Positions 1-53,687 of a stretch of 53,687 nt of DNA are shown here, one piece after another. The notes under the pieces were generated by a model that was not told the origin of the DNA, ran no database searches, and saw only the letters and a list, made by a program, of their open reading frames with translations. Both the position numbers and the translations under genes were made by a program. Origin of the DNA: Chloroflexota bacterium (GTDB lineage Bacteria; Chloroflexota; UBA11872; VXOZ01); assembly GCA_022824225.1 (NCBI GenBank), contig JAJEAH010000014.1, positions 1 to 53,687 of the forward strand, written 5' to 3'. The number at the start of each line of letters is the position of its first letter. Position 1 is the first letter of the stretch.

Positions 1-330
1 TGTCATTCCGAACGGAGCGCAGCGCAGTGAGGAATCTAAGGAGCCGCGCCAAGCGGGCGGCACGTTGCGCGGGCGCTAGATTCCTCGCAGGGCTCGGAAT
101 GACAAAAGACAGGGAACGCACATCCATGCCACGCCGAACGCTGCACGCGCCCACGCCAAACCGAACGCAGTACGCACCCACGCCAAACCGAACGCTGCAC
201 CCCCTATGTCTTTCCGACCGGCAATCAATGTCATTCCGAGCGGAGCGAGGAATCTAGCGCCCTGGTCTAAGCTACTCAGACTGCCTACAACCTTGGATTC
301 CTCTCTGCGCTGCGCCCCGCTCCGAATGAC
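1..330. repeat. Composite repeat: two palindromic elements around a minisatellite (left window end)
   Basis: Two imperfect palindromes, 1-104 and 229-330, each begin with TGTCATTCCGA, run into GAGGAATCTA, and end with the reverse complement (TTCCTC, then CGGAATGAC). Between them are short direct repeats built on CACGCCAAACCGAACGC. The same arrangement occurs inverted at 53382-53687. Other members of the palindrome family are at 40745-40853 and 43409-43485. No ORF here looks like a protein. Confidence 0.85.
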
Positions 331-722
331 TGAACTTTGCGAATCGCTTTTGCTGCTCCGCCTCTCGCAACGGGCGATCAGGATTGATCAATACGGCCTC
401 CCTCACACGCAACGCCTACACCGGGACAGGGCCGAGAGACGGTCACTAGCGCTCGCCTTTCTGCCAGTGCCGCGCTTGAGCATTTCGCGCCGGCCGGCCA
501 GGCCGCTTGGTCGAGGTTCTACCTGGCAAGAGTATATCGCTGCGAAGGCGGCTACCGGCGTGGTAGACGCCACGCCGTACCGCAGGCGCTAGCTCCCCGG
601 CACGCTCTCGCGATGCCATGGTTCTTGTGCGGGGCCGCAACCGGATCCATCCCACCACACCCAGCAGCGTAACGTCCTCTATCGAATTGGCGTTTCCCAA
701 CCAGACTGCGGCTGGGGTAGTG
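331..722. other. Intergenic, no gene seen
   Basis: No ORF in this stretch on either strand resembles a protein, and no RNA gene was recognised. It leads into the -10 element before nadA. Confidence 0.5.
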
Positions 723-728
723 TATAAT
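723..728 (+). promoter_or_regulatory. Candidate -10 box upstream of nadA
   Basis: A perfect TATAAT lies about 80 nt before the nadA start. No convincing -35 box is seen at 16-18 nt spacing, so this is a weak call based on the -10 alone. Confidence 0.3.
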
Positions 729-808
729 GCAAGCAAAGCTGCAGCGCGGGGTTGCATGTCCGTGTAAGCGCGCGCTGCCGCACAAGGGGAGTAGGGGAAA
801 AGGTAGGC

Positions 809-1999
809 ATGGCAGCCACGGCAGACGCGCTATCGCCGCGCGACGCGATGTCGCCGCGCGAATACCGGCGGATTCACCGCAATCTCTTACGCAGCCGACG
901 CACCGCCGGCAGAGAACACGAACCGATACCCAAACACTATCTGCAATTAGCCGCGGAGGAGCTGGACCAACGCATCGCCGCGGTACGGCAGCAATTGGGC
1001 GAGCGCGTGCTCGTGCTCGGCCACCACTATCAACGCGACGAGGTCATCAAGTACGCTGACTTACGCGGGGATTCCTTTAAGTTGGCCACGTTTGCCGCCA
1101 CTCGGCGGGACGCCGAATACATCATCTTCTGCGGCGTGCACTTCATGGCCGAAAGCGCCGACATCCTCACGGACGAACACCAGTCGGTGATCCTGCCCAA
1201 TCCCACGGCAGGGTGCTCCATGGCCGACATGGCCGACATCGACGACATCGTGGAGTGCTGGGAGCAGCTCACCGGCGCGGCCGGCGAGTCCATTGTGCCC
1301 ATCACGTACATGAATTCCACCGCGGCCCTGAAGGCCTTCTGCGGCGCCCACGGCGGGATCGTGTGCACCTCCTCCAATGCCGCGGCCGTCTACGAGTGGG
1401 CCATGGCGCGCGGCGAGAAGATTCTCTTCTTCCCGGACCAGCATCTGGGACGCAACACCGGTCTGAAATTCGGCATTGCGACTGATGAGATGGTGGTATG
1501 GGACCCGGCGGAACCGGTGCTCGGCGGCAATACCGCGGCGGACGTGCAAAAAGCTAAGGTCATTCTCTGGAAAGGCTGGTGCTCGGTGCACACGCGCTTC
1601 ACCGTGAAACAGGTGGAGTTTGCCCGCCGCCAGCAGCCGGACGTGAACGTGATCGTCCATCCCGAGTGCCCCATGGAGGTGGTGCAGGCGGCCGACTACA
1701 ACGGCTCCACCGAGTTCATCCTGAAGACCATCACGGAGGCCCCCGCCGGCACGGCCTGGTCGGTGGGCACCGAAATCAACATGGTCAACCGCATGGCCGC
1801 CGAAAACCCCGACAAGCAAATCTCCTGCCTGGACCCCATCGTCTGCCCCTGCTCCACTATGTACCGCATCCATCCCGCCTACGTCGCCTGGGTGATGGAA
1901 GACCTGCTGGAAGGCAAGGTCACGAACCAGGTGAGCGTGGACGCCGAAGTGGCGCACTGGGCGGTCGTATCCCTGGAGCGCATGCTCACCGTGCATTAG
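809..1999 (+). CDS. nadA: Quinolinate synthase NadA
   Basis: Quinolinate synthase condenses iminoaspartate with dihydroxyacetone phosphate in de novo NAD synthesis and carries a [4Fe-4S] cluster. The 396-aa protein shows the family motifs VLGHHYQRDEV (about 69-79), FCGVHFMAESADIL (about 107-120), GCSMADMA, HPECPMEV and CPCSTMYRIHP. Likely cluster ligands are Cys108, Cys258 and one of Cys346/Cys348. The ATG at 809 is preferred over the upstream in-frame start at 752 because conserved sequence begins well after it and AGG-rich sequence precedes it. The protein is of the longer NadA type, with an N-terminal extension of about 45 residues. No nadB or nadC lies nearby, so the gene stands alone here. 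Confidence 0.96.
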   Translation: MAATADALSPRDAMSPREYRRIHRNLLRSRRTAGREHEPIPKHYLQLAAEELDQRIAAVRQQLGERVLVLGHHYQRDEVIKYADLRGDSFKLATFAATRRDAEYIIFCGVHFMAESADILTDEHQSVILPNPTAGCSMADMADIDDIVECWEQLTGAAGESIVPITYMNSTAALKAFCGAHGGIVCTSSNAAAVYEWAMARGEKILFFPDQHLGRNTGLKFGIATDEMVVWDPAEPVLGGNTAADVQKAKVILWKGWCSVHTRFTVKQVEFARRQQPDVNVIVHPECPMEVVQAADYNGSTEFILKTITEAPAGTAWSVGTEINMVNRMAAENPDKQISCLDPIVCPCSTMYRIHPAYVAWVMEDLLEGKVTNQVSVDAEVAHWAVVSLERMLTVH

Positions 2000-2180
2000 G
2001 TACTGCCCCTACTCAACGTGCGTGCAATTCCTAGCCAATTCCGCGGAGCGGCTAGGGGCGTTCTACTAATGCAATCTAGCAACTCCTTCTCCAGATGCGC
2101 CAACTAGCAGAACTTTGGCGATCCCAATCACTTTGCTCATGCTGACTGATGGAGACTGTAGGCTACTGGGAATCTGAGCG

Positions 2181-3143
2181 ATGGCAGTCAACAGGGATAA
2201 GCCGGATAGATGGAAGCATGACATTGCGCAGTCAGTGGACATGTACAACGACTGGTTTGTTCGGTTTGCGCCTGAGGCTTACCGATCGACCCGTGCTCAA
2301 ACCACCAAAGATGTCGAAGCGACTCTAACAGTCACAAGTAACTTGACCGGCTTTGGACTAACGCTGCTAAAATCGAATCCTGCAATTCTACCTACGTTGC
2401 GGATGTCAACATGCCCACCCTTGGCAGTGGACCGACTTATCGGGCTTGCCGGAGTGCCCCCAAATCTGGTTAGAGTCATGGAGAAGGCTGGCAGACTGCC
2501 GCCACGAATGCTCCCAGGAGATCTGAACGATGCTCTGGAGAGAATCGCGGCGGTAATTCGAAGAATGGCCGACCCTGACATTTTTGTATGGCTGAAACGC
2601 GGGGACAAGCCGTCAGAGCACGAACTGTATAGGGCGGCAACGATCGTAGCAGATCGATTGACCGGAGCGGTAGCAAATCCTATTGTCCGAAACGCGCAAG
2701 AGAGGCGACAACTAGATGCTATCGCCAAATGGCTGGAGAGCCGAGGGTACTGCGAACTCCCGCCTGAAGAGAGAGCAGCGTATCGTAGTTTGTTACCGGG
2801 AACATTCGGATTTCGGATGAATGTGCCAGCCGAACAAGAAGGAACTGGCAGACCAGTCAACATCCCAGTTGACACAGTCGTAATGCCCAAGACTGCTAAA
2901 CCTGGAGACTTTCCGTTCTTGATAGAGGCCAAGTCAGCAGGAGATTCCACTAATGTCAATAAGCGGCGCAAGGAGGAAGCAGTTAAGATTGGCCAGTTGC
3001 GCCGGACGTATGGACAAGAAGTCAAATATATCCTCTTCCTTTGCGGCTACTTCGACAGCGGCTATTTGGGCTATGAGGCGGCGGAAGGCATTGATTGGGT
3101 ATGGGAGCATCGAATTGAGGATTTAGGAGAGTTCGACCTGTAG
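2181..3143 (+). CDS. Type II restriction endonuclease, XamI family
   Basis: The 320-aa protein resembles the XamI endonuclease family; XamI cuts GTCGAC. Visible family features are the N-terminal block DKPDRWKHDIAQSVDMYNDWF and the LRMSTCPPLAVDRLIGLAG segment (about 73-91). A PD-(D/E)XK-like core is seen as D243 plus E249-A-K251, followed by a Lys/Arg-rich helix. The adjacent DNA methyltransferase starts at the base after this stop codon, which is typical of an RM pair. Base composition is visibly lower in GC than the flanking genes, suggesting acquisition by transfer. Family assignment is from recognition of motifs; specificity is inferred. Confidence 0.8.
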   Translation: MAVNRDKPDRWKHDIAQSVDMYNDWFVRFAPEAYRSTRAQTTKDVEATLTVTSNLTGFGLTLLKSNPAILPTLRMSTCPPLAVDRLIGLAGVPPNLVRVMEKAGRLPPRMLPGDLNDALERIAAVIRRMADPDIFVWLKRGDKPSEHELYRAATIVADRLTGAVANPIVRNAQERRQLDAIAKWLESRGYCELPPEERAAYRSLLPGTFGFRMNVPAEQEGTGRPVNIPVDTVVMPKTAKPGDFPFLIEAKSAGDSTNVNKRRKEEAVKIGQLRRTYGQEVKYILFLCGYFDSGYLGYEAAEGIDWVWEHRIEDLGEFDL

Positions 3144-4727
3144 ATGACAAACACTGTGAGTGACCTAGAAGAGCGTCGCATAGCCATACAAGCTGAATTG
3201 GATGCCGCCAAGAATCAGGCGGAACGGAACCAGTTGGGCCAGTTCGCGACGCCAACGGGGCTCGCCGCCGAAATGCTCCGGTACGCCGAAGAGCAACTAG
3301 ATGAAGCTACGCGAATCCGGTTCTTAGATCCAGCCCTCGGGACCGGGTCGTTCTATTCGGCACTGGGAGAAGTGTTCCCCAAAGAACGTCTGGCGCATGC
3401 CGTTGGCTATGAGATCGACCCGCATTACGGCTTGGCAGCGGCAAAACTCTGGAGCGGCTCAAGCCTGGACGTTCGTCTGGATGACTTTACCCGTGTCACG
3501 CCACCGATGGATTCAGAAAGATTCAACCTGCTGATCTGCAACCCTCCTTACGTGCGACATCATCACATTCCCAATGGTGATAAAGCACGCCTCAAAGAAC
3601 TGGTATGGAAGGCTTGCGGCATTGAAATCGACGGGCTTGCCGGCTTGTACTGCTACTTTCTTTGCTTGAGTCACGCTTGGATGGCGCAGGGCGGACTGGC
3701 CGGGTGGCTGATACCCAGCGAATTCATGGACGTGAAGTATGGCGCATCGGTCAAAAGCTACTTACTTGATAGGGTTACACTGACCCACATCCATCGCTTT
3801 GACCCAAACGAGGTGCAATTCGGCGATGCTCTGGTTTCATCGTCTGTTGTCTGGTTTAGGAATGAAAGTCCACGCCGTGACCACCAGGTGCGTATGACCT
3901 ATGGCGGCTCTTTGCTGAGGCCCAAGTTAGAGCGGCTGGTGCCTGTCAGGACATTGGGCCACGACCGCAAGTGGACGAAGTACTCGATGAATGAGATCCG
4001 TCAAGAGCCAAATGCGCCGGTACTGTCCGACTTCTTCAATATCAAGCGCGGATTGGCGACGGGCAGCAATCCGTATTTCATCCTGTCCGCCGAAGAAATC
4101 GAAGATCGGGACCTGCCTCTCGAGACGTTTCGGCCAATACTTCCGAGCCCACGGTATGTGCCGGAAGATGAGATTGAGTCTGATGAGTTAGGCAATCCAG
4201 TGTTAAATCGGCGACTGTTTCTCTTAGACTGTCGCTTGCCGGAAGGGGAGATCGAGAAGCGCTTTCCGGCGCTAATGGCGTATCTCGAGGAAGGAAAAGA
4301 ACACGGTGTTGCCGATCGTTATCTGTGCAGGCACAGAAAGGTCTGGTATGCGCAAGAGCACAGGCCGGAGGCTCCATTGCTCTGCACCTACATGGGCCGG
4401 AACGACAACAAGCGGGGACGGCCATTCCGCTTCATCTTGAATCACTCGCGGGCGACGGCTTCGAATGTGTACCTAATGCTGTATCCCAAAGAACCGCTGA
4501 GCTGGTTGATGCGGGAACAGCCTGAGCTCAAACAACGTGTCTGGGAAACTCTGAATGAAATTCGCCCACAGGCGATGCTCGGCGAGGGTAGAGTGTATGG
4601 CGGTGGGCTGCACAAGCTGGAGCCTAAAGAGCTGGGGAACGTACCAGCGGTTGCGCTCGCGGAGTTGCTGCAGGAGATGGGGTTGCAGCAGGAGCAGCAA
4701 CAGTTGGCATTGTTCCAGCTAGTCTGA
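3144..4727 (+). CDS. Adenine-specific DNA methyltransferase of the XamI-like RM system
   Basis: This 527-aa N6-adenine methyltransferase would protect host sites from the endonuclease encoded just before it. Motif X-like GQFATP lies at 32-37, SAM-binding motif I FLDPALGTGSF at 60-70, and catalytic NPPYVRHHH at 133-141. The NPPY tetrad marks the gamma-type N6-adenine class. The long C-terminal half is the expected target-recognition region. The start codon abuts the endonuclease stop (TAG then ATG), so the two are translationally linked. The gene is as AT-shifted as its partner. The likely target is GTCGAC by analogy with XamI/SalI; this is not proven by sequence. Confidence 0.88.
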   Translation: MTNTVSDLEERRIAIQAELDAAKNQAERNQLGQFATPTGLAAEMLRYAEEQLDEATRIRFLDPALGTGSFYSALGEVFPKERLAHAVGYEIDPHYGLAAAKLWSGSSLDVRLDDFTRVTPPMDSERFNLLICNPPYVRHHHIPNGDKARLKELVWKACGIEIDGLAGLYCYFLCLSHAWMAQGGLAGWLIPSEFMDVKYGASVKSYLLDRVTLTHIHRFDPNEVQFGDALVSSSVVWFRNESPRRDHQVRMTYGGSLLRPKLERLVPVRTLGHDRKWTKYSMNEIRQEPNAPVLSDFFNIKRGLATGSNPYFILSAEEIEDRDLPLETFRPILPSPRYVPEDEIESDELGNPVLNRRLFLLDCRLPEGEIEKRFPALMAYLEEGKEHGVADRYLCRHRKVWYAQEHRPEAPLLCTYMGRNDNKRGRPFRFILNHSRATASNVYLMLYPKEPLSWLMREQPELKQRVWETLNEIRPQAMLGEGRVYGGGLHKLEPKELGNVPAVALAELLQEMGLQQEQQQLALFQLV

Positions 4728-4798
4728 GAACATGCGTATACATTGAAACCTCTCTTGCAGTCCCCGCTGCGGTGCGCCTCACACCTGACAACGCACCT

Positions 4799-4827
4799 TT
4801 GGCAGTCCCGCATGCGTGCAGTATACT
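4799..4827 (+). promoter_or_regulatory. Predicted sigma-70 promoter for the HpcH-type aldolase gene
   Basis: TTGGCA (4799-4804) and TATACT (4822-4827) are separated by 17 nt. The -10 box is about 57 nt before the start codon at 4885. Each box differs from consensus by one base. Confidence 0.5.
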
Positions 4828-4884
4828 GACACGAGCGCGGGACGTATGCGTGCCCCCGCGTCTACATCTCGCCGGAGGTTCCTC

Positions 4885-5667
4885 ATGCGACCGAATACGT
4901 TTCGCGAATTGCTCGCTGCCGATAAGCCTACCCTTGCCACCCACGTCCACAGCACGTGGCCCGGCATGGTGGAAGTCATCGGCCTGACCGGCATGTACGA
5001 TTACGTCGAGTTCGTGGCCGAATACGCGCCGTTCGACTTGCACGACCTGGAGAACTTCTGCCGGGCGGCGGAACTGCACAATCTCTCGACCATGATCAAG
5101 GTCGACCAGGCCCCGCGCAGCTTTCTGGCGCAGCGCGCCATCGGCGCCGGTTTCCAGAGCGTGCTCTTTGCCGATTGCCGCAGTCCGGAGGACGCCCAGG
5201 AGTGCGTGCGGGCGGTGCGGCCGGAAACGCCGGAATCCGGCGGCATCCACGGCGTGGGCCTGCGCCGGGCCTGGTACTTGTCATACGGCTCCGGTCCGGA
5301 ATATCCCCAGGCCCTGGATAACGTGGTCGTGGCGCTGATGATCGAGAAGCAACCCGCCGTGGACCGCCTGGACGAGTTGTTGGCCGTCGGCGGCATCGAC
5401 ATGGTGCAGTGGGGGCCTTCCGACTATTCCATGAGCATCGGCCGGCCCGGCGAAAGCCAGCACCCGGACGTCCGCGCCGCCGAAAAGAAAGTGTTCGAGA
5501 CGTGCCTGGCCCAAGGCATCCCGCCCCGTGCCGAAATCCACTCGGCAGAGCAGGCCAAGCGGTTCCTGGATATGGGCGTGCGCCACTTCTGCCTGGGCAC
5601 CGACATCAACATCGTCCACAACTGGCTCAAGGCTGAAGGCGATAGCCTGCGCAATTTGCTGGCTTGA
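4885..5667 (+). CDS. HpcH/HpaI aldolase / citrate lyase-like protein
   Basis: The 260-aa protein belongs to the HpcH/HpaI class II aldolase superfamily, metal-dependent TIM barrels that cleave or form 2-keto acids with pyruvate. Metal-ligand candidates are Glu154 (in LMIEKQ) and Asp180 (in WGPSDYSMS), the latter in the family-typical GPxD context. The usual EH near the end of strand 2 reads EY here (EFVAEYAPFDL), so substrate or mechanism may differ from HpaI. The ATG at 4885 has GGAGG at 4874-4878, which makes it a better start than the upstream in-frame codons. The gene has its own predicted promoter and no pathway neighbours. The substrate cannot be told. Confidence 0.85.
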   Translation: MRPNTFRELLAADKPTLATHVHSTWPGMVEVIGLTGMYDYVEFVAEYAPFDLHDLENFCRAAELHNLSTMIKVDQAPRSFLAQRAIGAGFQSVLFADCRSPEDAQECVRAVRPETPESGGIHGVGLRRAWYLSYGSGPEYPQALDNVVVALMIEKQPAVDRLDELLAVGGIDMVQWGPSDYSMSIGRPGESQHPDVRAAEKKVFETCLAQGIPPRAEIHSAEQAKRFLDMGVRHFCLGTDINIVHNWLKAEGDSLRNLLA

Positions 5668-5933
5668 GCTCGCGCAGCGGCCACGCGAAAGTCAGTGCCG
5701 CAGGCTCTGCCTTCGTGAAGTGCCCGGCCCCGCGATGGGCAGGCGACGGCAAACGCGCGCCGGCCAGGAATTGAGTCGTGTGCTGACGCCGGGTTGCAAC
5801 TACTCACAGACGCACCGATTATTCGTGTCCCATGCGCCTGTGGGATGCGCGCCTCGCAGCGGGAGCTCTCGCTTTTGCTTCCCTAACGAGGCCCCGGCGG
5901 TGAGTCCGGCGCCAAACGCGGAGTTTGTGGACG

Positions 5934-7871
5934 ATGCGAGCCGGAATACGCGCGAACGCTGCGCGAGTTGAATTCAGCAGGTATGCAACCAAGGGCGAGC
6001 CGCGGCTCTGGCTGCTGCTCTTGGGTATTGAGATTCTGAGCGCGAGCGCGGCCGCCGCGACCCTGACCACCGGCCAGCCACCGAGTTTCGCCTCCGATCG
6101 CGCGTGGGTCGGGCTGTTCCTGCTTTCCGCACTTGGCAGCGTGATCGCTGCGGCGGTTCTCACCACTAGCCTGCGTTACCTCGGCAAGCTCACCCCTCAG
6201 TCCGCGCTGCGGCGGGCGGCCCTGACAATCTTGCCGGTCTTGCCGGGCGGCCTTATTGCTGCCGTAGCGGGCCTCGCGCCGGAATTCGCCGACTCGCTGA
6301 AGACTTTGGCGCGTCTGCGCTTGCTCATTGGCGTCGCAGTTCTCGTCGCGGTCACCGGCACAGCGTGGACTGTTCTGCTGTGGACGGCCGACGAAGGTCG
6401 AGGCTGGCTGCGCCGGTTGCCATTCGGTAAGGCTCCCGCATGGTTTGTGGGCCTCGCCGTTTTTCTCGCAATGGTGGTCTCCGGGGGCGGACACCTGTAC
6501 AGCCCGGACACGTGGGCGGTCTATTCGGTCTCCCACTCGCTTGCCACCCGCGGCAGCCTGATCGTGCGCGACAACGATCCCTATCCTCTGAACCAGATGG
6601 GAATTCGCCCGGTAACGTTGGTAGAGAACGTACCGGCGGGCTATAGCAAGTGGCCGCTCTTGCAGTCGTTGGCCGCAGTGCCCGCATACCTGCTGGCGCG
6701 GGCCGTCGGGTCTGAACCCGATCACGAGTCCGCCACGATCGCCAATGAGAAGCGCGGCCGGCCCCTGGTGTTGCTGCTGGTTGGGCCCGCCTGGGCGGCA
6801 GGCGCGGCGGCGGCGGTGGTCTGGCTGCTGCGCGGCGCCGGCTATGGTACCGGCGCCGCGCTGACCGTGGTCCTGCTGATGGCGTTTTGCACGCCCTGGT
6901 GGCCCTATGCCAAGACGCTCTTCAACGCCATCCCCGCCGGTTGCTTGCTCGTGGTGAGTCTCGGCGCGGCGGCGAGAAGCTCGCCCGGCACTTGGCGGTG
7001 GCCCCTGGCAGCCGGCGTGGCCGCGGGACTGGCGGGCGCGGCCCGCTATGAACTGCTGTTGCTCGTCGCGCCGCTGGTGCTGGTGGTCGCCGTACGCTGC
7101 CGGCCCGCTCAGCCCACCGCACTCGCCCGATGGAGTCTCCTGCCCGCGGCCGCTTTCGCCGGCGCGTGGGCCGCCACGGGTACCGTCGCAGTGCTGCTTC
7201 CCAATCTCCTTACACGCGGAACACTGCTGGACTTCGGCTACGGCGGTCAGCAGACGCTCGCTGCCTGGAGCAACGACCCCCACGTCGGCGTCTACGGCAT
7301 CCTCATGAGTCCGGGCTTTGGCCTGCTTGTCTATGCGCCTGTCCTGGCGTTGGCGGGGTTGGCCTTGGTCTGGATGTGGGAAGACGCGCCGGAGCTGGCG
7401 GCGGCAATTGCCGCCATCGCCATAGGGCTTGTCGTGCTCTACGGCAGTTTCCACACGTGGCAGGCCGGCTTGACCTGGGGGCCGCGCTACCTGGTGACGA
7501 CAGTGCCGCTCCTGTGCCTGCCGTTGGCGGCGTATGTGCAACGGAACGCGCACAATGCCATGGCAATGGGTGTGCTCGGGGGACTGGGGGCCTATGGCTT
7601 CTTGGTCAACGGCCTGGCCGTGCTATTTGACTTCAATCGCGGTTGGCACAACCTCTGGTCGCTCGGCGCAAGTCCGTGGCATATCGTGTGGACGCCCCAC
7701 TTCTCGCCGATCGGGGCCCACGTGCGCTTGCTGCGCGGGTGGTATGCGCACAGCCAGGGCAGCTTCGATCTCTACGTGGCAACGTACGCCGGTTGGCTGG
7801 CGGTCTGCCTCCTGGCAATTGCCGTCGCGTTATTCGTCGGCGTGGCGCGCGCCGGCAGAAGCCGCCCCTAG
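5934..7871 (+). CDS. Polytopic membrane protein, GT-C glycosyltransferase-like
   Basis: The protein has about 645 aa and many hydrophobic segments spread over its length. It resembles GT-C / dolichyl-phosphate-mannose type glycosyltransferases. These act at the membrane with lipid-linked sugars; here the family is inferred from topology rather than a decisive motif. A loop with HLYSPDTWAVYSVSHSLATRG (about 185-205) may correspond to the acidic first-loop region of this fold. Later segments include ARYELLLL and TWGPRYLVTTVPLL, patterns common in such enzymes. The start at 5934 (ATG) is preferred to TTG at 5925; GGAG lies 10 nt upstream. It is monocistronic, with no polysaccharide genes next to it. 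Confidence 0.6.
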   Translation: MRAGIRANAARVEFSRYATKGEPRLWLLLLGIEILSASAAAATLTTGQPPSFASDRAWVGLFLLSALGSVIAAAVLTTSLRYLGKLTPQSALRRAALTILPVLPGGLIAAVAGLAPEFADSLKTLARLRLLIGVAVLVAVTGTAWTVLLWTADEGRGWLRRLPFGKAPAWFVGLAVFLAMVVSGGGHLYSPDTWAVYSVSHSLATRGSLIVRDNDPYPLNQMGIRPVTLVENVPAGYSKWPLLQSLAAVPAYLLARAVGSEPDHESATIANEKRGRPLVLLLVGPAWAAGAAAAVVWLLRGAGYGTGAALTVVLLMAFCTPWWPYAKTLFNAIPAGCLLVVSLGAAARSSPGTWRWPLAAGVAAGLAGAARYELLLLVAPLVLVVAVRCRPAQPTALARWSLLPAAAFAGAWAATGTVAVLLPNLLTRGTLLDFGYGGQQTLAAWSNDPHVGVYGILMSPGFGLLVYAPVLALAGLALVWMWEDAPELAAAIAAIAIGLVVLYGSFHTWQAGLTWGPRYLVTTVPLLCLPLAAYVQRNAHNAMAMGVLGGLGAYGFLVNGLAVLFDFNRGWHNLWSLGASPWHIVWTPHFSPIGAHVRLLRGWYAHSQGSFDLYVATYAGWLAVCLLAIAVALFVGVARAGRSRP

Positions 7872-8168
7872 CCCCGGCAACTAAGCGGTAGCTTTACAGC
7901 CTGCGTTTGCGCGCTGCACAGCTTGGTAAGCCGGTCGCACGTGCCGCTGCCTCTAGGTGAGTTATGGGGGAGCCTGCGCGCCTGGCGCGTATCTAGCGCT
8001 TGCTTTCGGATTGGGGGGGGGGCCAACGGCTCGCAGTAGAAGGCATGAGAACGGCTGATTCACGCCCAGTTGCCCTTGGCGCTATTGCCAATGCAAGCGC
8101 AATCGGGTAGGATAATTGACAAGTTTATACCTAGCGAGAAAGGAGAAGGGACTACGCAAGAGACCGTG
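7872..8168. other. Intergenic, no gene seen
   Basis: No ORF or RNA gene is supported here. The stretch contains a run of nine G at about 8013-8021 and leads to the hairpin before the solute-binding protein gene. Confidence 0.5.
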
Positions 8169-8197
8169 CCCTAACAACGGCGCCAACGCCGTTAGGG
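8169..8197 (+). promoter_or_regulatory. Hairpin in the leader of the solute-binding protein gene
   Basis: CCCTAAC (8169-8175) pairs with GTTAGGG (8191-8197), and GGCG pairs with CGCC around a CCAA loop, with a three-base bulge. It lies about 70 nt before the start codon and is followed by TGGTTTGAA rather than a clear T-tract. It could be an attenuator, an operator or an upstream terminator; the sequence does not decide. Confidence 0.4.
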
Positions 8198-8269
8198 TGG
8201 TTTGAATGCAGAAGAGTCCAGTCTTCGAGTGGGTGTGGCAGATTACCATGCCGCAAAGGAGTGACGACC

Positions 8270-9643
8270 ATGCGCTATCGGACAAGCAGACGGAGTTTCA
8301 TCGCGGGTTCGGCAGCAGCTTTCGGTGCCGTTGCCTTGGCAGCGTGCGGTCAGGTTGCGACGACGGGCGAGATGATGGAGGAAGAAGCGGCTGAGCCGGA
8401 AGAGGAAGCACAGGCCGTCGAGGAGCCCGTAGCCGAGCAAGTGACCATCCAGTTCATGTGGCCGCCCTATTCACCGGCCAAAGAACGCTGGTACGAGCGC
8501 TTGGTGAGCGCCTATGAAGAGAAGAACCCTAACGTAACTATCTCCACGATTCTCGATACGGCGCTCAACGACCGCATTGGCACGAATGCCGCCGCCGGCG
8601 GCGGCTTGCTGGACGTGACCTGGCACGGCTGGGGCTGGGCCCGTTGGGGCGAAGAAGGAGTGTTCCTGCCGCTGGAGCCGTACGTGAAGGCATCGGGCCT
8701 CAACCTGGACGACTACTATAAGGCCGCCATCGACGGTGTCACCTGGAAAGGCACGCTGCACGCGCTGCCGCTGGGCATTCTGACGCCGGTCATGGCCCTC
8801 AATCTCGATTCGTTCGCGACGGCGGGCATCGAGCTGCCGGCCGATGACTGGACCTTTGGGGACATGATCGATATCGGCGCCAAGCTCACCGATGCCTCCA
8901 ACGGCAAGTGGGGCGTGTCGACGCGGTTCTGGTACTGGTCAACCTGGTACGTCTCCTACGGCCGCGATCAGGGCTCCATTAACAATGAATGGCAGACGAT
9001 GAGTTGGGACGCGCCGGTGCGCACCGAACTGATCAGGACGCGGGGAGACCTGTTCCACAAGCACCAAGTCGAAGCCTATGGCGACGATGCCGCGGAAGAG
9101 ACAATCTTCGACCACTTCAAGAACCAGAAGGTTGCCATCTATTCGGGCTACAACTGGCTGGTGCCCAGCTTCCGCACGGACGCGCAGTTCAATTGGACCT
9201 TGCATCCCATCCCGTTCATCGATTTCGAAGGTGAGCCGACGCGCAACGGCGCGCTCTACACCGAGGAAATCGCCCTGGTGGACGGCAGCAAGGTGCTCGA
9301 CCACGGCTGGGAGTTCGCCTCGTGGATCTGCGGGCCGGAGCAACTGGATACGGCAGCCCGTAACGGCGACACCACGCCGACGATCAAGTCGATTGCTGAG
9401 AGCGACGCCTTCATCAATCTGGACTTGCCGCCCGGCGAGAAGATCATCGAGTACCTGCGGGCGATGGAAACCGCCATACCGTTCTTGCTCCATCCCATCG
9501 GCGGCGACCTCGCCGGCCCGTTGTGGCAGAACGCCGGCCAGGCAACGCAAGCCAATCCGACATTGACGCCGGAGGAAGCAACACGCGCAGCCCAGGCCGA
9601 GTCCCAGGCTATCCTGGACGAGTATAACGAGAGCCGGCAGTAG
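8270..9643 (+). CDS. Extracellular solute-binding lipoprotein (ABC sugar-type)
   Basis: A 457-aa family 1-like substrate-binding protein, expected to be lipid-anchored outside the membrane and to feed an ABC importer. The N-terminus has a Tat-type RRSFIAG motif (7-13) and a lipobox LAAC with Cys26. An acidic low-complexity linker (about 33-52) is followed by the binding fold, starting VTIQFMWPPYSPAKERWYE. The start is ATG 8270, because AAAGGAG lies just before it; the upstream GTG at 8261 would overlap that ribosome binding site. No permease or ATPase gene lies near, so the transporter partner must be elsewhere. The substrate is unknown, with carbohydrates the usual one for this type. Confidence 0.88.
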   Translation: MRYRTSRRSFIAGSAAAFGAVALAACGQVATTGEMMEEEAAEPEEEAQAVEEPVAEQVTIQFMWPPYSPAKERWYERLVSAYEEKNPNVTISTILDTALNDRIGTNAAAGGGLLDVTWHGWGWARWGEEGVFLPLEPYVKASGLNLDDYYKAAIDGVTWKGTLHALPLGILTPVMALNLDSFATAGIELPADDWTFGDMIDIGAKLTDASNGKWGVSTRFWYWSTWYVSYGRDQGSINNEWQTMSWDAPVRTELIRTRGDLFHKHQVEAYGDDAAEETIFDHFKNQKVAIYSGYNWLVPSFRTDAQFNWTLHPIPFIDFEGEPTRNGALYTEEIALVDGSKVLDHGWEFASWICGPEQLDTAARNGDTTPTIKSIAESDAFINLDLPPGEKIIEYLRAMETAIPFLLHPIGGDLAGPLWQNAGQATQANPTLTPEEATRAAQAESQAILDEYNESRQ

Positions 9644-9674
9644 GTAAGCCTTCTACGCGTGGGGATATGATGCA

Positions 9675-9700
9675 TAGGGGCACGACGTGTCGTGCCCCTA
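9675..9700. repeat. Palindromic intergenic repeat (TAGGGGCACGAC arms)
   Basis: Arms TAGGGGCACGAC and GTCGTGCCCCTA flank a GT centre, directly after the solute-binding protein gene. The same palindrome, with 13-nt arms and an AT centre, is at 34963-34990. It may act as a bidirectional terminator, but no T-tract follows. Confidence 0.75.
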
Positions 9701-9830
9701 CGTTCATTTCATGGTAAGTAGGGGCCTGGCTCCGCAACTGGAAGGCTCTGCCGGACAGCGGGGCCCTAGTTCTGTCCCCTCTCTCTCGTCTTGTCCCCTC
9801 TCCCTGAGGAGACTCTTGCATGGCTCCGTC

Positions 9831-9850
9831 ATTCCGGCGAAAGCCGGAAT
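9831..9850. repeat. Hairpin repeat ATTCCGGC-GAAA-GCCGGAAT
   Basis: An 8-bp perfect stem is capped by GAAA, a GNRA-type loop if transcribed rightward. The same 20-mer is at 14604-14623, and an inverted variant with CCCGC arms is at 35344-35363. The 9701-10031 stretch otherwise holds only short repeats and no gene. Confidence 0.75.
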
Positions 9851-10031
9851 CCAGAGGCGCTATTACAGCTAGCAATAACATGATGTCAAGTCATTGCACC
9901 TCCATCGCTACCTTCCTCAAAGGGGAAGGGGTTGCGCAAGGGTCTCCTGAGGGAGAGGGCTAGAGCCTGCCCCGATCTTGATACGGGGGTGAGGGGGAGG
10001 CCGGCCAAATACAACGTGAAAGGCTCATAGC

Positions 10032-11093
10032 ATGAGCACACTCGGTGTATCTCCCGACGATGCCGAGACCATTCGCCAGGAGCAGGTTGCGGAAATAGAC
10101 CGCTATTACAGGGACTTGGTGTACGCGGCCGCGGCGACCCGCGAGCGTGCATGGCAGCGGGATTTCAGTTCATCTGACGCCTATCGGCAGTCGGTGGCCC
10201 CGAACCGCGCGCGGTTTTGGCAGCTTATGGGCGGCGTGCCGCGCGATGCCGTCCCGCTCCAGCCGCGCCAGGAAGAACTGCCGGAACGCTCTGGCGTGAG
10301 CGCCCGGCGGGTCTGGATTCCGGTGGATGCGGGCGTCCACGTGTACGGGGTATTGCTCGTGCCGTCCCAACCCGGCGGCCCGAAACCGGCGGTGATCGCG
10401 CAGCACGGCTTTTCCGGCTCGCCGGAAGCCACCTGCGGCTACTACGAGACCGAGAATACGGCGTATCTGCGCGACTTTGGCTTGCGCCTGGCCCAGAAGG
10501 GCTACGTGGTCTTTGCCCCGCTGGTGATGAACAACACGCCGGACCGTTCCCGGACCAACCGCAAGGCCACGCTCATCGCCCGGCAACTCATGGGTCTGGA
10601 AGTGGGCAAGATGATGCGCGTGGTGGACTTCCTGCAGACGCTGCCGGAGGTGGACAACGACCGCATCGGCTACATGGGCATCTCTCAGGGCGGCATGATG
10701 GCGCTCTGGGCCGCTGCCGCCGACGAGCGTATCGCGGCCTGCGTGTGCTCGGGCTACTTTACCAACCGCACCCCCAAGATGATCGATCTTTCGCCCCACT
10801 ACACGTCCTTCATCCAAACCGGTGATGACGATAAATTCTTCTGGGGCCAGTTGAACGAGTTCTCCGACTGCGACATCGCCGCGCTCATCTGCCCGCGCCC
10901 GTTCTTCGTGGAAGCGGGCACGGAAGACCGGGTGTTCTGGCTGGAACACGTGAAGGAAGAGTTCGCGATTCTCCAAGCAATCTATGCGCAACTAGGCATC
11001 CAGGAACGGGTAGAGCTTGGGATATTCGAGGGGCCGCACGTGATCCACGGCGTGGAATCGTTCGCTTTCCTTGACCGCTGGCTGCAGGGCTGA
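10032..11093 (+). CDS. Alpha/beta hydrolase (dienelactone hydrolase/acetyl-esterase-like)
   Basis: This 353-aa protein has the alpha/beta hydrolase catalytic pattern. The nucleophile Ser218 sits in GISQGG, the oxyanion-side block is QHGFSGS (about 125-130), the acid is probably the Asp of EAGTEDRVF near residue 297, and the His lies in GPHVIHG near 337-340. An N-terminal helical region of about 90 residues precedes the core. No signal peptide is visible, so it is likely cytoplasmic. It could act on esters or lactones; the substrate is not indicated. It is flanked by repeat-rich DNA on both sides and appears monocistronic. Confidence 0.85.
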   Translation: MSTLGVSPDDAETIRQEQVAEIDRYYRDLVYAAAATRERAWQRDFSSSDAYRQSVAPNRARFWQLMGGVPRDAVPLQPRQEELPERSGVSARRVWIPVDAGVHVYGVLLVPSQPGGPKPAVIAQHGFSGSPEATCGYYETENTAYLRDFGLRLAQKGYVVFAPLVMNNTPDRSRTNRKATLIARQLMGLEVGKMMRVVDFLQTLPEVDNDRIGYMGISQGGMMALWAAAADERIAACVCSGYFTNRTPKMIDLSPHYTSFIQTGDDDKFFWGQLNEFSDCDIAALICPRPFFVEAGTEDRVFWLEHVKEEFAILQAIYAQLGIQERVELGIFEGPHVIHGVESFAFLDRWLQG

Positions 11094-11151
11094 CACGCAA
11101 GCTAGTCGCATCCGTCAATTCCGGCGTGCATTACTAACAAGGCGAAACTTG

Positions 11152-11578
11152 CCGTTCGCACTGAGCTTGTCGAAGTGCTCTTCGCTGTTCGATACGGGAT
11201 AGGATCCTGAAGAATATAGGTATACGAAAGTGCCATCGCCGTTCGCACTGAGCTTGTCGAAGTGCCGTCCCAGTTCTCAACGAAACCGTAACGCTTTGTG
11301 ATTTCCGGCGCGCGCGTGCAACGGAGGGGTCACAGAAGTCTACCCGTTCGCACTGAGCTTGTCGAAGTGCCGTCCCGTTTTCATGGCAACCGTAACGCTT
11401 TGTATTTGCCGGCGCGTGCATGCAACGGATGGGTCGCAGAAGTCTATCCGTTCGCACTGAGCTTGTCGAAGTGTCCTTCCGGTTTCCATAGTAGCCGTAG
11501 CGCTATGTAATTACCGGCGCACGCTTGCAGCGGAGAGGTCGCACAACTCTACCCGTTCGCACTGAGCTTGTCGAAGTG
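11152..11578. repeat. REP-type array: five GTTCGCACTGAGCTTGTCGA elements in about 105-bp units
   Basis: Five copies of a 26-bp element start at 11152, 11239, 11344, 11448 and 11553. The last three intervals (about 104-105 bp) also share the spacer sequence, for example CCGTAACGCTTTGT and GTCGCAGAAGTCTA. So this is a tandem repeat of a longer unit with the element at its end. No cas genes and conserved spacers exclude CRISPR. The wider intergenic stretch 11094-11732 has no gene. Confidence 0.85.
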
Positions 11579-11732
11579 CTCTTCGCGGGTAGGCGCGCGG
11601 GCCGTGAATTGTCTCGGCAGACTGGTCCATTGCCTACCTACAAGAGGGCACATGCCGCCTTGAGGGATGCCGCGTGCCGAACTAGGCGATGCTGTGCACT
11701 CCATCGGAGCTGCCGATAGTGAGGAAAAGCCG

Positions 11733-12563
11733 ATGGCGACAGTTTCCGTAACGCAGAACAGGGTTCTCAGCGACGACCAGATCGCGTTCTACCACCGGCA
11801 CGGCTACCTGATCCTCGAAAACGTGCTGTCGGCGGCGGAACTGCAAGAACTGCGAACCGCAACAGAAGGTTTGCGCGAGGAGCGCGCCCGGCGGGGCGGC
11901 GCAGACAACATCGTCGCCATCATGGACTTCGCGTTGCTGGACGAAGCATTCATGCGCGCCGCGCATCATCCGCACATGCTCGCCGCGGTGACGCAGCTTA
12001 TCGGCGAGCACCTGCGCCTCCAGCACTGCAAGCTCAACTGGAAGCCGCCGACCAAGGGCACCGGCGAGGTGGATTGGCACCAGGACTTTCCGTTCCTGCC
12101 CCATACGAACTACGATCTGCTGGCCTGCATGATCTTGCTGGACGACTCCGTGCCGGAGAACGGCTGCATGCGCGTGATTCCCGGCAGCCACCTGCGCGGC
12201 CCGGTGGACCATTTTGCTAACGACGGAAAGTTCGCGCGGCGCTGCACCGATCCGGCGGACTACGCTGATGACCTCGCGCGCGGCAACGTGGTCGACCTCG
12301 TCGCGCCGGCGGGATCCATTACCATCCACCATTGCTGCATCGTGCATGCTTCCTACCCCAACAACAGCGATACGCCCCGGCGGGGCCTCATCTACCAAAT
12401 CGCCGCCGGCGACAGCATCCAGCTTGGCGGCCACCTGTACAAGGTCTGGCCGATCTGGCTCCAGGGCAAAGACCCGCTGCGCGCCCGCATGGAGAACGGC
12501 ACCGTACATCGCCTAAGCAGACCCCTCACGAACGCCGGCGGCCTGGAACCGAGTGAGAGCTAG
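11733..12563 (+). CDS. Phytanoyl-CoA dioxygenase family protein (PhyH), copy 1
   Basis: The 276-aa protein is a PhyH-type Fe(II)/2-oxoglutarate-dependent oxygenase, cytoplasmic. The facial triad is visible as His116-x-Asp118 in DWHQDFP and a distal His in ITIHHCCIVHAS, with the 2-oxoglutarate-binding Arg in the downstream RRGLIYQIA. The double-stranded beta-helix also carries the family string VPENGCMRVIPGSHLRGP. The ATG at 11733 follows GAGGAAAA; an upstream in-frame ATG at 11667 would add 22 unconserved residues. A close paralogue with the same residue numbering lies at 13702-14553. The substrate is unknown: small hydroxylated metabolites are typical for bacterial members. Confidence 0.92.
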   Translation: MATVSVTQNRVLSDDQIAFYHRHGYLILENVLSAAELQELRTATEGLREERARRGGADNIVAIMDFALLDEAFMRAAHHPHMLAAVTQLIGEHLRLQHCKLNWKPPTKGTGEVDWHQDFPFLPHTNYDLLACMILLDDSVPENGCMRVIPGSHLRGPVDHFANDGKFARRCTDPADYADDLARGNVVDLVAPAGSITIHHCCIVHASYPNNSDTPRRGLIYQIAAGDSIQLGGHLYKVWPIWLQGKDPLRARMENGTVHRLSRPLTNAGGLEPSES

Positions 12564-12774
12564 GACATGAAGTTGCGCCTTGTCACCAAGGCGTTGCGTC
12601 GGGCCAGCATGGTGTTGCGTCGGGCCGCCATATTTGCGCCAGGTCACTTCGCTGGCACATTCTGTCATTTCGAGCGCAGCGAGAACTCTAGTGCCTACCC
12701 CGCGCACTGTCGCACCACCGCCCAAGCAGACCGACGGCCTTGCGTAGCGGGAATTGTCTTCCGGATAAGGCGCC
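12564..12774. other. Intergenic before the repeat array
   Basis: No gene is seen. A single arm of the TGTCATT-type palindrome (TGTCATTTCGAGCGCAGCG) occurs near 12662. An open frame from 12567 to 13532 is repeat-derived and is not called. Confidence 0.5.
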
Positions 12775-13520
12775 GTAGGGGCGGTTCCCGAACCGCCCCT
12801 ACGCACCCACACAATCCCGTTCGCCCAACACAATCCCGTTCACCCCGCACAATCCCGTTCACCCCGCACAAATCCGCTCGGCCCATACAAAATCCGTTCG
12901 CGCTGAGCCTGTCGAAGCGCTACCACTTCTCTCCCACCCATTTGAGGAAAACGCCAGCCGGCGGTTCCCGAACCGCCCCTACGCACCCACACAAATCCCT
13001 CTCGCCCCACACAATCCCGTTCGCCCCATACAAATCCGTTCGCGCTGAGCCTGTCGAAGCGCCACCGCTACACTCCCACGCACATGGGGAAAACACCAGC
13101 CGGCGGTTCGCGAACCGCCCCTACGCACCCACACAATCCCTCTCGCCCCACACAATCATGTTCGCCCCACACAATCATGTTCGTGCCACACAAATCCTCT
13201 CGCCCCTCACAAATCCGCTCGGCCCATACAAATCCGTTCGCGCTGAGCCTGTCGAAGCGCCACCGCTTTTCTCCCACGCACATGGAGAAAGCGCCAACCG
13301 GCGGTTCCCGAACCGCCCCTACGCACCTACACTAGCCCGTTCGCGCCGCACAATCCCGTTCGTCCCACACAATCATGTTCGTGCCACACAAATCCTCTCG
13401 CCCCGCACAAATCCGCTCGGCCCATACAAATCCGTTCGCGCTGAGCCTGTCGAAGCGCTACCGCTTCTCTCCCACCCATTTGAGGAAAACGCCAGCCGGC
13501 GGTTCCCGAACCGCCCCTAC
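12775..13520. repeat. Nested tandem repeat array between the two phyH genes
   Basis: Four units begin with the palindrome GGCGGTTC-C/G-CGAACCGCC at 12780, 12960, 13102 and 13300, and a partial fifth starts at 13498. Unit lengths are 180, 142, 198 and 198 bp. Each unit then holds a variable number of short modules of the type CACACAATCCCGTTCGCCC, a GTTCGCGCTGAGCCTGTCGA element, and a closing segment ending in GCCAGCC or GCCAACC. Unit length varies through module copy number. The long open frame across it is a by-product of a repeat without stops. Confidence 0.9.
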
Positions 13521-13701
13521 ATTCGGAAGTAAGGGAACCCGACATACTTAGCGCATGGTAATGGCGGTTGCTTGGCGTAAATCCCTTTAACTGACAGGTT
13601 TTGGGCTTGTGCTGAAATCGATCCGGTGTCACCATTAGCTTGCCGGGTGTGCCCAACCGCACCGCGCACATACACGACCCCAACGAAGGAGCGAACATCC
13701 C

Positions 13702-14553
13702 ATGGCCGCATCGCCCGCAGTCCAGAAAGAGGTCCTCAGCGAAGATCAGGTAGCGTTCTACCATCGGCATGGCTACGTGATCCTGGAAAACGTGCTTTCG
13801 GCGGATGAATTGGCCGGGCTGCAAGCAGCGTCGGAGCGGCTAAAAGAGGAGCGCGCCAGGCTGGCGGGAGACGACCGCCTGGCCGTGATCCACAACGTGG
13901 CGCTCATGGACGACGCCTTCATGGCAGCCGCTCGCCATCCGGTGATGCTGGCCGCAGTCACGCAACTCATTGGCGCGAACCTGCGCCTGCAGCACTGCAA
14001 GCTGAACTGGAAACCGCCCGCCAAGGGCGCCGGAGAAGTCCACTGGCACCAGGACTTCCCCTTCTTCCCGCACACCAACTACGACCTGCTGGCGTGCATG
14101 TTTCTGCTGGATGACGCCGTGCCGGAGAATGGCTGCATGCGCTTCATTCCCGGCAGCCACCTGCGCGGCCCGGTGGACCACTACGACGAAAACGGCAAGT
14201 TCACCGGCCGTTCCACGGACGACCGGGACTATGCAGACGACGTGGCGCGGGGCAACGTGGTGGACATGGTGGTGCCGGCCGGCTCGATGACTATCCACCA
14301 CTGCTGCATGCTGCACGCCTCGTATCCCAACCACAGCGACACGCCGCGGCGCGGGCTCGTGTACCAAATCGCCGCGGGCGATAGCATCCAACTGGGCGGA
14401 AACCTGCACAAGGTGTGGCCCATCTGGCTCCAAGGCGCGGACCCCCTGCAGGCGCGGCTGGGCGACGGCACGGTCTTCCGCCTGAACCAAGGCCTGACGA
14501 ACGTGGGCGGCCTGGAACCCAGCGCCGACTGGCGCAAGGTTACGCAAGACTAG
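13702..14553 (+). CDS. Phytanoyl-CoA dioxygenase family protein (PhyH), copy 2
   Basis: This 283-aa paralogue of the 11733 protein aligns without gaps through at least the first 120 residues. It has the same iron ligands (His116 and Asp118 in HWHQDFP), the same VPENGCMRFIPGSHLRGP string and the same distal HHCCMLHAS histidine. The Arg of RRGLVYQIA should bind 2-oxoglutarate. The ATG at 13702 is preceded by AAGGAG at about 11 nt. The C-terminus is a little longer (EPSADWRKVTQD). The pair looks like a local gene duplication now split by the repeat array. Whether the two enzymes have separate substrates cannot be read from sequence. Confidence 0.92.
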   Translation: MAASPAVQKEVLSEDQVAFYHRHGYVILENVLSADELAGLQAASERLKEERARLAGDDRLAVIHNVALMDDAFMAAARHPVMLAAVTQLIGANLRLQHCKLNWKPPAKGAGEVHWHQDFPFFPHTNYDLLACMFLLDDAVPENGCMRFIPGSHLRGPVDHYDENGKFTGRSTDDRDYADDVARGNVVDMVVPAGSMTIHHCCMLHASYPNHSDTPRRGLVYQIAAGDSIQLGGNLHKVWPIWLQGADPLQARLGDGTVFRLNQGLTNVGGLEPSADWRKVTQD

Positions 14554-14876
14554 GTACTGCCTCTCTTTGCTATGTTGCGAGCCGTGAGCGATTCCGGTTC
14601 GTCATTCCGGCGAAAGCCGGAATCTAGCTCCGGCAACGCGTTGCATAGCCCGGCTCGACTCACCAACACCTGCAACCCAAGAAAACACAGCACACGCGCC
14701 CCCGGCAAGCTAAGCATCAATGGCTGCGTACGCAGCAGGTGTTCCAGTTAAGCCTGCGTGGGATACGTCTCCACTTTGGGAGTTCGTACCAGACAGTTTT
14801 CGCGCGATACGGATAACGATCCAAGCCCTTATCCGCTAGCAAGCCGCAGACCACGACCGCGCCCGAATGTGCCGAC
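14554..14876. other. Intergenic with one hairpin repeat (14604-14623)
   Basis: A convergent region between phyH copy 2 and the GH32 gene. It holds the ATTCCGGC-GAAA-GCCGGAAT hairpin and no recognisable gene. The hairpin may help end transcription, although no T-tract follows. Confidence 0.5.
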
Positions 14877-16505
14877 TCAATCCTGCGTGTAGATGCTCCG
14901 CATCTGCCAGGCATCGAGGGAACGGAGTTGGGCGGGGCTGCCCTGGGCGCGCAGGGAGACGCCGGTGCTGTCGCCCCGTCCGGGGTAGACGCGGACCGCG
15001 ACGCATTGCTTGCCGTTCGCGAAGACCTCTACCACGCTGCGGTCTATGAACACCCGGAGCCGGAGCGGCTCGTCCGGGTCGAGCCGGAGCGGGGCCGTCT
15101 CCGGAGCGCGGGAGCGTGCGTCCGGCAGGGTTGACGAGTAGGAAGAGTCGAGAGTCAGCAGGCTTTCGTAGCGGTCGACGGGCCGCGGGCTCTTGGTGCC
15201 GCCGATGGCGACTTGGCCGGTGTGGTGCACCGCGCCGGGCCGGACGGAGGGGCGCTGTACCTTGAGGCCGCGGTCCTTGTAGAAGGCGATGCGCGTGTAC
15301 TCCTCCCGGCCCTGGGATCGGAGGACGTTCAACTCGACCATCGACGCCTCGCCAGGGTCAAGCTCGATCGCCAGTTCCAGCGCGCTGCCCCCGATGCCTG
15401 CCAGCACCACTTCCTCGTTGGCGGGGAGCTCCGTCGGCCCGACGTGCCTGTGGTCATGCCTGAGGGACTCGATGTCGCCGGCGGGCTCCACTCGCACGTC
15501 GTCGTCTCCCACCAGAGAGAGACGCCGGGGAAGGGTCATGATCTGGTTCCAACCCTCGCTGGGAAACCCGGCGTTCATGTTGAATAGGACGATGATGCCG
15601 CCCTGTCCGTCTGGCGTTGCGGAGGGAGCGTGGACGCCTGACGGCACGGCCGGTCCGAAGTTGAAGAGGCCGTGGGAGGTGACGACCAGCTTGTCGCGTT
15701 CCTCGTCGTAGTCGCCGAGCAGGTATTGGCCGCCGCTCATGTGGCTGAAGAAGAGCAGCATGTGGCGGTCGCCAATGGGCCAGAAGTAGGGGCAAGCGCC
15801 GTCGTCGCCCACCAGCGTGTACCTATCACCCTCGGTGAAGGGGTGCAGGTATTCCCAGGTCTCCAGGTCCTGCGAACGGAAGAGGAAGTCGGCGGCAGTG
15901 CGCCCGCCGCCGGGGCCGTCGGGCAGTGCGCCGCCGGAGAGCGAATAGTAGACACCGTCGCGCTTCCAGATACAGGGGTCGTAGACCGTGTATTCTCTCG
16001 GCGAGCCGTCGTCTTCCGGATTGGGGACTACCGGCCCGCCCGTAACCTTCTCCCAATTGAGGAGGAGCGGATCGCGGGAGACGGCGACCATGTTGCCGAC
16101 CTGTGTACCGTGGTAGATGGCAATCACCCGGTCGTCCTCGACGAGGGTCCCGCCGGAGTAGCAACTCTCCTCCGGGTCGGGATAAATGGCATACGGCAGG
16201 TCGCGCCAGTGGATGAGGTCGTCGCTGACGGCGTGCCCCCAGTGTGGCCGGGGATCTTCCGGCGGATAACCCTGGTAGAAGAGGTGCCAGCGTCCCTGCC
16301 AGAAGCAGAGCCCGTTGGGGTCGTTCAGTCTGCTCTCGGGACTGACGAAGTGATACAGCGGGCGGTGGGGGTCGTCCGCCAGCGCCTCGCGGGATGCGGC
16401 CATCCGCCGCACCAGCGGATTGTCGCGAAGCTGGGCTTCCTGCTCCTCCAGGGTGTCGGCAAAGGTATACCTGGGCGCGCGGGAGGCGCGGTCGGACATG
16501 GCCAT
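14877..16505 (-). CDS. Glycoside hydrolase family 32-like protein with altered catalytic motifs
   Basis: A 542-aa protein with the GH32 layout: a five-bladed propeller catalytic domain and a C-terminal beta-sandwich. RLNDPNGL (59-66) gives the nucleophile Asp62, and the C-terminal module has RVFIDRSVVEVFANG. GH32 enzymes hydrolyse beta-fructosides such as sucrose, levan or inulin. Two standard motifs are changed: the RDP transition-state motif reads YDP (Asp176), and the ECP acid/base motif reads ACP (Ala237 where Glu is expected). No signal peptide is visible, so it is probably intracellular. ATG 16505 has AGGAG 5 nt upstream. Activity on fructosides is therefore uncertain. Confidence 0.82.
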   Translation of the reverse strand: MAMSDRASRAPRYTFADTLEEQEAQLRDNPLVRRMAASREALADDPHRPLYHFVSPESRLNDPNGLCFWQGRWHLFYQGYPPEDPRPHWGHAVSDDLIHWRDLPYAIYPDPEESCYSGGTLVEDDRVIAIYHGTQVGNMVAVSRDPLLLNWEKVTGGPVVPNPEDDGSPREYTVYDPCIWKRDGVYYSLSGGALPDGPGGGRTAADFLFRSQDLETWEYLHPFTEGDRYTLVGDDGACPYFWPIGDRHMLLFFSHMSGGQYLLGDYDEERDKLVVTSHGLFNFGPAVPSGVHAPSATPDGQGGIIVLFNMNAGFPSEGWNQIMTLPRRLSLVGDDDVRVEPAGDIESLRHDHRHVGPTELPANEEVVLAGIGGSALELAIELDPGEASMVELNVLRSQGREEYTRIAFYKDRGLKVQRPSVRPGAVHHTGQVAIGGTKSPRPVDRYESLLTLDSSYSSTLPDARSRAPETAPLRLDPDEPLRLRVFIDRSVVEVFANGKQCVAVRVYPGRGDSTGVSLRAQGSPAQLRSLDAWQMRSIYTQD

Positions 16506-16701
16506 GGTGTCTCCTTATGCTGGCTGGATGGCTGGAGCGGCGCCAAGTCCCCAGAGTCAGCCGGACCAGCACCTGTAGCCCGGCAAGGCACTGTGCACCG
16601 CGTAGGGCTTTGCGCATCACTCAGCAAAAACGGGCCAATCGCGGGAACATAGTAGAGGTAGCCACTATGCTGATCAACTGAGCATTACCAAAGTGCATCA
16701 C

Positions 16702-17007
16702 TCATTTGCCGGTCGCTCCCGGCCCTGCTGCGGCTTGAAGTCTGAGTCCCAGCGCGCGCACCACCTTCAGCACGGTGGCGAACTCCGGGTTGCCGTCGGC
16801 CGAAAGAGACTTGTACAGGCTCTCCCTGCCCAGTCCCGTCTCCTGTGCCACCACCGCCATGCGCTGGGCGCGGGCGATGTCTCCCAGGGTCGCCATGATC
16901 AGGCTCAGGTCACCGTCTTCCAGCGCGACGTTCAGGTATGCCGCCATGTCCTCCTCGGTCTCCAGATGCTCTGCCGGGTCCCACGGCCTTGTCTGCGTCT
17001 TTGCCAT
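16702..17007 (-). CDS. Putative addiction-module antidote protein (HI1420/HigA-like)
   Basis: The 101-aa protein matches the HI1420-type antidote family: an N-terminal strap (WDPAEHLETEEDMAAYLNVALEDGD) followed by a helix-turn-helix with TGLGRESLYKSLSADGNPEFATVLKVVRALGLRL (about 57-90). Such proteins bind and neutralise a RelE-fold toxin and repress their own operon. AGGAGG overlapping the stop codon of the upstream toxin gene (17017-17310) supports coupled translation. The toxin gene is broken by a premature stop, so this antidote has no intact cognate toxin here. It may persist as a solitary regulator or protect against related toxins. Confidence 0.9.
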   Translation of the reverse strand: MAKTQTRPWDPAEHLETEEDMAAYLNVALEDGDLSLIMATLGDIARAQRMAVVAQETGLGRESLYKSLSADGNPEFATVLKVVRALGLRLQAAAGPGATGK

Positions 17008-17016
17008 AGCTGCCTC

Positions 17017-17310
17017 CTAGAGTCCTCTGGCGAGTTCCAGCGCCCTGCGTATGTCCCGTTCTTGGCTGTTCTTGCCGCCTCCGGCCAAGAGGACGACCAG
17101 GGCCTCACCTCTCTGCACAAAGTACACCGGGTAGCCGGGCTCGTAGTCGATCCGAAGCTCGGACACTCCCTCTCCCGCCGGCCAAACGTCTCCCGGGTTG
17201 CCTAGGGACAGCCGCCGGATGCGGCTGTCGATTCACGCTCTGGCGTGCCCGTCCCGAAGCCGTCTGAACCAGCGGGCGTAGACCTCGGTTTGGCGAACTT
17301 CGACCAGCAC
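17017..17310 (-). pseudogene. Broken HI1419/HigB-like toxin gene (RelE superfamily)
   Basis: Read from GTG at 17310, the frame gives MLVEVRQTEVYARWFRRLRD and so on, then TGA at codon 26 (17235-17233). It continues open to a TAG at 17019-17017. The second half, IDSRIRRLSLGNPGDVW to RDIRRALELARGL, is clearly the HI1419-type toxin. At codon 26 the family normally has Arg in ARARID, and CGA to TGA is a single transition. Other departures from the usual pattern are GYPVYF for GYRVYF and GGGKNSQ for GGDKxxQ. The toxin is probably inactive unless the stop is read through. The intact antidote gene follows directly. Confidence 0.85.
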
Positions 17311-17387
17311 CCATTTGTATTCCACAGGATACTTAGGACACAAGGCGCCTTCTGCAGGGCCATTGGCCACTATTTTGACATGTGCAC

Positions 17388-18482
17388 TCACACGTGCACT
17401 GCTCTGCCTTGATCGACAGACTCATACGCCGCTTCTACTAGCTCCAACGCCCGCACGCCGTCTTCCCAATCGGGCTTGACCAGGGCGCCGGTGACGATTG
17501 CCTGCAAGAAGGCGCGCAACTGCACCTCAAACGGGTCTTCGCCCTGGAGTTCTACCGGTTTCCAGCCGGACATAGGATCGGCCTGGAGTTGGGTGGGATC
17601 GTAGCGGAAGCCGGGGGTATCGGCCTGAAGCTGTTGATGCATGGCGTTGAAGCTGAAGATCAGGCTGCCGTCCTCGCCGTCTATCTCGAAATAGGGGACT
17701 TCTTCGTGCTTGCGCCGCGCCCAGGAGACGAACACGTCGCCCAGCGCGCCGTTCGCAAAGCGCATCTGCACCGTCGCTGCATCCTCCACCTCGGCGCGAA
17801 AACGCTCGCCGTCGGGCGTCTCGCGTTCCGGATACACGGTGGTCATGTCGCACGAAACGCGCTCTATGGGGCCGATCATCCAGCCGAGCAGATCGAAGAA
17901 GTGGGCCATCATATCGTGCACGATGCCGCCGCCCGCCTCGGCTTTCTGGTAGAACCACGCGGGACGGTTCTCCACACGCTGGGGCACGAAGTAGCCAAAC
18001 ACGCCGCGCACGTGCAGGATGCGGCCCAGCGCGCCGGAGGCGATGATCTCCTTGGCTTGCGCCGGCCCGGCTTGGAAGCGCATGTTCTGCACGATGCCGT
18101 GGTGCACGCCGGCCTGGCGCGCAGCCCGCAGCAAGTGGCGGCCTTCGGCGGCGGTATTGGTCAAGGGCTTATCCGTGAAGACGTGCTTGCCGTTCTGAAT
18201 GGCCTGGAGCAACGGCGTGAAGTGCAGACGGTTCACAAGGCAGTTGTCGATCACGGCCAGGTCTGGATCGTCGATGAAGCCGGTCAGGTCATGGCTCGTC
18301 TTGGCCGCGCCGCACGCCTCCGCCAGCGGCGCGACTTTGGCGGGGTCGCGGCCGTAGAGCGCGACCGCCACGTTGTGCCGCTCGCCGTTGACGTCGAAGC
18401 CCTGCTCCTGGATGCTGCGCAACGCCGCGCTGTGCAGTTGCGCCATGCGTCCGGTGCCCAATATGCCGACGGTTAAGTCCAT
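17388..18482 (-). CDS. Gfo/Idh/MocA family oxidoreductase
   Basis: A 364-aa NAD(P)-dependent sugar-type dehydrogenase. The N-terminal Rossmann fold begins VGILGTGRMAQLH, and the conserved DKPL motif (EKP in many members) follows GKHVFT. The C-terminal alpha/beta dimerisation domain contains GGGIVHDMMAHFFDLLGWMIG, whose HD-x3-H-type pattern holds the likely catalytic His. ATG 18482 is chosen because the glycine-rich loop starts a few residues later; the upstream in-frame start at 18590 adds unconserved sequence. Substrates in this family include inositols, glucose-6-phosphate derivatives and amino sugars; none is indicated here. Confidence 0.92.
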   Translation of the reverse strand: MDLTVGILGTGRMAQLHSAALRSIQEQGFDVNGERHNVAVALYGRDPAKVAPLAEACGAAKTSHDLTGFIDDPDLAVIDNCLVNRLHFTPLLQAIQNGKHVFTDKPLTNTAAEGRHLLRAARQAGVHHGIVQNMRFQAGPAQAKEIIASGALGRILHVRGVFGYFVPQRVENRPAWFYQKAEAGGGIVHDMMAHFFDLLGWMIGPIERVSCDMTTVYPERETPDGERFRAEVEDAATVQMRFANGALGDVFVSWARRKHEEVPYFEIDGEDGSLIFSFNAMHQQLQADTPGFRYDPTQLQADPMSGWKPVELQGEDPFEVQLRAFLQAIVTGALVKPDWEDGVRALELVEAAYESVDQGRAVHV

Positions 18483-18806
18483 AGGTGTACGCGCCTCCGG
18501 TATTTCAGTGGTTCCAGCCGCAGTATTGTGACCATAGTATAGCGAAGAAGCGAGCAGACCAAGCGGCTGTGGCAACCGCGCGGTACCCACGGCGCAAATA
18601 CAGGTTTGCTATAGTTGCAGGAGAAGTTTGCGGGGTGTGGGGCCAGTGCCGCGAGAGAATTCTGCCAAACCAAAGGGCCGCTGGCAAAGAGTTTCCCCTC
18701 CCTGGGAACAGCGCTATAGCCTGCTCCGTACGCAATGCGGGTGAGGGGGCAGATTTAGCTGGCGGCGCGTGTGGAGACCATTGCAGTAGAGAGCGTAGGA
18801 GCAGCT
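18483..18806. other. Divergent intergenic region
   Basis: This lies between two divergent genes and so must hold both promoters, but no strong -35/-10 pair was found by eye. A short GC-rich repeat (CCGTACGCAATGCGGG) related to those at 27059 and 27121 lies near 18726. Confidence 0.4.
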
Positions 18807-19223
18807 ATGGCGCTGTGGTTTTGGATTGGCGTGGCGTTCGTCTCGTGGGGTCTGGCGTCGTTCTTTGGCAAGATGGTGGCGCCCTACTTCGGCGCGCCGT
18901 ATCTAGTGTGGATCCGGAGCATCATTACCGTCTTCATGCTCCTGCCGTTGGTGTGGGCCCAGCGCCACAACTCGATCACGATAACGCCGACCTGGCAGAC
19001 GTGGGCGCTCGTCGTACTCGTAACGGCGTTCACGGCCAGCGCCGTCATCGGCTTCTACAACGGCTTGCGCCTGGGCGACGCCTCACTGGTGACCCCCGCC
19101 AGCGGCACGTATCCCGTGTTGACGGCCATACTCGCGGTGATCTTCCTGGGCGAACAGCTCTCGGTGTCGCGGGCCTTGGGCATTATGTTCGCAGTGCTGG
19201 GGATCTTCTTCCTGACGCGTTGA
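18807..19223 (+). CDS. Small EamA/DMT-family membrane protein
   Basis: A 138-aa hydrophobic protein with about four to five membrane segments. It is equivalent to one half of a standard ten-helix EamA drug/metabolite transporter. The C-terminal part shows the family pattern PASGTYPVLTAILAVIFLGEQLS followed by a last helix, GIMFAVLGIFFLTR. Proteins of this size work as dimers, as in small multidrug-resistance-like systems. ATG 18807 has AGGAG upstream at normal spacing. It is monocistronic. The transported compound is unknown. Confidence 0.85.
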   Translation: MALWFWIGVAFVSWGLASFFGKMVAPYFGAPYLVWIRSIITVFMLLPLVWAQRHNSITITPTWQTWALVVLVTAFTASAVIGFYNGLRLGDASLVTPASGTYPVLTAILAVIFLGEQLSVSRALGIMFAVLGIFFLTR

Positions 19224-19317
19224 GCGCATAGACGCAGATGCGATTCTCTAGGCAGTGTACGGTGTCTTCTAAGGTTGTCCCCCTGCGAAAAATCCTCACG
19301 CATCTCGGGCGAGATTG

Positions 19318-19427
19318 TAGCGCGGGGGCTTGTCCCCCGCCTCTTGGCGCAACCCGGCAGCGCGGGTGCTTTGTGCCCCGGCTCATGGCGCAACCCGGTA
19401 GCGCGGGGGCTTGTCCCCCGCCTCTTG
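19318..19427. repeat. About 41-bp tandem repeat with GCGGGGGCTTGTCCCCCGC hairpin
   Basis: 2.7 copies of a unit begin AGCGCGGGGGCTTGTCCCC and end GGCGCAACCCGG; the middle copy has diverged. The hairpin core recurs at about 34851 and 35228. The rest of 19224-19608 holds no gene. A TATAAT at 19559-19564 lies 45 nt before the SDR start, without a good -35 box. Confidence 0.8.
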
Positions 19428-19608
19428 ATGCAGATGAGAGATGTCATTGAGAACAACGCGCAGCATTGCAGGGCATTAGACGGCGCAACCAGAAGTAGCC
19501 CTACGACTGGCGGTCAGACGACAGAAGATGAGAGACGAACGGGTAAGGCCGCGTGCAGTATAATCGTGGTCACGAAACCAACACTGCGTATAGGGGGAAC
19601 CGTAGGCT

Positions 19609-20370
19609 ATGAAACTGGCAGATAAGGTAGCGGTCATCACCGGCGCCGGCAGCGGCATCGGCTACGAAATGGCGACGCTCTTCGCCCGCGAGGGTGCGAG
19701 CATCATGGGCGCCGACGTGGACGCGGACGGCCTGGCCAAGACGCAGGCGGACGTGGCAGCAATCGGCCGTCCCATGCGCACGTTCATCGCCGACGTGACC
19801 GACCCCACCGCCGTAGAACACCTGATGGCCGAGACAATGGAAGCCTTTGGCAGCATCGACATCCTCTGCAACAACGCCGGCATCGGCCACGTGGGCAGCG
19901 TGTTGGAGGTCACGCCCGAGGAGTGGGACCGCGTGATGGCCGTGAACGTGCGCGGCGTCTGGCTGGGCTGCAAGTACGCCGTTCCCTACATGCTGGCCCA
20001 GGGCGGCGGCATCATCGTGAATACGGCGTCGGTGGCGGGACAGGTCGGCCTGCCCAAACGCGCCGTCTATAGCGCGTCCAAAGGCGCGGTGATCGCCCTC
20101 ACGAAGCAGGTCGCCATCGAATACGTAGCTGACAACATCCGCGTGAACTGCGTCTGCCCCGGTACGGTGGAAACGCCCTGGGTCCAACGCCTCCTGGCAA
20201 TCGAGGACGATCCCGCCGCCGCTATGGAAAACCTGCGCCTGCGCCAACCCATGGGCCGCCTCGGCCAACCCGACGAGGTCGCCAAAGCCGCCCTCTACCT
20301 CGCCTCCGACGCCGCCGAGTTCATCACCGGCACGGAGCTAGTAATAGACGGCGGCCTCACTGCTCGGTAG
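19609..20370 (+). CDS. SDR family NAD(P)-dependent oxidoreductase
   Basis: A 253-aa classical short-chain dehydrogenase/reductase, close in pattern to FabG-like and 2,5-diketogluconate-type enzymes. The cofactor motif TGAGSGIG lies at about 11-18, with Asp36-Val-Asp after strand 2 hinting at NAD preference. NNAG is at about 87-90, the catalytic Ser is in NTASVAG, and Tyr and Lys are in YSASK. The C-terminal SDAAEFITGTELVIDGGLTAR is typical. ATG 19609 follows GGGGGAACCGTAGG. The substrate is not indicated by neighbours. Confidence 0.94.
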   Translation: MKLADKVAVITGAGSGIGYEMATLFAREGASIMGADVDADGLAKTQADVAAIGRPMRTFIADVTDPTAVEHLMAETMEAFGSIDILCNNAGIGHVGSVLEVTPEEWDRVMAVNVRGVWLGCKYAVPYMLAQGGGIIVNTASVAGQVGLPKRAVYSASKGAVIALTKQVAIEYVADNIRVNCVCPGTVETPWVQRLLAIEDDPAAAMENLRLRQPMGRLGQPDEVAKAALYLASDAAEFITGTELVIDGGLTAR

Positions 20371-20448
20371 CGATCCTTCTTTGGTACTCCTGCAGGAATG
20401 CCCAATCACTATTTGCTTACCGTCCAGGGTCTTGGGGTCGGATCTCGA

Positions 20449-20478
20449 TTGACCTTGACTAAACAAACAGCCTATGAT
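20449..20478 (+). promoter_or_regulatory. Predicted sigma-70 promoter of the second RM system
   Basis: TTGACC (20449-20454) and TATGAT (20473-20478) are separated by 18 nt. They stand about 70 nt before the TTG start of the methylase gene. A weak dyad, ATAGG then CCTAT six bases on, lies between promoter and gene, but no controller gene is seen. Confidence 0.5.
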
Positions 20479-20546
20479 GCGACTAGGTCATAGGGAAGCT
20501 CCTATCGGACTGAGAACTTTCTACTTCTGGCACAAGGAGGGCACAC

Positions 20547-21467
20547 TTGCAGTCCAAATTGCCGATAGGGGAAAGTGGAGACAAAGCGATAAATCGGGTG
20601 GTACCACAAGCCAATTCAACAGGTTCGGGCCGCAGGATTGCTAGTCGGCGAAAGAACGGCAAGGGCCGGAAGATTGCCTTTGGTTGGTACGGTGGCAAAT
20701 TCAGTCACCTTGACTTCATACTGCCAAACATACCTTTGGACGCGCAGCACTTTTGCGACGTATTCGGCGGTTCGGCGGCGGTACTGATCAACCGTCCGCC
20801 TGCACCTGTCGAGACCTATAACGACATTGATTCGGAGCTTGTTAACTTTTTCAAAACACTGCGTGACGATGGACCTGAACTAGCAAGGGCAATCGGCCTG
20901 ACACCATTCTCCAGAGAAGAGCTCGCCCGCGCATGTGAATACGAATCGGGGCTAAGCGAACTTGAACGGGCTAGACGATTCTTCGTAAGGGCGCGCCAGA
21001 CCCGGACCGGCTTAGCACAGCGCAGTAGCGAAGGGCGGTGGGCACATTGCGTCCTCACTTCTAGGGCCGGTATGGCAGGGGCAGTCTCAAGGTGGTTGGG
21101 CTCCATAGATGGCTTAGCCGAAATCACTTCGCGGCTTCAACGAGTACAAATCGAGAATGCCCCTGCACTTGAAGTCATCCAAAGATATGATACGCCAGAT
21201 ACGGTGTTCTATTTGGATCCGCCCTATGTCCACTCGTCAAGAGGGGATACCGCAGCATATGAATTCGAGATGAACGATGGAGAGCATGTCGAGCTTGCAA
21301 GGGTTCTCTCCACCATACGTGGCCGGGCTGTCTTGTCTGGCTATAAAACTCCGCTCTATGACGATCTGTACAGGGCTTGGAGGCGCATTGACGCACCTGT
21401 GCGAACCGCCAATTCCGTCCGCCAACCTCGGCAAGAGTCCTTGTGGGTAAACTTCATAGATGAATGA
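20547..21467 (+). CDS. D12-class N6-adenine DNA methyltransferase (Dam-like)
   Basis: A 306-aa D12-class (alpha) adenine methyltransferase. FGWYGGKFSHLDFILP (45-60) is the class start motif, DVFGGSAAVL (71-80) is SAM-binding motif I, and DPPY (224-227) is the catalytic motif. An N-terminal basic extension of about 40 residues precedes the core. The start is TTG at 20547, supported by AAGGAGG at 20534-20540 with 6-nt spacing; no ATG fits as well. The last 8 bases overlap the next gene, a predicted endonuclease. This makes it the modification half of an RM pair rather than a housekeeping Dam. GC content is visibly lower than in neighbouring genes. Confidence 0.9.
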   Translation: MQSKLPIGESGDKAINRVVPQANSTGSGRRIASRRKNGKGRKIAFGWYGGKFSHLDFILPNIPLDAQHFCDVFGGSAAVLINRPPAPVETYNDIDSELVNFFKTLRDDGPELARAIGLTPFSREELARACEYESGLSELERARRFFVRARQTRTGLAQRSSEGRWAHCVLTSRAGMAGAVSRWLGSIDGLAEITSRLQRVQIENAPALEVIQRYDTPDTVFYLDPPYVHSSRGDTAAYEFEMNDGEHVELARVLSTIRGRAVLSGYKTPLYDDLYRAWRRIDAPVRTANSVRQPRQESLWVNFIDE

Positions 21468-22530
21468 ACAAGAATTGACTTGCTGGTTGGAAGGACAGTG
21501 GGAAGAGGTCCTAACATCTTTCGTAAGCCACCCTGATCCGGAAATTGACCGCTTCATTAATTCATCTGTTCTCAGCATCAGATACGCGATCTTGACCCAA
21601 CTACTCGGCAAACATGCTGATCCAACTCGAGACCTGCTTTGCCTTCAAAGGGGTAGTAGAGATACAAATGTAGGGCCACCAGGACGCTGGGACCCAAGAG
21701 GGTTCTGTACCAGAATTGTCGTGCCCTGGAATCAGAGCCAGTATAGTGTGCTTGGAACTAGCGATGATCCATATGTAAATAATCCGCTCCGGCGCCCGCG
21801 GTTGGACGAGGGTATGGAATCGCTGAAGTTCCGCGCGGAGTGGAGCGCGCTAGTTAGATTTCTTAGTGATCTGGAGGATTCCTCTGATCCGGTAATGGTC
21901 AGGAATGCAGTTTTAAGATGTCTCCAGAGCATTGCGCGGCGGCTGAAGGACCAGCAAGTAGATTATCCAGTTCCAGTGCGTATTGGTATGGATCAGCTTG
22001 TTGACTTGATTGACCGATACCTAGAGGTGTCCAGCGGTGGCTTGCGGCCAATGGTTGTAGCTTCGGCACTAATGAGAACCTTAGGAAGGTCATTCGCAAT
22101 CTTTGCAAGAGTTGAGAGTCAAGGTGTGAACGAGGCAGATTCAGCAACCGGTGTGCCGGGTGACGTCTTGTGCTACGACGAGGAAGATGAATTGGTCTTA
22201 GCCGTTGAGGTAAAAGGGCATGAGCTTACTTTCATCGATGTCGAGTCTACGATTTTGAAAGCCCGCTCCAGTAGGGTCACAAACGTCCTTTTCGCGACCC
22301 CCGGCCTTGCCTCTGCCGATAGAGATGCCATAGAAGGGAAGATTGTGGAGGAGTTTGCAAAAGGAAGCAACATCTATCAGACTTCAATCCAGTCGCTCGC
22401 TCGCACTTCGTTCATGCTCCTCAAAGAAGAATGGCGCATAAGATTCCTCAGGGAGATTTGCTCGGAATTGGATACCCGAAGCAGTCAACCCTCAGATCGT
22501 CTTGCTTTCGCCACGCTGCTATCTACTTAA
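21460..22530 (+). CDS. Predicted type II restriction endonuclease, SacI-family-like
   Basis: A 356-aa protein that resembles the SacI restriction endonuclease family in the strings FCTRIVVPW (about 82-90), DDPYVNNPLRRPRLD (about 102-116) and the C-terminal half. A PD-(D/E)XK-like centre is visible as Asp235 (GDVLCYD) and Glu250-Val-Lys252 (AVEVKG), followed by KARSSRVTNVLFATPG. The gene overlaps the methylase stop by 8 bases, so the two are translated together. The assignment to the SacI family is from memory of the pattern and is moderate. The nuclease call from the catalytic motif plus linkage to a methylase is stronger. SacI itself cuts GAGCTC; the specificity here is unknown. Confidence 0.65.
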   Translation: MNEQELTCWLEGQWEEVLTSFVSHPDPEIDRFINSSVLSIRYAILTQLLGKHADPTRDLLCLQRGSRDTNVGPPGRWDPRGFCTRIVVPWNQSQYSVLGTSDDPYVNNPLRRPRLDEGMESLKFRAEWSALVRFLSDLEDSSDPVMVRNAVLRCLQSIARRLKDQQVDYPVPVRIGMDQLVDLIDRYLEVSSGGLRPMVVASALMRTLGRSFAIFARVESQGVNEADSATGVPGDVLCYDEEDELVLAVEVKGHELTFIDVESTILKARSSRVTNVLFATPGLASADRDAIEGKIVEEFAKGSNIYQTSIQSLARTSFMLLKEEWRIRFLREICSELDTRSSQPSDRLAFATLLST

Positions 22531-22658
22531 GACCCTTGTTGCTAATCGGCAAATTACACAAGGCCAGTGATGTAGCATTCGCTACTTGGCATCTTTACCT
22601 AACCTGAAACTACCGCCTTAGCTTTTTGGCTCTATTGATCTTGTGAGACATCCGCCAG

Positions 22659-22784
22659 TCAAAGCAATTCACCCATGATCGTCTCTACCCATCTTCACTA
22701 ACGGTGTAGCAGGCCGTGGATGTGGACTTCCAGGTCTTGGGGGACGTGAAAGGTGTCCTGATTGCTGCGGACGTATGCACACTG
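22659..22784 (-). pseudogene. Remnant of a CocE/NonD-type hydrolase gene (C-terminal 40 codons)
   Basis: Read on the minus strand, 42 codons end in a stop at 22659-22661 and align without gaps to the C-terminus of the intact hydrolase at 27281-29392. Shared blocks are VRS, D-FHV, DL-V, GL-H, RWV-T and ELL; 21 of 40 positions are identical by eye. Two adjacent stops (TAG TGA at 22700-22695) interrupt it. The DNA also shares TCAAAGCAATTC at the stop. Upstream homology fades near 22800, and the M48 gene ends at 22870. The rest of the old gene is absent. Confidence 0.85.
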
Positions 22785-22869
22785 TTCATGCTATCTGTAT
22801 TAGCTGACCATGCCATTGATGAAAGTTGATTGCGCTGTGGTTTCACCCAACGGATTGCCCAGCGCAGCA

Positions 22870-23832
22870 CTATGCCCTTCGGAAAATCACACCCCCATTG
22901 TGGCCTTTGCGGATGGCGTTGATGCGCCAGGCGAGGACTGGGTGGGTGGACATGAAGTTGACGATGGTCAGCCAGAGGCCGCCTTGGTCCACGGATTCCT
23001 CGATGTGTTCGGGGACGTCCATGGCGTGGTACAGGTGCTTGCCCGCGGTGAGCATGAGGAGGCCCTTGCAGTCGCGGTCTTGCGCCATGGCGTGGCCTAC
23101 CTTGTCGCAACTGTACTCTTTCGCCCGGCCCAGCGGCAGCCCGATGAGGTAGTTGATGGGAAACGCCAGTTGGTAGATGAACGTGAGCAAGATGTACCAC
23201 CACGCGACGTGCCCCAGCCGGATGTGCCCGGCCTCGTGGCCCAGGATGAACTTCAGGCTGTCCCAATCCTCGTTGCGCAGGCAGGTTTCCAGCAGGTCCG
23301 AGTAGATCGCGCTGAAATTCCGGTGCCACGGCACGCAGGCCGCGAAGGCGTTCAGGTCGCCATTCCCGTTGATGGTGTACAGGTGGGGAACTTCCTTTAT
23401 CCCTACGGCGCGGGTCAATTCCGCCCACATGGCGTGCACTTCCGGGAACTGCCGCGCCGTGATGCGCACGGCATTGGCGCGCAGCTTGCCGTACTCCCTG
23501 CCGAACGACCACACCACCAGCAGCACGATGCCCACCGGCACCAACAGAATAGTCACCGGCGAGAGGTACTCCTCAAGTAACGCAATCGTCTCTCGCTCTT
23601 CCGCCGGCAGCAGTTCCATGACTTCTTCGTCCGATAGATTCGCCGCCTCCGGGTTGGCTTGGCGATAGGTCGCCAGCGCGTCACCCGCGTAGACGGCTAT
23701 CACTTCATCCCGCGCGAACGCCAGCAGCAGGATGCCGACGAACAACACCACGGATACCACAACGCAAACACCGAACAGCCACCGCTCTACCGGATGCCGG
23801 AGCTTGCCTACGTCGATTGTCTGCTGCGCCAT
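22870..23832 (-). CDS. M48 family zinc metallopeptidase (HtpX/Ste24-like), membrane-bound
   Basis: A 320-aa membrane protease. Zinc-binding HEAGH is at 199-203, with the third ligand Glu239 in KEYSCDKVG. Hydrophobic segments near 20-40 and 92-110 should anchor it, and a further hydrophobic stretch after the active site (about 211-232) is typical of M48 proteins. The family degrades misfolded membrane proteins or processes peptides at the inner face of the membrane. ATG 23832 has GAGGGAG about 10 nt upstream; the in-frame codon at 23886 adds 18 residues without support. The gene ends next to a decayed hydrolase remnant. Confidence 0.92.
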   Translation of the reverse strand: MAQQTIDVGKLRHPVERWLFGVCVVVSVVLFVGILLLAFARDEVIAVYAGDALATYRQANPEAANLSDEEVMELLPAEERETIALLEEYLSPVTILLVPVGIVLLVVWSFGREYGKLRANAVRITARQFPEVHAMWAELTRAVGIKEVPHLYTINGNGDLNAFAACVPWHRNFSAIYSDLLETCLRNEDWDSLKFILGHEAGHIRLGHVAWWYILLTFIYQLAFPINYLIGLPLGRAKEYSCDKVGHAMAQDRDCKGLLMLTAGKHLYHAMDVPEHIEESVDQGGLWLTIVNFMSTHPVLAWRINAIRKGHNGGVIFRRA

Positions 23833-24297
23833 GAGCTGTATCTCCCTCTCGTATATACCGATGCAAGGCCGGATTCCTGCTTGCATCCTATGTTGGTGAA
23901 AGTATATCTGAACCGATGCGTTTCAATCGGGAAGAAATACTCTTGCGTTGGCGGGTACAAGGGAGAAGGCTGAGAGGCACGTCAGCCTTTGCGGCGTGCC
24001 TATTGGCGGATCATGAACCAATCCACAGCAACAAAGCGCACAGGGCGCTCACGTGCGACCTCCGCCAAACCCCCTACGATTGAGCGCCTGCACGGCAAAG
24101 TCCGTTCTGAATCTAACGGCAGGGCTTACGATCAATTAGAGGGGAGATGCGTGTGCATCCACCCTAGGCATTTGCGCAAGAATCTGGACGAGGCAAGACC
24201 GCCACTTATACACTTAGGGAGCACCACAACGGCACAGAGTATTGAATTGCGCCGCATGGTGCAGGTACGAAAAGCAATTGAGAGAGGAGAAGTAGGC
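23833..24297. other. Divergent intergenic region, no gene seen
   Basis: This separates the minus-strand peptidase from the plus-strand Rieske operon. An open frame runs from 23989 into the small membrane protein gene, but its first 100 codons show no protein-like pattern. Confidence 0.5.
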
Positions 24298-24582
24298 ATG
24301 GGACAATACCCCGGCGGGACGTTTTGGGCAAAGTGGGGCATGTGGCCGACGGTGGTGAGCCTGGTCGTGCTGCTGGCAGCGACCCTTCTGGATTGGTATT
24401 GGGTCTGGGGCCTGGTCTTCCTGTATTGGGCGCTGGCTACTACCCTTACCGGCCAGGCGTTCATTGTGCAACCGGTGGAACGAGATAAGCACCCGGTGTT
24501 GTTCTGGACGGTCAGCGCCATGTGGGTGGTCCTCTCCGCGCTGGTAATCGTAACGGACCTCTTTCCTGAAGTTCTTTCTTAG
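24298..24582 (+). CDS. Small membrane protein upstream of the Rieske oxygenase
   Basis: A 94-aa protein with three hydrophobic stretches (about 14-32, 34-52 and 67-87) and aromatic-rich sequence (LLDWYWVWGLVFLYWAL). No family is recognised. ATG 24298 has GAGGAGAAGTAGG upstream. The stop is 13 nt before the Rieske oxygenase start, so it is probably in the same operon and might assist membrane attachment or uptake of the substrate; that is inference from position only. Confidence 0.6.
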   Translation: MGQYPGGTFWAKWGMWPTVVSLVVLLAATLLDWYWVWGLVFLYWALATTLTGQAFIVQPVERDKHPVLFWTVSAMWVVLSALVIVTDLFPEVLS

Positions 24583-24595
24583 CCGAGAAACGCCA

Positions 24596-25741
24596 ATGAA
24601 TAGCCAGCGCACGATGCCAATCCTCCCGGTGGAGGCATACACGTCCCAGGAGTGGTTCGACCTGGAGCAGGAGCGCATCTTCTCCCGCACCTGGGCTTTC
24701 GCGGGTCTCGCCGAGGATATCGACGAGCCGGGGCAGTACACGTCGGTGCAAGCCGGTCTGAACAATATATTCATCGTGATGGGGCGCGATAGACGGCTGC
24801 GGGCCTTTCACAACATCTGCCGCCACCGGGGCACGCAGCTCTTGCGCGCCGTCGGCAATACACAGCGCGCAATCGTCTGCCCCTATCACGACTGGACGTA
24901 CGACCTGGAGGGAAACCTGCTATCTGTGCCCAACCAGGAGCGCGAGTTTCCGAATCTGGACATGTCCTGCTTGGGCCTGAAGCAGGCGTCCGTCGACCGC
25001 TGGCGGGGCATGTTGTGGGTGCATCCCGACGAGAACGCGGGTTCGATCATGGACTGGTTCGGCGCAGTCGAGCCGCATCTCGGTCCGCACGACGTGGACC
25101 GGCTGATCGAGTACAAAGACGGCCGTACGGAACACGAAATCGCGGCCAATTGGAAGATCGTGGTGGAAAACTACATCGACGGCTACCACCTGGCGCATTT
25201 GCACGCCGGCACGTTGGCAATGTACGACCATGCGCGCATCGAGTCCGGTTTTGTGGGGCCCCACTTTGCCTTCTACGAACCACTCGCGCCGGAGTTTGCC
25301 GAGAACCTCGCGGAGAACACGCCAAGTCCGCTAGTAATCCCCCCAGACCGGGTGGGCGCGTGGGTGCCAATGCTGTTTCCCGGCATCGGACTGGGCGAGA
25401 CGGAGAGTTCGTGGTCGGTGTTTCACGTGACACCACTGGCTCCCGACCGCACCCGGGTGGTCACACGTAGCAAGGTCGCCGACGCTTCGTTGTGGGATTT
25501 CGTGTGGCAGTCCTTCCGCTCCTACGGTTTCTGGGCGCGGCGCATCGGCGGCAAGTTTGAAGGCGATGCCAGCGATCCGATGGCCTCCGGCGACTTCATG
25601 GCCGAGGACATCTACGCTTGCGAGCAGCAACAGCGTTCGCTGCAAAGCCCCTACTTCGAACACGGCCCCTCCTCCGCCAAGGGGGAGACAGGCGTGCGCC
25701 AGCACCAGGAGCTCGTGCAGGAGTGGGTGGGCAGGCCGTGA
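24596..25741 (+). CDS. Rieske non-heme iron oxygenase, alpha subunit
   Basis: A 381-aa aromatic-ring-hydroxylating type oxygenase. The Rieske [2Fe-2S] ligands are Cys75 and His77 (CRHRG) with Cys95 and His98 (CPYHDW). The mononuclear iron site is in NWKIVVENYIDGYHLAHLH, giving His198 and His203. Such enzymes hydroxylate or demethylate with electrons from a reductase, which is encoded by the overlapping next gene. The mid-size single subunit without a beta-subunit gene suggests an alpha-only enzyme, as in demethylases or carnitine/stachydrine-type oxygenases. The true substrate cannot be read here. Confidence 0.93.
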   Translation: MNSQRTMPILPVEAYTSQEWFDLEQERIFSRTWAFAGLAEDIDEPGQYTSVQAGLNNIFIVMGRDRRLRAFHNICRHRGTQLLRAVGNTQRAIVCPYHDWTYDLEGNLLSVPNQEREFPNLDMSCLGLKQASVDRWRGMLWVHPDENAGSIMDWFGAVEPHLGPHDVDRLIEYKDGRTEHEIAANWKIVVENYIDGYHLAHLHAGTLAMYDHARIESGFVGPHFAFYEPLAPEFAENLAENTPSPLVIPPDRVGAWVPMLFPGIGLGETESSWSVFHVTPLAPDRTRVVTRSKVADASLWDFVWQSFRSYGFWARRIGGKFEGDASDPMASGDFMAEDIYACEQQQRSLQSPYFEHGPSSAKGETGVRQHQELVQEWVGRP

Positions 25742-26796
25742 GAGGCGCGTTTCACCGGCTCACAGTCCGGGAGACCCTGGCCGAAACGCAAGACGCGACC
25801 AGCCTGCTGTTCCAGGTGCCGCCGCATCTGCGCGAGGCGTTTCGCTGGCAGGCGGGTCAGCACATCACGCTGCGGTTCGACATCGACGGCAGCGAGCGGC
25901 GCCGATCGTACTCGATTTCGGATATGCCCACCGGCGGCGGTCAGTTGCGCATCACGGTCAAGCGAGTTCGATGCGGTCTCATCTCAAACTACATTAACGA
26001 GCGCGTAAGCCCTGGAGACGCCATTGACGTGATGCCGCCGTTTGGCGGCTTCTGCCTGGCGCCGAGCGTGCGCGAGCGGCGAACCCACTACTTCTTTGGC
26101 GCGGGCAGCGGCATTACCCCCCTCTACGCCATGGTGCGCGCCATGCTCGCCGCCGAGCCGCATTCGACGGCCCACCTCGCCTACGGCAATAGCACCGCCG
26201 ATACCATCATCTTTCGTGATGATCTTGCCCGGCTGGAGCTGGAGGCCGAAGGTCGGCTGACCGTCAGGCACGTTCTGTCTGCGCCGTCCTGGAATTCGTC
26301 CTTCCAGTACTGGCGGCGCGGCAGACTCGATGCCGAGAAGGTCGCTGAGCTCATCGATGAATGTCCGCCCTACGCCCAGGACACCCAATACTACGTCTGC
26401 GGGCCGGGCAACATGAATGCGGTCGTTCGCACGGCGCTGCTTGGTCTGGATGTGCCGCCGGAGCGCATCCACACGGAGAGTTATGGCGCGGCGGCGCCGC
26501 CGGACGATTCGGTGGCGGGCGTTGCGGCAGCGGCGTCTGTGCGGCTCAATGGCCAGGCGCTTGCCGTGCCGGTCGTTCAGGGACAGACGGTTCTGGACGC
26601 CGTGCGTGCCGCCGGGAGTGCTCCGCCGTTTTCTTGCGAATCAGGTGTCTGCGGCGCGTGCCGGGCGCGCCTGCGCAGCGGCTCCATCCATCTGCGGGCG
26701 CACATGGCACTCACCGAGGCTGAGCTTGCGCAGGACGTCATCTTGACCTGTCAGGCTCTCCCCACAACCCCGGAACTGACCGTGGAATACGACTGA
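25738..26796 (+). CDS. Oxygenase reductase: FAD/NAD(P) domains fused to C-terminal 2Fe-2S ferredoxin
   Basis: A 352-aa electron-transfer partner for the Rieske oxygenase. Flavin-binding RRSYSIS is at 55-61, the NAD(P)-binding block is GAGSGITPLYAM, CGPGNMN is near the end of that domain, and the ferredoxin cluster CESGVCGACRARL plus a final Cys (ILTCQAL) sits at about 300-340. The order FNR then ferredoxin is that of class IB-like reductases. The GTG start at 25738 overlaps the oxygenase stop as GTGA, with CAGGAG upstream. This coupling should give fixed stoichiometry with the oxygenase. Confidence 0.93.
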   Translation: MRGAFHRLTVRETLAETQDATSLLFQVPPHLREAFRWQAGQHITLRFDIDGSERRRSYSISDMPTGGGQLRITVKRVRCGLISNYINERVSPGDAIDVMPPFGGFCLAPSVRERRTHYFFGAGSGITPLYAMVRAMLAAEPHSTAHLAYGNSTADTIIFRDDLARLELEAEGRLTVRHVLSAPSWNSSFQYWRRGRLDAEKVAELIDECPPYAQDTQYYVCGPGNMNAVVRTALLGLDVPPERIHTESYGAAAPPDDSVAGVAAAASVRLNGQALAVPVVQGQTVLDAVRAAGSAPPFSCESGVCGACRARLRSGSIHLRAHMALTEAELAQDVILTCQALPTTPELTVEYD

Positions 26797-27280
26797 GCGG
26801 ACCGAAGTTTAAGGCGCTTGCGGCCGGAGCTTCTTGTCAATTGCTTGGCGCGGCCGCCAGTAGGGAATGTCACTCTTGCTTGTGAGCGAGTGGCTACTCG
26901 ATTACCCCACCCCACGGCAAGCACAGCCGATCGTCTTTACCATGGAAACAGGCGATCTTGCCGTTCATACTTCGACAAGCTCAGCACGAACGGCAAGAAG
27001 AGTGCTGAAAGCTATGTTGCCCACTTCCCCGCCATTCGCCCTTCGACGCTGCTCAGAGCCTGCCCCGTACGCGATGCGGGGGCGAACTTTTGATACTCGG
27101 CGTGGGCCACGCTGTGTCGGCCTGCCCCGTACGCGATGCGGGGGCGAACGGAGAGTGTGGGGTTCATTTTCATTCCCGTGTGTGGCCTGGCAAGGCCATA
27201 GTGATTCCCATGAAAAGAGCGACCGTTTACATGGAGTGTGGTGAAACAGTGTTAGCCTTCACATCAACCCAGGCTGTCTA
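26797..27280. repeat. Intergenic repeats: CTTGCCGTTC hairpin and duplicated CCCCGTACGCGATGCGGGG
   Basis: CTTGCCGTTC (26957-26966) pairs with GAACGGCAAG (26988-26997) around a TTCGACAAGCTCAG element. A 29-bp element containing CCCCGTACGCGATGCGGGG is repeated at 27059-27087 and 27121-27149. Related, diverged copies are near 9965 and 18726. No gene is seen between the convergent reductase and hydrolase genes. Confidence 0.75.
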
Positions 27281-29392
27281 TCAAAGCAATTCCCGCTTGA
27301 ACGTCTTCACCCACCGCCTCTGATGGTGTGGCAGGCCGTTGAAGCGGACGTCTAAATCTATGGCGACGTGGAAGGCGTCGCGGGCGCTGCGGACGTTGGC
27401 GGAGGTGTCGATGTTGATCGTGCCGTCGGTGCGGGTGATGGTGCGGCAGTGTTGGCCCACGGCGGTGGTGTCGGCGGGGTTGCGGTTGTCGGCCCAGACC
27501 TCCAGGCGCGACTCCGTTTTGACCGTCATGTCGGCGCTGGCTTTGACCTCGTTCACAAGGTGCAGCCGCAGGCCGGTGCGGTCGCGCATCACGTCGTGGG
27601 TGATTTCCCAGGGCACCACGCCGGGTGAAACCTCCGGATAGGTGCGCGGCGCGGCGGACGGCTCGTAGGCCATTTCGTCGGGCGGCAAAGCGCCGGCGGG
27701 GGACTCACGGGTGGGCACACCCGGCACCAAGTGCCTTGTGTCCGGCGTAGCACGGATGTTTGGGGCCTCTCGCGTGGGTACCACCGGCAGTTCCAGACGC
27801 GACTCGCGCCCGCCATCCCGGTAGACGCGGTTTCTTCCTGGATATGGCGTCGGCCACAGGTTCGGGAAATCCGCGCTGCTGATGGAGATCCGGATGCGGT
27901 GACCACGCTCGAAGCGCCACGCCGTGGCGTCCAAGTCCACGTGCAGCTCGTAGACCGCGCCCGGCTCCATGGGCTCCGGGTCGGTGAGCGAATTGCGTCG
28001 CGTGCCGTTCAGCACACCAATCGTTACCAGCGCGCTCGTGCCGTCCGGCGCCACGTCCGACAGCCGCGCCACGAACGCCATCACTGGCGCGGTGGAGCTC
28101 ACGTGGAGCACCGCCTGGCCCATGCCGATGATCTCCAGCGGTTCTTCTAGCGGCGCGGAGGTATAGTTGGCAGCGTAGATTTCGTCCACGCGCTGGTCGC
28201 CGGGCAGGCCGAACGGCACGCCGCCGCTCCACAACCCGCTTGCTATGCCTACCGACGGCCGGTATTCGTACTCCTCGTAGCCGTCGCGGGTCATGTGCGG
28301 ATTGTCCGGCGTGAGGTCGCTGCCGAGCAGGAACTGCAGCGTGCGCCCGCCGGGAATGGGATACGCCGGCTCGCAGCGCCAATAGCCGGTGGTGTGGGTG
28401 CGGGCGGGATCCGGCGCGTTGAACGTCTGCATGTACACATTGATTGCCGGCTCGTCCATAACGCCGTTGGCAATGCCCTTGAGCCAGTAGTCGCACCAGC
28501 GTACGGTCAGATGTTCCCGCGCCAAAGACGGACCCGGCGTCTCGCAATCCGGGCCGGAATGGTTCCAGGGGCCGATGAGCACTTTGCTCGGCGCGGTCAT
28601 GTGCTGGTGCGTCCGCAGCGGCGCGTTGCAGTAGCCGTCCCGCCAGCCGCCGATGAGCAACGCCGACGCCTTGATCTCTTTATACCGGCCTCGTATGCTG
28701 CCGGGACGCCAGTACTCCCCATCCGTCTGGTGCGCGAGCCACGTGAGCAGATACGGCGAATTCTGCTCCAGGCGCTGCTCCCACAGCGCCGCCCAGCGCG
28801 CCCCGCTGTATTCGGGATACGGCGGCATGGCGTTCATGCCGATCATGGAGCAGCCGTAGGAGCCGATGTCGTAGTAGCAGCGCCACGCCCCGCCGCGGTA
28901 GTGGCAGTCGTCGGTATAACGGTCGTCGGTATAGAACCAGGGGATGATGGTCACGAGATGCGGCGGCGCCAGAGCAGCAACCTGCACGCTGGTAAATCCG
29001 CCGTACGAGCCGCCGGTCATAGCCACCTGGCCGTCGCACCAGTCCTGCGCGGCCAGCCACTCCACCAGGTCGTAGCCGTCGCGCTGTTCCACGGGGCGGT
29101 ATTCGTCGTCGTTCATGCCCTCACTGGAGCCGGTACCCCGGCAGTCAACCCGCGCGCCCACGTAGCCGTGCTGCGCCCAGTGATGCTGCATGCCGGTGAG
29201 CGGCGCCTGATCGTCCTTGCGATACGGGATGTACGTGAAGATGACCGGCCACGGTCCCTCCCCCGCCGGCACGTGAATATCCAGTGCCAGCCGCGTGCCG
29301 TCACGGGTGGGGGCCATGATGTTCTTGACGAACCTGATGCCGTCGGCGCTAACCGCCATAGGCGGCACACCTGAGAAAGATTCAACTGCCAT
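27281..29392 (-). CDS. CocE/NonD family hydrolase (X-Pro dipeptidyl-peptidase S15 fold)
   Basis: A protein of about 703 aa with the S15-type alpha/beta hydrolase core and C-terminal jelly-roll domain. The catalytic Ser is in GGSYGG, the Asp in IGGWRDGYCN, and the His in IGPWNHSGPD. N-terminal blocks TRDGTRLALDIHVP, IPYRKDD and VDCRGTGSSEG are typical of this family, which cleaves esters and amides such as cocaine or acyl-amino acids, or peptides. The C-terminal region beyond about 540 carries the sandwich domain (WRFERGHRIRISISSADFPNLWPTPYPG). ATG 29392 has GGGAG upstream. A degenerate relative of its last 40 codons lies at 22659-22784. Confidence 0.92.
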   Translation of the reverse strand: MAVESFSGVPPMAVSADGIRFVKNIMAPTRDGTRLALDIHVPAGEGPWPVIFTYIPYRKDDQAPLTGMQHHWAQHGYVGARVDCRGTGSSEGMNDDEYRPVEQRDGYDLVEWLAAQDWCDGQVAMTGGSYGGFTSVQVAALAPPHLVTIIPWFYTDDRYTDDCHYRGGAWRCYYDIGSYGCSMIGMNAMPPYPEYSGARWAALWEQRLEQNSPYLLTWLAHQTDGEYWRPGSIRGRYKEIKASALLIGGWRDGYCNAPLRTHQHMTAPSKVLIGPWNHSGPDCETPGPSLAREHLTVRWCDYWLKGIANGVMDEPAINVYMQTFNAPDPARTHTTGYWRCEPAYPIPGGRTLQFLLGSDLTPDNPHMTRDGYEEYEYRPSVGIASGLWSGGVPFGLPGDQRVDEIYAANYTSAPLEEPLEIIGMGQAVLHVSSTAPVMAFVARLSDVAPDGTSALVTIGVLNGTRRNSLTDPEPMEPGAVYELHVDLDATAWRFERGHRIRISISSADFPNLWPTPYPGRNRVYRDGGRESRLELPVVPTREAPNIRATPDTRHLVPGVPTRESPAGALPPDEMAYEPSAAPRTYPEVSPGVVPWEITHDVMRDRTGLRLHLVNEVKASADMTVKTESRLEVWADNRNPADTTAVGQHCRTITRTDGTINIDTSANVRSARDAFHVAIDLDVRFNGLPHHQRRWVKTFKRELL

Positions 29393-29506
29393 GCACACGT
29401 CTCCCGTGAGAATGAAGCCAGACGAGGAGAGTACTGGTTTACGGCCTACGAAACTCATTCCCCGTACAGGTTTTGCCGGCACAGGCCCACTCCAATCGAT
29501 CCCGCC

Positions 29507-30076
29507 TTAGTCCGTGCTCTGCCGTTCCTCGTCAGCTTGGCAGAGCGGGCAGACGCCGGGAGCGCTGATGTGGGCGCCGCATTGCTCACAGCGCTGAGCT
29601 TGTTGTTCTTTCCCGGCCAGCCGGGCCAGCGCCTGTTCGCGCACTCTTGGGTCCTCGATGAGGTCGATGGCCTGGCGCAAGCGTTGCTCGCGCTCGGGGT
29701 CGTCTAACAGAGCGGCCCTGCGGCTTGCTGTTTCCGGCGTAGGCTGGGAGACGCCGCCGGTAGCGGCACGGCCGGTCGGCCGCCGGCCGCGCATGCGGAA
29801 GTCAAGATCGGTGACGAGGGGGCGGCCCGTTCGTGAATTCAGATCGCGCGTGAGTTGGGGAGCGCGCATGTGGAGTTCGTGCACGGCGGCTGAAGAAGGG
29901 GCCTCGATCACCAGCACGCCGCGATGGAAGCGGATGGGTCGGGCCGCGCGGGCATGGGCGGGCAGACCGGCCGCTATGGCACGCCACGCGGCAAACACCG
30001 CCGCCCGCATCAGCGGCTCGGAAATGCCAAGCTCTTCGATGGTGCCCGGCAGGATGTCCTTCAGCGACTTGAACAC
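29507..30076 (-). CDS. DUF721/DciA-like protein with C-terminal zinc ribbon
   Basis: A 189-aa protein. Its N-terminal 95 residues match the DUF721 domain pattern (LKDILPGTIEELGI, then AWRAIAAGLPAHARAARPIRFHRGVLVIEAPSSAAVHEL). DciA, a member in many bacteria, loads the replicative helicase DnaB. The C-terminus has CEQCGA and CPLC, a likely zinc ribbon. The start is GTG 30076 with GGAAGGAAG upstream. The role in helicase loading is inferred from the family; the zinc ribbon is an addition not present in short DciA proteins. The gene lies upstream of the CocE gene, in the same direction, with a 114-nt gap. Confidence 0.72.
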   Translation of the reverse strand: MFKSLKDILPGTIEELGISEPLMRAAVFAAWRAIAAGLPAHARAARPIRFHRGVLVIEAPSSAAVHELHMRAPQLTRDLNSRTGRPLVTDLDFRMRGRRPTGRAATGGVSQPTPETASRRAALLDDPEREQRLRQAIDLIEDPRVREQALARLAGKEQQAQRCEQCGAHISAPGVCPLCQADEERQSTD

Positions 30077-30860
30077 GCGCCGTACTTCCTTCCAACACCC
30101 AGCCTAGCACAGTCGCCCTCCAGGCTTTCATTGCCCATAATAGCCGTTGCATGTTGTCACGCATTGCCCTCGCCCCGGCCCTCGCCCAAAAGGAGACAGT
30201 CATGGGTTTGTGAATGTCACTCCTGCGAGTTTTTGCACTGACTCCGTGTACAGTTGCTGTCATTCCCGCAAGTGAGAGGTAGTTCGTTGACAGAATCTGC
30301 GTTCCTCTCCGGCTTGTTGGCGGTGCGTGTTATTCCAAGCCTTGCACGCCATTCCGCGCGCTACATGTCCTTCCTGTGCTTGTCAGGTAATTCGTTGACA
30401 GAATTCGTAGAGTACGCAAGGAGTTACAGTACCGCCTATCACGCATGTGCATGTCATCCCGAACAGATGGCAGCGGAGTGTCGCTAAGCGTGCGAAAGCA
30501 ACCAAGCAGTCCATTTGCCATAAAGAGGTGCGTCTCAGCCCTCTTCACGCGCTCGCTGGGGAAGCGTTGGGCCAAGTTAGAGGGCATCCCTTTCCGGGTC
30601 GGCCGACGATCGAGCAAGGTGTCAACGAGCTATCTGCAGAGCGTTGGGGTAGAATTCACAGCACGAGAAGCGCAGGGGATTTGGCGCAGGCCGGTTTGTT
30701 TGCAGGCGCGCGGCCCGCGCCCAGGATCCTATGGGATATGACGACTCAGACCAAGCCTGCGCAAGCGCGGCCCGCGCACGTCCAGGATCCCACAACAACT
30801 CGCCAATAACCACCATCCTCACTGCGCGGCCCGGGCGCATGACCAGGACTCCGTCAGGCA
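30077..30860. other. Long intergenic stretch with short direct repeats, no gene seen
   Basis: Two copies of TTCGTTGACAGAATYYG occur near 30283 and 30390, and GCGGCCCGCGC followed by CCAGGATCC occurs twice near 30712 and 30767. Open frames in 30254-30809 on both strands lack protein-like sequence. This divergent region must carry promoters for the DUF721 and alkD genes, but none is convincing. Confidence 0.5.
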
Positions 30861-31571
30861 ATGAATACCCCGCTCGCAGCAACAATCCGACAGGCTTTGG
30901 CCGACAACGCCAATCCGGAAAAAGCTCCCGGCATGCGGGCGTACATGAAGTCGGCCATGCCGTACCGGGGTGTGCAGACGCCCGTACGGCGCAAGCTCGT
31001 GCGCGCCGCGCTGCGCGCCCATCCGCTTGCCTCGCGGGAGGACTGGCTTGCTGCCGTGCTGGACCTCTGGCGCAACGCCGCCTACCGCGAGGAGCGCTAC
31101 GCCGCCCAGGACGTCACCGGCGCGCCGCAGTTCCGGCTTTACCGTGATCTGGACGCCCTGCCGCTCTACGAGGAAATGGTGGTGAGCGGCGCGTGGTGGG
31201 ACCTGGTAGACGACGTGGCCACCCACAAGCTCCGCGAACTCGTGGACTCCTATCCGCAGGAAATGGCCGGCCACATGCGCGCGTGGAGCACGGATGCGGA
31301 CCTCTGGAAACGCCGGTCGGCCATTCTCTGCCAGATCAAGCGCAAGGAGGCCACCGACCTGGCTCTGCTGTTCGACTGCATCGAACCCAATCTGGCCGAC
31401 GGCGAGTTTTTCATCCGCAAGGCCATCGGCTGGGCCTTGCGCGACCTGGCCTGGACCGATCTGGATACGGTCGCGGACTACGTGGCGCGCCACGCCGACC
31501 GTTTGAGCGCCCTCTCCCGGCGCGAAGCCCTGAAGAACGCTGCCAAAATCCGGGCTGGCGGCCCCCGCTAA
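30861..31571 (+). CDS. DNA alkylation repair protein, AlkD-like
   Basis: A 236-aa HEAT-like-repeat DNA glycosylase of the AlkD family, which removes bulky or cationic alkylated bases such as 3- and 7-methylpurines. Family signatures are the early PYRGVQTPVRRKL, then REERYAAQ, the WWDLVDDVATH block, LWKRRSAILCQ, and FFIRKAIGWALRDLAW near the C-terminus. Trp and Asp residues in the WWDLVDD segment correspond to the DNA-facing concave surface. The gene is monocistronic, followed by a tandem repeat block. Confidence 0.9.
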   Translation: MNTPLAATIRQALADNANPEKAPGMRAYMKSAMPYRGVQTPVRRKLVRAALRAHPLASREDWLAAVLDLWRNAAYREERYAAQDVTGAPQFRLYRDLDALPLYEEMVVSGAWWDLVDDVATHKLRELVDSYPQEMAGHMRAWSTDADLWKRRSAILCQIKRKEATDLALLFDCIEPNLADGEFFIRKAIGWALRDLAWTDLDTVADYVARHADRLSALSRREALKNAAKIRAGGPR

Positions 31572-31603
31572 GCACGTCCTCCGCCCGGAGCGGGTACGGA
31601 TCG

Positions 31604-31888
31604 TGCCCTTCGACAGGCTCAGGGGGAACGGTTGGGGTGCGCGTGTGCCCTTCGACGGGCTCAGGGCGAACGGTTGGGTGGAGGGTGTGCCCTACGACGG
31701 GCTCAGGGCGAACGGTTGGGGTGCGCGTGTGCCCTTCGACAGGCTCAGGGCGATCGGTTGGGGTGCGATCGTGTGCCCTTCGACAGGCTCAGGGCGAACG
31801 GTTGGGGTGCGATCGTGTGCCCTTCGACGGGCTCAGGGTGAACGGCTGGGGTGCGATCGTACCCTTCGACAGGCTCAGGGCGAACGGT
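31604..31888. repeat. Seven tandem 42-44-bp copies of a CCCTTCGACAGGCTCAGG element
   Basis: Units begin near 31604, 31646, 31688, 31730, 31774, 31818 and 31861. Each contains CCTTCGACRGGCTCAGGG, GAACGG and GGTTGGGGTGCG. Small differences (CTACGACG, GATCGG) show the copies have diverged. It follows alkD directly. Open frames through it are repeat artefacts. The element is related to those at 11152-11578 and inside 12775-13520. No gene lies in 31889-32142. Confidence 0.88.
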
Positions 31889-32142
31889 GCGCGTCCGCCG
31901 CGCTAGCGCCGGGCGCTTTCGTCCCGCCGGCGGCGCGCGCAGCGCCGGCAAAGCCCCAGATACCCCCTCTACAGCAGGCTGGCAAACCTTATAGGGGTGC
32001 GTCATGCCATTATTCCGCGGAAAAGTTGATAAACCCAATCAAAATAGTTGACTTAAGCGACTGGCGAAGTTAACATAGCCCTAGATTGACCTAAGTGGTT
32101 GCTATTTGCCGTAGCGATAGCCATAGTAGAAGGGACTTATCG

Positions 32143-33123
32143 ATGCAAAACGGAATTTCCCGCCGGCGGCTCATCCAGCTTGCCGGCCTCACTGCCGGCG
32201 GCGCGCTCCTCGCCAGCGCCTGCGGCCAGGTTGCGGTACAGGACACCGTGCAAGAATCCGAATCCACGGAAGAAGCGGCCCCGGCGCCGCTGGACTACGC
32301 CAACCCTCAACTGCTGGTGGAGACCGATTGGCTGGCGGAGAACTCCGGCAATCCGAACCTGCGGATCATTGACATTCGCTCGGCTGAAGACTATGCCGCG
32401 GGCCACGTTCCCGGCGCCATCAATATCCCCTCGGGCAACTTCCGCGATCCCGACCACGAAATCAGCGGCATGTTGATAGGCCCCGACAAGTTTGCCGAAC
32501 TGGTAGGCGGCTTCGGCATCGGCAACGACCAGGAAGTCGTGGTGTACGACGCCGGCAGGATTCTCTCGGCAACACGGGTCTTCTGGGCGCTGGAGCTCTA
32601 CGGCCACAAGAACGCCAAGGTGCTCAACGGCGGCTTTGCCAAGTGGGCCCAGGAAGACCGCGAGGCCTCCACCGAGCCGACGGCGGCGTTCCCCGCCACC
32701 ACGTTCACCATTTCGTTCGATCCGCTCCTGATCGGCACGTTCGACGAGGTACAAGCGGCCATCGACGACGGCAACGCCGTCATTCTGGATAACCGCTCCG
32801 CCGGTGAATACACCGGCCGCGACGTGCGCGCCGAGCGCGGCGGCCACATACCCGGCGCCATCAACCAGGACTGGGTCGTCTACCTCAACGGCGACGACGC
32901 CCGCACCCTGAAGTCAGCGGCTGAATTGACCGATCTCTTCAGCTCCGCCGGCATCACCGAAGATACGGTAGTGTACGCCCACTGCCAGACCGCCGTGCGC
33001 TCGTCGGTGGCCTATTTCGTCGCCCGCCTGCTGGGCTACAACAACGTCCAGAACTACGACGGCGCGTGGGCCGAATGGGGCAACCGCGAGGATACGGAGA
33101 TCAATACCGGCGCCAATCCGTAG
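32143..33123 (+). CDS. Tat-exported sulfurtransferase lipoprotein (tandem rhodanese)
   Basis: A 326-aa thiosulfate/3-mercaptopyruvate sulfurtransferase-like protein. RRRLIQLAG (7-15) is a Tat-type motif and SAC with Cys27 is the lipobox, so it should be anchored outside the membrane. Two rhodanese domains follow: the first (about 55-170) has Asp136 in VVVYDAGR where a catalytic Cys would be, so it is structural; the second (about 195-315) has the active Cys281 in YAHCQTAVRSS. It may handle sulfane sulfur or cyanide at the cell surface. ATG 32143 is the natural start before the signal. A strong hairpin follows the stop codon. Confidence 0.9.
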   Translation: MQNGISRRRLIQLAGLTAGGALLASACGQVAVQDTVQESESTEEAAPAPLDYANPQLLVETDWLAENSGNPNLRIIDIRSAEDYAAGHVPGAINIPSGNFRDPDHEISGMLIGPDKFAELVGGFGIGNDQEVVVYDAGRILSATRVFWALELYGHKNAKVLNGGFAKWAQEDREASTEPTAAFPATTFTISFDPLLIGTFDEVQAAIDDGNAVILDNRSAGEYTGRDVRAERGGHIPGAINQDWVVYLNGDDARTLKSAAELTDLFSSAGITEDTVVYAHCQTAVRSSVAYFVARLLGYNNVQNYDGAWAEWGNREDTEINTGANP

Positions 33124-33151
33124 ACCCCGCCCGCAACTAACGTGAATACCC

Positions 33152-33187
33152 GAGAAGAGACGCGCACCAGAATGCGCGTCTCTTCTC
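33152..33187 (+). terminator. Strong hairpin downstream of the sulfurtransferase gene
   Basis: A perfect 15-bp stem, GAGAAGAGACGCGCA (33152-33166) with its complement at 33173-33187, has a 6-nt loop. Only a short AT-rich tail (ATTAATGA) follows, so it may terminate poorly or mainly stabilise the mRNA end. The following 33188-33501 holds no gene. Confidence 0.65.
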
Positions 33188-33501
33188 ATTAATGATCGAA
33201 CCCATTTGCTCGTTGCTCGCGCCCGCCAAACGCCCCGGCCATCCATCGAGAGCGCCGCCGGCCCCCAAGCACTGAGCGGAACCGCACACGTTCTCGTCGA
33301 ATCCCCGCACGTTGCGAGCTTATCCGAATCCCGTGTGAGTATCCTGCGTGGGTTAGACACGCTTTGCCGCGCGTATTTGCGCTGGCGCGCGTACTTGCGC
33401 TGCCATTGGCGTTTGTCCACAATGAAGGCAACATCGCGAGGGCAACACTCCGCCTATACCATTCGCGCGTACGCCACTCATCAGCCTGAGGAGAGACACC
33501 C

Positions 33502-34764
33502 ATGCAGACCGTGGAGCAAGAGCAGCTTGCCATCGAGGGCGGCCCTAAGACCGTAGACTACACGTTTCCCACCAATAGCAACATCAGCGGGCGCATGTTC
33601 GGCGATGAGGAAATCGCCGAGCTGACGGACGTGATTCGCTCCGGCAACCTGAACGTCCTCGGCGGCCCCAAAGTGCAGCAGTTCGAGGAAGACTGGAAGA
33701 AGACCTTTGGCGTCAAGCACGCCGTGACCAGCACCTCCGGCACCGCCGCGCTGCACGTGGGCGTCTTGGCTGTGGGGCCTAATCCCGGCGACGAGATCAT
33801 CGTCGCGCCCATCACGGACATTGGCAGCATCATCGCCATCCTCTACCAGCTTGCCGTGCCGGTCTTCGCCGACGTGGACCCGCTCACGGGCATCATCACC
33901 GCCGAGACCATCGAGCCCTGCATCACCGAGCGCACCGTCGCCATCATGGTGGTGCACCTGCAGGGCAACGCGGCGGTCATGGACCCCATCGTGGCACTGG
34001 CCCGCAAGCACAACCTGCTGGTGATCGAGGACTGCTCCCAGGCGCACATGGCGGCGTACAACGGCCGCTACGCCGGCACCATCGGTGACATCGGCTGCTA
34101 CTCCTTCCAGCAGAGCAAGCACATGACCACCGGCGACGGCGGCATGACGGTCACGAACAACGACTATCTGGGCGAGCGCATCATGCTGGCCCATAACAAG
34201 GGCCGCGGCCGCGGCGGACGTGAAAAGCAGCCGCCTTTCCTGGCCCCCAACTACCGCATGACGGAACTGCAAGGGGCCGTGGGCCTGGCGCAATTGCGCA
34301 AGCTGAAGACCATCACGGGTCTGCGCGCCAAATGGGGCACGCTGCTCAGCGACCTGGTGGAGGACGTGCCCGGCATCATCCCGCCCCGCCCGCCCACGCC
34401 CGAAAGCACCCACGTTTACTGGAATTGGACGCCGCTGGCCAAGCTGGAAGAACTGACCGCCGGGCTGGACGACGTGGCCCGCGCGCTGGGCGCCGAAGGC
34501 GTCGGCTTTGGCGCCGGGTACACCCGTACGCCCATCTATGACTACGACGTGCTGAAGAACCGGCGCTTCTTCGGCGAATCGGCCTTTCCGCTGCACGATC
34601 CCGCCACCGGACGCGACGTGCGCTACTACGAGGGCATGTGCCCGAACGCCGAGGCTATCCTGAAACGCATGCTCGTGCGCCACATCAACGAGAAGTGCAC
34701 TGAGGAAATGATCCACGACATGGCGAAAGCCATACGGAAGGTGTTCACGCACTACGCCAAGTAG
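33502..34764 (+). CDS. DegT/DnrJ/EryC1/StrS family aminotransferase
   Basis: A 420-aa PLP-dependent enzyme of the sugar aminotransferase/dehydratase family. Lys206 in SFQQSKHMTTGDGG forms the Schiff base with PLP, and Asp177 in VIEDCSQAHMA contacts the pyridine nitrogen. The TSTSGTAALHVGVLA block near 76-90 binds the phosphate. Members aminate keto-sugars for surface glycans or antibiotics. Here no sugar nucleotide genes are adjacent, so the substrate is unknown. ATG 33502 follows GAGGAGAGA. It is followed by repeat-rich DNA. Confidence 0.93.
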   Translation: MQTVEQEQLAIEGGPKTVDYTFPTNSNISGRMFGDEEIAELTDVIRSGNLNVLGGPKVQQFEEDWKKTFGVKHAVTSTSGTAALHVGVLAVGPNPGDEIIVAPITDIGSIIAILYQLAVPVFADVDPLTGIITAETIEPCITERTVAIMVVHLQGNAAVMDPIVALARKHNLLVIEDCSQAHMAAYNGRYAGTIGDIGCYSFQQSKHMTTGDGGMTVTNNDYLGERIMLAHNKGRGRGGREKQPPFLAPNYRMTELQGAVGLAQLRKLKTITGLRAKWGTLLSDLVEDVPGIIPPRPPTPESTHVYWNWTPLAKLEELTAGLDDVARALGAEGVGFGAGYTRTPIYDYDVLKNRRFFGESAFPLHDPATGRDVRYYEGMCPNAEAILKRMLVRHINEKCTEEMIHDMAKAIRKVFTHYAK

Positions 34765-35904
34765 CGCGGTACCTCGGGCGTAGCCATTTGGGCGCCGAGC
34801 GCAAGGGACCAGAGTCTCGGTGGGCCTGGGGTTCGCCAAAGGAACAACGTAGCGCGGGGGCTTGTCCCCAATAGTGTCGCACCAAAGTTGCAAGCCAGGG
34901 TCAGATTGCCGCTACCCGGACTGTCAGCCACGGTAGGGGCACAACAATTCGTACGCAATGGTGTAGGGGCACGACATGTCGTGCCCCTACACCATCGAGA
35001 CAACGTTGCCATCGCGTAAGCAAGGGAGTTCCGCCGCATTTGACCCAGTCTGAACCTACTGCGACAACATTGGGGCCTGTCCTCCGCTCCGGCAGCAATA
35101 GATCAAAGGACTCTCTGACGTCGCCTTGCAGTTTCATCGTGTCCGTGGCGAATGCCTCTGCATTGCGAAAGAGTAGAAGCTCTCCCGCACTTGCGGGAAT
35201 GACCGTTGGCTAGACGCGGCGGGAATCGTAGCGCGGGGGCTTGTCCCCCGCTCCGGCGGCAAGGGACGCAAGAGTTCTCCGGCTTGGCTTTCCGTCCCGT
35301 CCCGGTTTCGGTGAATGCTCTTGCGTTGCGTAAGAGAAGATGGATTCCCGCTTTCGCGGGAATGACGGACTGTCAGACGCAGCGCCAGGGGCTTGGCCCC
35401 CGCCCTTGGTGAGATTCAGGCACACAAACAGCCCAATGCCGACGAGCCGACTCTCGCTCTTGCTGTAATTCAGCCTATCCAATTACCCAGTGCCGACGAG
35501 CCAACTCTCGCTCTTGGTGAGAGGCAGCCTATCCAATAGCCTAACGCTGGCGAGCCAACACTTTTGAGTGCAGCAAACGTGACGCTGGACACTGTATATT
35601 CCGGTACCGCAGGTTTGTAACCTGCGGCCTCCGCGCCCAGGCCGCTCACCGGTCCTGCTGCTCAGGCGCTCATCCCCTTCCGCTTCCCTTGCGCCCTCAA
35701 AGCCCTTCCTTACATCCCTCTTGCCATCCGCTGGCTAACCGCGCAGGACACCTCACGCACTCGCGCTTGCCGTAGCAGGTTTGTAACCTGCAGGCGTCGG
35801 CTGCATAGTGTGCATAGACATCGCCACTCTCCGCTCGCAGTGTCCGACAATTGCACGTCGCACCACGCGGTAGTGTCCAACTCGAATGGGAAAGGCAACG
35901 CACC
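34765..35904. repeat. Repeat-rich intergenic block (1.1 kb), no gene seen
   Basis: Four repeat families are visible. The TAGGGGCACGAC palindrome is at 34963-34990. GCGGGGGCTTGTCCCC hairpins are near 34851 and 35228. The inverted ATTCCCGC-TTTC-GCGGGAAT hairpin is at 35344-35363. About 2.4 copies of a 54-bp unit (GCCGACGAGCC-ACTCTCGCTCTTG) run from about 35432 to 35560. GCAGGTTTGTAACCTGC palindromes occur near 35607 and 35776. No open frame looks like a protein. Confidence 0.75.
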
Positions 35905-36819
35905 GTGAAGATCTACATCTTTGCCGACCAGGAAGGCGTGGCCGGCGTCTTCAACCGGCGCGAAGGCTACCTGAACGCCAGTGAGTACGCCACCATGGAA
36001 CTCGCGGCCATCTGCGAGGCGCTCCTGGACAACGGCGTCAGCGAGATCGTCCTGAACACCATTCACATCATGGAGTACCACAAGCTGCCGAAGCCGGTGC
36101 AGGTTATTCACGGCCTGCCCCGGCACGACATGTTCACCGAACTCCTGGACGAGAGCTTCGCCGCCGCCATGCTGGTCGGCTTTCACGAGATGGCCGGCAA
36201 CCGCGAGAAAGGCTGCTGGCGCCACTCTATTCTTCCGCACCCAATTACCCGCGCGTATAGCGCGGTCGAAGGCATCTGGCTGAACGATCTGCTGGTCGGG
36301 GAGATTGGCATCTTTGTGGCGTTCGCCGGCATTCACAACGTGCCCGCGGTGCTCAACACCGGTGACTACTGGGCCTGCCTGGAAGCGGCAGACCTGGTGC
36401 CCGGCATCGAGACCGTGGCCGTGAAGAAGGGCACCAGCCACTTCAGCGCCATTTCCATGACGCCGCAAGCCGCGGCGGAGGCGGCGGCTGAAGGAGCGGT
36501 GCGGGCGCTGGCCAAGATTGGCACGGTCAAGCCCCTAATACTAGAAGGCCCGGTGACGCTCAAGGTGAAGTACACGTTCCCCGAGCGCGCCACTGACGCC
36601 ATGAGCGCCGTAGCCAACGCCTTTCGCATCGACGAACACACCGTCGCCGCCACCTACCCCAGCATCGCGGCGGTCCGCGACAACCTGGGCAACCTGCGCG
36701 CGCCGGAAATGGAAATCTACGCCAAGGACTCCGGCTTCAACCAAACCACCGGCTTCTTCACCCGCACCGGCGGCGAACCATATGAGAGCACGCCGACGTA
36801 TCCACCGCCGTCGAGGTAG
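35905..36819 (+). CDS. M55 family peptidase (DppA-like D-aminopeptidase)
   Basis: A 304-aa zinc aminopeptidase of the DppA type, which releases D-amino acids from short peptides. It starts MKIYIFADQEGVAGV, where Asp8 and Glu10 match the first zinc ligands of DppA. A further ligand His is in LVGFHEMAGN (near 104), and VAFAGIHNVPAVLNTGD and SAISMTPQAAAEA are typical later blocks. The start is GTG 35905, because the family begins exactly at this KIYI strand; the in-frame ATG at 35851 would place 18 extra residues before it. It could recycle D-Ala-containing wall peptides. An RHH gene follows 23 nt downstream. Confidence 0.88.
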   Translation: MKIYIFADQEGVAGVFNRREGYLNASEYATMELAAICEALLDNGVSEIVLNTIHIMEYHKLPKPVQVIHGLPRHDMFTELLDESFAAAMLVGFHEMAGNREKGCWRHSILPHPITRAYSAVEGIWLNDLLVGEIGIFVAFAGIHNVPAVLNTGDYWACLEAADLVPGIETVAVKKGTSHFSAISMTPQAAAEAAAEGAVRALAKIGTVKPLILEGPVTLKVKYTFPERATDAMSAVANAFRIDEHTVAATYPSIAAVRDNLGNLRAPEMEIYAKDSGFNQTTGFFTRTGGEPYESTPTYPPPSR

Positions 36820-36842
36820 AGATTACTTAAGGCCAACACACA

Positions 36843-37070
36843 ATGACGACAAAACGCGAGGAGTTCTCCGCCCAAGCTGACGCAAAACTTCTGGCTGCCC
36901 TGCGGGCGCTTGCCAAGCAGGACGGCCGAGACTTTCAAGAAGTACTTGAGGATGCCATGCGCGTCTACGTAGCTGCGCGCGGTCAGAGTGAGCCTCGGAA
37001 AGCCGTGATGGAGCATTTCCAGGCAAGCCTTGAGAAGAATCGCAAACTTGCGGAGTTGCTTGCGCAGTAA
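36843..37070 (+). CDS. Small ribbon-helix-helix-like protein
   Basis: A 75-aa protein with the pattern FSAQADAKLLAALRALAKQDGRDFQEVLEDAMRVYVAAR (8-46). This fits a ribbon-helix-helix DNA-binding fold: a short strand, then two helices. A charged C-terminal tail (MEHFQASLEKNRKLAELLAQ) could bind a partner, as in antitoxins. No toxin ORF follows, so it is either an orphan antidote or a stand-alone regulator, perhaps of the M55 gene just upstream. The family call is from pattern only. Confidence 0.6.
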   Translation: MTTKREEFSAQADAKLLAALRALAKQDGRDFQEVLEDAMRVYVAARGQSEPRKAVMEHFQASLEKNRKLAELLAQ

Positions 37071-37100
37071 CGTACCACTTGGCGAGACCCACATCCAGAA

Positions 37101-37140
37101 TCAAAAGGAGCGCCCGGTGCTCGTGCACCGCAAGCGCTCC
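37101..37140 (-). terminator. Rho-independent terminator of the minus-strand RNA
   Basis: On the minus strand GGAGCGC pairs with GCGCTCC, with an inner GGTGC/GCACC helix around ACGA, followed by TTTTGATT. Read on the plus strand the tail is only CTTTAAA, so it could also serve the RHH gene more weakly. Confidence 0.7.
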
Positions 37141-37173
37141 CTTTAAATTCCCTAAGGCCGCTCCGTGGTCTCG

Positions 37174-37221
37174 TTACCGAGACCTCACGGAGGCGGCCCT
37201 GGATTTACAACTAACATCCAT
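37174..37221 (-). CDS. Possible 15-aa leader peptide within the small RNA
   Basis: ATG at 37221 sits 8 nt after AGGAGG (37235-37230), an ideal ribosome binding site. The ORF reads MDVSCKSRAASVRSR and stops with TAA in the loop of the hairpin. It shows no run of a single regulatory amino acid beyond three Arg and four Ser. It may be a leader peptide, a toxic peptide or merely part of a ribosome-binding RNA. Confidence 0.4.
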   Translation of the reverse strand: MDVSCKSRAASVRSR

Positions 37222-37249
37222 GGGCATCACCTCCTTTCTCTTGCCAGAC

Positions 37250-37279
37250 ATCATACTACACACACTGACACGCTGTCTA
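37250..37279 (-). promoter_or_regulatory. Predicted sigma-70 promoter of the minus-strand RNA
   Basis: On the minus strand TAGACA (37279-37274) and TATGAT (37255-37250) are 18 nt apart, each one base from consensus. Transcription would start near 37243, giving a very short 5' leader before the extended ribosome binding site. Confidence 0.55.
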
Positions 37280-37351
37280 CCGCCCGCTCAGAGCACTGGG
37301 ATTGCTCCTGGCATAATATGGTCAGAGCCTTGACTTGCGAAGGGGTCCCAA

Positions 37352-38317
37352 TTGAAGCGCTTTTGCCTCCTCATCCGCATCGTCGCGCTCTGCTTGGCCG
37401 TATCGTGCGCGCAGGCCGCGCCTGCTGCTGTTCCCCCAACCGCCACTCCGGCAACAGCCGCTGCCGTCCCCACGCCGACGCAGATTCCGGGCCGCGACGA
37501 TCTCTACCAGTTGCATGACGTGCCGGAGCACCTGGCCTATATCCGGTGGGGGTGGATTCACGGCCAAGATTCGGAGGGCAAAAGGTTCGATGAGCTTGAG
37601 GAGTTGGTGTTTGAGTTCACGATCCACAACGACGTGCAGCCCATAGGGGGCGGCTACGGATACTACTTGATGCTTGGCCATAGCAGAATCTCCGGTGTGC
37701 CCTTCTATTTTGGCGTGCAGACTGACGTGAAATACCCTGACGTTGCGCTATCGTACGGCAAGGGTCTGATCTTCTCCCGCTGGGACACCCGTGACCTTGC
37801 CAACACCCTCTACGCGCAAGAGGACGGCTGGACGGAGTCGTCCGATCACGAGGGAGACTTCATCGGCGTGCGGCGTTCGTATGCCTGGGGGCCGGGCGAC
37901 TATCGCGTGCGGCTGGCGCCTGACGAATCTGCGCCGCAGGACCCTGACGGGGCGTGGTTTGGGGTGTGGATCACGGACCTCAGCAACGCTGAAACTACCT
38001 GGATCGGCTCGCTCAAGTTTCCGCTCCAGGATGGTAGAGCCGTGATACAGACACCCGTGTACACCACCATGGAGTTTTACGCGGTGATTCCCGGTTCGCA
38101 ATTCAGGCCGATCGACATGCCAACGTGGCGCGTCTCCCTCCGGCGGCCGGTCGGTGACGGCGTAACGGCGCACTGGGGTCGCACCGGCTACTCTGCGCTC
38201 GAGGGCAAAATCACGAATGCCGACATTCGCTACGACGTGACCAAGGACATCGTGCACATTCAGGCAGGCGGGGCAACGGAGCGCCGTACCGAGCCGGGCG
38301 ACGTCGAGTTTTGGTAG
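37352..38317 (+). CDS. Predicted secreted lipoprotein, uncharacterised
   Basis: A 321-aa protein with an N-terminal hydrophobic segment and lipobox-like LAVSC (Cys19), then a Pro/Thr/Ala-rich linker (about 22-45). The mature part is beta-rich, with YYLMLGHSRISGVPFYFGVQTDV, GLIFSRWDTRDLANT and GAWFGVWITDL. These recall DUF3472-type secreted domains, but I am not certain. The start is TTG 37352 with AAGGGG upstream; no ATG fits ahead of the signal sequence. It should be exposed on the outer face of the membrane. Function unknown. Confidence 0.6.
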   Translation: MKRFCLLIRIVALCLAVSCAQAAPAAVPPTATPATAAAVPTPTQIPGRDDLYQLHDVPEHLAYIRWGWIHGQDSEGKRFDELEELVFEFTIHNDVQPIGGGYGYYLMLGHSRISGVPFYFGVQTDVKYPDVALSYGKGLIFSRWDTRDLANTLYAQEDGWTESSDHEGDFIGVRRSYAWGPGDYRVRLAPDESAPQDPDGAWFGVWITDLSNAETTWIGSLKFPLQDGRAVIQTPVYTTMEFYAVIPGSQFRPIDMPTWRVSLRRPVGDGVTAHWGRTGYSALEGKITNADIRYDVTKDIVHIQAGGATERRTEPGDVEFW

Positions 38318-38388
38318 CGGCAATTGACGACGCAGTTGCGCTCTTTTGCGGTGTATCCGGCAGTAATTGGAGTAGGATTCCCAAGCCG

Positions 38389-39888
38389 CTAGGCGAACAT
38401 GTCCGCTAACGTTTCGGTCGCAATCCGTGCCTCGTCCCAAGGCAGCGATTCTTCCCCCCAGATGATGGAATGTTCGTGGCCCTTGCCGGCCAGGAGTACG
38501 GTATCGCCGGGCCGCGCCTGCTTGAAGGCGACGCGGAAGGCTTGGGCGCGGTCGACACTCAGGCTGTAGTCGCGGCCGTAGACGCAGCCGGCCTGCAGCG
38601 CGCCCGCCTCGATTTCGCGGCAAATGGCGTCCGGGTCTTCGCTGCGGGGGTCCTCACTGGTGATGACGAAGTAGTCGGCGTGCTTCGCCGCCACCGCGCC
38701 CATGAGCGCCCGTTTCTCCACGTCCCGCTCGCCCGCGCTGCCGAAAACGACGATGAGCCGTCCCAGCGTCACGCCGCGCAGGGCGTCCAGCACTAGGCGC
38801 AGGCTGTTGGGCGTGTGGGCGTAATCCACGATCACCGCGAACGGTTGGCCGGCGTTGATGACCTGCATGCGGCCGGGCACGCCGGGAAACGTGCGTGTCG
38901 CATCTGCGGCGGCGTCCAGCGGCACGCCAAGTCCCGTGACAATGGCCAGGGCCGCCAGGGTGTTGGCCACATTGAAACGGCAGACCAGCGGCGAGCGCAC
39001 CCGCGCTTCTCCCTCCGGCGCGGCCACGGTGAAGGCGGTGTGGTCGGCGCCCAACGCCATGTCCACGGCGCGCACGTCGGCCTGCTCGCCAAAGCCGAAC
39101 GTGCGCAAGCCCGGCGGCGCGATCGCGGCGAAATATGAAAGATGCTCGTCATCGGCGTTGAGCACGCTCACCTGGGGAAACGGTTTCGGCCCGCGCACCT
39201 TCACCCGCTGAAAGAGCAGACCCTTCGCTTCGCGGTACGCCGCGAGCGTCTTATGGAAGTCCAAGTGCTCGTGGGAGAGGTTCGTCAGCGCGGCGGCGTC
39301 GATCTGGACTGCGTCGAGCTTATGCAGCGCCAACCCGTGGGAGCTCGCTTCGACCACCGCATGCGTGCCTCCTTTGTCGGCAATTACGCGCAGCATCCGC
39401 TGCAGGTCCGACGCGTGCTGGGTGGTGAGGCGCGTCTCGTTGGGGTATTCCTGCCGGCTATCGTGAAAGGCCACCGTGGTGATGACGCCGGTGGGGTGTC
39501 CGCACGCGCGCAAAATGTGGCCGATGAGGGTTGCGGTCGTGCTCTTGCCGTCGGTGCCGGTGACGCCGATGACGCACAGGTCTTGCGAGGGGTTACCATA
39601 GAACGCTGCCGCCGCCTGCCCCAGCGCCTGCCACGTATCCGGCACGAGCACTTGGGTCACGCGCTCCGGCAGAGCCAGGCGCCGCGTGACGAGCACGGCG
39701 TCAGCGCCGTTTTTCACCGCAGCCGCCACGTAGTCGTGCCCGTCGCGGTGCAGTCCCTGGAGCGCGACGAAAAGCGCGCCCGCCCGCGCCTCGCGCGAGT
39801 CGTAGCAAAGCTGTGCAATGGGGACGTCCGCAGTGCCGATGAGCATTTGGACGTTGGGCACGGCGGCGAGGAGTTCGGAGAGTTGCAT
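38389..39888 (-). CDS. murE: UDP-N-acetylmuramoyl-tripeptide synthetase MurE
   Basis: A 499-aa Mur ligase that adds the third amino acid, normally meso-diaminopimelate, to UDP-MurNAc-L-Ala-D-Glu in the cytoplasm. The ATP-binding P-loop is in GVTGTDGKSTTA (about 108-119), followed by TTVAFHD, EASSHGLALHKLD, the LTNLSHEHLDFH block, and VDYAHTPNSL. The specificity loop reads SEDPRSEDPDAI where DAP-type enzymes have DNPR; the Arg is kept, so DAP remains likely. It is isolated from other mur genes and lacks a clear ribosome binding site. This supports a peptidoglycan-making organism, in line with the FtsEX cassette. Confidence 0.94.
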   Translation of the reverse strand: MQLSELLAAVPNVQMLIGTADVPIAQLCYDSREARAGALFVALQGLHRDGHDYVAAAVKNGADAVLVTRRLALPERVTQVLVPDTWQALGQAAAAFYGNPSQDLCVIGVTGTDGKSTTATLIGHILRACGHPTGVITTVAFHDSRQEYPNETRLTTQHASDLQRMLRVIADKGGTHAVVEASSHGLALHKLDAVQIDAAALTNLSHEHLDFHKTLAAYREAKGLLFQRVKVRGPKPFPQVSVLNADDEHLSYFAAIAPPGLRTFGFGEQADVRAVDMALGADHTAFTVAAPEGEARVRSPLVCRFNVANTLAALAIVTGLGVPLDAAADATRTFPGVPGRMQVINAGQPFAVIVDYAHTPNSLRLVLDALRGVTLGRLIVVFGSAGERDVEKRALMGAVAAKHADYFVITSEDPRSEDPDAICREIEAGALQAGCVYGRDYSLSVDRAQAFRVAFKQARPGDTVLLAGKGHEHSIIWGEESLPWDEARIATETLADMFA

Positions 39889-40103
39889 TAATCTTCTATC
39901 AGTTCTTGCTGCATAGATCTGTGCGCTTCGACAGGCTCAGCGCGAACGGTCTGTTATTTCAGGAGTTTATCCCCATCGCCTAACTTCCATTAATTGTAAC
40001 GCAGCGGCGCGAGAAAACAGACTAAGAAGACTGTGCCTATCCGGCGCAGAATTGTGTTTCAAGTACTTGGCAAGGCTCGGCAGGAGTTTCAGCCAAAGTG
40101 TCT

Positions 40104-40622
40104 TTAGCTCTCAAGGGGAAAAGGTTTGCACGTGCGTCTCAGCCGCAGCGGATGCGCCGGTTCGCCAGCCTTGGTAATGCCAAGCGCGTGCAGCGGGTGG
40201 GAGAACGCTTGGCGAAACGCCTGCGCGCGGTCACCCCACGCGCCGTGGACGCCCCACGCCGCGATCACGAGCGCGGATCCATCCGCCAAGTCCCGCAGGG
40301 CGTCGTCGTTATCCGGGCCGATGGGTTCGGGCGCAGCTCTCAGCGCCCGGGGATACGGCGTGCGCCAGGCGAACAGGTTGCCCACGCGCACGCTGCCGTA
40401 GCCCCAGTCCCGGGCAAAGCCGATGCAGCGGCGGATGGTCGGGTCGTTCTGTGTCGCGTCCGCCGTGGAGGGATTGAGCATGATGAACATAACCGGCGGC
40501 AGGCCAGCGTCCCACGTCCGCCAGAGCGCATAGCGGTAGCGGCCGCACGGCGAAAACTCCGCGCCGCTTTGCGCCGGGCCGCCGCGCACCATGCCGCTCA
40601 CACTCACAGTCGCCTGCCTCAT
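40104..40622 (-). CDS. DUF1643 domain-containing protein
   Basis: A 172-aa protein with the DUF1643 signature: FSPCGRYRYALWRTW, then FIMLNPSTADATQNDPTIRRCIGFARDWGYGSVRVGNLFAWRTP. The function of this family is unknown. The C-terminal part (VIAAWGVHGAWGDRAQAF, ALGITKAGEPAHPLRLRR) completes the domain, so the gene is full length. It is monocistronic, downstream of a repeat-rich stretch. Confidence 0.9.
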   Translation of the reverse strand: MRQATVSVSGMVRGGPAQSGAEFSPCGRYRYALWRTWDAGLPPVMFIMLNPSTADATQNDPTIRRCIGFARDWGYGSVRVGNLFAWRTPYPRALRAAPEPIGPDNDDALRDLADGSALVIAAWGVHGAWGDRAQAFRQAFSHPLHALGITKAGEPAHPLRLRRTCKPFPLES

Positions 40623-41366
40623 GCGTCTTTCGGCGAGAAATTACCAGTGACGTGAAGTATACCCAGCGCATAGCGCCTCGCCAATAGTGGAGTGTCCGGG
40701 AATCAGTAGCTCTTGACTTGATCACCTTGTTGGGCTAGATCTCATGTCATTCCGAGCGCAGCGTCGAACAGGGTTCGCTGACTTCGTCAAAGACGCGGAA
40801 TCTAAACTGCTCTTGACACTAGATTCTTCGTCGCTGCACTCCTCAGAATGACATTTCGGGGAGCAGCCGTTCACGTTGACACCCATACCTGTGCAGCCTA
40901 AGTCAATACCTACTAATCGCGGAGTGTCCATCCTTCGCAGGCCGCCTGCCGCCGCACCCGCCGCAACGCTAGCGCCGTTCGCGCGAGGCTTGCGGCTGCG
41001 GCTCCCCCCGGCCAATTCCATACCCGTATGGCAATCTGAGACTACATATATAGACAAGCAAGCGGACGTACGCTAGACTACTAGTCAATCGTATTGCCTC
41101 TCAGCGTTCGTGAGTACAACGGAAACGGTCCGGCATACTCGCAGAAAGGAGGCACGACTACGTCGAATTCTGGTCCATCGCTTGCGCTGCGTAAGCGGGA
41201 CGGCGTCCCGCCTGCACGGTCACCCCGATTCGGGCTCCCCCAACTCAATTCACCACAACGCTCCCTGCAGATTTACGCGGCCAAGCATTCGGAGCGCGCG
41301 CCAGTCGGGCGGGCGCTCTCCGCACATGCATCATGCAACCGTTGATCTAGAGAACGGAGTCTTCTG
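40623..41366. other. Divergent intergenic region with one palindromic element
   Basis: The stretch contains the TGTCATTCC-type palindrome at 40745-40853 and otherwise no recognisable gene. Short open frames at 40722-41076 and 41094-41367 have no protein-like sequence. Confidence 0.5.
40745..40853. repeat. Palindromic TGTCATTCCGAGCG element
   Basis: The left arm TGTCATTCCGAGCGCAGCG and right arm CGCTGCACTCCTCAGAATGACA are inverted, with GGAATCTA and TAGATTC inside. The loop holds GTTCGCTGACTTCGTC. It is the same family as the elements at the window ends and 43409-43485. Confidence 0.85.
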
Positions 41367-42728
41367 ATGAAAGCAACAGCGCTTACCCTTAGCCGACGAC
41401 GCATTCTGGCAGGGCTGGCCGGTACCGCCGCTCTGCTGCCGCTGGCTGCCTGCGGCACCGTGGCGGCCCCCGCCGCCGAGCAGGCGGAGGAGATGGCGGA
41501 AGAAGCCGCGCCGGCCGCGGAAGAACCCCAAGCGCCCGAGGTGCAAGTGGCCAAGTGGTTCACGGCGTCCTACGGCGGCGGCAGCTTCGACCCCGTGCAA
41601 GAAGGGCTGGTCAACAGCTTCAACGAGCAGAACGACCAGTTGCAGGCCGAGTACGTCATCGTGCCCGGCAACCAGCAGGACTGCATCGAAAAGGTCCGCA
41701 CCGGCCTGGCGGCCGGCGAACGCGACATCGGCATCTTCAACTGCAGCCCGATCTGGCTCGGCAACATCGGCCAGGCTGGCCTGGCAGCGGAACTCGACAG
41801 CCTGATCGCCCGCGACCAGGTGGACATGACCGAATACGCCCCCCTGGCCATCGAAGCGCATCACTACCAGGGCAGCCTCATCGCCATACCCCACTACGTC
41901 AACAGTCTCATCGCCGTCTACAACAAAGACCTGATGGACAAGCTCGGTGAAGAGTACCCGCAGGATTCGTGGACGTGGGACGACTTCATGACCTTCGTGC
42001 GCCGGCAGACCACCGGCGCGGGCGCGCAGAAGCAGTTCGCGCTAGCCACAATTCCCCGCGGCTTCAATCCCATCACGCCGTGGATCTGGATGGCGGGCGG
42101 CAGCACGTACGACGACGAGGAGAATCCCACCAAGTCCACCATGTCGTCGCCCGAAACGCGCGCCGGTCTCCAGTGGGTGTCCGATCTCTTCCACGTCCAT
42201 CAGGTCACGCCCCGGCCCGGCGAGGTGTCCGAAGACCTCTTCAGCGGCGGCGTGTCGCCCCTCATCGTTACCACCGGCGCGGCCATGTCCCGTTACCGGG
42301 GCGACCGGGTGTCGTTCGCGTGGGACGTGGTCGGCATTCCGGCAGGACCCGCCGGCAGAACGACCTTTGCCGGCAGCTACGCACAAGCGGTCTTTAGCGA
42401 TAGCATCGCCAAGGACGCGGCATGGGCGCTGCTCCGGCACGTCACCGGGCGCGAAGGCGCTTTGGCCATGTTGGCCGTCTCGCTCTCGGTGCCGGTGTAC
42501 ACGCCGGTGGCGGAGAACGAGTACCGCAACGCCGACGGACAGCCCGACGGCATTGACAATGTCCTCAACTTCCTGACGTACCTGCGCGGCCTGCCCAAGA
42601 ACCCCAACATGATCGCCATCTACGGACCCGCCTACGGCACGTACCTCGGCCAGATTTGGTCCGGCGAGGCGAGCGTGGAAGAAGCTACCGCCGCCATGGA
42701 TACCATCGTGGACGGCGAACTGGGCTAG
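41367..42728 (+). CDS. Extracellular solute-binding lipoprotein, second copy type
   Basis: A 453-aa substrate-binding protein of the ABC sugar type. The N-terminus has SRRRILAG (9-16), a Tat-type signal, and LAAC with Cys29 as the lipobox; an acidic Ala/Glu linker runs to about 57. The binding fold contains AKWFTASYGGGSFDPVQEG and the typical IAIPHYVNSLIAVYNKDLMDKLG and PQDSWTWDDFM blocks. It is not closely similar in sequence to the 8270 protein. There are no permease genes beside it. ATG 41367 has CGGAG upstream. A GC-rich hairpin follows the gene. Confidence 0.88.
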   Translation: MKATALTLSRRRILAGLAGTAALLPLAACGTVAAPAAEQAEEMAEEAAPAAEEPQAPEVQVAKWFTASYGGGSFDPVQEGLVNSFNEQNDQLQAEYVIVPGNQQDCIEKVRTGLAAGERDIGIFNCSPIWLGNIGQAGLAAELDSLIARDQVDMTEYAPLAIEAHHYQGSLIAIPHYVNSLIAVYNKDLMDKLGEEYPQDSWTWDDFMTFVRRQTTGAGAQKQFALATIPRGFNPITPWIWMAGGSTYDDEENPTKSTMSSPETRAGLQWVSDLFHVHQVTPRPGEVSEDLFSGGVSPLIVTTGAAMSRYRGDRVSFAWDVVGIPAGPAGRTTFAGSYAQAVFSDSIAKDAAWALLRHVTGREGALAMLAVSLSVPVYTPVAENEYRNADGQPDGIDNVLNFLTYLRGLPKNPNMIAIYGPAYGTYLGQIWSGEASVEEATAAMDTIVDGELG

Positions 42729-42767
42729 CCCTCCACGCCAAGGCGACGTCTACGGCGCCACCATCGG

Positions 42768-42805
42768 ACTCCCCGCGCGCGGTGTAACGGCGGCGCGCGG
42801 GGAGT
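42768..42805 (+). terminator. GC-rich hairpin after the solute-binding protein gene
   Basis: ACTCCCCGCGCGC pairs with GCGCGCGGGGAGT around GGTGTAACGGCG. There is no T-tract on either strand, so termination is probable only by context. Confidence 0.5.
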
Positions 42806-43021
42806 TCACCGTCTGGCCGGTCCAGGGCCGCGGGCGGCGCCAGCGGCAGTCCTGACAAGCGTGGTGCGCGCTGCCTGGCGCGTGCCCCTCGCGGCAACGC
42901 GCGGCGAACCGGCCCGCGGCAGTGGCGCGGGAGCGCGCCCCGGATGGGAACCCCAAGCTCTCGCGCCGGGGCGGCTCTGTCACTGTCTCTTGCGCACACG
43001 AATAGTAGGTAGTGTGGCTTA

Positions 43022-43203
43022 GAGCCTGTTTACAATCATTTTCCTCCGAATGCCGCTCTCCCAGAGCTACTTGAAGGAGGAATGAAACCGCCGCAAGTTG
43101 CCAAATAGCCGGTAGTGCTTCGACAGGGGCTTCGCGCAGCCCTCAGCACGAACGGCTAACATCAGCCTTGTAGACCCCCCCAAAGAAGATCGTAAACAGG
43201 CTC
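43022..43203. mobile_element. 182-bp MITE with 16-bp inverted ends and TTA target duplication
   Basis: The left end GAGCCTGTTTACAATC (43022-43037) and the right end, whose complement reads GAGCCTGTTTACGATC (43188-43203), differ at one base. Both flanks carry TTA (43019-43021 and 43204-43206), a 3-bp target duplication. There is no transposase inside. The interior contains a TTCGACAGG-type element. The ends resemble those of some IS5-superfamily elements; a helper element elsewhere is assumed. Confidence 0.8.
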
Positions 43204-43248
43204 TTAGGCTGCCCAGGTATGAGTGTCAACGTAAACGGCCGCTCCACG

Positions 43249-43485
43249 AAATGTCGTTCTGAGGAGCGCAGCCAAAGTGTCACTCTCTGAGGAGCGCAGC
43301 CGAAATGTCATTCTAAGGAGTGCTGCCAAGATGTCACTCAGAAGAGCGCAGCCAAAGTGTCACTCTGAGGGTGCAGCCAAAATGTCACTCTGAGGAGCAC
43401 AGCCGAAATGTCATTCTGAGGAGTGCAGCGACGAAGAATCTAGAGTCGGGAGCATCCTAGATTCCTCGCTGCGCTCGGAATGACA
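43249..43485. repeat. Tandem 26-bp arm repeats leading into a palindromic element
   Basis: Seven direct repeats of the type ATGTCATTCTGAGGAGCG-CAGCC run from 43249 to 43430, with single-base and small-length variants. The last one is the left arm of a complete TGTCATTC palindrome at 43409-43485 ending in CGGAATGACA. The tandem block looks like an expansion of that arm. Confidence 0.85.
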
Positions 43486-43545
43486 TGAGATCTAGCCCAG
43501 CAAGGAGTTCGAGTCTAGACATACTACTCCCCCTTGCGCAGATGC

Positions 43546-43574
43546 GTGACAGGCAAGCCGTCGTCTGTTATGAT
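43546..43574 (+). promoter_or_regulatory. Predicted sigma-70 promoter of the tRNA-Thr/tuf operon
   Basis: GTGACA (43546-43551) and TATGAT (43569-43574) are separated by 17 nt, each one base from consensus. Transcription would start near 43581, about 270 nt before the tRNA. No gene is seen between promoter and tRNA. Confidence 0.55.
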
Positions 43575-43849
43575 TAAGTTTGCCTTTGCGGTCAGCACGA
43601 GGCTTAATGTAGTGTGGAATTCACCGTGGAATCCCCACGCCGCCGGTCGGCGCTCGCTATGGCAGCGCCGGTGGCGTGTCGGGCAAGGCCCGGATCACAC
43701 GGCAGGCGCGAATTCGGCGGCGCACAGCCAGGCATTGCGGAAAAGGGCACGGACAACTTGCCGTGCCTTCTCTATCTCACAGGCCTGGCCCGGCGCGCCA
43801 CCGGGAACCGTGGCCGCGGCGCCTCGACCGGGGAGGCAGGCACGGAGTT

Positions 43850-43922
43850 GCCCACATAGCTCAGTCGGTAGAGCGCGATCTTGGTAAGATCGAGGTCACC
43901 GGTTCAATTCCGGTTGTGGGCT
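43850..43922 (+). tRNA. tRNA-Thr (anticodon GGU)
   Basis: A 73-nt cloverleaf: acceptor GCCCACA with TGTGGGC, D-arm GCTC/GAGC, anticodon stem CGATC/GATCG with loop TTGGTAA (anticodon GGT), T-arm ACCGG/CCGGT with loop TTCAATT, and discriminator T. CCA is not encoded. It is directly upstream of tuf, a linkage known from tufB operons in other bacteria. Confidence 0.95.
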
Positions 43923-44066
43923 CCGGCAGTGCCGGCGGCGAGCGCGTTGGCGTTGCGCGCCAAATACGTTGGCGTGAAACGCCAAAGACGCTGGCGTGAA
44001 ACGCCAAAGATGCTGGCAGTGCCAAAGAAGCTGGCGCTTTAAGCGCGTAGCGGGAATATCCCGCGC
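43923..44066 (+). repeat. Row of small hairpins between tRNA-Thr and tuf
   Basis: At least six short hairpins follow the tRNA: CCGGCAGTGCCGG; TTGGCG/CGCCAA twice with loops TTGCG and TGAAA; TGGCG-TGAAA-CGCCA; TGGCA/TGCCA; GGCGCTTTAAGCGC; and CGGGAATATCCCG. The central ones form 22-bp direct repeats (TTGGCGTGAAACGCCAA plus AGAC). They lie in the transcribed spacer before tuf. Confidence 0.7.
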
Positions 44067-44129
44067 GTTCAGGTTAGGTAACAACGGTAGTCCGATACGT
44101 AAACATACACGAGGTTGAGGAAAGAAACG

Positions 44130-45332
44130 ATGGCGAAGGAGCGATTCGAACGAACCAAGCCCCACGTGAACATTGGCACCATCGGTCACATCGATCATGG
44201 CAAGACCACGCTCACGGCGGCGATCACCAAGACCCTTTCCCTGCAGGGCGGCGCTGACTTCTCCCCTTTCGACAGCATCGATAACGCTCCCGAAGAGCGC
44301 GAGCGCGGCATCACCATCGCCATCGCTCACGTCGAATACCAGACCGACAACCGCCACTACGCCCACGTCGACTGCCCCGGCCATGCCGACTACATCAAGA
44401 ACATGATCACCGGCGCCGCCCAGATGGACGGCGCCATCCTCGTCGTCTCCGCTCCCGACGGCCCCATGCCTCAGACCCGCGAGCACGTCCTCCTCGCTCG
44501 CCAGGTCGAGGTCCCCGCTATGGTCGTCTACCTCAATAAGTGCGATATGCTCGACGATGAGGAACTCCTCGAACTCGTCGAACTCGAAGTCCGCGAACTC
44601 CTTTCCAAGTATGACTTCCCCGGCGACGACGTCCCCGTCATCCGCGGCAGCGCCCTCCAGGCCTTGGAAAGCTCCAGCGACGACGCCAGCAGCCCTGATT
44701 TCGCCTCCATCCTCGAACTCATGGAGGCTGTCGACGACTACATCCCCACTCCCACCCGCGCTATCGACCAGCCCTTCCTCATGCCCATCGAGGATGTCTT
44801 CAACATCAAGGGCCGCGGCACCGTCGTCACCGGCCGCATCGAGCGCGGCCAGGTCAATACCGGTGAGGAAATCGAAATCGTCGGTATCCAGCGCGATACC
44901 CGCACCTCCGTCGTCACCGGCGTCGAAATGTTCCGCAAAATCCTCGACTCCGGCCAGGCCGGCGATAACGTCGGCTGCCTCCTGCGCGGCGTCGATAAAG
45001 ACGACGTAGAACGCGGCCAGGTCCTCGCCGCTCCCAACTCCATCACCCCTCACACCCGCTTCGAAGCCGAGGTCTACGTCCTCGGCCGCGATGAGGGCGG
45101 CAGGCACACTCCCTTCTTCCCCGGTTACCGACCGCAATTCTACGTCCGCACCACCGACGTCACCGGCGCTATCGCCCTCCCCGAAGGCGTGGAAATGGTC
45201 ATGCCCGGCGATAACATCACCATGACTATCCACCTCATCAACCCCGTCGCCCTCGAAGAAGGCGTCCGCTTCGCTATCCGCGAAGGCGGCCGCACCGTCG
45301 GCGCCGGCGTCGTTACTAAAATCCTGGAGTAG
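44130..45332 (+). CDS. tuf: Elongation factor Tu
   Basis: The 400-aa GTPase delivers aminoacyl-tRNA to the ribosome. GHIDHGKTT (about 18-26) is the P-loop, ERERGITI the switch I region, [12 protein letters not shown] switch II, and NKCDM the base-specificity motif; domains 2 and 3 follow and end in [13 protein letters not shown] 44130 follows GAGGAAAG; the in-frame start at 44115 is upstream of this site. Codon use is biased to C-ending codons, as expected of a highly expressed gene. It is the first protein gene of the tRNA-Thr, tuf, rpmG, secE, nusG, rplK, rplA operon. Confidence 0.98.
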
Positions 45333-45366
45333 CCAACCGCCACGCGGTTAGGAGCAACGCAGACAC

Positions 45367-45537
45367 ATGGCACGCAAAGGACGAGACGACCGCAGTGTGG
45401 TCATGTTGGCATGCGGGGAATGCCGGCGGCGCAACTACGCCACCAGCAAGAACCGGCGCAATTCCACAGACCGGCTGGAGTTGCGCAAGTATTGCCGCCA
45501 TTGCCAGAAGCACCTCGAACATCGAGAAACGCGATGA
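45367..45537 (+). CDS. rpmG: 50S ribosomal protein L33
   Basis: A 56-aa ribosomal protein. It begins [29 protein letters not shown] and ends [16 protein letters not shown]. Two CxxC pairs (CGEC and CRHC) form the zinc ribbon of the Cys-containing L33 type. The start is 34 nt after the tuf stop. The stop codon overlaps the secE start (ATGA), which links translation of the two. Confidence 0.95.
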
Positions 45538-45821
45538 GGGTGCCCTGGTCTACACCCGCACGCACGCGGGCCGCGCGGCAGCATAGCCGCCGCCGGCGCG
45601 AGGCGCCGCCCAGCCGGGTGCCCCGCTTTCTCCGGCCGCCGGTTACGTTTCTGCAAGAAGCGTACGGCGAGTTGCGGAAAGCGCACTGGCCCACCCGCGA
45701 GACCGCGCTCAACCTCACCCTGGTCGTGATTGCCGTGAGCTTGGTCACCGGCGCGTTCCTCAGCGGGGTAGACTATGTGTTCTCGAAGCTCTTTGCGCTA
45801 CTAGTCCAACAGGGGCTCTAG
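45534..45821 (+). CDS. secE: Preprotein translocase subunit SecE
   Basis: A 95-aa Sec translocon subunit. It starts at the ATGA overlap with rpmG. After a basic N-terminal tail (about 1-36), the conserved amphipathic helix [21 protein letters not shown] leads into one membrane span (about 60-82, [19 protein letters not shown]). The single-span form is the usual short SecE. The position between rpmG and nusG is the standard one. Confidence 0.95.
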
Positions 45822-45835
45822 AAGGAAGCAGCACG

Positions 45836-46423
45836 ATGGCCTTGCAGATAGACGATTTTGCCGAGGGCGACGCCCAGCAAGAGGCGGAGCAGCCACCCCG
45901 TTGGTACGTGGTGCACACGTATTCCGGCTACGAGAACAAGGTGCGCGAAAACCTGCTCAAACGCATCGAGTCCATGGACGCCAAAGACATGATCTTCGAC
46001 GTGGTCGTGCCCACGCAGAAGGAAGTGGAAATCAAGCAGGGCCAGCGCCGCGACGTGGAGCGCAAGCTCTTTCCCGGCTACGTGCTCGTCCGTATGCAGC
46101 AGACCGATCAATCGTGGTTCATCGTCCGCAATACGCCCGGGGTGACCGGGTTCGTGAGTTCCGGGCGGGACGACCACCAGCCGGTGCCGCTGGCCGACGA
46201 AGAAGTGGACAAGGTCCTCAAGCGCGGCCAGGAAGAGACGCCGCAGGCCCGCATGGTGCTGCGCAAAGGCGATCGGGTCAAGATCATCGACGGGCCGTTT
46301 GCCGAATTCTACGGCGCCGTGGACGACGCCAATTCCGAGCGCGGCCGCGTGCGCGTAATGGTATCCTTCTTCGGTCGCGAAACCCCGGTGGAACTCGACT
46401 TCCTGCAAGTGGAACGAATCTAG
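45836..46423 (+). CDS. nusG: Transcription termination/antitermination factor NusG
   Basis: A 195-aa NusG. The NGN domain begins PRWYVVHTYSGYENKVRENL and holds FPGYVLVRM and RNTPGVTGFV; the KOW domain begins KGDRVKIIDGPFAEFYGAV. The factor binds RNA polymerase and couples it to ribosome or Rho. A short acidic N-terminal tail (QIDDFAEGDAQQEAEQ) is an extension before the domain. ATG 45836 comes 14 nt after the secE stop, with GAAGGAAGCAG upstream. Confidence 0.97.
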   Translation: MALQIDDFAEGDAQQEAEQPPRWYVVHTYSGYENKVRENLLKRIESMDAKDMIFDVVVPTQKEVEIKQGQRRDVERKLFPGYVLVRMQQTDQSWFIVRNTPGVTGFVSSGRDDHQPVPLADEEVDKVLKRGQEETPQARMVLRKGDRVKIIDGPFAEFYGAVDDANSERGRVRVMVSFFGRETPVELDFLQVERI

Positions 46424-46472
46424 CTAAGCACATTGTATTACAGCGCAAAGCGCGCAAGGATGAGAAGCAAGC

Positions 46473-46898
46473 GTGGCAAAGAAAGTACGAGCACTCGTCA
46501 AGCTTCAAGTGCCGGGCGGCAAGGCAACGCCGGCCCCGCCGGTCGGCCCCGCCTTGGGCCAGCACGGTGTGAACATCATGGCCTTCGTCAAGGAATTCAA
46601 CGAGCGCACGACGAGCCAAGCCGGCTACATCGTGCCGGTGGACTTGACGATCTTCGAAGATCGCTCGTTCACCTTCATCACCAAGACACCGCCCGCCGCC
46701 GATCTTCTGCGCCGCGCGGCCAAAGTGGATAAGGGCTCCGGAACGCCCAATACCGAGAAAGTCGGGCGCGTAACCCAAGAACAAGTGCGCGAAATAGCCG
46801 AAATGAAAATGCCGGACCTCAACGCCAACGACGTGGAGGCGGCCATGAAGATCGTTGCGGGCACCGCCCGCAGCATGGGCTTGGAGGTGGCCAACTAA
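46473..46898 (+). CDS. rplK: 50S ribosomal protein L11
   Basis: A 141-aa ribosomal protein of the GTPase-associated centre. The N-terminal domain reads [39 protein letters not shown], and the C-terminal RNA-binding domain ends in [18 protein letters not shown]. The start codon is GTG at 46473. The stop is one base before the rplA start, which is a tight arrangement. Confidence 0.97.
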
Positions 46899-46899
46899 C

Positions 46900-47613
46900 A
46901 TGGCTCAGCGCAGCAAGAAATATCGCCAGGCACTGGAACGCATCGAAGCGGGCCGGCTCTACGATCCCACAGCCGCGCTCACTCTGGCCAAGGAAACGGC
47001 CACCACCAATTTCGACGCCACACTTGAATTGCACATGAACCTCGGCGTCGACCCCCGCCAGGCCGACCAAGCCGTGCGCGGCTCCGTGGTGCTGCCCGCC
47101 GGGCTCGGCAAGTCCCAGCGTGTGCTGGTCTTTGCCCAAGGCGAGAAGGTGCGGGAAGCCGAAGACGCCGGCGCGGACTTCGTCGGCGGCGCCGAACTCG
47201 CCAAGAAGATCGAAGACGGCTGGCTGGACTTCGACGTGGCCATTGCCGCGCCGGACATGATGAGCGCCGTGGGCCGGCTGGGCCGCATCCTGGGCCCCCG
47301 GGGCCTCATGCCCAACAACCGCGCCGGTACCGTGACGTTCGACATCGGCCGGGCCGTGGGCGAAGCGAAAGCCGGCCGCGTCGAATTCCGCGTGGACCGC
47401 ACGGCCAACCTGCACGTGCCCATCGGCAAGGCGTCCTTCACGGTGGAAAACCTGGTCACCAACCTTACCGCCCTCTACGCGGCCGTTATGCAGGCCAGGC
47501 CCGAAAACGTCAAAGGCGCCTACATCCGCTCGATCTACCTCTGCGCCACCATGGGGCCGTCCATACAAATCGACCCCATGCAGATGCAGCAGTTGCTGGC
47601 AGAAGCCGCCTAA
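46900..47613 (+). CDS. rplA: 50S ribosomal protein L1
   Basis: A 237-aa ribosomal protein of the L1 stalk. Visible blocks are TNFDATLELHMNLGVDPRQADQAVRGSVVLPAGLGK, GADFVGGAELAKKI and GRLGRILGPRGLMPNNRAGTVT, all diagnostic. The start is ATG 46900, one base after the rplK stop. In most bacteria rplJ and rplL follow; here a terminator follows instead. Confidence 0.97.
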   Translation: MAQRSKKYRQALERIEAGRLYDPTAALTLAKETATTNFDATLELHMNLGVDPRQADQAVRGSVVLPAGLGKSQRVLVFAQGEKVREAEDAGADFVGGAELAKKIEDGWLDFDVAIAAPDMMSAVGRLGRILGPRGLMPNNRAGTVTFDIGRAVGEAKAGRVEFRVDRTANLHVPIGKASFTVENLVTNLTALYAAVMQARPENVKGAYIRSIYLCATMGPSIQIDPMQMQQLLAEAA

Positions 47614-47679
47614 GGGCAGCCAGGTTACCTTGCTCTCCTCGTGAATAGGCCAATGTCGATAGATCGACGTTGGTAGAGA

Positions 47680-47712
47680 GCCACACCGTCATGCAGGTGT
47701 GGCTTTTCGTTT
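47680..47712 (+). terminator. Rho-independent terminator after rplA
   Basis: GCCACACC (47680-47687) and GGTGTGGC (47696-47703) form a perfect 8-bp stem with an 8-nt loop, then TTTTCGTTT. This closes the ribosomal operon about 65 nt after the rplA stop. Confidence 0.85.
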
Positions 47713-47866
47713 GAATGGCGCCGCGGCAACCTGTAGCGAGCGGTACCGATCTCGCCGACAGCCGCCCGCGCAGGCGCCGGTAGTAGCACGGGCAGTCTCA
47801 GCCTCATGTGCGCATGAGCCGGACAAGACACATTTTGCACGTATGGATGGAAAGGGTGCCGCGGCG

Positions 47867-49081
47867 ATGAGTATGCGACGGCCGATGAACAAGCCCATGT
47901 TGCTCACGCTGAGCTTGGGGCACATCATCGCCGACGTCTATGGCGGCATGTTGCCGGCCCTGCTGCCCATCTACGTAAACATCTTCGGCCTGTCTTACGG
48001 CGCCGTGGCGCTGGTGGCGGTAGCCCACAGTCTCTCCGCCAGCGCGGTCCAGCCGGTGCTCGGGTACTTCAGCGACCGCATCAACGGCAAGCTGGTGCTG
48101 CCCCTCGCGCCGCTCATCGCCGCCGTGGGCGTCACCGTCGCCACGCAGGTTCCCCATTACGGGTTGGCCCTCATAGCTGTGGCCATAGGCGGCTTGGGCA
48201 TCGCCGCCTACCATCCGGAGGGCTACAAAGCCGCCGGCTACTATAGCGGCGACCAGCAGAACACCGGCACCTCCATCTTCTCGGTGGGCGGCAACATTGG
48301 GGTCGCCGCCGGACCGGTGGTCGTCAGCGTGCTCTACGCCTGGCGGGCGCAGGAGGGGTTGCTGCTCATGGTGCTGCCGGGCATCTTCATGGCGTTGGTG
48401 CTCTTCTGGCTCCTGCCCCGGATCGAGACCGGCACTGAGGTCGCCCCGCCGGATTTCAAGGCGGCCATGCTCGACATGCGGCCCGTTCTGGCGCCTCTGG
48501 TCCTGCTCCTCGTAATCGTGATCCTTCGCTCGTTCTTCTGGGTCAGTCTCTCCAGCTTCATTCCCCTCTACGCCGTGGCGGAACTCGGCATGACCGAACC
48601 GGAGGCGGCGGGGCTGCTGCCGTATCTGCTGTTTAGCGGCGCCATCGGCACCCTGATTGGCGGCTACGTGGCCGATAGGACCAGCAAAGAACTGCTCCTC
48701 CTCTGGTCGCTCGTGCCGGTGCCGTTCTTCGTCTATGGCTTCTTGCACCTGAGCGGCTTCTGGATGCCGGTCATGCTTGTTTTCATCGGCGGCTTCACCG
48801 TCTCAACGTTCGCCGTCACCGTGGTGATGAGCCACGAACTCCTGCCCAAGCAGCGGGCCATCGCCTCCGGCATGATGGTCGGCTTCGCCTGGGGCATCAG
48901 CGGCATGGGCGCGCCGCTGGTCGGCACGTTTGCGGACATTTTCGGCCTCTTCGCCGCGCTGAACGCCCTCATGCTCATGCCGCTCCTGCCCTCAGCCCTG
49001 ACCTATTTCTACCTGCGCATGATGCGCCAGGGCGGCAAGTACCGCGACCGCATGGCGGTGCGCTCGTCGCCAACCGCCTGA
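47867..49081 (+). CDS. MFS transporter, fosmidomycin-resistance (Fsr)-like
   Basis: A protein of about 404 aa with around twelve membrane segments. The N-terminal pattern TLSLGHIIADVYGGMLPALLPIYVNIFGLSYGAVALV and QPVLGYFSDRI fits the Fsr branch of the major facilitator superfamily. Proton-driven efflux is typical, with fosmidomycin and related phosphonates known for some members. The 47867 ATG has AAAGGG upstream; ATGs at 47873 and 47885 are also possible. It follows the ribosomal terminator and precedes the ftsE cassette, so it is probably its own unit. Confidence 0.82.
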   Translation: MSMRRPMNKPMLLTLSLGHIIADVYGGMLPALLPIYVNIFGLSYGAVALVAVAHSLSASAVQPVLGYFSDRINGKLVLPLAPLIAAVGVTVATQVPHYGLALIAVAIGGLGIAAYHPEGYKAAGYYSGDQQNTGTSIFSVGGNIGVAAGPVVVSVLYAWRAQEGLLLMVLPGIFMALVLFWLLPRIETGTEVAPPDFKAAMLDMRPVLAPLVLLLVIVILRSFFWVSLSSFIPLYAVAELGMTEPEAAGLLPYLLFSGAIGTLIGGYVADRTSKELLLLWSLVPVPFFVYGFLHLSGFWMPVMLVFIGGFTVSTFAVTVVMSHELLPKQRAIASGMMVGFAWGISGMGAPLVGTFADIFGLFAALNALMLMPLLPSALTYFYLRMMRQGGKYRDRMAVRSSPTA

Positions 49082-49398
49082 ACCCCGGCGGACGGAACTC
49101 ACCGCCACCCAGAGGACACGCTCGCCCGCTTAGCCGCGACCGCCGGGGCCGTCCCCCGCCGCGCCCGGCCCGCCCAAAGTGCCTGGGCGCTCACAGAGGA
49201 GGTGAACAGGCCGCCCCCACGGCCGCCCGGCCCGCCGGCGCAGCCAATCCTGGTTGGGGCATCCCTGCCAAAACAGGATGACGACGCAAGCGAGAATTCG
49301 TATACTGTTAACCAGCCCCCAAAACGACCCCGACAGCGTCCTCCGCTCACCCCGCAGGCGCTAGCGTCTTCTCCCACAGCCAGCCGGCAAGACGTACC
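49082..49398. other. Intergenic before ftsE, no gene seen
   Basis: A Pro-rich open frame from 49202 to 49402 overlaps the ftsE start (ATGA), but its GTG lies within the AGGAGG it would need, and it shows no protein pattern. No promoter was found by eye. Confidence 0.45.
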
Positions 49399-50088
49399 AT
49401 GATTGTCCTCCACGATGTTTCCAAGGTCTATGCCAACGGCATACACGCGCTGAAGAACATCAGTCTCGAAGTCGGGCAGGAGGAGTTCGTCTTCCTCGTT
49501 GGCGTGAGCGGCGCGGGTAAGTCCACCCTGGTGCGCCTGCTCATTAGGGAAGAACTTCCCACGGCGGGTGAAGTCATCGTGGCGGGGCACAACGTCCTCC
49601 AGCTCTCCAAGCGCAACCTCCCGCTCTTCCGGCGCAAGGTAAGCATGGTCTTCCAGGACTTTCGCCTGCTCCCCAATAAGACCGTAGCCGAAAACGTCGC
49701 CATGGCCTTGCAGGTGGCCAATCGTTCCCGGCAGGAGATTCAGGAGCTTGTGCCGGAAGCGCTGGAATTGGTGGGCCTGACGCCGTACGCGGAGCACCTG
49801 CCGCTCACCCTCTCAGGCGGTGAGCAGCAGCGGGTGGCCATTGCCCGCGCCGTGATTCGCAAACCCGAAGTGCTCATCGCCGACGAACCCACCGGCAATC
49901 TGGACCCCATGAGTTCGGCCGACATCGTCGACCTCCTGACGCGCATCAATCGTCTCGGAACCACCGTCATCATGGCCACCCACGACAGCGACGTAGTCAA
50001 CCGCTCCCGGCGCCGGGTGGTCGAACTCGTGCGCGGGGAGATCGTCCGCGACGAGGCGCGGGGCACCTATCACTATGGCCGGCTTTAG
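49399..50088 (+). CDS. ftsE: Cell-division ABC ATPase FtsE
   Basis: A 229-aa ABC ATPase that pairs with FtsX to activate murein hydrolases at the division site. Walker A is GVSGAGKST (about 35-43), Q-loop FQDFRLLPNKTVAENV, signature LSGGEQQRVAIARA, Walker B VLIADEPTGNLDP and H-loop ATHD. All catalytic elements are canonical. The stop overlaps the ftsX start by 14 bases. It is the first of a four-gene cassette that ends with an M23 hydrolase. Confidence 0.95.
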   Translation: MIVLHDVSKVYANGIHALKNISLEVGQEEFVFLVGVSGAGKSTLVRLLIREELPTAGEVIVAGHNVLQLSKRNLPLFRRKVSMVFQDFRLLPNKTVAENVAMALQVANRSRQEIQELVPEALELVGLTPYAEHLPLTLSGGEQQRVAIARAVIRKPEVLIADEPTGNLDPMSSADIVDLLTRINRLGTTVIMATHDSDVVNRSRRRVVELVRGEIVRDEARGTYHYGRL

Positions 50089-50968
50089 CTACCTCGCCAC
50101 CATGTCCGCCAACGCCATTGTCAACGCGTGGCGGCACCGCACCATGACGCTCATCACGGTAGTCATCGTCTCCCTCATGATGACCACCCTCGGCATGTTT
50201 CTCATGGTGGAAAACGCGCTGTCGGTCTTGATCGTCAGCATGGAAGAACGGGTGAATCTCATAATCGACCTCGCCGACGACGCGCCGCCGGCGGACGTCC
50301 TGGCGCTCCGCCAGCAGTTGCTCGAGGATTCACGCATCATTTCCGTGGCCTACATCACGCCGGAAGAAGCCCTGGCCCGTTTGCGCGAGTATTTCGCAGA
50401 CGAGCCGGAACTCATGCAGCCGTTGCTCGGCAACCGCAATCCCCTGCCCGCCAGCCTGGAATTGCGCTCAGACGATCCCGACTACCTCCTCGCCCTCGCG
50501 CGCCAGCTTGCGGTCAGCCCCCTCGTGAAGGAAGTGATCATCCCCAGGGACGTCGTGCGCAATCTCAGCCGGGCGATCCAGGTGGTGCGCTTCTTTGGGT
50601 ATACCCTTGGGGCCGGCCTGGCGCTGGTTACGCTCTTCGTCATCGGCAGCACCATCCGGCTGACGGTCTACGCGCGCCGCAGCGAGATCGAGGTCTTGCG
50701 GCTCATGGGCGCGTCCGATCACTTCATTCGCTGGCCGTTTCTGTTGGAAGGCGTATTCTTCGGCCTGGTCGGCGCATTCGTCGCCTCCCTGGTGGTAGGC
50801 ATCGCCTATCTGTGGGTGAACGAGTTGCTCCAGCAGTTGATCAACTTCCTGCCTGTGTCGGTTGACTCGACGTATCTTCTTCGTCTAGTCTTAACCCTGA
50901 CGGTCTTTGGCATCGTTATCGGTGGCTTGGGCAGTTACCTCTCAGTCCGCCGCTTCCTCACTATCTGA
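50075..50968 (+). CDS. ftsX: Cell-division protein FtsX
   Basis: A 297-aa membrane protein of the ABC exporter-like FtsX type. One membrane span near the N-terminus (about 25-47) is followed by a periplasmic/extracellular domain (about 50-170), then three spans (about 172-195, 222-245 and 265-288). The cytoplasmic helix YARRSEIEVLRLMGASDHFIRWPFLLEG couples to FtsE. The 14-bp overlap with ftsE implies coupled translation. Its extracellular loop should contact the EnvC-like partner encoded at the end of the cassette. Confidence 0.95.
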   Translation: MAGFSYLATMSANAIVNAWRHRTMTLITVVIVSLMMTTLGMFLMVENALSVLIVSMEERVNLIIDLADDAPPADVLALRQQLLEDSRIISVAYITPEEALARLREYFADEPELMQPLLGNRNPLPASLELRSDDPDYLLALARQLAVSPLVKEVIIPRDVVRNLSRAIQVVRFFGYTLGAGLALVTLFVIGSTIRLTVYARRSEIEVLRLMGASDHFIRWPFLLEGVFFGLVGAFVASLVVGIAYLWVNELLQQLINFLPVSVDSTYLLRLVLTLTVFGIVIGGLGSYLSVRRFLTI

Positions 50969-51039
50969 ATCCCACTCCCTATACGCGTTTGTCCGCCGGA
51001 CCGGGCTCTTGCGGCGCAGCCGCGCCAATCGTCCACCCC

Positions 51040-51723
51040 ATGATAGTTCTGCGCAACGTCTCCAAGGTCTACGACTTCAGCGTCACCGCGCTCGACGACG
51101 TCACGCTGAGTGTGCCGAAAGGCGACTTCGTCTTTCTCGTCGGCCACAACGGCGCCGGCAAGACCACGCTGCTCAGCCTGCTCGTGCGCGCCGACCAGGC
51201 GTCCTCGGGCGTCGTGTTGGTTGGCGGCCAAGACCTGGCCATGCTGAGAGAGTCGGATATCCCCTTGTTGCGCCGGCGGTTTGGCATCGTCTTCCAGGAC
51301 CTCAAGCTATTTCCGGGCAAGACCGTGGCGGAAAACGTCGCGCTGGCGCTGCAAATCCAGGGCCACACGGGCCGGCGCGCCTACCAAAGCGCCGCGGAGG
51401 CCCTGGAACTGGTGGGCTTGCAGCACAAGTCGTCGTCGCTGCCCGGCCAGATTTCCGGCGGCGAGCAGCGCAAAGTCGCCATTGCCCGCGCCATCGTCCA
51501 CCGCCCCGAAATCTTCATCGCCGACGAGCCCACCGCCAGCCTGCCGCCCGACACGGCGTGGGAGATCACCACGCTGCTCATGCAAATCAACCGGCTCGGC
51601 ATCACGACCCTGGTGGCAACCCACGATCGAGACGTGGTTGATGGGTTTTCCCGTCGTGTGGTAGCGTTGGATAATGGCAGGATTGTCCGCGACGTGCAAA
51701 TTGGCAAGTTCCAGGAAAACTAG
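51040..51723 (+). CDS. Second FtsE-like ABC ATPase
   Basis: A 227-aa paralogue of FtsE. Walker A is GHNGAGKTT, Q-loop FQDLKLFPGKTVAENV, signature ISGGEQRKVAIARA, Walker B IFIADEPT and H-loop ATHD. The D-loop reads TASLPPDTA instead of GNLDP, which could weaken one ATP site if it pairs with the canonical FtsE. The M at 51040 lines up with the FtsE start (MIVLRNVSKVYD). It lies 71 nt after ftsX and ends 4 nt before the M23 gene. Either it forms a heterodimer with FtsE on FtsX, or it serves another FtsX-like protein. Confidence 0.9.
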   Translation: MIVLRNVSKVYDFSVTALDDVTLSVPKGDFVFLVGHNGAGKTTLLSLLVRADQASSGVVLVGGQDLAMLRESDIPLLRRRFGIVFQDLKLFPGKTVAENVALALQIQGHTGRRAYQSAAEALELVGLQHKSSSLPGQISGGEQRKVAIARAIVHRPEIFIADEPTASLPPDTAWEITTLLMQINRLGITTLVATHDRDVVDGFSRRVVALDNGRIVRDVQIGKFQEN

Positions 51724-51727
51724 CTCG

Positions 51728-52954
51728 ATGAAACGACGCACGCTACTTGGGACAATTGTCGCCTTCCTGGCGGCTGCCCCGAAAGCCATTTTTGCCGCGG
51801 AGGATTCGGGCACCCCACTTGGCAACGACTTTCTGGAACATCTGCTAAATGAGCAACAGCAGAACCGTGAGCAGCTACAGTTACTCAGGAGCCAGGAGGA
51901 GCAAACGCAGCAGGAATTAGTGCGCACCCAGCGCGTGGAAGCCGCCGCCGCGGCCGACCTGCTGCAGGTGGAAAACAGCCTCTACGCCAAAGTAAGCGAA
52001 GTCAACGCCACCCAATTCCAGATCAACCGGGTCCAGGTGGAAATCCACAGCCTCACGCGGGACATCTCGCTGCAAGAAGCCCTGCTGACAGACGAGCAGG
52101 ACATCGCCGGCGGCCGCATGCGCGCGCTCTATAGGCTGAGCCGCGTCTCTCCATTGGAATACGTCCTCACCGCCTCCAGCCTCTCCGACGCGCTGAACCG
52201 CGTTACCATCGTCCAACGCCTGCTGGGGGATGACGTCCGCCACATCCGCGCCACGCAGGAACGCAAAGCGGAGTTGGACGCCAAACGCGCCGACCTGGTG
52301 CAAAAGCAGGCGGATCTCGACGTGCTGCGGGCGCAACTCCAAAGCCAACAGGCCCAGCTTGAAGGGCTCAAGTCCCAGCGGGAATCGCTGCTGGCCGACG
52401 CCGAACGGCAAGCCGCGAGCGCTGCGCAGCAGAGCGTCGCGTTGCGCACCGAAATCCAGCACAGGGAGCAAGAAGACCAAGCGATCACGGCCGACATCGA
52501 AGCGGCAATAGAACGCCTGCGCTCGGGCCTCTGGGAGTTGCCCGAAGTCGCGCCCGCGGGCTGGCGTCGACCCGCCGGCGGCTATATTAGCGCCGGCTGG
52601 GGCGCGCGGACGTGGTTGCAGTTGTTCCACACCGGCATCGACTATGCGGTCACTCGCCTCTCGCCCGTCCACGCCAGCCAGGCGGGCCGGGTCGTGAAAG
52701 TCGGCTACGCGATCCCGGGAAATCCCTGGAGTTCCTATGGCATGATGGTCATCATCCAGCATAGCTGGCACGAAGCGTCGCTCTACGCCCACCTGGACGA
52801 CTCCCGCGCGTTGCCGGTGCAAGAAGGCGATACCGTGCCTCGGGGCCAGACCATCGGCTTCGTGGGCATGACCGGCTTTACCAGCGGCCCGCACGTCCAC
52901 TTCGAAATCCGCTACGATAACGTCCCGCAGAACCCCTACAATTGGCTGAGCTAA
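51728..52954 (+). CDS. M23 family peptidase with coiled coil (EnvC-like murein hydrolase)
   Basis: A 408-aa exported protein. KRRTLLGTIVAFLAAAPKAIFAAE is an N-terminal signal peptide. Long coiled coils (about 35-240) are followed by a LytM/M23 domain with zinc ligands His301 and Asp305 (FHTGIDYA) and the HVH motif (His389 and His391); His355 (YAHLDD) is the other active-site His. Thus the peptidase site looks intact, unlike E. coli EnvC, which is inactive. It starts 4 nt after the second ftsE-like gene. The layout fits an FtsEX-controlled septal peptidoglycan hydrolase. Confidence 0.92.
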   Translation: MKRRTLLGTIVAFLAAAPKAIFAAEDSGTPLGNDFLEHLLNEQQQNREQLQLLRSQEEQTQQELVRTQRVEAAAAADLLQVENSLYAKVSEVNATQFQINRVQVEIHSLTRDISLQEALLTDEQDIAGGRMRALYRLSRVSPLEYVLTASSLSDALNRVTIVQRLLGDDVRHIRATQERKAELDAKRADLVQKQADLDVLRAQLQSQQAQLEGLKSQRESLLADAERQAASAAQQSVALRTEIQHREQEDQAITADIEAAIERLRSGLWELPEVAPAGWRRPAGGYISAGWGARTWLQLFHTGIDYAVTRLSPVHASQAGRVVKVGYAIPGNPWSSYGMMVIIQHSWHEASLYAHLDDSRALPVQEGDTVPRGQTIGFVGMTGFTSGPHVHFEIRYDNVPQNPYNWLS

Positions 52955-53209
52955 CAAACGCGGGCCAGACTGCGCCCATCGCCGGTCGTCGCTCTGCCTG
53001 CTCGCGCTGGCAGCCCCGCACGGCCAGCCCCTGCGACCAACCACGGCTTGTGACCTTGGCTACTGCCTCTTTCACCAATCCACGGCCAACCCCTGCGCCC
53101 AACGCCGCCTGGCCGCAGAATTAGTAGGTAGAGGCTTCTCTAGCCGGAGGCTGCTAAGCGCTGCGGGCAACGCTCCTGGCAGCAAGGGATCCTGTCAAGC
53201 AACGCTTCT

Positions 53210-53370
53210 AGCAGACAACATCCCCGCAGGCAGACAACGTTCCCCCGCAGGCAGGCAACGTTCCCCGCAGGCAGCGTTCCTCGCAGACAACGTTTCCCGC
53301 AAACAACATTTCCCACAGGCAGCCATTCCCACAGGCAGCCGTTCCCCGCAGGCGGCGTTCCCGCAGGCAG
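53210..53370. repeat. Short tandem repeats around GCAGGCAGACAACGTTCC
   Basis: About eight imperfect units of 15-21 bp use GCAGGCAG, ACAACGTTCCC and similar parts. Variants include GCAAACAACATTTCCC and ACAGGCAGCCGTTCCC. No gene is seen in 52955-53209 either. Confidence 0.75.
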
Positions 53371-53381
53371 CGTTCATGTCC

Positions 53382-53687
53382 TGTCATTCCGAGCGCAGCG
53401 GAGCGGAGCGAGGAATCTAAGGTGCCAAGCGTGGGGTACAGACGCTAGAGTCCTCGCAGCGCTCGGAATGACATTGATTGCCGTTCGGGATGACATAGGG
53501 GGTGCAGCGTTCGGTTTGGCGTGGGCGCGTGCTGCGTTCGGCGTGGCGTGGGCGCGTGGTGTGGGCGCGTGCTGCGTTCGGTTTGGCGTGGCTGTGCGTT
53601 CCCTGTCTTTTGTCATTCCGAGCGCAGCGAGGAATCTAGTGCCCGCGCAACGTGCCGCCCGCTTGGCGCGGCTCCTTAGATTCCTCT
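53382..53687. repeat. Composite repeat at the right window end, inverted copy of 1-330
   Basis: A complete TGTCATTCC palindrome lies at 53382-53473. A minisatellite with GCGTTCGGTTTGGCGTGG units follows. A second palindrome begins at 53611 and is cut off at the window end. On the reverse strand the order and sequence match the left end (1-330) over at least 230 bp. Confidence 0.88.

Follow-up and report, generated by a model that had tools for sequence, protein, structure and literature searches.

Known small RNAs with a short reading frame

Leader-peptide attenuators of the trpL type carry a short ORF with a Shine-Dalgarno (SD) sequence, mutually exclusive hairpins and a terminator. In the type I toxin mRNAs hok and aapA1, the structure is metastable and the SD is transiently sequestered during transcription. 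Dual-function sRNAs of the SgrS type are small RNAs with a translated short ORF. Another such RNA, ncl0160, was first seen in Synechocystis 6803, is also present in Nostoc 7120 and is widespread in cyanobacteria, with 83 homologs reported from a search of 89 genomes (PMC4734099). It is a stand-alone, terminated transcript with a short, strongly conserved ORF for a predicted peptide of 23-25 aa and a ribosome-binding site that is always present (PMC4734099).

The element described here is real, conserved and largely uncharacterised, a predicted small mRNA found in a 53,687-nucleotide stretch of DNA from a Chloroflexota bacterium ("the window" is that whole stretch). It shares the traits of the trpL-type attenuators (an SD-preceded short ORF, hairpins that exclude each other, a terminator), but there is no regulated downstream gene, and the alternative helix hides the SD and forms no antiterminator. 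As in hok and aapA1, the SD is computed to be transiently hidden during transcription; in contrast to them, the peptide is polar and variable and the element is single-copy throughout several lineages. It is, as in the SgrS type, a small RNA with a short ORF, although here ORF and structure overlap.

The cyanobacterial form of the element is very probably ncl0160, a match made by the published description and not by letters. The cyanobacterial relatives found here have mostly 23-25 codons (some have 17) and share with Chloroflexales the upstream CCGNNNAGG, the SD and SSKRMG. A promoter and a Rho-independent terminator can be read in the window sequence, from which a stand-alone transcript is predicted. 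The window element differs in having a 15-codon ORF with another peptide, in lacking CCGNNNAGG, and in an SD-hiding pairing that is strong in the window and weak in cyanobacteria. A literature search returned no paper linking ncl0160 with Chloroflexota and none besides PMC4734099 naming ncl0160; a string search with the peptide and the core returned no match. What is new here is the extension to Chloroflexota and a competing pairing over the ribosome site. Divergence among the Chloroflexota is large enough for covariation and exposes structure undescribed for the cyanobacterial RNA. A widely conserved cyanobacterial transcript without known function thereby becomes a testable switch.

Layout of the element

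The predicted stand-alone RNA is about 140 bases long and is encoded on the minus strand; read from the sequence, the whole unit including the promoter spans 37279-37103. A sequence-only reading had described it as a promoter (TAGACA-18-TATGAT) followed by a leader with 14 nt of 16S complementarity, a well-spaced ATG opening a 15-codon ORF, a TAA in the loop of a long paired hairpin, and a GC terminator hairpin with TTTT. Each of these is present, the promoter at 37279-37250. The features, with the neighbouring genes, are as follows.

37279-37274, minus strand: -35 box TAGACA of the promoter, with an 18-nt spacer to the -10 box
37255-37250, minus strand: -10 box TATGAT of the promoter; the two boxes match the consensus at 10 of 12 positions
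37239-37226, minus strand: extended SD AGAAAGGAGGTGAT, a perfect complement of the genome's own 16S 3' end
37234-37228 and 37225-37222, minus strand: segment 1 (GGAGGTG and GCCC), the SD/start side of the pairing
37221-37219, minus strand: ATG, 8 nt 3' of GGAGG
37221-37174, minus strand: 15-codon ORF MDVSCKSRAASVRSR and its TAA (37176-37174)
37199-37189, minus strand: segment 2 (GGGC and CGCCTCC), within the ORF, partner of segment 1 (SD hidden) or of segment 3
about 37199-37178, minus strand: 5' arm of hairpin 1, made of the ORF's second half (from the fold, duplex and switch computations)
about 37173-37154, minus strand: 3' arm of hairpin 1 (segment 3), beginning directly 3' of the stop codon
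about 37142-37107, minus strand: hairpin of the intrinsic terminator, GGAGCGC...GGGCGCTCC (from the fold), with TTTT at 37106-37103
35851-36819, plus strand: D-aminopeptidase gene
36843-37070, plus strand: 75-aa ORF
37352-38317, plus strand: lipoprotein-like ORF

Sequence and fold together place the TAA in the apical loop of hairpin 1. The minus-strand fold has a z-score of -6.65, with none of 200 shuffles as good. The plus strand folds equally (z -6.94), which inverted repeats would lead one to expect. Hairpin 1 and the terminator stem are separate structures that do not compete.

The 14-nt complementarity of AGAAAGGAGGTGAT to the genome's own 16S end, CTGGATCACCTCCTTTCT, is exact; that end reads ATCACCTCCTTTCT in the genome, and the 16S terminates ...CTGGATCACCTCCTTTCTAGGG. 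Chance had been raised as an explanation of the match, but the match is not common: outside rRNA the genome has no second copy of it. Of the three occurrences of the 11-mer AAGGAGGTGAT in 3.37 Mb, two are antisense to 16S ends and the third lies in this element, which has the genome's only perfect anti-16S SD outside rRNA. Such a sequence could belong to an RNA acting in trans or titrating 30S subunits, with the extended SD, or the anti-SD-like arm in the ORF, directed at ribosomes or at other mRNAs. That the 11-mer has no other perfect copy outside rRNA, that the arm carries CCTCC in the window genus and that the RNA is stand-alone and terminated would all suit this idea. It is nonetheless improbable: a single gene copy would titrate 30S subunits only if the RNA were extremely abundant, and the arm lies inside the ORF.

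Conservation in the genus

All six genomes of the genus carry the element, the other five at 88-91% identity, and a search with the exact core finds it a single time in each. We take the genus to be sponge Chloroflexi and the element to be the sponge-Chloroflexi branch of its family. In the genus alignment identity extends from the -35 box to the T-run of the terminator, with a dip in the promoter spacer; the boxes GACAG and GTATGAT are invariant in the six genomes and the spacer varies. What is conserved is thus the predicted transcript and its promoter. Within the genus the peptide does not vary.

The loop of hairpin 1 had also been described as GTAA of the GNRA type. This holds for the window, but CTAA in one sister genome and GTTAC in another rule it out as a conserved feature. 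The in-loop stop itself has been lost in one sister genome and a few relatives. In that sister genome (G003; element at 1523-1624, plus strand) GGTTACC replaces GGTAACG in the loop, so that the stop is gone and the loop is a complete palindrome. Two other loci, L014 and L027, likewise have no in-loop stop. A weak DNA match in another genome, G044, was rejected as a relative since it is a chance match inside a longer ORF.

Distribution of the family

A search for homologues, the check proposed with the sequence-only reading, found related elements in the genus, in other Chloroflexota and in Cyanobacteria. The 18-mer core AAGGAGGTGATGCCCATG has one match each in 43 of 400 Chloroflexota genomes, and the reversed control pattern has none. 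Each of the 43 loci opens a short ORF, nearly always of 13-17 codons, and in most of them the stop lies in the loop of a hairpin that is followed by a terminator. When 84,980 genomes were scanned, the matches listed included many cyanobacteria, filamentous and other, with the 23-codon ORF MIESSKRMGHQVAVSRLCAGAVL, as well as Chloroflexota; most of the listed matches from other phyla looked unrelated.

A covariance model of the core (R1) was trained on 55 rows from both phyla, one of them the window. It matches 83 of 400 Chloroflexota and 71 of 194 cyanobacterial genomes, nearly always once each. The window, itself within the training set, scores 36.9 bits (E 8e-7 in its own genome), above the level of about 28 bits seen in negative phyla. 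In negative phyla 0 of 148, 1 of 200 and 3 of 119 genomes gave matches, all weak and none above 27.5 bits, so that matches of 22-28 bits need individual reading. For example, three matches of group f24 in that range were read, and all have the architecture of the element. Matches from Bacillota and Pseudomonadota that were read proved to be ordinary genes and were rejected as members, as was a second match in one genome (L226 in G173), which has no ORF. Two diverged copies, L044 and L221 on contigs C4 and C7 of G311, make this the sole convincing two-copy genome among those read.

The model also matches 6 of 114 genomes from the phylum to which a Bdellovibrionales MAG belongs, and about five of these read as real. 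The loci L206 and L276-L279 in that phylum have the same architecture and lack the CCGNNNAGG motif; their presence may reflect horizontal transfer, misbinning or deep ancestry. A diverged member, MDSSSASRHALSMCIHLVPIA, was seen around position 1517 (plus strand) at L295 in G016, a genome from another family of the window's class. At 20 bits it lies far below the model threshold, and the true distribution is therefore wider than counted.

The transcription signals extend to the relatives. Sites resembling a -10 box occur in 55 of 62 Chloroflexota relatives, where 35.7 would be expected, and terminator-like sites in 51 of 62, the latter a plain count with no shuffle control. Searched against Rfam 15, neither the element nor its relatives reached the gathering score of any family; there were weak leader-like matches below the cut-off only. 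The sole Rfam match within the window is a tRNA-Thr (GGT) at 43850-43924.

A short ORF that stops inside a hairpin, with a terminator after it, would also describe a neighbouring gene's attenuator or leader, whether still in use or a relic, and an attenuator that had lost its target had been among the first suggestions. The neighbours speak against it. As had been noted from the sequence, no gene follows on the minus strand: the next window genes are all on the plus strand, opposite to the element. A crude gene call puts 26 of the downstream neighbours in Chloroflexota in convergent orientation and 22 on the same strand, and across all groups 55 unrelated families are represented among 80 downstream neighbours. 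Because the neighbouring genes vary in this way, a leader left behind by a lost gene is not a supported reading. The relatives are, moreover, mostly single-copy and stand-alone in two phyla, and with no competition between terminator and hairpin 1 there is no antiterminator. An attenuator of either kind is accordingly very unlikely.

Two competing pairings of the ORF arm

Duplex computation shows that the part of the hairpin lying in the ORF can pair with either of two partners, the downstream arm or the SD/start region; the sequence-only reading had missed the pairing with the SD. In the window the SD:ORF duplex is computed at -21.0 kcal/mol (p 0.005 against shuffled ORFs, and 0.005-0.01 over the window genus) and the duplex of the ORF with the downstream arm at -39.2 kcal/mol, with 0 of 200 shuffles as good. 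Covariation had been named as a check on the hairpins; it was found for both of these pairings, by shuffle and slide controls that leave relatedness in.

Among 62 Chloroflexota loci, the pairing of the SD/start region with the ORF beats that of shuffled ORFs at p ≤ 0.05 in 95% (median z -3.7). In 39 aligned sequences 98.2% of cells are paired, compared with 31-54% when one side is slid. Two-sided changes are seen at positions 10-16, e.g., GCCC/GGGC, GCTA/TAGC, GTGCAG/CTGCAC and CCCGGAA/TTCCGGG. The variation in the SD:ORF pairing is mostly from G-C to G-U, since both the 16S complementarity and the search leave segment 1 little room to change; the segment-1 core served to find most members, and its invariance is thus partly a product of that selection.

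The pairing of the ORF with the downstream arm reaches p ≤ 0.05 in 82% of loci. In Chloroflexota 94.3% of its cells are paired, and there are 36 double changes compared with 9.6 in shuffles; the covariation score is 0.385 against 0.223 in shuffles, a comparison in which relatedness is left uncorrected. The helix between segments 2 and 3 mostly ends no more than a few bases from the stop codon, and in most loci that codon sits at the apex or close to it. In cyanobacteria the second ORF half also pairs with a downstream arm, one ending in GACCC, and 17 of 39 pairs have double changes. The SD:ORF pairing is weak there (3% at p 0.05), and the switch may be a feature of Chloroflexota.

Evidence for translation

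The distance from the ATG to the arm is 19, 22, 25 (or 43) in 53 of the 62 relatives and 21, 24, 30 or 33 in the other nine. Read from these spacings, indels between the ATG and segment 2 preserve the frame within two classes. The sequence GGGCATCACC is translated as GIT or WAS depending on the frame class. The pN/pS ratio is 0.46 in Chloroflexota and 0.54 in cyanobacteria (p 0.006 each).

Much of this would be expected of a tiny-peptide gene, one that exists to make its 15-aa peptide and whose structure merely tunes translation: the frame survives indels, the ratios fall below one, a single peptide is found across the genus, and the 23-25 aa peptide predicted for ncl0160 was judged likely to be translated (PMC4734099). 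We regard this reading as doubtful. The peptides diverge strongly between families, several residues are dictated by pairing (those of GGGCATCACC, for example), and the purifying selection is mild. The initial suggestions of a ribosome-binding RNA and of a tiny-peptide gene both survive, and they probably refer to the same thing, a short RNA that is translated and whose fold controls access to its ribosome site.

A putative ribosome-gated switch

The main reading, to which we give a probability of roughly 55%, is that of a self-contained small mRNA in which the ORF arm would switch between hiding the SD and pairing with the downstream arm, gated by free 30S subunits. In the nascent RNA the ORF arm would lie on the SD and hide it; once the downstream arm has been made, the ORF arm could move to it and leave the SD accessible. 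In silico, the SD of the window is open in 1% of the RNA ending at the stop codon and in about 55% of the finished RNA. In 39 relatives the SD:ORF form is computed to be nearly cost-free in the truncated RNA, and the two states differ by a median of 2 kcal/mol (36 of the 39 within 6). Openness of the SD in these relatives is no higher in the longer RNA (median 0.32) than in the nascent RNA (0.42). These computations support a bistable arrangement of the two pairings; the predicted direction of switching is clear solely in the window and in some families.

With the two states so close in energy, binding of a free 30S subunit to the SD would tip the switch; the SD:16S duplex is computed at about -17 to -22 kcal/mol. 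Translation would then have to wait for an almost finished RNA and would depend on free 30S subunits. The ribosome would open hairpin 1 and halt at its apex, and the likely output would be altered stability or pairing of the RNA, set by its translation status. The peptide may be secondary, as families differ in its sequence and the pairing dictates part of it.

A computed nascent structure that hides the SD would also fit a type I toxin mRNA with metastable hiding of the kind found in hok or aapA1. The peptides, however, are short, have a mostly polar or basic character and lack a membrane stretch (in the window MDVSCKSRAASVRSR, as read, has no hydrophobic stretch), and the element is mostly single-copy and widely conserved. 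A toxin is accordingly most improbable.

Homology between Chloroflexota and Cyanobacteria

Since the covariance model was trained on both phyla, its matches alone are no proof of homology. A seed-independent motif, CC[GA]NNNAGG at about -28, was found in 41 of 62 Chloroflexota loci (1.0 expected) and in 23 of 30 cyanobacterial loci (0.2 expected). Alignment of cyanobacterial to Chloroflexota ORFs is significant in part of the lineages (L016, L028, L002) but fails to reach significance in the rest, so that homology rests mainly on the combined order of motifs and on the upstream motif. It is possible that CC[GA]NNNAGG forms a mini-hairpin with a GNNNA loop just 5' of the SD. The motif lies about 28 nt 5' of the ATG in L016, L039, L055, L077 and others, and it is absent from the window genus.

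A broader and more tentative reading, which we would hold with much less assurance than the switch in the window, is of an ancient ribosome-sensing RNA of Cyanobacteria, Chloroflexota and a Bdellovibrionales group. It would be a mostly single-copy mRNA whose anti-16S SD and anti-SD arm in the ORF report free 30S subunits, or translation status, by way of its own translation. Should it indeed sense how many ribosomes are available, a stand-alone sensor of translation that is conserved across phyla would be an uncommon case.

The cyanobacterial loci (L055, L076, L104 and others) often lie between a psbD copy and a gene for a pterin dehydratase or an OprB-type porin, products named by reading.
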